Assembly (NCBI GenBank): GCA_014860225.1
Contig: JACZKE010000020.1
Location: 1-35,141 of the forward strand
Length of the DNA: 35,141 bases
Direction of reading: 5' to 3'
Source of the DNA: Desulfuromonadales bacterium
GTDB lineage: Bacteria; Desulfobacterota; Desulfuromonadia; Desulfuromonadales; BM103
The notes beneath the pieces are model-generated. The model had not been told where the DNA came from, did no database searches, and was given only the letters and a program-made list of their open reading frames with translations. Of the stretch, positions 1 to 35,141 are shown piece after piece (within the stretch, counting starts at the first letter, position 1; each line of letters starts with the position of its first letter). Position numbers and translations under genes: made by a program.

Positions 1-1890
1 GTAAGCTTCACTTGGATCAACACCCATGCCTTCACGGACGTTCTGCTCGCTGGAGGCTTCGTTGTGGCACATGACGCACAAGTCGACATTGTCGACGCGG
101 TTGCCGCCGTGCTGATAGAGGGAGCCGACATGGCATTTGAGGCAGCTTTCACTGACGGCGATCGAACGGCGATCGCTAGCAGTTGCTGCGCCGGTAGCCA
201 GAGCGAAATCAAAGGTCGGGGTTTTGGAGCGGGTCTGGATTGTGGTACCCAGCGCAAGGGAAGGCTCTGCAAGGAAGATGTTTGCCTTGCCCTGCAGTGC
301 GACCCTGGCGTCACCGGTAAGAACGGCTTCCTCAGGAGTGAGGGTGATTGTGGTTGTGGCAACATTGCCGGCGCACACTGTGTTGCCGGTCCCGGCAGTA
401 AAATCAAGGTTCGTCGAGTTGGCCTGGCCGGGTGAGCTGTTGCCGTTGTCGGCGTTGACCAGATCGCCGCCCTGGAAGAAAGCTTTCAGGACGCTGTAAC
501 CGCTAGTAAATGTCGGAGCATCGACGGTGGCGGTGGTGTTGCAAGGATCCACAGCGATAGTGTCGACAGTGGCTTCCCAAGTGATGGCGAGGCTGTCGCC
601 GGTGCGCGTGACGCCGGTGATCTGATGGTCAATCCTGGCACCCTCGGTGACCGATGCATCACGGCCGTCCCAGATCAGGCCGGCACGCTCAGTGGTGAGG
701 CCGTTGTGGAATTCCGCGACAGTAGCGCGGGCGATTCCTGTCCCATCAGGAACGTGGCATGCCTGGCAGTCCGTGGTTGCGTCATAGGCGGAGTGGAAAG
801 GCACGCCGGCTGCGGCGAAATCCCAGCTAGTCATGTCGCCGTGGCAGGAGAAACAGTTCGTGCCGCTGACCGGCATGGCGTTGGCTACTGCAAGAGCTGC
901 ATCGCTGTCGTGGCAGACGCTGCAGTTGGTCATGTAGGTCGGGTAGGTGGTGTGATAAATACTAGTAGCTCTCCGGACATATTCCCCACCAGGCATGTTG
1001 TGCGCGTTGTGAATCCCGTGCACGTAGGCGATGAGGTTGTTCCGGCCGCCGCGATCGTGGCAGTTGAGGCAGGCTTCCACGCCAAAGGGGTTTTGGCCGT
1101 GGTGTTCTTCGCCGCCGAACACGTTGTTGCTGTGGCAATTGATGCAGGCCTGGTTGCTTGCGGCAGGATAGAGATAACCATCAGCAAGACCCGTTACAGT
1201 GTTGGTTACGTCTTCAGTAGCGACGATAGTGGCCAAGTTGCCAGTAGTCAAATTCTCCAGGGTAATCTGCCAGGAGACTTCATCAGCCGGCCAGATCCCT
1301 GCAACGGTCCAATCGTAAACCGGCAGCGTAGGATCAGTACCATCAAAGGTGCTGCTTGGGGCCGCTACGGTAATAACGTAGTCACCGTCAGCAGCTCCGG
1401 CCACGACAGTGGCTGTAGTACTTGCATAGGCATACTCAGAACCATCGTCTGATACAAAAGTTCCCAACGCTTTGGCAGCGGCTCCGGCAACCGTGCCGAA
1501 AGCAGCACTCGGCACGCCGTCCACAAGAACGGTCGCCGCGATTTCCGAACTGCTGTTGTCTGCTGCTCTGGTCACTGATGCAACTTCAAAGGTCACCTGA
1601 CCCATGATTGCATGATTCGCTTCGGCATCCGCAAAGGCATTCTCGCCATGGCAGATAACGCAGGTTTCCACCGGCTCGGCCACGCCAGCGTCAACGCCGG
1701 CAGCCGCCAGCGAATCCAGCCATTCCTGCTCGGTGCCGGTGAAGCCATTTTCTACTGCGAGCTCGTAGGCGCTGGCGCCAGGTGCACCAGCAGTGCCATC
1801 ATCTCCATCATCGCCCTCGCAACCGGCCATTACCAGGGTCGTCAGCAACAACCCTGTCAAAAGAGCCTTGAACCAAAATTTCCCGTCCAT
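1..1890 (-). CDS. OmcA/MtrC-type multiheme c-type cytochrome lipoprotein (C-terminus beyond window)
   Basis: The minus strand is open for 630 codons from an ATG at 1890 to the window edge, so the gene is 3'-truncated here. AGGAGG lies six bases upstream of the start. The N-terminus is a lipoprotein signal (LLLTTLVMAGC, lipid-modified Cys24), followed by a GDDGDDGTAGAPG collagen-like linker. Eight CXXCH haem motifs are visible, at residues 77 (CVICH), 249 (CINCH), 274 (CLNCH), 323 (CSVCH), 346 (CFSCH), 375 (CQACH), 583 (CLKCH) and 605 (CVMCH). This spacing, with long beta-rich stretches between haem clusters, fits the decahaem OmcA/MtrC family, cell-surface cytochromes of extracellular electron transfer; two more haems would be expected past the edge. 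The role is inferred from the family. Several plus-strand open frames across it (for example 64-435 and 625-1452) are shadows. Confidence 0.93.
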   Translation of the reverse strand, partial: MDGKFWFKALLTGLLLTTLVMAGCEGDDGDDGTAGAPGASAYELAVENGFTGTEQEWLDSLAAAGVDAGVAEPVETCVICHGENAFADAEANHAIMGQVTFEVASVTRAADNSSSEIAATVLVDGVPSAAFGTVAGAAAKALGTFVSDDGSEYAYASTTATVVAGAADGDYVITVAAPSSTFDGTDPTLPVYDWTVAGIWPADEVSWQITLENLTTGNLATIVATEDVTNTVTGLADGYLYPAASNQACINCHSNNVFGGEEHHGQNPFGVEACLNCHDRGGRNNLIAYVHGIHNAHNMPGGEYVRRATSIYHTTYPTYMTNCSVCHDSDAALAVANAMPVSGTNCFSCHGDMTSWDFAAAGVPFHSAYDATTDCQACHVPDGTGIARATVAEFHNGLTTERAGLIWDGRDASVTEGARIDHQITGVTRTGDSLAITWEATVDTIAVDPCNTTATVDAPTFTSGYSVLKAFFQGGDLVNADNGNSSPGQANSTNLDFTAGTGNTVCAGNVATTTITLTPEEAVLTGDARVALQGKANIFLAEPSLALGTTIQTRSKTPTFDFALATGAATASDRRSIAVSESCLKCHVGSLYQHGGNRVDNVDLCVMCHNEASSEQNVREGMGVDPSEAY

Positions 1891-1926
1891 TCTTTTCCTC
1901 CTAGTTAGCGGTGGGAGCTCTGGTCC

Positions 1927-1950
1927 GGTCACGAAACGTACCGTTTGACC
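1927..1950. promoter_or_regulatory. imperfect inverted repeat in the cytochrome leader
   Basis: GGTCA (1927-1931) pairs with TGACC (1946-1950). Inside, AACG and CGTT continue the pairing, with a three-base bulge and a short loop. It lies 37-60 bp upstream of the cytochrome start, so it would sit in the 5' leader or promoter and could be an operator or an mRNA hairpin. Nothing in the sequence decides which. Confidence 0.3.
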
Positions 1951-2016
1951 ATGCATCCCCTGGTTAAAGATCCGCAGGCAATTACCGGGTTTACAATGAC
2001 TCTCGCCAGTATTGTA

Positions 2017-2070
2017 CCTACATTAAAACGCTTCCTGAAATGTTCCTACGTTAAAACGCTTCCTGAAATG
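2017..2070. repeat. 26-bp direct repeat pair upstream of the cytochrome gene
   Basis: Two copies of a 26-bp unit (CCTACRTTAAAACGCTTCCT followed by GAAATG) at 2017-2042 and 2045-2070 differ at one base and recur with a 28-bp period. A shorter match (CCTGAAATG) occurs at 2135-2143. Sitting 130-180 bp upstream of the cytochrome start, this arrangement fits tandem operator sites, but no known regulator motif was recognised. Confidence 0.6.
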
Positions 2071-2296
2071 CAGTTATAAGACGTGTCCTGGTATCGTCAA
2101 AACGTGGGATATCTTAGCAAATGCGCATGTTTACCCTGAAATGTCACAGGACCAGTTCAATCACAGCCCAGGATATAAGCAAATTCCATGCCTGCTTTGT
2201 GGCCAAGCATGACGCATCCAGGTTTTGTAAGAGTTGATCCCCGAAATAGAATGCGGGAAAAGCGTGGACAGGGCCCACAGAAACCAATAAAAAAAT

Positions 2297-2335
2297 AAAA
2301 GTATTTTGAATACTACAATGTATTTGAGTACTTTT
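2297..2335. promoter_or_regulatory. palindromic AT-rich block, possible gspC promoter/operator
   Basis: AAAAGTA (2297-2303) and TACTTTT (2329-2335) form outer inverted arms. Within them lie two similar units, GTATTTTGAATAC (2301-2313) and GTATTTGAGTAC (2320-2331), the first being part of the inverted repeat AGTAT-N5-ATACT (2300-2314). A plus-strand sigma70-like pair overlaps it: TTGAAT at 2306-2311 and TACTTT at 2329-2334 with a 17-bp spacer. A dyad on top of a promoter suggests an operator for the secretion operon. The promoter match is modest. Confidence 0.35.
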
Positions 2336-2463
2336 CAAGGGAACATGACTATTTAAATTGCTGACCGAATATACGCTCAGCAGGCATGATGGAAATCCTT
2401 GCATTACGCATTGATGAGTCTTATGATATTCAACTTCGAATTAAACCGTCCGGGAACCCATAC

Positions 2464-3363
2464 ATGTTGAATATTTTACACAGCTTTTATAAGCCCTTCT
2501 GTCTGTCGTTGCTTGTGCTTCTGGGGCTTGCCTGTGGACATCTGATCGACACTGTGCTGCAGATGAATCTGCGTCCGAAGTTCACTGCGGAAAGCACAAT
2601 CGTTCAACCTGCAACAGGCGAACCCCTGAAGACCGCACAGTCCGATTTGAATCTGATCCTGCAGAACAACATCTTCGACGCCAACAACCGGTCCAGCGAC
2701 GTGACGATGACCCTTGGCGCCGCTGCCGCGCGCGGAGAAACAGCGACTGCAGCCGTTGCGCGCGCCGACATCAAGCTGTTCGGCACCGTGGTTGCAGGGG
2801 AACGTTCCCAGGTGCTGCTTGAGGTCAACAAAGAACTGAATCTCTATCGTCTCGGTGACGAGGTGCCCGGCGACGGGACCATCGAGGAGGTCCGGCGCAA
2901 CCAGGTAGAAATCAGGAACCGCGACCAGAGCCTGACCACCTTGACGATGAACGAGAAAGAGCCTCTCCCCTCCCGTGCAGCACCTGCCGAGGGCGAGGCT
3001 GCGGCCGGCGGAGACATGGGCGAAGAGGTCAGGGAGGTCGGTGAAAACCGCTGGTTGATCTCGCGGAACACGATGGAATCGGTGCGCGAGAACTTTGCCG
3101 ACCAGTTGCGCCTTGCCCAGATGCAGCCACGCACGGTGGACGGTAAGACCGATGGCTTCCTGGTCCGCCGCATCAATCCCCGATCATTGCTGTCCAAGTT
3201 AGGCATACAGCGGGGCGATGTGATCCTCGATGTCAACAATATCAAACTGGACAGCCCGGAAAAGGCTCTGCAGGTCTTTCAGCAGCTGCGCGAAGCGCGC
3301 CAGATATCTGTCGCCGTCGAACGTGATGGTCAACCGATGAGTTTTGCATATGAAATCGAATAG
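2464..3363 (+). CDS. gspC: type II secretion system protein GspC
   Basis: Inner-membrane component that links the cytoplasmic platform to the secretin. From the ATG at 2464 it is 299 residues: a short N-terminus, one hydrophobic segment (KPFCLSLLVLLGLACG), a periplasmic homology region (about residues 55-165, containing LNLILQNNIFDAN and KLFGTVVAGERSQVLLEVN), a charged alanine/glutamate-rich linker, and a C-terminal PDZ domain (about 195-298, with RINPRSLLSKLGIQRGDVIL). It is the first gene of the operon and ends 12 bp before gspD. The frame also opens at tandem ATGs at 2386/2389, adding 26 residues before the membrane segment. Neither start has a strong ribosome-binding site; I prefer 2464 because GspC normally has a short cytoplasmic tail. 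Confidence 0.9.
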   Translation: MLNILHSFYKPFCLSLLVLLGLACGHLIDTVLQMNLRPKFTAESTIVQPATGEPLKTAQSDLNLILQNNIFDANNRSSDVTMTLGAAAARGETATAAVARADIKLFGTVVAGERSQVLLEVNKELNLYRLGDEVPGDGTIEEVRRNQVEIRNRDQSLTTLTMNEKEPLPSRAAPAEGEAAAGGDMGEEVREVGENRWLISRNTMESVRENFADQLRLAQMQPRTVDGKTDGFLVRRINPRSLLSKLGIQRGDVILDVNNIKLDSPEKALQVFQQLREARQISVAVERDGQPMSFAYEIE

Positions 3364-3375
3364 GAGGTCTCTTCG

Positions 3376-5522
3376 ATGAGTACACCGATCGTCTCCCGAA
3401 TGCTGATATGGGCAACGTTTCTGGCTTTATGTCTGGTCCCCGCACACACGCTTGCGCAGGCTCCGCTTGCGCAGGCTCCGCCGCAAACTGCCGAAGACGG
3501 CCGGGTCACCCTCGACTTCAACAACGTCGAGCTGGCGGACCTGATCCAGACCATCAGCGAATTGACCGGCGAAAACTTTCTCTACGATGAGACGGTTAAA
3601 GGCAAGGTCACGATTGTCTCCCCGGAAAGCATGACTCTCAATGAGGCCTACCAGTTGTTCCTTACAGTTCTCAATGTCAAGGGGTATACAGTGGTTCCCT
3701 CTGGCAAGGTCAACAAGATCGTACCGCTCAAAGATGCCAAGTCTTCCAATCTGCCGACCTATGTCAACGGCCGCAGCAGGACGGGCGAGCAGATCATCAC
3801 CCGGGTCTTCCGCCTCAAGTACCTCGATGCGGCCGTCATCGGCCCGACCGTCCTGATTCCCCTGGTGCCGAGCACCTCAAATATTGCCGCCTATCCGCCG
3901 AGCAACAGCCTGATTATTACCGATACCGCCTCCAACATCGAGCGTCTGGCCAAGATCATCCGCGAGCTCGACCAGCCGGATTCGGAAGGCCTGATCGAGA
4001 TTGTTCCGCTGGTGAACTCCAATGCCGAAGAGCTCGCCAAGATTCTCAACGAGATCATGAGCCAGCCTACGGCTGCGCCATCCCGCCGCCGAAGGGCGGC
4101 TGTCGCAGGCGCCGCTAACGAGCCCGTCGTCAAGATCATCCCGTATGCCGCGGGGCGCTCCCTGATCGTACTGGCCAGTGGCGATGACATGCAGATCATC
4201 AAAGGGCTGATCGCCAAACTGGACGAGGAAATCGACGGCACCCGCTCCAACATCAATCTTGTTTACCTGGAAAATGCCGATGCGGTCATTCTCGCGGCGA
4301 CCCTCAACGAGATTCTGACCGGCATCAAAACCGAAACCAGGACGGCTGCAGCAGGAGCAACGGCCAGCCCGCTCTCCACCGGACCGTTGACGATTACGGC
4401 CGACAAACCGACCAACTCGCTGGTCATCAATGCCAGCCCGGACGACTTCAGGACCATCGAGGAAATCGTCGCCAAGCTCGACATCAAGCGCAAACAGGTC
4501 TACGTCGAAGCGCTGATCCTCGAGCTCTCCATGGACGCCACCCAGCGACTCGGGGCCTCCCTGCAGGGCGCCGTGTCCGTCGGCGACGACAGCCTGATTA
4601 TCGGCAGCAGCAACCAGAACAGAGGACCGGTTGGCATCGGCGATGCTATTTCCGGCGCAGCGACAGGGGTGCCTGACCTGCTGACCGCTGCCATCGATGG
4701 GCTGTTGCTCGGTGGCTTTTTCAATCCGATCACTGTCATCGGGCCAAATGGGAATGAGATCACCGTCCCGGCTCTGTCGGTACTGATCGATGTGTCGAAA
4801 ACCGACAGTGATGTCAATCTGCTGTCGGCGCCGCGTCTGCTCACTTCCGATAATGAAGAGGCCGAGATCATCGTCGGTTCGAATGTGCCGATCATCACCA
4901 GCCGGCTGACCGACACCGGCGGCAGCAACGGTCTGGCGCAGAGCGTTTCGGTAGAGCGTCAGGATGTCGCCCTGATCCTGCGTTTTACGCCACAGATTAC
5001 CGAAGGCGACCTGGTGCGCCTGAACGTCTACCAGGAAATCACCAATATAGCATCGACCAGCGTCGGCGATGTCAACGATGTCGGTCCGACCTTTACCAAG
5101 CGGGTACTGCGCAACACAGTCCTGGTCGAAAACAATAAAACCGTGGTGCTCGGCGGCCTGATCGACACCAACGTCATCGACTCGGTGACCAAGGTGCCGA
5201 TCCTCGGTGATATCCCCGGACTCGGCTGGCTGTTCAAGCGCACCTCGTCCCAGGAAAGAAAGACCAACCTGCTGGTCTTCATCAATCCGACCATTATCAA
5301 GAGCCCCGGTGATCTCGATCAGGTGACCGGTCGCAACCGCAGGGCGGCCAGCGGGTTTATCAGTGACAAGCTCCGCGGAGCTGTTCCGGAGAATTTCTTC
5401 ATTGGTCTCGAGGAGCCAGGTACAGTCATACTTGATAATGCTGTAGAGATGGAAACCGGCACCGAAGCAGCCAGCGGGGCTCCAGAAATGGCAACCCCAG
5501 TGCAAGACCAAGCGGGCAGCGA

Positions 5523-5526
<4 letters not shown>
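3376..5526 (+). CDS. gspD: type II secretion system secretin GspD
   Basis: Outer-membrane secretin, the exit channel of the system. AGGAGG at 3362-3367 sets the ATG at 3376. The 716-residue protein has a signal peptide (cleavage near the alanine-rich TLAQA), an N0 domain (about 38-115, VTLDFNNVELADLIQTI), repeated N1-N3 domains (about 130-375, each with the pattern of a beta strand followed by NSLII or SLIVLA) and the C-terminal secretin domain (about 430-640). The latter carries NLLSAPRLLTSDNEEAEI and VPILGDIPGLGWLF. A roughly 75-residue acidic tail follows. A perfect 15-bp tandem duplication at 3451-3480 repeats LAQAP at the mature N-terminus. No pilotin gene is nearby. Confidence 0.97.
3451..3480 (+). 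repeat. 15-bp tandem duplication inside gspD
   Basis: CTTGCGCAGGCTCCG occurs twice in immediate succession (3451-3465 and 3466-3480), giving LAQAPLAQAP around the predicted signal-peptidase site. It is in frame and so does not disrupt the gene. It looks like a recent slippage duplication. Confidence 0.9.
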
Positions 5527-7256
<1,730 letters not shown>

Positions 7257-7258
7257 AG

Positions 7259-8476
7259 TTGCCGCTGTTCGAGTACTCAGGCCTCGATAGCGAGGGCCGC
7301 AAAAAATCCGGAACGATTGACGGTTCCGGGCGCAAGGCGGTGACCCAGCAACTGCGCAACCAGGGCGTGTTTCTGACTGAATTGCGGGAAACCGGCACTC
7401 AGCGGGCCCGCAGGCTGTCGTTTCGCTTCGGCGTGGCCCGCAAACTTCCGGCCGGTGAACTTGCCGCAGCGACACGCCAGATGGCGACCCTGCTGGGCGC
7501 CGGCCTGGCGCTGGATGATGCTCTGAACACCGTGAGCGATCAGACAGACCAGCCGCTGCTGACCAAAACCTTTGCCAAAATTCGCGAACATGTCGTGCAG
7601 GGCGGGACGCTTCATGAGGCCTTGACTGCTCACCGGCAAATTTTCCCCGACCTGTTCATCAATATGATCCAGGTCGGAGAAGACAGCGGCACGCTGGACC
7701 GGACCATGTATCGCCTGGCCGATTTTCTCGAAAGCCAGGCGCGCATGCGCTCGCGGATTCAGGCCGCCCTGGCCTATCCCCTGCTGATGACTTTGGTCGG
7801 CAGCGGCGTGCTGGTGTTCCTGTTCGTGTTTGTCATCCCCAAAATCACCAGCATGTTGGACGAACTCGACCGGGCACTGCCCTGGCCGACGCTCATGCTG
7901 ATTACCCTGACGGATTTCCTGTCCCACTGGTGGTGGCTGCTCGGACTGCTGCTGGTGCTGGCACTGGTTGTCCTGAAACGCTATCGCAACTCAGCACGCG
8001 GGCGGCTGCACACCGATGCCCTGATCCTGAAAGCTCCCTTGTTCGGTCGGCTGCAGCTGCTGATTGTCACCGCCCGTTTCGCCCGGACCCTGGGAACCTT
8101 GCTGGAGAGCGGCGTTCCTCTGCTGAAGTCCCTGGATATCTCACGCAACCTGCTGGCCAACCGGGTCCTCAACCAGGCGATCGAAACCGTCACCCTGCGG
8201 GTTCAGGAAGGCGGCAATCTGGCCACGGCGCTGAAGCAATCCGCCGTTTTCCCACCGATGCTGGCCCAGCTGACGGCTGCCGGCGAAAAGAGCGGAAAGC
8301 TCGAAGAGATGCTGTTCCGCGTTGCCGATACCTACGAGCATCAGACAGAGCTGTCCATGACCAGCATGCTTTCACTGCTTGAGCCGTTGATGATCCTGGT
8401 GATGGGCGGGATTGTCGGCTTCGTGGTGCTGGCAATTTTGCTGCCGATTTTCGAGGCCAGCCAGGGGTTTGGGTGA
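7259..8476 (+). CDS. gspF: type II secretion platform protein GspF
   Basis: Polytopic inner-membrane protein on which GspE acts. It starts at a TTG (7259) two bases after the gspE stop, preceded by AGGAGGAGG. The 405-residue protein begins with the typical PLFEYSGLDSEGR and has two tandem T2SSF domains (about 70-190 and 270-395). Each has the ATRQMATLLGAGL or ARFARTLGTLLESGVPL type of motif. There are three main hydrophobic spans: about 168-190, a pair of segments near 215-240, and the C-terminus (VMGGIVGFVVLAILLPIF). After it there is a 154-bp gap with repeats before gspG, the first long gap in the operon. Confidence 0.97.
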   Translation: MPLFEYSGLDSEGRKKSGTIDGSGRKAVTQQLRNQGVFLTELRETGTQRARRLSFRFGVARKLPAGELAAATRQMATLLGAGLALDDALNTVSDQTDQPLLTKTFAKIREHVVQGGTLHEALTAHRQIFPDLFINMIQVGEDSGTLDRTMYRLADFLESQARMRSRIQAALAYPLLMTLVGSGVLVFLFVFVIPKITSMLDELDRALPWPTLMLITLTDFLSHWWWLLGLLLVLALVVLKRYRNSARGRLHTDALILKAPLFGRLQLLIVTARFARTLGTLLESGVPLLKSLDISRNLLANRVLNQAIETVTLRVQEGGNLATALKQSAVFPPMLAQLTAAGEKSGKLEEMLFRVADTYEHQTELSMTSMLSLLEPLMILVMGGIVGFVVLAILLPIFEASQGFG

Positions 8477-8507
8477 GGCAGTTGAATTGGGCTTCGCCCG
8501 TTGAACT

Positions 8508-8580
8508 GTTGAATCGTTGAACTGTTTAAAACCACTCAACGATTCAACGATTCAACGATTCAACGATTCAACGCTTCAAC
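8508..8580. repeat. 8-bp tandem repeats and hairpin between gspF and gspG
   Basis: CAACGATT is repeated four times exactly and once as CAACGCTT at 8537-8580, ending in CAAC. The upstream segment 8508-8520 (GTTGAATCGTTGA) is the exact reverse complement of 8536-8548, giving a 13-bp stem with a 15-nt loop that extends imperfectly to about 21 bp. A small GGGC-TTC-GCCC hairpin precedes it at 8489-8499. There is no T-run, so this is not a standard terminator. It may affect mRNA processing or stability ahead of the major pseudopilin. Confidence 0.85.
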
Positions 8581-8630
8581 TGCACCACAAGTGCAGTCAA
8601 CAAACAATAATTAAAGGAGAACAATACGAT

Positions 8631-9074
8631 ATGCAAGTTTCCAAACTCCGCGGCAATCGCGGCTTCACGCTGATTGAAATCATGGTCGTGGTGGTCATTC
8701 TCGGCATACTGGCTGCTATTGTCGTACCCCGCCTTCTCAGCCGTCCCGACGAGGCCAAGGTGACCAAGGCCAGAGTCGACATGAAAAGCATCGAAGAGGC
8801 CCTTGGTCTGTTCAAACTCGACAACGGTTTTTACCCATCGACTGATCAGGGGCTCAAGGCCCTGGTCGAAAAACCGGAAACCGGGAGAATACCGGACAAA
8901 TATTCGGTCGACGGCTACCTGAAAAAGACACCAGTCGACCCGTGGGGTAATAATTATGTCTACCTGTCACCGGGGTTGCACAGTAATTATTTCGACCTGA
9001 TCAGTTACGGTGCCGATGGACAACCCGGAGGAGAGGGTTTCGATGCTGACATCAACAGCTGGGAGCTCGATTGA
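8631..9074 (+). CDS. gspG: major pseudopilin GspG
   Basis: Main subunit of the type II pseudopilus. The 147-residue protein starts at the ATG at 8631 behind AAGGAG (8614-8619). The same frame is open upstream to 8517, but that part only translates the repeat region. The prepilin site is G/FTLIEIMVVVVILGILAAIVVP, with the required Gly before the cut and Glu5. The C-terminal part carries the family signatures STDQGLKALVEKP, VDPWGNNYVY and YGADGQPGGEGFDADINSW, including the calcium-site region. It is processed by a GspO/PilD peptidase that is not encoded here. Confidence 0.97.
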   Translation: MQVSKLRGNRGFTLIEIMVVVVILGILAAIVVPRLLSRPDEAKVTKARVDMKSIEEALGLFKLDNGFYPSTDQGLKALVEKPETGRIPDKYSVDGYLKKTPVDPWGNNYVYLSPGLHSNYFDLISYGADGQPGGEGFDADINSWELD

Positions 9075-9129
9075 CAGCGGCCCTCTCAGCTGCGTCCAGG
9101 CCGCACTCTCTTTGTCTGAAGTGACCATT

Positions 9130-9660
9130 ATGCGCAGTGATCCGCAACCTGAAGGTTTCACCCGGCGTACGGGCAGGGCCGGTTTCACGCTCGTTGAAAT
9201 TGTTGTGGTTATGGTACTGATCAGCCTGTTCATGGTGCTCAGTGTGCCTCTGTTCAGCAATGTCGGCACCAGCAGCCTCGGCACTTCGGCGAGGCGGCTC
9301 AGCGGCACCATCAAATATCTGTTCAACGAATCCGCCATGTCCGGGCTCGAATATCGGTTGATCTACGATCTGGACCAGGGGACCTACCATGCACAGATAC
9401 TGGAAGTCGATGGTGAGCTGCTCGATGCGCCGGACCAGGGCCGGCAAGCCGCGTTAAAAGGCGATATCCGCTTCAAGGACCTGCATCTGCCGGGACGCGG
9501 CAAGTTTACTGCGGGACAGGTGACGACCCGTCTTCACCCGAGCGGCTGGGTGGAAGAAACGATCATCCATCTCGAGGACGGGGCCGGTGAGATGTTGACC
9601 CTGAGGGTCATGCCTTTGACTGGAACCACCGAAGTGTTCGATGGCTACCGTGAATTTTGA
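9130..9660 (+). CDS. gspH: minor pseudopilin GspH
   Basis: Minor pseudopilin of the pseudopilus. From the ATG at 9130 it has 176 residues, with an 18-residue leader ending TGRAG before FTLVEIVVVMVLISLFM (Glu5 present), then a GspH-type beta domain. The start is uncertain. An in-frame ATG at 9043 has a much better Shine-Dalgarno (GGAGGAGAGG) and overlaps the end of gspG by 32 bp, but would give an unusually long leader of about 47 residues. The purine-rich stretch there also encodes the conserved GGEG of GspG, so it may not be a ribosome-binding site. Confidence 0.85.
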   Translation: MRSDPQPEGFTRRTGRAGFTLVEIVVVMVLISLFMVLSVPLFSNVGTSSLGTSARRLSGTIKYLFNESAMSGLEYRLIYDLDQGTYHAQILEVDGELLDAPDQGRQAALKGDIRFKDLHLPGRGKFTAGQVTTRLHPSGWVEETIIHLEDGAGEMLTLRVMPLTGTTEVFDGYREF

Positions 9661-9672
9661 GCCGATGCAGAC

Positions 9673-10077
9673 ATGGCAGAGCTGGTAATGCAGCAGGTAT
9701 TTTGCCCGACAAAATCCAGGCGCAGTGGCTTTACGCTGCTGGAAATCATGATTGCGCTGGCCATCGTCAGCATCGCCATGGTGTCCCTGCTGGCGCTGGC
9801 CAATCGTTCGATCGGGGTTCATGATCGTCTGCAGCGGATTACTTCCGCGACCCTGCTGGCTCAACAGAAGATGGCCGAAACCGAGGTGAATGCCAGGCAA
9901 GGGACTCTGCAGAGCGCTGAAACGCAGGGTGAGTTCAGCGGTGCCTACGCAGCATACCGCTGGCAGATCTCCTACGCCGATACGCCTCTGCCGTCGGTGC
10001 AGATGGTGACTGTAACCGTTCTCTGGGGAGACGAAGAGCGCAATGAGCTGGTCGATCTCACGTCATTCATTTTCTAG
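9673..10077 (+). CDS. gspI: minor pseudopilin GspI
   Basis: Minor pseudopilin, part of the GspI-J-K tip complex. It is 134 residues from the ATG at 9673; an in-frame ATG at 9688 is also possible and neither has a clear ribosome-binding site. The leader ends RRSG before FTLLEIMIALAIVSIAMVSLLAL, with Glu5. The C-terminal domain (YRWQISYADTPL, VTVTVLWGDEERNELVDL) fits GspI. Its TAG stop (10075-10077) is built from one host T plus the first two bases of an inverted-repeat element, so the element sits exactly at the 3' end of the gene. Confidence 0.93.
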   Translation: MAELVMQQVFCPTKSRRSGFTLLEIMIALAIVSIAMVSLLALANRSIGVHDRLQRITSATLLAQQKMAETEVNARQGTLQSAETQGEFSGAYAAYRWQISYADTPLPSVQMVTVTVLWGDEERNELVDLTSFIF

Positions 10078-10239
10078 GAGCCTGTCGGACTTGGGAAATC
10101 CAAGCGAAAATTTGGCTGAGCGAGGGCAGATTTTGTCGATTTTGAAGGTTAATAGTATTTCTATTGACCAAGAAAGCGACGAAATATGAACCGTTCAGAC
10201 GAATTTGCAGCGGATTTATTCCAAGTCCGACAGGCTCCT
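10076..10239. repeat. 164-bp palindromic MITE-like element between gspI and gspJ
   Basis: Perfect 19-bp terminal inverted repeats, beginning AGGAGCCTGTCGGACTTGG, lie at 10076-10094 and 10221-10239. The interior is also self-complementary: GGTTAATAG (10147-10155), loop TATTT, CTATTGACC (10161-10169), flanked by further imperfect arms such as ATTTTGTCG with CGACGAAAT. The centre of symmetry matches the middle of the element. It encodes no transposase. No clear target-site duplication was found. It supplies two bases of the gspI stop and the start plus leader of gspJ. Confidence 0.85.
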
Positions 10240-10854
10240 GGTTCCGAGCAAGGTTTCACCCTGGTCGAGGTGCTGGTTGCGATCAGTATCCTGGCCATTT
10301 TGCTGACCTCTGTTTATGGCATCTTCACCTCGGTCAGTTTAACCCGGGAGCGACTGGATGCCGACAGCGCCGAGTATCACCGGGCGCGGGTTCTTTTCGA
10401 TCGCCTGGGCCGTGAACTGCGCGGCACCTATTTTCAGCCGCGCGACCCTGATCTGGTCTTTAGCGGTAGTTCGGTTGACGATGACGCGCTTGAACTGGAA
10501 CTGTCTACAACAGCAGTGTCGCCGTTGAGCCAGACCGGATCGGGTATCGCCAGGGTCCGTTACCAGCTCATCGAAGATCAGGAAGCTACGGACGGCGGGC
10601 TGGTGCTGATGCGCAGCGAACACCCTGTCCATGAGCAGACTGATGAAGAGGCTGCGGGCATGATGCGTCTGGTGCCGGGGGTCGAGGCGCTGAGGCTGCG
10701 TTTTTATGCCAACGGGCTGTGGCAGGAGACATGGGACGGGCGGATTTCCGGTCTGCCGGAACTGGTTGAAATTGAGTTGCGGCTGCGCACGGGCGAAAAG
10801 GAACCGGCCCATTTCATCTCGTCCTTCGAAGTTCCTGATGCGGAGGTCCTATGA
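10186..10854 (+). CDS. gspJ: minor pseudopilin GspJ, leader encoded by an inserted element
   Basis: Minor pseudopilin of the tip complex, 222 residues. The prepilin site is SEQG/FTLVEVLVAISILAILLTSVYG with Glu5, and the rest fits GspJ (ETWDGRISGLPELVEIELRL). The ATG at 10186 is the only ATG, GTG or TTG in frame before the cleavage site. It lies inside the 164-bp inverted-repeat element, so residues 1-18 of the 23-residue leader are element sequence. The ribosome-binding site (AAGAAAG) is weak and also within the element. Because the leader is cut off, the mature protein is unaffected. The gene ends in a 4-bp overlap with gspK. Confidence 0.93.
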   Translation: MNRSDEFAADLFQVRQAPGSEQGFTLVEVLVAISILAILLTSVYGIFTSVSLTRERLDADSAEYHRARVLFDRLGRELRGTYFQPRDPDLVFSGSSVDDDALELELSTTAVSPLSQTGSGIARVRYQLIEDQEATDGGLVLMRSEHPVHEQTDEEAAGMMRLVPGVEALRLRFYANGLWQETWDGRISGLPELVEIELRLRTGEKEPAHFISSFEVPDAEVL

Positions 10855-11816
10855 AAGACCGACGAGGAAACCGGGGGATGGCTCTCCTGCTGGTGCTGGT
10901 GGTCGTCGCTCTGTTAACTTCGCTTTTGACGGACCTGGCCTTCTCAACCATGGTCGACATGCGCCTCACCGAGACGTTCCGCGACAGCACCAGGGCATAC
11001 TATCTGGCCAAGGGTGGCATCAATGCCGGCCGCATGATTCTCCAGGAGGATCGCAACAAGTACGATTCGCTGGATGAAGTCTGGAGCAAGGGTGTGATCA
11101 ACTACCCGGTCGGCGAAGGAAACGTCACCATTCTCATCGAGGATCAGGATGGCAAACTGGCAATCAACGGCCTGGTTCAGGGGAATAGCCCGCAGGCCAT
11201 CATGATCGATCGTTTTTACCGTTTTCTGATTGCCATGGAAATCGAGCAGCAGGCGGATCCGGCAGAGCTGACTGCTGCGCTGATTGATTGGATAGACACG
11301 GGTGATGATCCCTATACCGAGATCCATACCGATGATCAAAGTCTGCCTGTCTCGGGCGCTGAAGACATCTACTACCGGAGTCTGCCGCAAGACTATCGAT
11401 GCAAGAACGGTCCGCTCGAGACGCTGCAGGAGCTTTCCCTGGTCAAGGGTTTTACGCCTGAAATCGTCAAGCTGATCAGTCCGCATCTGGCGGTCAATGA
11501 AACGCTGCAAGTCAATATCAATACAGCCAGTGTCGAGGTGCTGATGTCGCTCGACCTCCAGGTCAGTCGCGAAGCGGCCCAAGAGATCATCGACTATCGC
11601 CAGTCGCAGCCGATCGTGAATGTCGCCCAGCTTGAGGAAGTTCTCGCTCCGGAGGTCTACATAGTATTGAAAACTCTTGCCAATCTCCAACAGCTGGGTA
11701 CGACCAGCCGGACTTACCGGATCGAAGCATCAGCACTGGTCAACGACGGCAGCCGTCGATTGCTGGCGGATGTTGATAAGCAAAGTAATAAGCTGCTTTT
11801 TTTCAAGGTGAATTAA
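10851..11816 (+). CDS. gspK: minor pseudopilin GspK
   Basis: Largest minor pseudopilin, predicted to cap the pseudopilus. It overlaps gspJ by ATGA. It has 321 residues: a short leader ending GNRG, then MALLLVLVVVALLTSLLTDL. The Glu5 of other pseudopilins is absent, as is usual for GspK. The large periplasmic part contains an alpha-helical insertion with LTAALIDWIDTGDDPY and helix-hairpin-helix-like INTASVEVLMSL motifs typical of the family. It is followed 4 bp later by gspL. Confidence 0.96.
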   Translation: MKDRRGNRGMALLLVLVVVALLTSLLTDLAFSTMVDMRLTETFRDSTRAYYLAKGGINAGRMILQEDRNKYDSLDEVWSKGVINYPVGEGNVTILIEDQDGKLAINGLVQGNSPQAIMIDRFYRFLIAMEIEQQADPAELTAALIDWIDTGDDPYTEIHTDDQSLPVSGAEDIYYRSLPQDYRCKNGPLETLQELSLVKGFTPEIVKLISPHLAVNETLQVNINTASVEVLMSLDLQVSREAAQEIIDYRQSQPIVNVAQLEEVLAPEVYIVLKTLANLQQLGTTSRTYRIEASALVNDGSRRLLADVDKQSNKLLFFKVN

Positions 11817-11820
11817 TGTC

Positions 11821-13218
11821 ATGAGCAAACGATTAATCGGAATCGAGATCGGACACAGCACCCTGCGTGTCGCCATCCTCAATCAGGAGAAAGGGCAGGT
11901 TTCGGTCGGCTCCCTGTTGGAAAGAGGCTATACGGATTCTGCTGAACTGACTGCCCAACTGCAGGAGCTTTTGGCCGGCGAGTTCAGAATCGGTGATCAG
12001 CTGGTGACCAGTCTGCCTGCCCGCACGGCCTATGTGCGGAGCCTGGAGTTTCCCTTTCAGGACGACAAGAAAATTGCTGCAGCGATTCCTTTCTCACTGT
12101 CCACCCAGTTACCGGTTGCGATTGATAATTGCGCCACGGCGATACAGCCGGTGCAGCCTGTAGATAAGGGCGCAACCGTGGTGGCGGCCGCTGTCCCCAG
12201 GGAGACGCTCCAGTCCCTGCTGGGTCCTTTCGAGGAGGCCGATGTGCCGCTGCATCTTGTCGACCTGGCGCCGTTCTGCCATGTCGCCGGACTTGGCGAG
12301 CAGATTGGCGATGGCCTGCTGATCTGTGCTACCGGGCAGGAAACCACAGTTTCCCTGGTACAGAAAGGGACACTCGCAGATTACCGGATTTTGCCGGCGA
12401 TTGCAGTGCCGGCTCATGCTGCCCAGTTTCAGCAGCTACTCAGGGAAATCAGGGTGCTCAAGCATGCGGCAGGAGAGGGAAGCCTTAGCATCAGCATGAT
12501 GGGCGAGAGGAGCAACGCCGATCTTGCTGAAGCTCTGCAGGCTTCAGGACTCACGGTGGAGATGCTCTCCCTGGAGCTCGGCGGACAGATAGTCGAGGGC
12601 GCGTTTCTGCCGGCCGTGGCACTGGCGCTGCGTGCGCGGGTTGCCAGGCACGAGCGGGCTTTCAACTTTCGCCGGGGACAGTATGCGCTCAAGGGCGAAT
12701 GGGCCAATCTGAAACGCAAGCTTGTCCTGTTGGCGGCGCTGCTCGGTATGGCGGTTCTTATCATGCTAGGCTCAATGGCCCTCAGGTATGTCGACGAAGC
12801 CGGGCGTGCTGGCCGGTTGCAGACGGAAATGGTTAATGTCTACCGATCTCTGTTTCCCGGAGCTACGACCATCGTTGACGTTCCACTGCAGCTCAAAAGC
12901 GCGATCCGTGATCTGCAGGAAAAGGGCAATCTGATCACCGGCGGTCAGGTTTCAGCGATTGCCGTCCTCAGAGAGATTTCCCGCCTGCCCGAGCTGGTCA
13001 CGTCGGTCGAAGTCCAGGAGCTTTCCCTGAGCTCCGATGAAATCAAGATGGCTGGGCGGACGGCATCCTTCGAAGGGGTCAATCAAATGACCAGGGTGCT
13101 CGGTGAGTCACCGATGTTCACCAGGGTTCAGGTCACCGATGCCAAGATGAGCCTGGACGGCAGCCGGATTGATTTCCGCCTGTTGCTGTCACTTGCCAAC
13201 CCGGGGGCCGAACAATGA
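11821..13218 (+). CDS. gspL: type II secretion platform protein GspL
   Basis: Bitopic inner-membrane protein that recruits GspE and pairs with GspM. The 465-residue protein has an N-terminal actin-like cytoplasmic domain (about 1-290, starting RLIGIEIGHSTLRVAIL and containing LVTSLPARTAYVRSLEFPF), resembling PilM/GspL. One membrane span lies at about 302-322 (VLLAALLGMAVLIMLGSMAL), and a periplasmic ferredoxin-like domain with ISRLPELVTSVEVQELSLS follows. The last four bases overlap the gspM start (ATGA). It is slightly longer than enterobacterial GspL. Confidence 0.92.
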   Translation: MSKRLIGIEIGHSTLRVAILNQEKGQVSVGSLLERGYTDSAELTAQLQELLAGEFRIGDQLVTSLPARTAYVRSLEFPFQDDKKIAAAIPFSLSTQLPVAIDNCATAIQPVQPVDKGATVVAAAVPRETLQSLLGPFEEADVPLHLVDLAPFCHVAGLGEQIGDGLLICATGQETTVSLVQKGTLADYRILPAIAVPAHAAQFQQLLREIRVLKHAAGEGSLSISMMGERSNADLAEALQASGLTVEMLSLELGGQIVEGAFLPAVALALRARVARHERAFNFRRGQYALKGEWANLKRKLVLLAALLGMAVLIMLGSMALRYVDEAGRAGRLQTEMVNVYRSLFPGATTIVDVPLQLKSAIRDLQEKGNLITGGQVSAIAVLREISRLPELVTSVEVQELSLSSDEIKMAGRTASFEGVNQMTRVLGESPMFTRVQVTDAKMSLDGSRIDFRLLLSLANPGAEQ

Positions 13219-13742
13219 TCAGTCAACTGAAACAGCGGGAACGGATTTTCGTGATCGTCGGAGGGCTCGTCCTCATCCTGGCCATACTCTACTTTGCAAT
13301 CGTGGCACCCTATCTCAGCGCACTGAGCACACTCGACCGCCAGATCGCGCAGCGCAGCGAGCAACTCCAGGAAGTCAAGGTGCTGCAAGGCCGCTACCTG
13401 GAGATAAAGGATCAGATGGCCCAGGTGACAAGACTTCTGGAAAATCGCCAGGAGTTCTCGGCACTCACCTTCATCGAGGATCTGGTCGAACAGACGGCTG
13501 GCCGGGAGAATCTTATCTCCATGCGACCCCAATCCCCAGAGACCCGCGGCGAATTCATTGTCGATTCGGTCGAGATCAAACTTGAGAAGCTGACTCTCAA
13601 GCAACTCCTCGAATTGCTCCTGGGCTTCGAAGGGGCGGCGACACCCATGCAGGTCAAAGACCTCTACCTCAAGCAGCGCTTCGATGACCGGTCGCTGCTT
13701 GATTCAACCATGACGATTACGGCGTTGCGGAGGGCAACATGA
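13215..13742 (+). CDS. gspM: type II secretion platform protein GspM
   Basis: Small bitopic inner-membrane partner of GspL, 175 residues. It has a short cytoplasmic N-terminus (ISQLKQRERIF), one membrane segment (VIVGGLVLILAILYFAIVAP), a periplasmic coiled-coil stretch (about 38-80) and a ferredoxin-like C-terminal domain ending in ITALRRAT. GspM proteins diverge strongly, so the call leans on topology, size and position between gspL and gspN. It overlaps both neighbours by four bases. Confidence 0.9.
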   Translation: MISQLKQRERIFVIVGGLVLILAILYFAIVAPYLSALSTLDRQIAQRSEQLQEVKVLQGRYLEIKDQMAQVTRLLENRQEFSALTFIEDLVEQTAGRENLISMRPQSPETRGEFIVDSVEIKLEKLTLKQLLELLLGFEGAATPMQVKDLYLKQRFDDRSLLDSTMTITALRRAT

Positions 13743-14632
13743 GATTCCCTGCCTGGCCGCACAAGTTGAAAACGTCATCGACCTCTTTGCAGCGGCCGCG
13801 TCTCTTCCTGTTGGCAGGGGCCGGTCTGCTCCTGCTAGGCATGCTGATAGGCATCTACCTGTTCTTCCCGGCAGAAGCCCTGAGGCAACGCATCATTCAG
13901 GAAGTCGGGATGCGCACCGGGATGGACGTGCAGATCGGGCAGGTCGCTCTCTATCCGCTGCTGACCCTGGATGCAAACCGGATCAAACTTGGTATAACCG
14001 GTCTGCCACAACCTTTGGAGATCGAACAGTTGAGTATTGCACCGCAATGGTCAACGTTGCTGTCCGGTGATCCGGGCATGCAACTGCAAGGCCGCGTCAT
14101 GTTCGGGACCATAACGGCGGGCTTGCAGAAAGGTGGCGCAATCAGCGCCAGCGCGAACGGCCTGCGCTTCGAACTGCCGATGCAGAAGCCAATTCCTTTC
14201 AGTATTATGGGGACTCTCAGCGAAGCGAGCCTGAATTCTTCGACACGTCTCGGACCAGAAACGGAGACAGGGCTGTCCCTGCGGCTGGCCGATGTCAGCA
14301 TTCTTGGTCTGGAGATTCTCAAAGCAGACAGTCCAGGCTTGTCTCTCGGTGAAATCACCCTGGATCTTGATGGCCAGGGTCGGGCCCTGCGAATCAGTGC
14401 CCTGAATGCCAAAGGCGGCGACCTCGAGGTCGATGGCAACGGGACGTTGCAGATCGGTCGCACCGCAGCGACCAGCCGTATCAGGCTTGTACTGCAAGTT
14501 CGTCCCGGTCCGAACGCTGACCCGAATATCTCCTCGCTGCTCCAGCTCGCCGGCGAACCGGGACCGGACGGTCGTTATCCTTTACAGCTCATCGGCACTT
14601 TAGCCAATCCAATCCTCAAGCCTGGAGGTTAA
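13739..14632 (+). CDS. gspN: type II secretion system protein GspN
   Basis: Accessory component found in many but not all type II systems; its exact role is unsettled. The 297-residue protein has an N-terminal membrane segment (LFLLAGAGLLLLGMLIGIYLFF) and a long periplasmic region of repeated beta-strand motifs (FPAEALRQRIIQEVGMRTG, LEIEQLSIAPQWSTLLSG, LEVDGNGTLQIGR). This is typical of GspN and the related AsmA-like fold. It overlaps gspM by four bases and ends one base before the next gene. Confidence 0.9.
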   Translation: MRFPAWPHKLKTSSTSLQRPRLFLLAGAGLLLLGMLIGIYLFFPAEALRQRIIQEVGMRTGMDVQIGQVALYPLLTLDANRIKLGITGLPQPLEIEQLSIAPQWSTLLSGDPGMQLQGRVMFGTITAGLQKGGAISASANGLRFELPMQKPIPFSIMGTLSEASLNSSTRLGPETETGLSLRLADVSILGLEILKADSPGLSLGEITLDLDGQGRALRISALNAKGGDLEVDGNGTLQIGRTAATSRIRLVLQVRPGPNADPNISSLLQLAGEPGPDGRYPLQLIGTLANPILKPGG

Positions 14633-14633
14633 G

Positions 14634-15623
14634 ATGTTCCTGCGCGCTTTGATGTGTCTGCTGCTTGTTGTGACATGTCCGGTATTGCCTGCGTGGGCGG
14701 TCGATCTTACGCCGTTTACGGTCCGTAATTTGTCGCCTGCGGCTCTGGTCCACGGTCTGGCTGTTGCCGAGCCGGCGCGCCTGACCCCGCCGGGACGGTT
14801 GTCTGCGAGGCTGGGCTTTGACATCATAAGCAACGCCACTCTGAGCGATTCTGCCAACGAGTCGATTCTGTTCGACGGCGAGAGCTACGTGACAACGTTC
14901 GGACTGCGCTACGGTATCGCCGAGCGCCTGCAGATCGGTCTCGACCTGCCATGGGTTGCCCATACTAAAGGCTCCTTCGACAGCTTTGTTGAGGACTGGC
15001 ACAAATTCTTCGGACTGCCCAACGGTGACCGCAGCCACCTGCCTGATGATGAACTCACCTACGCATACGCCAATGCCAGTGGCGACCAGCTGCTGCTCGA
15101 CGATGAAAGCAGCGGCGTGGGTGATGCCCGCTTGCTGGTCGCCTGGCAGTTGTTGGCGAACCAGCAGTCGGCGGCGAGCCTGTTCACCTCGATCAAGGCA
15201 CCGACCGGAGATGCTGACGATCTGACCGGCAGCGGGGCCTGGGATGTCTCCATTGGCTTGTCGGCACAGCGCGATTTTCCTCTCGCTCAGGGATACGCTT
15301 CAGTCTGGGGCGGTCTCGGCGGCAGCTGGCTGGGTGACGGCGATGTCCTGGAGAACCAGGCCGAAGACTGGGCAGCCAGCGTCTGGGCAGGTGCCGGCTG
15401 GAGTCCTCTCGACTGGCTGGGACTCAAGCTGCAGCTCGACAGTCACAGCGCGCTTTACGACAGCGCACTTGACGAGCTCGGCAACCCACCGCTGATCCTG
15501 ACCCTGGGAGGCACTCTCGGCTTCGGCGAGCGGACCTCCCTGGATATCGGCGTCGGCGAAGACCTCGCCGTCAATGCCTCGCCGGATGTGACCTTTCACC
15601 TGAACCTGGTGCATAAGTTTTAG
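14634..15623 (+). CDS. DUF3187-family outer-membrane protein
   Basis: 329 residues, starting one base after the gspN stop and so probably in the secretion operon. A signal peptide (MCLLLVVTCPVLPAWA) precedes a beta-rich protein with alternating patterns such as TTFGLRYGIAERLQIGLDLPW and SLFTSIKAPTGDADDL. It ends in phenylalanine (LNLVHKF), the usual terminal residue of outer-membrane beta-barrels. The family has no established function; the position suggests an envelope role linked to secretion, which is inference. The TAG stop (15621-15623) is also the first three bases of a palindromic repeat element. Confidence 0.85.
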   Translation: MFLRALMCLLLVVTCPVLPAWAVDLTPFTVRNLSPAALVHGLAVAEPARLTPPGRLSARLGFDIISNATLSDSANESILFDGESYVTTFGLRYGIAERLQIGLDLPWVAHTKGSFDSFVEDWHKFFGLPNGDRSHLPDDELTYAYANASGDQLLLDDESSGVGDARLLVAWQLLANQQSAASLFTSIKAPTGDADDLTGSGAWDVSIGLSAQRDFPLAQGYASVWGGLGGSWLGDGDVLENQAEDWAASVWAGAGWSPLDWLGLKLQLDSHSALYDSALDELGNPPLILTLGGTLGFGERTSLDIGVGEDLAVNASPDVTFHLNLVHKF

Positions 15624-15785
15624 TACTCTGTAACCCATAAACTATCGCATCTTGCTGGTTCTTTACCGCGTCAGCGGCGTTGCACCTTCAGCTGAGTAGC
15701 TACGGCTGGGCAGCTGAAGGCGCGCCTTGCTGACACGCCAAATCCCTGCGCAATCTTGCGAAATCCTATAGGTTACAGGGTACTA
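15621..15785. repeat. 165-bp palindromic element, family 2, copy 1
   Basis: Terminal inverted repeats TAGTACTCTGTAACCCATA (15621-15639) and TATAGGTTACAGGGTACTA (15767-15785). The centre has a stem CCTTCAGCTG (15685-15694) and CAGCTGAAGG (15711-15720) around TAGC-TACG-GCTG. The second copy, at 24803-24967, has the same length. It has no coding capacity of its own; it separates the DUF3187 gene from the iron-sulfur protein gene and may act as a bidirectional hairpin. Confidence 0.88.
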
Positions 15786-15821
15786 GACACAGCCGGGTGG
15801 CTGTCCTCAAGGATGCCTGTC

Positions 15822-16685
15822 ATGGATGTTAACCAGGAGCAGCACAAGCGCCGGATTGAAAATATCATCCGTGATTTCTGTGCCTCTCCGGCCAACAGCC
15901 TGGAGAATGGTACCGGCGAACCGGCCTGGGATGACGCTCAGGTGGCCTATGCGCGAGGTGACGACCCTTTGTTCGATCAGCTGAGGGCGGATATTGGTCC
16001 TTTTTACTGGACTCCCTACGAAGCGTTCAAGCTCGCCTATCCTGAAATGCAGTACGATTCTTCTGAACTGGCGGTCATCTGCTATATTCTTCCCCAGACT
16101 GAAGCGACCCGTCTCGAGCAGCGGGCAGTGACCGAAGTTCCGGCCGAGCGCTGGGCGCGCTCCCGTTTCCATGGCGAAGCGTTCAATTGCGCCCTGCGCC
16201 TGCACCTGGCAGAGCAGCTGACGCAGGCAGGCACTCCGGCTGTGGCGCCGGAGCGCCTGCCCGACTTCGACTATCGGCAGAGCGAACGATTCGGTCTTGC
16301 CTCGAACTGGTCGGAACGCCACACCGCGTGGGTTGCCGGGCTCGGCACCTTCGGCCTTTCTGATGGTTTGATCACCAGGGTCGGCAAAGCCGTGCGCTTC
16401 GGTTCCGTAGTCGTCAAAATGGATCTCGAAGCGACGCCGAGACCTTATGCCGGCCACCAGGACTGGTGTCTCTGGTATGCGCAGGGGACCTGCGGAGTCT
16501 GCATGCAGCGCTGCCCTGCCGAAGCGATCACTGAAAAAGGTCACGACAAGCCGAAGTGTTTTGACTACATCCGCAAGGTCACAGCCCCTTACGTACGCGA
16601 ACACTACGGCACCGGCGCCACTCCCTGTGGCCTTTGCCAGGTGAAGATCCCCTGTGAAGCGCGGGTACCGGTCAGCGCCCGCTGA
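15822..16685 (+). CDS. QueG/reductive-dehalogenase-like 4Fe-4S protein
   Basis: 287 residues from the ATG at 15822, which has AAGG nine bases upstream; an ATG at 15813 is also possible, and a still earlier start at 15756 would translate the repeat element. The C-terminus carries two four-cysteine sets: C216, C224, C227, C231 (CGVCMQRCP) and C246, C269, C272, C278. These suggest two [4Fe-4S] clusters. The segment WVAGLGTFGLSDGLIT followed by VRFGSVVV is the pattern seen before the ferredoxin part in epoxyqueuosine reductase (QueG) and reductive dehalogenases. It diverges from QueG in length, so I leave the substrate open. Confidence 0.75.
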   Translation: MDVNQEQHKRRIENIIRDFCASPANSLENGTGEPAWDDAQVAYARGDDPLFDQLRADIGPFYWTPYEAFKLAYPEMQYDSSELAVICYILPQTEATRLEQRAVTEVPAERWARSRFHGEAFNCALRLHLAEQLTQAGTPAVAPERLPDFDYRQSERFGLASNWSERHTAWVAGLGTFGLSDGLITRVGKAVRFGSVVVKMDLEATPRPYAGHQDWCLWYAQGTCGVCMQRCPAEAITEKGHDKPKCFDYIRKVTAPYVREHYGTGATPCGLCQVKIPCEARVPVSAR

Positions 16686-16696
16686 ATTCCGGAGAT

Positions 16697-16772
16697 GGAC
16701 TTTCCCGCCCTAGACAAGTCCGTTGTCTGCACGCTCCTCGCTCATCGCGGGTCCTGAAAGTGCAAATTCAGG
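16697..16772. other. hairpin-rich spacer between convergent genes
   Basis: The spacer between the iron-sulfur gene (plus) and the 82-residue gene (minus) holds three small inverted repeats: GGACTT/AAGTCC (16697-16702, 16716-16721), GACAA/TTGTC (16713-16717, 16723-16727) and CCTGAA/TTCAGG (16753-16758, 16767-16772). No T-run follows any of them. They may mark weak or factor-dependent termination for both genes. Confidence 0.35.
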
Positions 16773-16788
16773 TCTGCCGTTCCTTGAC

Positions 16789-17037
16789 TCAATCCCCGAT
16801 CACATCTTTCGACTTATAAATCATCTGATCCTTCTGTTTTGATCCGGTACTGACCGTTTCCGCAAACAGGGTGATAAAATAGAAAACTACGGTGATGAAC
16901 AGACCAAAAGCCGCCAGCTTGAACATCTGCTTTGGTCTGGAGTAGAAAAGGAGGATCAGGATTGCGCCAATAAGAATGGCGACGACTGGATTGGTAGACA
17001 GAAAAGCGCGAGCGGTCTGCAGGTATTCGCTAAGCAT
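16789..17037 (-). CDS. small membrane protein, two transmembrane segments
   Basis: 82 residues from an ATG preceded by GGAAA. Two hydrophobic segments (about 18-32, VVAILIGAILILLFY, and 41-58, LAAFGLFITVVFYFITLF) are separated by the basic motif SRPKQMFK, so the loop is probably cytoplasmic. The polar C-terminus (TGSKQKDQMIYKSKDV) is lysine-rich. I recognise no characterised family. Clear membrane topology, clean limits and a position at the end of a minus-strand run support a real gene. It sits 58 bp downstream of the cysteine-rich gene, so the two may be cotranscribed. Confidence 0.75.
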   Translation of the reverse strand: MLSEYLQTARAFLSTNPVVAILIGAILILLFYSRPKQMFKLAAFGLFITVVFYFITLFAETVSTGSKQKDQMIYKSKDVIGD

Positions 17038-17095
17038 ATCGTTTCCAGATCGAAAACTGCGGTCGTGCCCCCCGGAGTTTCCTGATGGTCATGAA

Positions 17096-17263
17096 CTATG
17101 GTTCGGTTCGGTTGAGTTGCTCGAACAGGGCGATCTGTTCGGCAATGGAGAGTTTCTTGCGGCAACCGCTGTCGCTGCGCAAACACAGGCGACAACGATC
17201 ATCAGAACACCATTGACAGTGATGGCAGTCGGAGCAGGGGTGTTTTTTTTCAGGGGTCTCCAT
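17096..17263 (-). CDS. 55-residue cysteine-rich small protein
   Basis: A short frame from the ATG at 17263 to a TAG at 17096-17098, overlapping the end of the upstream transporter gene by 14 bp in another frame. GGAG lies about five bases before the start. The protein begins METPEKKHP and then has seven cysteines in 25 residues: C10, C13, C16, C19, C24, C27, C34 (CSDCHHCQWC, then RCRLC). The C-terminal half is a probable amphipathic helix (LSIAEQIALFEQLN). The CXXC repeats suggest a zinc- or Fe-S-binding knuckle. Function unknown. The regular cysteine spacing and coupling to its neighbour argue for a real gene. Confidence 0.7.
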   Translation of the reverse strand: METPEKKHPCSDCHHCQWCSDDRCRLCLRSDSGCRKKLSIAEQIALFEQLNRTEP

Positions 17264-18581
17264 TTCTCCATTCTACGGTGTTTGCTCCGACCGGCACAAG
17301 CCCGTGACACTTCAACAGCCGGGCACGTTGCTGGTAAAGGTACCCCGCCTCGCAGAATTCCGCAGCAAGAAGCAGAAAAATGGCAACACTAATACCTGGC
17401 AGGGGGAGTGACAAGGTGACGAACACCGGCCAGAGAACAACCATCAAAAGAGCTTTGTAGCAGGTAGAACGACCGAGTCGTCCGGTGAGATGCGCCCCGG
17501 AAAACCAGCCGCGCAGAAGGTTGGAGACACCGTAAATGAGCGGGAAGAGTGCACAGGCCGTCAGTGGCCAGGCGATGTAATGTCGCATCGCTGAATCCAG
17601 CCCCATGACTGACCCGAGAACCGGCCCGTTCAATGGCCAGGCGAGCAACAGCATGACCACGGCCATACCGAAGCTGACCCTGATAAGAAAGTGCACCAGA
17701 ACTGCGTTGTCTGCCGGCTGACGGACCAGGGTCAGGTAGGCCTGCTGCAGGTTGCGCATCGGCCCGGCAAGCATGAAGAGAAAGCCGCGAACCACGCCGA
17801 AGGCTGCCAGAGCCAGAGTGCCGTCGGGAAGACGGCTGATGATGGCGTTGATCAACAGGGGAACTGTCTGCTGCATACCGGAAGAATAAGCCAGCGGCAA
17901 GCCGTAGCGCAGAATCCCGGCAAAACTGTTTTCATTGTTCTGTTCTGCGGGTAGCTTGAGGCGCCAGGCAAAAAAAGCAATGACCAGGGTCTCGGTGCCG
18001 ACGCAGCCGATCAAGGCGAAAGCGGCAACCCGTGTGCCTGCAAACCATAACTGACCGAGCCAGAGATAGAAAAACAGCATGACGATGCGCACTGCCGTGG
18101 CAAAAGAGACCAGCCCGGTGCGACGGGCACGTATGACCAGCCCTTGACAGAGCCCACGCAGTCCGGTCATGAACGGTAGAAAGACCAGTAGCGCCAGAGC
18201 CTCGCGGGCGCCTCTGGCTACCTCCGGGGAAACCCCGAGTATGCGGTCGAGCACAAATGTACCGATCGGGCTGAAGGCGAGCAGGGCGAGCAGCACAGAG
18301 ACCCAGGCGGCGATCAACAGTACGAACAGGATCATGGCGACAAGCGATTTGCGACCGCGCACCATGGCAATCGTAATTGTATGGTTCTGGTAAGACGGAG
18401 AAGCGACAAACAAATGCAGAACCAGGGCCACAGAGAACCCGGCCAGAATCACCACGGCATTGTCCAGACGCGCCAGACCGGCGTTAATGATCGAATGAGA
18501 GACACTCATCAACTGAACATTGAGAAGCAGAGGAAAGAAAAACAGGGAGACAACCTTCAGGGTCAGTCGGGCGTCATTCAA
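17250..18581 (-). CDS. ANKH/MATE-like (MOP superfamily) membrane transporter
   Basis: 443 residues starting at a TTG that overlaps the gph stop (TTGA). About twelve hydrophobic segments are visible. Features include FLPFMTGLRGLCQGLVIRAR in the first half and SSGMQQTVPLLINAIISRL in the second. A late segment, SNLLRGWFSGAHLTGRLGRS, resembles the ANK/ANKH branch of the MOP (MATE-like) superfamily, whose animal member affects pyrophosphate and ATP export. Bacterial substrates are not established, so this is named only as an ANKH/MATE-like exporter. It is cotranscribed with gph, and its last 14 bases overlap the small cysteine-rich gene. Confidence 0.75.
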   Translation of the reverse strand: MNDARLTLKVVSLFFFPLLLNVQLMSVSHSIINAGLARLDNAVVILAGFSVALVLHLFVASPSYQNHTITIAMVRGRKSLVAMILFVLLIAAWVSVLLALLAFSPIGTFVLDRILGVSPEVARGAREALALLVFLPFMTGLRGLCQGLVIRARRTGLVSFATAVRIVMLFFYLWLGQLWFAGTRVAAFALIGCVGTETLVIAFFAWRLKLPAEQNNENSFAGILRYGLPLAYSSGMQQTVPLLINAIISRLPDGTLALAAFGVVRGFLFMLAGPMRNLQQAYLTLVRQPADNAVLVHFLIRVSFGMAVVMLLLAWPLNGPVLGSVMGLDSAMRHYIAWPLTACALFPLIYGVSNLLRGWFSGAHLTGRLGRSTCYKALLMVVLWPVFVTLSLPLPGISVAIFLLLAAEFCEAGYLYQQRARLLKCHGLVPVGANTVEWRNGDP

Positions 18582-19219
18582 GAATGTATGCTCTCGGGAA
18601 AGAGCAGCAGTAAATCAGCGGGGGTCGCGGCCTGAAAGTCAGCGTGCAGGTTGTCATCGTGACCTAGCCCCCAGGCGCAGAAGCAGGACTTGATGCCTGC
18701 GGCGTGAGCGGCGCGCAGATCGACATGATGATCGCCGAACAGTAGCGTCCTCTCCGGCATGCTGCCCAGCAGGTCAAGAGCCCGGTGGACCATGTCGGGA
18801 TGTGGTTTCTTCTGCAGGGCTTGCTCGGCGCCGATGACACCCTGAAAGAACGGTATGAGTCCGAGGCGGTCTATAAGGATGTCGGCCAGAGGTTGTGGCT
18901 TGTTGGTGACGACGGCCATTGGTTTGTCGCAGTGCTTCTCGAGGAAGGTCGTGATCCCCGGGTAGATCCGCGACTCGTCGGTAAGGTGGTCAGTATAGAT
19001 TTCCATGAAACGTATGCGCCGGGCCTCACTGAACAGACCCTCCGGAAGGGCGCGCTGCACCAGCAGACCGACACCGTCGCCTACGTGACAACGGACTTCG
19101 TCGCTGGACACGGCAGGCAGGTCAAGCTCTTCCCGCAACAGATTGACCGATGTGGTCAGGTCCGGAATTGTATCGACCAGTGTGCCGTCGAGATCGAAAA
19201 GAAAGGCGTCTATGGGCAT
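18578..19219 (-). CDS. gph: phosphoglycolate phosphatase-like HAD hydrolase
   Basis: 213 residues. The HAD motifs are in order: motif I FDLDGTLVDT with nucleophile Asp9 and Asp11, motif II VVTNKP, motif III lysine within LQKKPHP, and motif IV LLFGDHHVDLRAAHAAG. A cap domain lies at about 15-80. These fit the Gph/PGP type that removes phosphate from 2-phosphoglycolate, though HAD substrate range cannot be read from sequence. The ATG at 19219 places motif I at residue 8, the usual position; a GTG at 19267 would add 16 unsupported residues. Confidence 0.88.
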   Translation of the reverse strand: MPIDAFLFDLDGTLVDTIPDLTTSVNLLREELDLPAVSSDEVRCHVGDGVGLLVQRALPEGLFSEARRIRFMEIYTDHLTDESRIYPGITTFLEKHCDKPMAVVTNKPQPLADILIDRLGLIPFFQGVIGAEQALQKKPHPDMVHRALDLLGSMPERTLLFGDHHVDLRAAHAAGIKSCFCAWGLGHDDNLHADFQAATPADLLLLFPESIHS

Positions 19220-19331
19220 GTCAAAAACACTGGCATAAGGGGTGAGGGTAAGTTGCGAAAAAAACACAAATTAGTTTCCATCTGGAAACCGGATAATACA
19301 TGCACAGTTTTCGCCCGTGGAAAAATCGGCT

Positions 19332-19481
19332 CTATAACCCAAAAGAAGGTTTAACGCGGAGACGCAGAGGACTCAGAGTAAAAAACATTTCAAGGGCAAA
19401 ATGACTGACACCTTGGTCATTCTTCTCAGCGTCTCAGTGTCTCTGCGTTAATTATTGGACTGACCTTTGTTTGGGTTGTAG
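19332..19481. repeat. 150-bp palindromic element, family 3, copy A
   Basis: Starts CTATAACCCAA and ends TTGGGTTGTAG. Inside, TTAACGCGGAGACGCAGAG on the left pairs imperfectly with CTCAGTGTCTCTGCGTTAA on the right, so the element can fold back on itself. A near-identical copy in the same orientation lies at 20199-20349, on the other side of the yggS-like gene. This copy ends 11 bp from the yggS-like stop codon. Confidence 0.88.
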
Positions 19482-19492
19482 GTCCGAAAAAA

Positions 19493-20176
19493 TTAGCGAG
19501 CGCCAAAGATTGCAGTACCTACACGGATCAGGGTGGCGCCCTCTTCGATAGCGACTTCATAGTCGTGGCTCATCCCCATGGAGAGCTCCTGCATGCTGAC
19601 ATTTGGCAGACCGAGAGCGTCAATCTGTTCGGCCAGTTCCCGGAGCTGTCGAAAATAGGGGCGTACCTCTTCGAGATCGGCTTCCCAGGGGGGGAGGGCC
19701 ATCAGCCCTCTGATGCGGACGTGTTTGAGCCGAGCAACCTCGCGGACCAGGCCGATCAGGTCGCTGGCCGTGGTTCCGGACTTGCTCGCTTCTTCACCGA
19801 GATTGACCTGGATGAGGATATCGACGCAGGTGTCATCTTTGCCCCACTGGCGATCGATCTCTTCAGCCAGGGAAAAGCGATCGACGGAATGGATCATGGC
19901 GACCTTGCCGCGCAGGTACTTAACCTTGTTGCTCTGCAGTGCGCCGATAAAATGCCATTCGACAGCGGCTTTGACTTCGTTGATCTTGGCAACGCACTCC
20001 TGCACGTAGCTTTCACCAAACAGAGACTGTCCAGCGGCGAAAGCAGCCTCGATGTCTTCTGCCGGCTTCTTTTTTGATACGGCGACCAGACGAACCTCAG
20101 CAGGATTGCGACCGCAGCTTTTACAGACGGCTGCGATCCTTTTTTGAATCTGCGAGATGTTGGAAGCGATATTCAT
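19493..20176 (-). CDS. YggS/PROSC-family PLP homeostasis protein
   Basis: 227 residues, full length for the family. It binds pyridoxal 5'-phosphate and helps vitamin B6 and amino acid homeostasis without known enzyme activity. The PLP lysine is in RLVAVSKKKP (Lys35). Other signatures are LFGESYVQECVAKI, VEWHFIGALQSNK, MIHSVDRFSLA, ILIQVNLGEEASKSG, LSMGMSHDYEVAIEEGATLI and the end RVGTAIFGAR. The gene is closely bracketed by two direct copies of a 150-bp repeat, with gaps of 11 bp on the stop side and 22 bp on the start side. Its promoter must therefore lie in or beyond the upstream copy. Confidence 0.95.
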   Translation of the reverse strand: MNIASNISQIQKRIAAVCKSCGRNPAEVRLVAVSKKKPAEDIEAAFAAGQSLFGESYVQECVAKINEVKAAVEWHFIGALQSNKVKYLRGKVAMIHSVDRFSLAEEIDRQWGKDDTCVDILIQVNLGEEASKSGTTASDLIGLVREVARLKHVRIRGLMALPPWEADLEEVRPYFRQLRELAEQIDALGLPNVSMQELSMGMSHDYEVAIEEGATLIRVGTAIFGAR

Positions 20177-20198
20177 AGACCGATCTTTAAAAACGGTT

Positions 20199-20349
20199 CT
20201 ATAACCCAGAACAAGGTTTAACGCGGAGACGCAGAGGACGCAGAGTAAAAAAACATGTCGCGGACAAAATTTCTGACACCTTGGTCATTCTTCTCAGCGT
20301 CTCCGTGTCTCTGCGTTAATTATTGGACTGACCTTTGCTTGGGTTATAG
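20199..20349. repeat. 151-bp palindromic element, family 3, copy B
   Basis: Starts CTATAACCCA and ends TGGGTTATAG, with internal foldback arms (TTAACGCGGAGACGCAGAG with CTCCGTGTCTCTGCGTTAA). It is a direct repeat of 19332-19481 with scattered differences. It lies 22 bp upstream of the yggS-like start codon, where the promoter of that gene would be expected. Confidence 0.88.
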
Positions 20350-20488
20350 GTTCGTTTAATAAGCCGTAAGACACAGATTCGGTGACACAGTTCGGAAGTC
20401 CGACCATCATCTCAACGCCCGTTCGCTGCGCTTACTCAAGTCGCAAAGAGAAGCCAGGAAAGAAAAAAGAAAGCCCTTTTGGTTCAAC
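20350..20488. other. gene-free spacer downstream of maf
   Basis: With repeat copy B this completes a 312-bp stretch without a gene between the yggS-like gene and maf. It holds the likely maf terminator (20463-20500) and purine-rich low-complexity sequence. A minus-strand frame at 20407-20619 overlapping maf has biased lysine/arginine composition and is rejected. Confidence 0.5.
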
Positions 20489-20500
20489 CTAAGAGCCTTT
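20463..20500 (-). terminator. probable terminator overlapping the maf stop
   Basis: On the minus strand, an imperfect stem (AAAGGCTCTTAGGTT against ACCAAAAGGGCTTT, three mismatches) is followed by CTTTTTTC. The maf stop TAG (20489-20491) is inside the hairpin. It is plausible as an intrinsic terminator but the stem is imperfect. Confidence 0.45.
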
Positions 20501-21175
20501 CTTTGCGTCTTTCTTTTTATCTTTGCACCTTTGCGTTGTGTTTTCGCTTTGCACCTTCTGAGTAACCCGGCACCGACTACCAAACAGTTCGACGGCGCCA
20601 AGTTCTTCAAGGGCGGCAATCACTTCGCAAAGCGGCAGACCGACCACGTTGGTGTAACTGCCTTCGATGCAGGGGACCATGAAGGATCCGATCCCCTGGA
20701 TGGCGTAAGCGCCTGCCTTGTCAAAGGGTTCATGAGTGGCAATGTAACCATCAATTTCCCGGCTTGTCAATTCCTTGAAAAACACCTTGGTGGTGACCGC
20801 TGCGCTGAGTGTGCAATCTGATTCACGATCATAAACCGCATAGCCGGAGATAACCCGGTGACTGCGTCCGGAAAGGCTGGAGAGCATCTCTGCGGCTTCT
20901 GACGCATCGGCCGGTTTCCCGAGGATGATTTCGTCGCGGACGACCACGGTATCGCTGCCGATAAACCAGCGTCCGCTCTGTTTTGGCCTGCTGGCGACTT
21001 CCATGGCTTTGTCGCAACTGAGGCGTTTAACATGTGCTTCCGGCGTTTCGTCTGCAAGCAGGGTCTCGTCCGCTGTGCTGGGCACGACCTGAAAATTGAT
21101 CCCGACCTGGGCCAGAAGCTCGCGCCGACGGGGTGACGCCGAGGCGAGGACAATGTTTTGTGCAGCGTATGGCAT
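20489..21175 (-). CDS. maf: Maf-type nucleoside triphosphate pyrophosphatase
   Basis: 228 residues from the ATG at 21175; the frame is open 30 codons further up without support. Maf proteins hydrolyse non-canonical or modified NTPs and affect septum formation. Signatures: LASASPRRRELLAQVGI at the N-terminus, ADETLLADETPEAHVKRLS, the acidic GSDTVVVRDEIILGKP, SGRSHRVISGYAVYD, and KAGAYAIQGIGSFMVPCIEGSYTNVVGLPL. After the usual end (EELGAVELF) there is an odd lysine-rich tail of about 29 residues, read from low-complexity sequence of the AAAGACGCAAAGAAAG type. It looks like read-through into intergenic repeat DNA rather than a domain. Confidence 0.93.
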   Translation of the reverse strand: MPYAAQNIVLASASPRRRELLAQVGINFQVVPSTADETLLADETPEAHVKRLSCDKAMEVASRPKQSGRWFIGSDTVVVRDEIILGKPADASEAAEMLSSLSGRSHRVISGYAVYDRESDCTLSAAVTTKVFFKELTSREIDGYIATHEPFDKAGAYAIQGIGSFMVPCIEGSYTNVVGLPLCEVIAALEELGAVELFGSRCRVTQKVQSENTTQRCKDKKKDAKKGS

Positions 21176-21204
21176 GGGAAAGTTCCGATGATCTGTTGTG
21201 CAGG

Positions 21205-23253
21205 TTATTCGTGATGCGACAAGAGGGTGTGATTCTCCAGAGAAGTTTCGTAAAGGACCAGGCAATTGCGGCCCAGTCCCTTGGCTTGATAAAGAGCCTG
21301 ATCGGCTGCATGTATCAACTCGTTCGCGGTCACGCCGTCGGCAGGAAAGGTGGCCACCCCGAGGCTGATGGTCAACCGGCCGAGAGGCAGGTGGTTTTCT
21401 CCCGGAAAGTTTTCAACCTCAATCGCCCGACGAATGCGCTCGCCGACAAAAACTGACTCTTTTTTGCCTGTTCCAGGTAGAATCAGACAGAATTCCTCGC
21501 CGCCATAGCGGGTCACAATATCCATGTCGCGTGCAGAACGTTGCATCAGTTCGGCTGTTTTACGCAGGGCGTTGTCGCCGGCCAGGTGTCCGCAGATGTC
21601 ATTGTAGAGTTTGAAGTTATCCAGGTCTGCCATGATGATGCAGAAGCTCTGCTGCTGACGTTTGCTGCGGCTGAATTCCTCTTGCAAGCGGTCTGCCAGG
21701 AAGCGACGGTTATACAGGCCGGTCAACGGATCAGTGATGGCGAGCTGCTCTAATTGACTTGCCATCTCCAGGGTTGCGGCCCGTTCGACCATTAATAACG
21801 CATGTTTGGTGAAGGTCTGCGCCAGGTTGAGGTCCGCCTCGCCAAAACTGCTGCTGTTGTTCTTGTCTGCCAAATTGAGAACACCAATCAGGCGCTCCTC
21901 AACCACGAGGGGCAGACTGAGAAATGATTTGGTTTTAAAGCGCGGCCGGTTTTTGATAGCGACCCGTTTATCCCGTTCAATATCATTAACCAGCATCGGG
22001 AAGCGGCTTTTAGCCACCCTGCCGGCAATCCCTTCACCAAAGCCGATCGACATGGCTTTGGCCAACGTAGAAGTCATGCCTTTGGCGGCAACGATCTTCA
22101 GGGTGCCTTCAACTTCATTGAGCAGCATGAGTGAGCCGCTGGTTGCGGCCAGGAGCTCAGCCGACATTTCAAGGATCTGCAGATAAACCTCCCGACGACT
22201 TTCGATCAGCGCCAGAGAACTGATCATGGCAACAAGACGACTGGAGACTTGCCGTTCCAGACGGTGCCCCTCTGCAGTTTTCAGGCTCTCCAGTTGAGTT
22301 CCCAGACGATTGATCAGCAAATCGATCAGAGCCTGGTCACGGCCGTGCAAGTCGACGTCCAGTATCGCAATAGTGCCAATCTGGCAGTCATTCCCGCCCA
22401 AACGGAAAAGGTAGCCTGAGCGGGCCTTCAGGCCAGGGAAGAACGCCTCCAGCGCTTCTTCCGGCAAATTTTCCGGATGACCGGAGTCTTTGGCGAAGTA
22501 ATCAGCAAGGCGTTTCTGGTCCAGCTGAAAGGTGTCCGGATTAAGGCCGAGAGTTGAATGGATCTTCAAGGTGTGTCCCGGCTGCTGCAGGACAATCAGA
22601 ACCTTGGGCAAGTCGAAAAGGACTACCAGGGCTTCACTGACGATGGCAACGGCTTGCTCTTTATCCATGCAGCCGGCAAGCTCACGCACCAGTTTCTGCA
22701 CAGCTTCAAGGCGTTGGGTGGTGCGCGCCAGACTCAGGGAATGGACGTGTTGGTCGACCAGTCGCGGCAGCGCCGTGGCTATCCGCTCGGCTATCGATTG
22801 CGCTTCCGATATGCTGACCGGTTGAGACTGCTGTCCGGATTCGAGTGTTGGCGCCGTGACTGCTGACCTTTTGATTTCTTCAACGCTGCTCCTGATCATT
22901 GCGTTCCTTTCAAAGACACCACCACCGATCAGATATTCCGGTAAATCCTTGCTTTTCGACAGAAGAATTGTCAGGCAAAGTAGTCCCTGAGTACAGGTGT
23001 GGACCATCGGTTGATTTGTCAAGAAAGCCCGGGAGATGTTCTGTTCCCAAGCCTGAAGGCATTCTGGAGTGCAAGGGATTGCGCCGTTCAGAGGAGAACA
23101 AACGGCATGAATTGCTTCTCTGAGGCCCTTGCGACCATGTCGTTCTGAAAACAGCGCCAGATTGAAGGGTCCGGTAAGCGGATGTTGACGCAAAATATCA
23201 AGCAGGTCACGTGAATCGACGAGCTTGGCAGATGTGCCTGATAGTGCCTCCAT
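21205..23253 (-). CDS. diguanylate cyclase with PocR-like and GAF sensor domains
   Basis: 682 residues; AAGGGG lies three bases before the ATG. Residues about 15-125 form a PocR-like cysteine-containing sensor (Cys52, 61, 65, 87, 93). A divergent GAF-like region follows (about 175-330), then a clear GAF domain (about 345-500, SGSLMLLNEVEGTLKIVAAKG to LIGVLNLADK). The GGDEF domain starts near LAITDPLTGLYNRRF. The active site is GGEEF at 584-588, with an inhibitory I-site RXXD (RDMD, 575-578) five residues upstream. An active, product-inhibited c-di-GMP synthase is therefore likely. No membrane segments, so it is cytoplasmic. The ligand is unknown. Confidence 0.92.
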   Translation of the reverse strand: MEALSGTSAKLVDSRDLLDILRQHPLTGPFNLALFSERHGRKGLREAIHAVCSPLNGAIPCTPECLQAWEQNISRAFLTNQPMVHTCTQGLLCLTILLSKSKDLPEYLIGGGVFERNAMIRSSVEEIKRSAVTAPTLESGQQSQPVSISEAQSIAERIATALPRLVDQHVHSLSLARTTQRLEAVQKLVRELAGCMDKEQAVAIVSEALVVLFDLPKVLIVLQQPGHTLKIHSTLGLNPDTFQLDQKRLADYFAKDSGHPENLPEEALEAFFPGLKARSGYLFRLGGNDCQIGTIAILDVDLHGRDQALIDLLINRLGTQLESLKTAEGHRLERQVSSRLVAMISSLALIESRREVYLQILEMSAELLAATSGSLMLLNEVEGTLKIVAAKGMTSTLAKAMSIGFGEGIAGRVAKSRFPMLVNDIERDKRVAIKNRPRFKTKSFLSLPLVVEERLIGVLNLADKNNSSSFGEADLNLAQTFTKHALLMVERAATLEMASQLEQLAITDPLTGLYNRRFLADRLQEEFSRSKRQQQSFCIIMADLDNFKLYNDICGHLAGDNALRKTAELMQRSARDMDIVTRYGGEEFCLILPGTGKKESVFVGERIRRAIEVENFPGENHLPLGRLTISLGVATFPADGVTANELIHAADQALYQAKGLGRNCLVLYETSLENHTLLSHHE

Positions 23254-23337
23254 TTGCCCCTTCTGCGAAAGCAGCTGTCGCTGTTTGCAGCCCCGAGAAT
23301 AACGCCTGTTAATGTTGGTTTTGAGACTAGCAGGAAT

Positions 23338-24672
23338 TTAATTTCCTGGCAATCCAATAGGTGGTGCAGGCAGGCAGGTTCGCCACATCTCCAGATCCGC
23401 GAGGGCACGATCGGCTAAACCTTGCCTCCGGTCACGTCGTTTGCGAATGCGTTGCCCGAGTTCCGGGAAGAGGCCATAAGTGATATTCATCGGCTGAAAG
23501 CCTTCAGGTGATGCGTTGACGGGATAATTGAGCAGTGCTCCCAGAGCTGTTGTCGGTGGTGGAGGTGGGCAGCTGATGCCTTGATGATATGCGGCAGCAA
23601 AAAGGCCGGCTAGAAAACCGCTGGCGGCAGACTCGACATAACCCTCGACGCCTGTGATCTGTCCGGCGAAGAAGATATTCGCTGCCTGTTTAAGCTGCAG
23701 CGTTTCGTTCAGGCAAGCCGGGGCGTTAATGAACGTATTGCGATGCATGCTTCCCAGGCGGGAAAAGTTGACATTCTCCAGCCCGGGGATAGTGCGGAAG
23801 ATGCGCTGTTGTTCAGGATAAGTCAGCTTGGTCTGAAAGCCGACCAGATTGTAAAGGTTGGCGTGCCGGTCGTCCTGACGCAGCTGGACGACGGCAAAAG
23901 GATCTCGTCCGGTGCGCGGATCTCGCAGACCGACAGGTTTCATCGGCCCGAAGGCCAGGGTCATTGCCCCGCGCTCGGCGAGCACTTCAATCGGCATGCA
24001 TCCCTCAAAATGAACGACCTTCTCGAAATCATGTGGAGCGACTTTGTCGGCCTTGCAGAGGTTGTCGACAAAGGCAAGGTACTGTTCTTTGTCAAAGGGG
24101 CAGTTGAGATAGTCCGCTCCACCTTTGTCATAGCGTGATGCAGCGTAGACCTGGTCGCGGTCAATCGAATCAGCCTCGACGATCGGCGCAATGGCATCGT
24201 AGAAATAAAGGTGCTGCTGACCGGTCAGCGTGGCAACCTCCTTCGCAAGTGCATCGGAGGTCAATGGTCCGCTGGCAATGATGACCGTACGATCAACGGG
24301 AATGTCAGTGATCTCCTGCCGCCGCAGGGTGATGAGCGGGTGTGTCTCGATAACCCTGGTCAATTGGTCGGCGAAGCCGTCCCGGTCAACCGCCAGTGCT
24401 CCTCCGGCCGGGACCGCGTGGGCGTCGGCGGTTTCGATAAAGAGACTGTTGCAACGGCGCAGCTCTTCCTTCAACAGGCCGACTGCGTTATGCATACCGG
24501 TACCGCGCAAGCTGTTCGAGCAGACCAGCTCGCCGAGACGGCTACTCTGGTGGGCAGGTGTCATGCGATGCGGGCGCATCTCGAAAAGTTCAACAGGGAT
24601 TCCCTGCCGGGCTATTTGCCATGCGGCTTCACAGCCAGCCAGTCCGGCTCCGATGATAGCGATAGGTGTCAT
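23338..24672 (-). CDS. trmFO: TrmFO, folate-dependent tRNA (uracil-54-C5) methyltransferase
   Basis: Flavoenzyme making m5U54 in the T-loop of tRNA with methylenetetrahydrofolate as carbon donor. 444 residues from the ATG at 24672 ([20 protein letters not shown], the FAD-binding Rossmann motif); a TTG six codons upstream is possible. Family segments are [63 protein letters not shown] and the ending [14 protein letters not shown] with [11 protein letters not shown]. Its place just downstream of topA is common among relatives. A 300-bp gap with a repeat and a plus-oriented terminator-like hairpin separates it from topA. Confidence 0.96.
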
Positions 24673-24754
24673 GATGAGGGCCTTGCTCAAAGGTTGCTGA
24701 CCGCAGGTACGTTACTCTCAAGGCAGCAACACCTGGTTTTCATTGGTACAACGA

Positions 24755-24793
24755 GAGATGGCCGGACATCCGTGTCCAGCCATCTCATTTTTT
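24755..24793 (+). terminator. intrinsic terminator, oriented against the neighbouring genes
   Basis: A strong stem, GAGATGGC (24755-24762) with GCCATCTC (24779-24786) and GGACA with TGTCC around a TCCG loop, is followed by A and six Ts (24788-24793) on the plus strand. Both flanking genes (topA, trmFO) are on the minus strand, where the hairpin is followed by TCGTTGT and has no T-run. Confidence 0.75.
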
Positions 24794-24802
24794 GTAATGC
24801 CC

Positions 24803-24967
24803 TAGTACCCTGTAACCCATAATCTTTCGCACCTTGCTTGTTCTTTGCCGCATCAGCTACGTTCCGATTTCAGATGCTTAGCTACGGCTAGGCACCAGAA
24901 ATCGCGCCTTGCTGACACGGCAAATCCCTACGCAATCTATCGAAATCCTATAGGTTACAGGGTACTA
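24803..24967. repeat. 165-bp palindromic element, family 2, copy 2
   Basis: Terminal inverted repeats TAGTACCCTGTAACCCATA (24803-24821) and TATAGGTTACAGGGTACTA (24949-24967), one base longer as CTAG on each side. The centre has CGATTTC (24865-24871) and GAAATCG (24898-24904) around TAGC-TACG-GCTA (24879-24890). Same length and organisation as 15621-15785. It ends 7 bp from the topA stop codon. Confidence 0.9.
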
Positions 24968-24974
24968 GCGGTGC

Positions 24975-27374
24975 TCAGTCCTTTTTGGCATTCGTCTTTT
25001 TGGGCTTGCCGGCTGCGGGTTTCTTTGCCACCGTCTTTTTGGCCGGCGTCTTTTTGGCCGGCATTTTCCCGGTCGCCTCTGTCTTGCTCGGGGGCTTCTT
25101 CTCCGGCGGAATCAGCTCCATCTCCCAGTCGCAGCTTTCCTGCGGGCAGCGTTGTACCGTGCCGAAGCGCTTGGTGGTCTTGACCTCGGTCAGTGGCCAG
25201 GCGCACTTCGGGCAGGCTTCCTGCTTCGGCGGGTTCCAGAGGGCATACTTGCATTTCGGATAGCGATTGCAGGAGTAGAAGATCTTGCCATACCGGCTCT
25301 TCTTCTCCATCATCTCACCTTCCTTGCATAGCGGACAGCTGATGTCGAGGGATACAGGCTTTTCCAGAGGCTGAATGTTCTTGCATGCAGGATAGGCGCT
25401 GCAAGCCAGGAACTTGCCGTAGCGGCCCGTCTTGATCAGCATGCCGGCACCGCACTTGTCGCACTTTTCGTCTGACATGACCGGCTCTTCCGCGGGCTGA
25501 CCATCGGCCACCAGCGGTTCGGTGTGCCGGCAGTCGGGGAACCCGGAACAAGCCAGGAAGCGTCCGGAACGGCCCAGTTTGATAACCAGTGGTTTGCCGC
25601 ATTCCGGGCAGAGTTTGTCAGTCTTCTCTGTGGTCAGGTCGGCTTTGCTGACCTCCTGATCTTTCTGTTCGAGCAGGGCAATGAAGGGGTCCCAGAATTG
25701 TTTGACCGACGGTGTCCAATCCTTTTCGCCGCGGGAGATGGCATCGAGGTCTTCTTCCAGGGCAGCGGTGAAGTCATAGTCGACATAGCGGCCGAAATGT
25801 TCGGTCAGCAGCTTGGTGACCACCCGGCCGACGTCTTCCGGGAAGAAAACGCGTTTCTCCAGGCGGACATACTTGCGGGTCACCATCGTGTTCATGATGT
25901 TGGCATAGGTGGAGGGGCGGCCGATACCGTATTCCTCAAGGGTCTTTACCAGGCTGGCCTCGGTGAAGCGGGGAGGCGGCTGGGTGAAGTGTTGTTCCGG
26001 GGTCAGCTGCTCGCGGTTTAAGCCCTCACCTTCGGCGAGTGGTGGCAGCAACCCCTCCTTCTCTTCGTCGTCGCCGTTGTCAGTGCCTTCGATATAGAGG
26101 GTCATAAAGCCGGGAAAACGGATGATCTGGCCAGAGGCACGGAAGCTGTAGCGTTCGCCGGCAGAGATGTCGACGCTGGTTGCGTCGAAGATTGCCGGGG
26201 TCATCTGCGAAGCGACGGTGCGCTTCCAGATCAGCTGGTAGAGGCGAAACTGGTCGGCAGTGAGGTGACTCTTGATCTTCTCCGGTGTATGGGCGATCGA
26301 GGTGGGGCGGATCGCCTCATGAGCCTCCTGGGCGTTCTTGCTCTTGTTCTTGAACACGCGCGGAGCGGCAAGGGCGTAGCTCTCGCCGTAGAGTTGACAG
26401 ATGACCGTGCGCGCTTCACTGGTCGCCTGCTCCGACAGGGCGACCGAGTCAGTTCGCATGTAGGTGATCAGGCCGTGGCTGCCTTCGCCGATATCGATGC
26501 CTTCGTAAAGTTTCTGGGCGGTGGACATGGTTTTGCGCGCTGAGAAACCGAGCTTGCGGTTGGCTTCCTGCTGCAGGGTGCTGGTAGTGAAGGGCGCCGC
26601 CGGGTTGCGTTTACGTTCCTTCTTCTCGAGCTTGGCGACCCGGAACTCGACTTGTTGCAGGTCGGCCATGATGGCCTCGGCCCGGGTCTGGTCGCCGATG
26701 GCAAACTTGTCGAGTTTCTCGCCGTCAAGGCTGTGGAGCCTGGCAGGGAAGCCGGCTCCGGCGGTGTTCGCCAGCAGGGCTTCGATAGTCCAGTACTCAC
26801 GGGGCTCAAAGGCCTCGATTTCGGTTTCTCGTTCACAGACCAGACGCAAGGCAACGGATTGGACGCGACCGGCAGAGAGGCCATAACGGATCTTCTTCCA
26901 GAGGAAGGGCGAGAGGTTGAAGCCAACCAGGTAATCGAGGACTGAGCGGGCCTGCTGGGCATCGACCAGGCCGCGGTCGATGTGGCGCGGGTTGGTCATT
27001 GCAGCCAGGATGGCCGGCTTGGTGATCTCGTGAAAGGTGACGCGTTTGACCTGTGGTTTGTCGCCGTTTTCATCGATGCCAAGTGCCTCGAGCAGATGCC
27101 AGGCGATCGCTTCCCCTTCGCGGTCGAGGTCTGTAGCAAGGATCAGTTCGTCGCTTTTGGCCACTGCCTTTTTGAGAAGGTCGATGTGCTTTTTGCTTTC
27201 GGCCAGTATCTGGTAGTTGGGCTCAAAATTGTTCTCGATATCGACTGAACCCTGCTTGCTGGGTAAAGCGCGCACGTGACCGTATGAGGCCAGAACTTTG
27301 TAGCCCTTGCCGAGAAACTTCTCTATGGTTTTTGCTTTCGCCGGAGATTCGACGATAACCAGGGAATTAGCCAT
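24975..27374 (-). CDS. topA: DNA topoisomerase I (type IA)
   Basis: Relaxes negative supercoils by single-strand passage. 799 residues. The Toprim domain begins LVIVESPAKAKT (Glu9) and has TDLDREGEAI (Asp82, Asp84). The catalytic tyrosine is Tyr305 in GLITYMRTDS. KIRYGLSAGRVQSVALRL is present. Four C-terminal zinc fingers follow, starting CPECGKP, CDKCGAG, CPLCKEG and CPKCAWP. The end is a lysine/alanine/proline-rich tail (MPAKKTPAKKTVAKKPA and similar) that probably binds DNA. The upstream smg gene is separated by a terminator, so topA may have its own promoter. Confidence 0.97.
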   Translation of the reverse strand: MANSLVIVESPAKAKTIEKFLGKGYKVLASYGHVRALPSKQGSVDIENNFEPNYQILAESKKHIDLLKKAVAKSDELILATDLDREGEAIAWHLLEALGIDENGDKPQVKRVTFHEITKPAILAAMTNPRHIDRGLVDAQQARSVLDYLVGFNLSPFLWKKIRYGLSAGRVQSVALRLVCERETEIEAFEPREYWTIEALLANTAGAGFPARLHSLDGEKLDKFAIGDQTRAEAIMADLQQVEFRVAKLEKKERKRNPAAPFTTSTLQQEANRKLGFSARKTMSTAQKLYEGIDIGEGSHGLITYMRTDSVALSEQATSEARTVICQLYGESYALAAPRVFKNKSKNAQEAHEAIRPTSIAHTPEKIKSHLTADQFRLYQLIWKRTVASQMTPAIFDATSVDISAGERYSFRASGQIIRFPGFMTLYIEGTDNGDDEEKEGLLPPLAEGEGLNREQLTPEQHFTQPPPRFTEASLVKTLEEYGIGRPSTYANIMNTMVTRKYVRLEKRVFFPEDVGRVVTKLLTEHFGRYVDYDFTAALEEDLDAISRGEKDWTPSVKQFWDPFIALLEQKDQEVSKADLTTEKTDKLCPECGKPLVIKLGRSGRFLACSGFPDCRHTEPLVADGQPAEEPVMSDEKCDKCGAGMLIKTGRYGKFLACSAYPACKNIQPLEKPVSLDISCPLCKEGEMMEKKSRYGKIFYSCNRYPKCKYALWNPPKQEACPKCAWPLTEVKTTKRFGTVQRCPQESCDWEMELIPPEKKPPSKTEATGKMPAKKTPAKKTVAKKPAAGKPKKTNAKKD

Positions 27375-27407
27375 AATAATATGTTCAAGTCTTTTGTTTG
27401 AGAAATG

Positions 27408-27434
27408 AAAAAGGCCGCAGGATGTCCTGCAGCC
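27408..27434 (-). terminator. intrinsic terminator between smg and topA
   Basis: On the minus strand the stem GGCTGCAGGA pairs with TCCTGCGGCC (one G-U pair) and is followed directly by TTTTTC. It lies just past the smg stop, ahead of topA. Stem strength and T-run are good. Confidence 0.85.
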
Positions 27435-27443
27435 TGTGGCGCG

Positions 27444-27917
27444 TCAGTTTAACAACCGTTGCCAATCGTCTTCGAGAAGACAGTCGAACTCGCGACGCCA
27501 CTCATTTTGTGAGTTGGCGAACATGGTAAGAACCGTAATGGTTTTGATTTCCTTCAGAGAAATCTCGTCCTCTGCCATCTGCAGAGCTTTTTCAATGACC
27601 TCTTCCTGGATGACGTCGTTCAGAATACCCATGCTCCGCAGCCGGGTCAAGAAGCCGCGGGCTTCCGAAGAAAGCGTCCGGTTCTCTTCCGTGGAAAAGA
27701 CTCTGTGACTCAGAGTCGGGGCGTTCAAGGTCGTTTCGCTACCGGACGGCGCACAGAGCTCCTGACTCTCCATCCAGACGAAAGCTGCATCGATCTCTTC
27801 GGCTTCGAAGCCGACTGACAGCAACTCTTCGACAAGATCGCTTTCCGTCATCATGTCACGGTCATCAAGAAAGTATTGGGCGATAAAACTGACAATCGCC
27901 AGAACCCGTTCTCTCAA
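27444..27917 (-). CDS. smg: Smg (DUF494) family protein
   Basis: 157 residues. The N-terminal helical region (VLAIVSFIAQYFLDD, ESDLVEELLSVGFEAEEIDAAFVWM) and the C-terminal part (SSEARGFLTRLRSMGILND, EVIEKALQMAEDEISLKEIKTITVL) match the Smg/DUF494 pattern. The molecular role is not established; the gene is habitually next to dprA and topA, as here. It starts 27 bp after the dprA stop and is followed by a terminator, so dprA-smg is probably one transcript. Confidence 0.9.
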   Translation of the reverse strand: MRERVLAIVSFIAQYFLDDRDMMTESDLVEELLSVGFEAEEIDAAFVWMESQELCAPSGSETTLNAPTLSHRVFSTEENRTLSSEARGFLTRLRSMGILNDVIQEEVIEKALQMAEDEISLKEIKTITVLTMFANSQNEWRREFDCLLEDDWQRLLN

Positions 27918-27943
27918 GTAGTCTCCGTTGTATCTTCAATAGA

Positions 27944-29038
27944 TTAATGTTGCCTGCGCCCGCGAATATAGCGTCCGCCCGGCAGCTTGACTGCATACCC
28001 CTGCAGCTCCAGCTGCAGTAAAATAGCTGAAAGCTCCATAGGTGTCAACCCACATTCCCCGGTAAGTTCGTCGCTGTGTCGAGGGGTTAGGTCGAGCTTG
28101 GCGAGGACGGCTCCGGCCGGCTCGGGAAGCTGGGGGATAACCGGTTCTGTAAAAGATCGCGGGTTGATGCTGCTTTTGCCGATGCCGAGAATCTCAAGAA
28201 TCTCTTTTGCTTCTGTGACCGGATAAGCCCCTTGTTTAATCAGGAGATTCGGCCCATAACTGGTTTTACGGTCAACACCACCCGGTACCGCCATCACCTC
28301 CCTCCCTTGTTCGAGGGCAAACTCGGCTGTAATCAATGAGCCGCTGTCGCGAGAGGCTTCCATCACCAGGGTTGCTTTGCACAAGCCGCTGATGATGCGA
28401 TTGCGGCCCGGGAAATGCCCCGGCAGCGGCTCACTGCCGGGTGGGTATTCGGAGATAAGGGCGCCTTGCTCGATAATCTGGCGATATAGCCTGGCATTTT
28501 CCGGCGGATAAATCCTGTCAATGCCGCAACCGAGCACAGCCAGGGTTCTGCCGCCGCAGTTGAGAGCACCTTGATGTGCGGCGGCATCGATGCCCCGAGC
28601 CAGTCCGCTGACAATAACGACGCCGGCCGCAGCCAGTTCTTCGGCCAACTGTTCGGTGAACCCCCTGCCGAAATCAGTAGGATTGCGGGTGCCGACGATG
28701 GCGAGGGACGTTCCTTCGGGAAAGCTGCCGCAGCAGTAAAGCAGGACGGGCGGATCCGGAATCTCGCGCAGGGACCGGGGGTAGTCATGATCCCAGATGG
28801 TGCACAGGCGACCACCCATTTCGTCCAGCAGCTGACTCGCTTTTTGGACTCCTGGGTGTGTGGCCTCCGGAATCATGCCGGCCAGATTTTGACGCAATCC
28901 CGGCAGCTTCGGCCAACCACTGCGGGCAACATCCAGGGCTTTCTCCGGGGTTTTGAAATGTTCGATCAGGTGCATCAGGCCGACACGACCAAGGCCCGGT
29001 GTGAACTGCAGGCGCAGCCAGGGCAGCAGGTGATCCAT
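27944..29038 (-). CDS. dprA: DNA processing protein DprA
   Basis: Loads RecA on incoming single-stranded DNA during transformation. 364 residues: a SAM-like N-terminal region (about 1-75), the Rossmann-fold DNA-binding core (about 80-290) and a winged-helix C-terminus (about 305-360). Core signatures are YPRSLREIPDPPVLLYCCG, LAIVGTRNPTDFG, VIVSGLARGIDAAAHQGAL, LPGHFPGRNRIISGL, VMEASRDSGSLITAEFALEQGREVMAVPG and GPNLLIKQGA. All are intact. It lies in a minus-strand group between a LysM gene and smg. Confidence 0.96.
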   Translation of the reverse strand: MDHLLPWLRLQFTPGLGRVGLMHLIEHFKTPEKALDVARSGWPKLPGLRQNLAGMIPEATHPGVQKASQLLDEMGGRLCTIWDHDYPRSLREIPDPPVLLYCCGSFPEGTSLAIVGTRNPTDFGRGFTEQLAEELAAAGVVIVSGLARGIDAAAHQGALNCGGRTLAVLGCGIDRIYPPENARLYRQIIEQGALISEYPPGSEPLPGHFPGRNRIISGLCKATLVMEASRDSGSLITAEFALEQGREVMAVPGGVDRKTSYGPNLLIKQGAYPVTEAKEILEILGIGKSSINPRSFTEPVIPQLPEPAGAVLAKLDLTPRHSDELTGECGLTPMELSAILLQLELQGYAVKLPGGRYIRGRRQH

Positions 29039-29072
29039 TGGCTCCCTCCATGTGCTATGACATCAATACAAT

Positions 29073-29106
29073 AAAAACATGGATGGGCCGGCAATCCAGC
29101 CCATCC
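29073..29106 (-). terminator. intrinsic terminator between the LysM gene and dprA
   Basis: On the minus strand GGATGGGC pairs with GCCCATCC (8 bp, 10-nt loop) and is followed by ATGTTTTTATTG. It lies downstream of the LysM gene and upstream of dprA. Confidence 0.75.
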
Positions 29107-29150
29107 TGAAGCAGTGCACTTGCGAAACGGCAACGATTCGCGGATAAGGC

Positions 29151-30170
29151 CTATCTGGTCCTGGTCCTGACCCGATCGCCACGATAGAGCGGCAGGTTGG
29201 TGGTGCGGGTAATCAGGGCTTCGGCAAAGCCCTGACGAACCTCGAGGACAATGGCTTCGCCCAGATCGATGTCGGGCAGAATCAGCTTCTTGCTCTTGTC
29301 GGCTTCTGTGGTGGCTTCACGCTGGCGGAAGAGCTCCAGTTCATGGCCGACCTGCAGTCCACTTTCCTCTCCGATGTCGATAAGGATCGCGTCCCATTGG
29401 CCCATGGCCAGTTTGCCGACGTCTTCGGTGATGAGATAGCCTTCGATGACCTGGTCAGCCAGTATGCGGGGAATACGGTCTGGGATCGGGCGGTAAGGTT
29501 GAAGCCGGGAGCCACGCATGATTTCACGCAAAGCGTTCGTGATGGTTGCCACGGCTACATGGGGTGTCACTTCCGTAATTTCCACGGTGCCAAGCTGAAT
29601 CGTCTGATAACCGATCGATGTGTCGGAGAGCTGGCGGCCGAATTTTTTTTCAACTGCCGGATGGAAAACCTTCTGCCCTACGCTGATCAATTCGTAGACA
29701 TCGCCGGGATTGACGGCCGCGAGATCTTTCATTTCGAGGAAGACCGTATCGCCGGTTGTGACCATGACACGGTTGTCCACGGTGTCAACCAAAGTCCCCA
29801 GCGATGCCACTTCGTCGCTGCTGATAAAACTTCGGGCGCCGCCGTAGGTGGGGATCAGGAAAATCTCATCCGGAGTCATGACTGCTGCACCAACATAACC
29901 AGCACCGGCACCGACCGGAATGATTTCGATGCGACCGTCGTAGATGCGCAACCGCTGTCCCGGATAGATCAGGTGGGGATTGCCGATGGCAGGATTGTGG
30001 GACCACAGGTTAGGCCAGTAGTAAGGGTCCTTTATGAAGCGCTGAGAGATGTCCCACAAGGTATCGCCCTGTTTAACTGTGTAAATGATCGGCTCTTCTT
30101 TTGCACAGGCAATGCCTGGCCAGATCATGAGCAATAAACAAACTGTCAGAATACTACGTTTGAGATTCAT
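29151..30170 (-). CDS. secreted LysM-domain protein
   Basis: 339 residues from the ATG at 30170, which has AGGGGGAGAG directly upstream; the open frame extends 46 codons further with no support. A signal peptide (SILTVCLLLMIWPGIACA) is followed by a LysM domain (about 29-77, IYTVKQGDTLWDISQRFI to NPHLIYPGQRLRIY), which binds peptidoglycan. The remaining 260 residues are beta-rich and of unknown role, containing GDTVFLEMKDLAAVNPGDVYELI and DIGEESGLQVGHELELFRQ. It lies 22 bp downstream of the ybgF-like gene, so both are probably one envelope-related operon. Confidence 0.88.
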   Translation of the reverse strand: MNLKRSILTVCLLLMIWPGIACAKEEPIIYTVKQGDTLWDISQRFIKDPYYWPNLWSHNPAIGNPHLIYPGQRLRIYDGRIEIIPVGAGAGYVGAAVMTPDEIFLIPTYGGARSFISSDEVASLGTLVDTVDNRVMVTTGDTVFLEMKDLAAVNPGDVYELISVGQKVFHPAVEKKFGRQLSDTSIGYQTIQLGTVEITEVTPHVAVATITNALREIMRGSRLQPYRPIPDRIPRILADQVIEGYLITEDVGKLAMGQWDAILIDIGEESGLQVGHELELFRQREATTEADKSKKLILPDIDLGEAIVLEVRQGFAEALITRTTNLPLYRGDRVRTRTR

Positions 30171-30192
30171 CTCTCCCCCTTGGTGGAATCGA

Positions 30193-30876
30193 TCAGGGTA
30201 TCGCCAGTTCCTGGGCCTTTTGAGCTGCTGTGCTTTTCGGATAGCGTTGCTTGAGGGTGTCAATCGCCAGGCGGGCTTCATCTGTGTCCCCCAGCTGCAA
30301 GCGGGCACTGGCTATTTTAAACAGTGCGTCCGGGGTTTTGGGAGCGTTGGGGTAGTCTTTGAGAACACGCTCAAATTCCTGAATCGCCAAAGAATACTGC
30401 TGTTGATTGAAGTAACAGTCGCCCAGCCAGAATTGTGCATTGCCGGCGTAGCTGTTGTTGGGAAAACGCTGCAGGAAGGCTTCAAAGCCTTGAATGGCCC
30501 TCTGATAACGACCCGAGGCGTAATCGCCAAAGGCCTGCAGGTAAACTTCTGTAGCCGAGCCCTCTCCCGGTGCCGGAATAGATGCCACTCCTTGTGTCTG
30601 CGGTGTTTGGTCTGGCAGAGACCCTGTCTGCATCGATTGCGGTGTCTGACGGAGCTGGTCAATCTCTTCAGCATGGCGCTGCAGGCTGGCTTCCAATTCC
30701 GAGACCTGACGGAATAGCATCTGAACGCTCTGCTCCTGCCTGTCGATCGATGCGCGCAGGTGGCGCATTTCTAGCGTCAGATTATTGGAGGGGGCTACTG
30801 TGGGCGGCGGTACACACGCGGTCAGTAACCCGACAGCTGATGCTACAGTCAGAATTCTGCAAATAAGAGTTGTCAT
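30193..30876 (-). CDS. ybgF: YbgF/CpoB-like tol-pal system TPR protein
   Basis: 227 residues. The N-terminus has a lipobox-like end (SAVGLLTAC, Cys21), so it may be lipid-anchored rather than soluble periplasmic. A coiled coil lies at about 33-78 (LTLEMRHLRASIDRQEQSV and so on), then a proline/glutamine-rich linker, then three TPR repeats (about 108-225, beginning AFGDYASGRYQRAIQGFEAFL, with FWLGDCYFNQQQYSLAIQEF). CpoB/YbgF links Tol-Pal to peptidoglycan synthesis during division. No tol or pal gene is visible within this window. Confidence 0.88.
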   Translation of the reverse strand: MTTLICRILTVASAVGLLTACVPPPTVAPSNNLTLEMRHLRASIDRQEQSVQMLFRQVSELEASLQRHAEEIDQLRQTPQSMQTGSLPDQTPQTQGVASIPAPGEGSATEVYLQAFGDYASGRYQRAIQGFEAFLQRFPNNSYAGNAQFWLGDCYFNQQQYSLAIQEFERVLKDYPNAPKTPDALFKIASARLQLGDTDEARLAIDTLKQRYPKSTAAQKAQELAIP

Positions 30877-30922
30877 ATTGTGTATTTGTCGTTGTTGGAT
30901 TTTTAAATTTCCTAGAAATTAT

Positions 30923-30938
30923 AGGCTTTTCTAAGCCT
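30923..30938. promoter_or_regulatory. perfect 6-bp dyad in the divergent ybgF/U32 promoter region
   Basis: AGGCTT-TTCT-AAGCCT is a perfect inverted repeat 47 bp upstream of ybgF, in the AT-rich 162-bp space between two divergent genes. A weak plus-strand promoter candidate follows (TTGCAT 30976-30981, TGATAG 30998-31003, 16-bp spacer). It could be an operator or a leader hairpin. Confidence 0.3.
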
Positions 30939-31038
30939 TGTCAAGTATCATGGCAGACGGCCTGTTAATCTTGCTTTGCATGAAATATGCCTTGTTGTGA
31001 TAGAGTGGCAACACTTTTTACCTACTGGAGGTTCCTTG

Positions 31039-32244
31039 ATGGTTCCTGAACTCCTGGCTCCGGCCGGAAACCTTGAAAAGCTCGAAACCGCACTGCGTTA
31101 TGGTGCCGACGCTGTCTACTGTGGCGTCGAACAGTTCAGCTTACGTGCGCTGGCCGGAAACTTGACTCTGCAGGACCTGTCCAGGGCCTGTGATGTGGCG
31201 CATTCTCTGGACAAGCGCCTCTACTTGACATTGAACGCCTTCCTGCGTCCCGGAGAGGAGGCGGCGGCCAGGCAACTGCTGGAGTCATTGCTGCCGATCC
31301 CTGTGGATGCCTATATTCTCGCAGATCCAGGCATGCTTCATCTGGTACGTCAGATTGATCCGGCAAGAGAGTTGCATCTTTCTACCCAGGCCAACACCAC
31401 CAGCAGTCTTGCAGCGCATTTTTGGCAGGCTCAGGGCGTCAAACGACTGAACCTGGCCAGGGAACTGAGCCTGCAGGAGATTGCCGCTATCCGTATGTCT
31501 GTAGATCTGGAACTGGAAGTATTTGTCCATGGCGCAATGTGCATGGCCTACTCCGGGCGCTGCCTGTTGTCAGCGGGTCTTTCCGGCCGCAGCGCCAACC
31601 GCGGGAGCTGCAGCCACCCCTGTCGCTGGAAGTATGCACTGCAGGAGGAGTCCCGACCCGGTGAATACCTGCCGATCGAAGAAGATGAACGGGGCACTTA
31701 TATCTTCAACAGCCGCGACCTGTGCCTGATCAACCATCTGCCGGACTTGATCAACGCCGGAGTCGACAGCCTGAAGATCGAGGGGCGCATGAAGAGTATT
31801 TATTACGTTGCCGCAGTAACCAGGATTTACCGGGCGGCGCTTGATGCCTGGCGAGATGATCCGGATGACTACCGGGTCGATCGGCAATGGCAGAGAGAAC
31901 TTGAAGCAGTCAGTCATCGTCCTTACGGCACCGGGTTTCTCTTTGAGCAAGATCACGCCTTTGTCACAGCCGAAAACAGTGACTACCTCCGGGACTGCGA
32001 TTTTGTCGGCATTGTCCAGGGGGCAGCGACAGACGGATGTTGGCTGGTTGAAGGGCGCAATCGCTTTAAGAGCGGTGAATGCCTGGAGATTATCGGTCCA
32101 GACATGCGTCAGGAAGAATTCACCTTTGCCGAAGCTCTCACTGAAAAGGGAGAGCTTGTCTCAATGGTTCAGCCGAATGCGGTTGTGCGTATGACTCTGC
32201 CGGCATGGACGCAGGTCGGTGATCTGCTGCGCCGCTGGCGATGA
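31039..32244 (+). CDS. U32 peptidase-family protein (TrhP/RlhA-like RNA hydroxylation factor)
   Basis: 401 residues from the ATG at 31039, with GGAGG seven bases upstream. It begins with the family hallmark PELLAPAGNLEKLETALRYGADAVYCG. The U32 signature ELEVFVHGAMCMAYSGRCLLS leads to four conserved cysteines (C168, C175, C191, C195), expected to hold an iron-sulfur cluster. Despite the peptidase name, members such as TrhP and RlhA act in prephenate-dependent hydroxylation of tRNA or 23S rRNA, so an RNA-modification role is likely; which target cannot be told. The C-terminal part is a beta-rich U32 domain (VEGRNRFKSGECLEIIGPD). Confidence 0.9.
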   Translation: MVPELLAPAGNLEKLETALRYGADAVYCGVEQFSLRALAGNLTLQDLSRACDVAHSLDKRLYLTLNAFLRPGEEAAARQLLESLLPIPVDAYILADPGMLHLVRQIDPARELHLSTQANTTSSLAAHFWQAQGVKRLNLARELSLQEIAAIRMSVDLELEVFVHGAMCMAYSGRCLLSAGLSGRSANRGSCSHPCRWKYALQEESRPGEYLPIEEDERGTYIFNSRDLCLINHLPDLINAGVDSLKIEGRMKSIYYVAAVTRIYRAALDAWRDDPDDYRVDRQWQRELEAVSHRPYGTGFLFEQDHAFVTAENSDYLRDCDFVGIVQGAATDGCWLVEGRNRFKSGECLEIIGPDMRQEEFTFAEALTEKGELVSMVQPNAVVRMTLPAWTQVGDLLRRWR

Positions 32245-32256
32245 ATGCACAGGAAT

Positions 32257-32904
32257 TCAAGCCTGCCATACCTGCCTGGTGCGGACATCGCAACACGTGA
32301 GCTGGCGACCATAAACGCAACCGGTATCCAGGCCCAGCCTTGTTTCTGCAAGCAAAGGCTCCTCAAGCGGGGTATGGCCATAGACCACGGTCTTGCCCCA
32401 GTCATAGCTCGAATTGATAAATACCCGGCGGATCCAGAGCAGGTCGCTGCTGTCCTGCTCTGCCAGGGGAATGCCGGGGCGCAGGCCGGCATGGACGAAA
32501 ATGTAGTCTTCGGTTTCGTAATAATCGAGCAAAGCATCCAGAAAAGTGCGGTGAGTTGACGGGATTGGCCAGCGACCGCTTTTTTTGTAGCTTTTCAAGG
32601 TCTTTAGCCCGCCGTTAACGAGAAAAGCGGTCGGATCATGACCATCGAGATAATCGATGAACATCTGCTCATGGTTGCCGCGCAAAAAGCATGTTGATGG
32701 AAAGATCCTTTTGAATTCTATCAGGTAATCGATCACACCGGCACTGTCCGGACCGCGATCGACGTAGTCACCGAGGAAAATGACCCGGTCCGCAAGTTTC
32801 GGCGCGACCTGAGCCATCAACGACTTGAGTTGATCCAGACAACCGTGGATGTCGCCAACCGCAAGCAGGCGCCCCTGCGTTTTTGTCTCATGACTCTGCA
32901 TCAT
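32257..32904 (-). CDS. PPP-family serine/threonine phosphatase-like protein
   Basis: Metal-dependent phosphoesterase of about 215 residues. Motifs run in order: LLAVGDIHGCLDQL, VIFLGDYVDRGPDSAGVI, CFLRGNHEQMF, IFVHAGLRPG and VYGHTPLEEP. All metal-binding residues expected for the PPP fold (Asp/His, Asp, Asn/His, His, His) are visible. Start is uncertain: ATGs at 32913, 32904 and 32901 are all possible, and the open frame continues to 33039 over the upstream region of the divergent gene. The substrate could be a phosphoprotein or a small molecule such as a dinucleoside polyphosphate. Confidence 0.88.
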   Translation of the reverse strand: MMQSHETKTQGRLLAVGDIHGCLDQLKSLMAQVAPKLADRVIFLGDYVDRGPDSAGVIDYLIEFKRIFPSTCFLRGNHEQMFIDYLDGHDPTAFLVNGGLKTLKSYKKSGRWPIPSTHRTFLDALLDYYETEDYIFVHAGLRPGIPLAEQDSSDLLWIRRVFINSSYDWGKTVVYGHTPLEEPLLAETRLGLDTGCVYGRQLTCCDVRTRQVWQA

Positions 32905-33042
32905 AATTCTCATGTTAACAGTTTTTGTCCTTCTGTGAAGAGCTGGAAAGGCTTGTTTGCTCCTCATAATCGCGGCATAATCTTCGATCTGGAGTTTTCG
33001 CACGGACGTGAGATGGTTCGTTCGTTTTTTGTGAGACAAGCA

Positions 33043-33936
33043 ATGCGTATCAAACTGATAGCCAATCCGGTCAGTGGCGGCGATGCCCGTCCGCGTATTC
33101 AGGCAGCACTGACCGCTTTACAACAGCAGGGCGCTGACGTTGAACTTTATCTGACGGGTGCTCGCGGCGATGCCAGAAGGGCTGCCGAGCAGGCTTCTCT
33201 GGAGGACTACGAGCGCATTGTCGTTGCCGGTGGTGACGGCACGCTCAACGAAGTGGTCAACGGTGTTGCTTCGCCTGATCTGCCGATCGCGTTTCTTCCC
33301 TTTGGTACGGTGAATGTGTTTGCTCTCGAAGCAGCGATTCCGATGCAGCTGGAGGCTGCATGTGCTCTTGCTGTGCAGGGCACACCGCGCAAGATAACGC
33401 TTGGCAGGATTAATGACGAACTGTTTCTCCTGATGGTCAGTGCCGGTTGGGATGCCGGGGCGGTGGCGCGTGTGCGGCCCGCACTCAAGCGCTTGATTGG
33501 CCGTCTGGCCTATGGGGTCAGCGCCCTGGAAGTCTTGCTGATGCACCCTTCCGAGCCGCTGGAGCTGATTCTGCCGGACGGGAGTCGCCATACCGGCTTT
33601 GGCGTGGTTGTCAGTAACTGCCGTTATTATGGCGGCCGATATATCGTGTCGCCTCAAGCCTCGATGTGCCGTGATGATCTCGAAGTCTGTCTGCTCCGCC
33701 AGGGCAGCCGTCTGGCACTGTTGAAATTTGCCGTAAATCTTCTTCTGAAACGTCCTCTGCGGTCGCCGCTGGTTGAGTTTTTTACTCTGAGCAGTGCCGA
33801 GTTGCGCGGAGCGAAGGTTTCAGTGCAGACTGATGGAGATGCCTGGGGAGAGTTGCCGGTGCGCCTTGAGGCCGTTCCGCAGGCGGTCACCATGGTTTTA
33901 CCGGCCATATCTGAGTTGAAGCCAGGAGAAATTTAG
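33043..33936 (+). CDS. diacylglycerol kinase-like lipid kinase (YegS/DagK family)
   Basis: 297 residues from the ATG at 33043; an in-frame ATG at 33013 is possible. The catalytic domain holds RIKLIANPVSGGDARPRI, the nucleotide loop VVAGGDGTLNEVVNGV (GGDGT at 63-67), PIAFLPFGTVNVFALE and SAGWDAGAVARV. The C-terminal beta domain ends in VSVQTDGDAWGELPVRLEA, a conserved family segment. It should phosphorylate a lipid such as diacylglycerol; the exact substrate cannot be inferred. It shares a divergent start region of about 140 bp with the phosphatase gene and is 3 bp from the following NUDIX gene. Confidence 0.93.
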   Translation: MRIKLIANPVSGGDARPRIQAALTALQQQGADVELYLTGARGDARRAAEQASLEDYERIVVAGGDGTLNEVVNGVASPDLPIAFLPFGTVNVFALEAAIPMQLEAACALAVQGTPRKITLGRINDELFLLMVSAGWDAGAVARVRPALKRLIGRLAYGVSALEVLLMHPSEPLELILPDGSRHTGFGVVVSNCRYYGGRYIVSPQASMCRDDLEVCLLRQGSRLALLKFAVNLLLKRPLRSPLVEFFTLSSAELRGAKVSVQTDGDAWGELPVRLEAVPQAVTMVLPAISELKPGEI

Positions 33937-33939
33937 CCT

Positions 33940-34476
33940 ATGTCAAAAATCATATCGCGGGACACTGTCTTTTCCGGACGCGTTTTGGATGTTGCCGTGG
34001 AAATGCATGAGATGCCCGATGGCAGGATGTCGAGTTTCGAAATTGTGCGTCATCCGGGCGGTGCTGCAGTCCTGCCGGTGTTGCCCGATGGCCGGATTCT
34101 GCTGATTCGTCAGTTTCGTCCAACGATTGGCGAGATGATTTATGAAATACCCGCCGGGCGTCTTGAACCCGGTGAATCCGCACATGAATGCGCCGGGCGC
34201 GAATTAATAGAAGAGGCTGGTTATTCAGCCGCTCAGATACTGCCGCTCGGAGGACTCTGGAGTACGGTTGGTTTCTGTGATGAGTACATCCACCTTTTCC
34301 TGGCGCGCGATCTCACCCTGGTGGAGCAGAATCTGGAGCCGGATGAGATCATTGATCTCTGCCCCATGACACTTGCCGAGGCTTTGGAAAAAGTCGAGGA
34401 CCATGAGATACTCGACAGCAAGACGCAGTTGGCATTATTGCGTTTTCAGATGACCTGTACGGAGAATGATCAGTGA
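33940..34476 (+). CDS. NUDIX hydrolase, ADP-ribose pyrophosphatase type
   Basis: 178 residues with a complete Nudix box, GRLEPGESAHECAGRELIEEAG (G73 to G94). The preceding ILLIRQFRPTIGEMIYEIPAG is the substrate-domain pattern of ADP-ribose and ADP-sugar pyrophosphatases. It would break ADP-ribose into AMP and ribose 5-phosphate. It starts 3 bp after the lipid-kinase gene and overlaps the nudC-like start (GTGA), so the three genes form one operon. The pairing with an NADH-cleaving NUDIX enzyme points to nicotinamide nucleotide turnover. Confidence 0.92.
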   Translation: MSKIISRDTVFSGRVLDVAVEMHEMPDGRMSSFEIVRHPGGAAVLPVLPDGRILLIRQFRPTIGEMIYEIPAGRLEPGESAHECAGRELIEEAGYSAAQILPLGGLWSTVGFCDEYIHLFLARDLTLVEQNLEPDEIIDLCPMTLAEALEKVEDHEILDSKTQLALLRFQMTCTENDQ

Positions 34477-35141
34477 CCAGTCTACCGGAGCACTACGCTT
34501 CACCAATACATTTGCCTTTTAACCAGGCCTGCCTGGCTGAGCAGTTTGTCTTGCAGAGCCCCGGTGACGATCCGGGCGGATCCGGGTATGGCGTGCTGCT
34601 GCGTGGCAGCAAGATGCTGGTGGCAAAGCAACGGGGCCGTTTCGTCCTGCCATACGGGGAGTGGGATTGTGGGTCTGCACCCTACCTCGGCCGCTGGCAG
34701 GGGCAGCCCTGTCGCCTGATTGATCTTGGAGCCGTTGCAGAATTGCCCGCAAACCTTGAGATGTGCGGACTATTGGATGAACAGCCGAAGTTGCCGATTG
34801 ATCTGCTCTCCCTCGGTGGCATGGGACGGATGATTCTTCACTGGCAGGAACGCAGTTGCTTCTGTGGTTACTGCGGTCAACCGACTAAATGGCTGGCCGG
34901 GCAGTGGGGGCGAAGCTGTGATTCCTGTCACAACCATGCGTTTCCAGCCATTCATCCGTGTGCCATCGTCCTGATAACCCGTCCAGGGGAAGTGCTGCTG
35001 ACGCGCAAGTCGAGCTGGGCTCCGAACCGATACAGCCTGGTTGCCGGTTTTCAGGAATTTGGTGAATCGCTGGAAGAGACGGCTATCCGTGAAGTCGCCG
35101 AAGAAACCGGAGTCAAGATCAACAATGTACGTTATGTCGGC
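34473..35141 (+). CDS. nudC: NudC-like NAD(H) pyrophosphatase / decapping hydrolase (C-terminus beyond window)
   Basis: Starts at a GTG overlapping the previous stop by 4 bp (GTGA) and is open for 223 codons to the window edge. An N-terminal NudC-type domain is followed by a zinc ribbon (CGYC at 131-134, CDSC at 149-152) and a full Nudix box (GFQEFGESLEETAIREVAEE, residues 192-211, then TGV). This order defines NudC, which cleaves NADH to NMNH and AMP and removes NAD caps from RNA. The diagnostic SQPW motif downstream would lie beyond the edge, so is not seen. Confidence 0.92.
   Translation, partial: MTSLPEHYASPIHLPFNQACLAEQFVLQSPGDDPGGSGYGVLLRGSKMLVAKQRGRFVLPYGEWDCGSAPYLGRWQGQPCRLIDLGAVAELPANLEMCGLLDEQPKLPIDLLSLGGMGRMILHWQERSCFCGYCGQPTKWLAGQWGRSCDSCHNHAFPAIHPCAIVLITRPGEVLLTRKSSWAPNRYSLVAGFQEFGESLEETAIREVAEETGVKINNVRYVG

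Follow-up and report, generated by a model that had tools for sequence, protein, structure and literature searches.

How does gspJ, a gene of the type II secretion machine, obtain its start codon and leader peptide when a long palindrome lies across its junction with gspI? We addressed this question in a stretch of 35,141 nucleotides, hereafter the window, that carries a type II secretion operon. An earlier interpretation, that the element supplied the start and the leader of gspJ, is supported by the sequence. Overall, a hairpin insertion targeted to CTAG has probably displaced the native gspJ start and supplied a new start and leader. The insertion, its target copies, the displaced start, the sole remaining start and the overlap of stop and start can each be read directly from the letters of the window, where the relevant features are as follows.

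9673–10077, + strand: gspI, open reading frame; T2SSI (PF02501) 29 over 25 bits, TIGR01707 52.3 over 44.35
10043–10045, + strand: native start codon of gspJ, within gspI and now displaced; five relatives open gspJ at the equivalent ATG
10043–10189, + strand: 48-codon frame from the displaced start through the left arm and the loop, ending at TGA 10187–10189; from the sequence
10074–10077, + strand: left target copy CTAG; from the joined flanks and the family ends
10075–10077, + strand: native TAG stop of gspI, within the target CTAG
10076–10094, + strand: left 19-bp arm as first described; two of its bases belong to the target copy
10078–10237, + strand: 160-bp hairpin core of the element; from arms, fold, joined flanks and repeat family
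10186–10189, + strand: ATGA, in which the new start of gspJ overlaps the TGA that closes the 48-codon frame; from the sequence
10186–10854, + strand: gspJ from the element's ATG, open reading frame, with the prepilin G at 10252–10254
10221–10239, + strand: right 19-bp arm as first described; two of its bases belong to the target copy
10238–10241, + strand: right target copy CTGG, differing from CTAG at one base; from the joined flanks
10851–11816, + strand: gspK, the next operon gene, open reading frame; T2SSK_1st (PF21687) 64.2 over 26.2

The first-pass annotation had described a 164-bp element with perfect 19-bp terminal inverted repeats. The repeats are indeed perfect, with 10076–10094 and 10221–10239 complementary at 19/19 positions, and the hairpin is real: the strand folds at −96.1 kcal/mol (10060–10260; z −9.9), and 0 of 200 shuffles were equally stable. 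Two occurrences of an 18-base end motif were counted in the window, where 0.05 would be expected, and 1 of 100 shuffles reached that number. The borders required correction, to an inserted core of 160 bp (10078–10237) plus 4-bp target copies. Specifically, the four flanking bases are regarded as a target duplication because another copy of the element, L003, lies between direct repeats CAAG and CAAG, and 10074–10077 and 10238–10241 are assigned as the target copies of the window since joining its flanks with one 4-bp copy restores the gspJ frame, colinear with that of the relative G017. With these borders the gspI stop TAG is pre-existing target sequence, so the claim that it uses the first two bases of the element does not hold; G017 has the same TTC TAG at the end of gspI. 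The net insertion at the junction is 164 nt. The window copy differs from the 3-of-4 majority of its close copies by 5 private changes in 168, and thus some time has elapsed since insertion. Rfam covariance models run over 9900–10400 gave three matches up to E 5, none reaching its gathering score.

The junction lacks the element in five close relatives (G001, G003, G005, G007 and G017), which provide the empty site that the annotation had proposed to look for. The gspJ start in all five is an ATG within gspI that lies 35 nt ahead of the end of that gene's stop. The equivalent ATG 10043 persists in the window, but it is out of frame with gspJ because the insertion adds 164 nt net. The joined flanks give the leader MSWSISRHSFSSSEQ ahead of GFTLVEV, and the counterpart in G017 is MNWSTSHHSFSSAER. 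The empty relatives and the joined flanks together place the insertion at a stop-bearing CTAG, with GspI unchanged and the overlapping gspJ frame shifted. Element-free relatives do not share the GspJ leader of the window, since theirs differs and opens inside gspI, nor is the element a position-conserved, unrepeated sequence, having copies elsewhere in the genome and being absent from the relatives' junctions. ATG 10186, inside the element, is the sole ATG, GTG or TTG that the gspJ frame offers from the upstream stop to the prepilin site, as had been proposed; the next start codon in that frame, GTG 10270, lies past the prepilin site. ATG 10186 is likely the start that gspJ uses. Codons 10186–10239 encode exactly the predicted 18 of the 23 leader residues. 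The new leader has a net charge of −2 by hand count (four acidic and two basic residues), and the relatives' leaders are neutral or positive.

Searching the whole genome for further copies, a check that the annotation had also suggested, gave 43 matches at 40 distinct places, window copy included; the copy number is at least 40 places, with 40 of the 106 first-look candidates scored. Two other copies are near-complete at 96 and 94% and most of the remainder stand at ~70%, while the motif CTGTCGGACTW occurs 64+55 times in this genome against 9+11 for a reversed control. The copies are numerous and contain no transposase gene, as in a miniature inverted-repeat transposable element (MITE). Six contigs of this genome (C21, C22, C29, C55, C60 and C66) start within a copy; the element therefore seems to break the assembly, and the copy counts are lower bounds. 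Family matches were found in 27 of 58 genomes in a search of relatives, the own genome counted, including a copy at 94% in another family of the same order (G023). Among 66 full-length copies, the length including target copies was nearly fixed at 169 (46), 168 (19) or 167 (1). A scan of genome contigs with the 18-base end pattern returned at least 118 stretches with titles mainly of Beta- and Gammaproteobacteria, and in 80 of the listed loci the commonest spacings of paired ends were 169 (19) and 168 (13), and minor classes, 184–190 among them, were also present. Besides Beta- and Gammaproteobacteria, a Nitrospirales metagenome-assembled genome (MAG; L188, L226) has full-length end pairs, with the caveat that binning errors may affect MAGs. 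Searches of plasmids and phages gave no family match at E 0.001.

Several variants were seen alongside the main class. Five loci (L203, L206, L211, L217 and L234) form a second length class of 188–190 bp, ~20 bp above the main one; four (L155, L158, L151 and L152) are short relatives with the same ends and only about 70–76 bp; and four (L142, L143, L150 and L167) are truncated, with one exact end retained and the rest lost from a point within the element. The copies L006, L019 and L023 are inserted into another repeated sequence, which contains a GGCGTAG...TACGCCGCAC stretch. In the open-licence literature, as far as its text was accessible, the examined matches to the element's end sequence were primers; one of them, the primer OmcE_fwd in the primer table of a Geobacter sulfurreducens paper (PMC11077965), points to a probable copy close to omcE in that species.

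To describe the hairpin across the family, we aligned 43 copies, hand-picked for spread. Two-sided compensatory change was found in 42 of 62 hairpin pairs, 94.4% of pairing cells were paired (78.0% when shuffled; 34.4–48.5% with slid partners), and the covariation score was 0.459 against 0.172 shuffled. The hairpin is maintained across the family. The arms of a mobile palindrome could be kept alike through conversion, and the hairpin may matter as RNA, as single-stranded DNA or as a DNA palindrome.

The likely partner of the element is an insertion sequence of the IS1182 family with the same ends, which surfaced through the end-pattern scan of genome contigs. In L200, from a MAG titled Actinomycetes, the same ends flank a transposase of the IS1182 family (NF033551, 363.1 bits over 270) and are separated by 1570 bp, counted with the target copies. 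When this transposase was used to search relatives, all five distinct loci at least 53% identical to it were found to carry such an end in the fetched DNA (G007, contig C44 of the own genome, G047, G046 and G023), and the element end was absent from the remaining fetched IS1182 loci, at or below 41% identity. In G007, a congener, the transposase scores 325.6 bits over 270 and the right end is cut by the contig. The own-genome locus on C44 (L290) is an IS1182-family copy with an internal deletion; one of its ends has CTAGCAGTTTGTCGGACTT and the other is degenerate. No intact IS1182 partner was found in the own genome; a paired-end search for an autonomous copy in 39 stretches of the own genome and G034 returned full-length, short or truncated copies only, and DUF772 (PF05598) is represented in the own genome by one fragment, which has no end motif. 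From these loci we infer that an IS1182 partner probably exists in the lineage of the window. The consensus of the family ends gives CTAG as the target. Away from elements, 38 of 95 background CTAG sites coincide with the stop of an open frame that is 100 codons or longer, so landing on a stop is unsurprising. The set of copies drawn from the window's order showed no extra preference for stop codons (19/63 copies against 38/95 background CTAG sites, p 0.24); a second set did show one (13/29 against 19/100, p 0.007).

We further asked whether the family donates starts elsewhere. In the 43 aligned copies, an ATG stands at the place of the gspJ start in 38, and an ATG with an open exit frame in the same phase in 26. 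The G034 copies of the length alignment preserve the pairing and keep the ATG in 0 of 13, which leaves a start-donor function at the family level unsupported. Coding selection on the exit peptide was likewise rejected, as phase 0 is open in 33/43 copies and another phase in 41/43; codon positions in the 43 copies gave no coding signal, the third not being the most variable. In an ORF-exit test of 66 copies, 29 copy-orientations gave a frame running at least 40 codons beyond the element, and a longer scan of 138 elements gave 71 outgoing frames of at least 90 codons, many of them visibly shadow frames. Flanks were then joined for 129 copies that had 250 nt of sequence to either side. Four of the 34 candidates, gspJ among them, were kept as falling in the first 3–11 codons of a gene judged real, and the other 30, judged as a group, were apparent shadow frames or had unlikely starts.

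A second start donation is likely at a modB–modC junction of a Rhodanobacteraceae MAG, where an element of the same family occupies L179:767–934. The ATG that overlaps the modB stop, which by sequence reading alone appears to be the native modC start, is thrown out of frame and opens 44 codons, and the TAG of this frame begins 10 nt after the element's ATG begins. That ATG lies in the modC frame and gives MARVDRFAARPTQVRQAP ahead of a ModC match starting at residue 22 (modC TIGR02142 300.2 over 285.05; modB TIGR02141 230.4 over 182.6). Both start donors, at gspJ and modC, involve 164 nt net and overlapping junctions. The two other cases come from one Gammaproteobacteria MAG and have a frame open right across the element: at L174:6009–6192 a prepilin-like gene (PF07963 28 over 21.2) is crossed in frame by 180 nt inside its leader, and at L237:4173–4341 an FGE-sulfatase-domain protein is crossed in frame by 165 nt at its signal region, which by our own reading looks lipoprotein-like.

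We propose the following course of events. A non-autonomous 160-bp palindrome, moved in trans by a CTAG-preferring transposase of the IS1182 family, would have inserted at the CTAG that holds the native TAG stop of gspI, the target duplication leaving gspI intact. The insertion point lies 11 codons past the native gspJ start, and with a net shift of 164 nt that start would no longer reach GspJ. The right arm of the element offers an ATG and an open exit frame, ending in VRQAP, in frame with gspJ, and could now supply the start together with 18/23 leader residues, a leader that prepilin peptidase would remove. Such processing, tolerance of the new leader and an altered J:I ratio are what the arrangement leads us to expect. 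Additionally, ribosomes from the old ATG 10043 may translate the 48 codons through the hairpin and melt it, stop at TGA 10187–10189 and reinitiate at the overlapping ATG, which would couple GspJ synthesis to gspI translation. We hold this termination-reinitiation at the ATGA to have about an even chance of being correct. In a simple fold model, the unpaired fraction of the start region 10166–10200 is 0.23 when no ribosome is present or when one sits at the gspI stop. It becomes 0.89 when a ribosome footprint is placed on that region, a value that follows largely by construction since the footprint is an assumption. The overlap itself may be luck, as the entry frame reaches the ATG region in 12/43 copies.

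The main rival to reinitiation at the ATGA is that GspJ starts at ATG 10186 by independent initiation, the 48-codon frame and the overlap being coincidental. The overlap requires no more than an A following the ATG together with an entry frame free of stops, and ATGA is present at this place in 6/43 copies; moreover, the close copy L067 has a stop in the entry frame. Of the two other closest copies, L002 has both frames open as in the window, and in L003 the exit frame is interrupted by a stop. Against independent initiation, the window ATG has no preceding SD-like motif, although one occurs in 15/43 aligned copies, and the start region is mostly paired; the native gspI–gspJ arrangement is itself overlapping; and the modC case also has a crossing frame, ending 10 nt past the element's ATG. 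Balancing these points, we consider independent initiation a serious possibility, though somewhat doubtful. A different account holds that the insertion in effect killed gspJ, with the ATG buried in the hairpin, an acidic leader, and an open frame that is recent debris. The stability of the hairpin and the pairing of the start region agree with this account, as do a score against TIGR01711 just below the cut-off (59.1 against 64.85) and one relative-rate comparison of six in which the window lineage is faster (26 vs 7, chi2 10.9, outgroup G017); the other 5/6 show no acceleration of GspJ. Yet gspJ keeps 222 open codons, a prepilin motif and the GspJ domain (T2SSJ PF11612 54.3 over 28; N_methyl PF07963 34.9 over 21.2) between gspI and gspK, as expected of a GspJ minor pseudopilin. 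The dN/dS of its mature part against five relatives is 0.12–0.20, near the values of gspI (0.11–0.14) and gspK (0.12–0.17, four pairs), albeit averaged over a longer period than the time since insertion, and the private changes in the element mean that some time has passed since then. Loss of gspJ function is therefore not favoured by the sequence, and we regard it as improbable.

The origin of the element may be weighed in the same way. Instead of an IS1182-type MITE, it could be a repeat like the REPINs, mobilised by a Y1 (RAYT) transposase, and one Y1 gene of the own genome does lie ~15 bp from a copy. Among 36 Y1 loci, however, the exact end motif was found at that place only (two of the loci are the same place), and one further locus, L100, has a one-mismatch match, of which control gspJ loci hold 8 in 104 kb; the IS1182 loci, for their part, have the same ends. 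A Y1 origin was thus rejected as highly improbable, and the IS1182-type MITE remains our reading.

Comparison with known systems, limited to the accessible text of each source, places the element as follows. MITEAba12 of Acinetobacter is reported to give neighboring genes their first four residues, MQQS (PMC6382973). Like the window element it is non-autonomous, with inverted repeats, a nearly fixed length and target duplications, but it differs in its 111–114 bp, 9-bp duplications, ISAba12 partner, weak secondary structure and outward promoters, and the accessible account mentions neither a displaced overlapping start nor a stop-start overlap (PMC6382973). Chunjie of Geobacter uraniireducens is likewise a MITE, in a Geobacter genome, known for insertion into an operon; compared by description only, it measures 178–235 bp against the nearly fixed 168/169 of the window family (PMC10969869). 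The Rickettsia palindromic elements are also palindromes of ~150 bp that become coding sequence, but they are described as inserting in frame within proteins, whereas the gspJ element provides a start and a leader (PMC10969869). In-frame insertion of this type does not apply at gspJ, where the 164 nt net shift the frame, and is found only at L174 and L237, which are accordingly nearer to the Rickettsia elements as described (PMC10969869). MITEPsy1 of Pseudomonas syringae likewise duplicates CTAG (or YTAA) but has 100 bp, an IS5-like partner, ISPsy2, and another end sequence (PMC3189936). The IS1182 family, to which the element's likely partner transposase belongs, includes IS1272, and palindromes are described as the targets of some of its members; stem-loops are reportedly replaced by IS1272 with no duplication (PMC5678879), whereas the window family shows a 4-bp duplication. 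We found in the open-licence literature no recognised description of this hairpin family, nor any case in which an insertion shifts an overlapping start out of frame and recreates an overlap of stop and start. MITE-donated starts are already known; within that literature, the displaced overlapping start and the rebuilt overlap are new.

At the gspI–gspJ junction, a mobile element has entered two overlapping genes of a conserved machine, and neither gene is obviously lost. The upstream stop is preserved through the target duplication, the element appears to supply the downstream start, and the stop-start overlap could keep the two genes coupled. The locus thereby offers a directly testable model for the origin of new leader peptides and leader frames. 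More broadly, a widespread hairpin family with IS1182 ends raises the question of why its structure is conserved. A tentative and rather unlikely extension is that the family is pre-adapted to overlapping junctions, gspI–gspJ and modB–modC being independent products and the in-frame passage at L174 and L237 a further outcome: the CTAG target is often a TAG stop, the right arm commonly has an ATG and an open exit, and the entering frame runs to the ATG in some copies. If so, an insertion would convert an overlapping start into a leader frame that ends in a stop-start overlap, with a new N-terminus for the downstream protein, while both genes stay alive and coupled.
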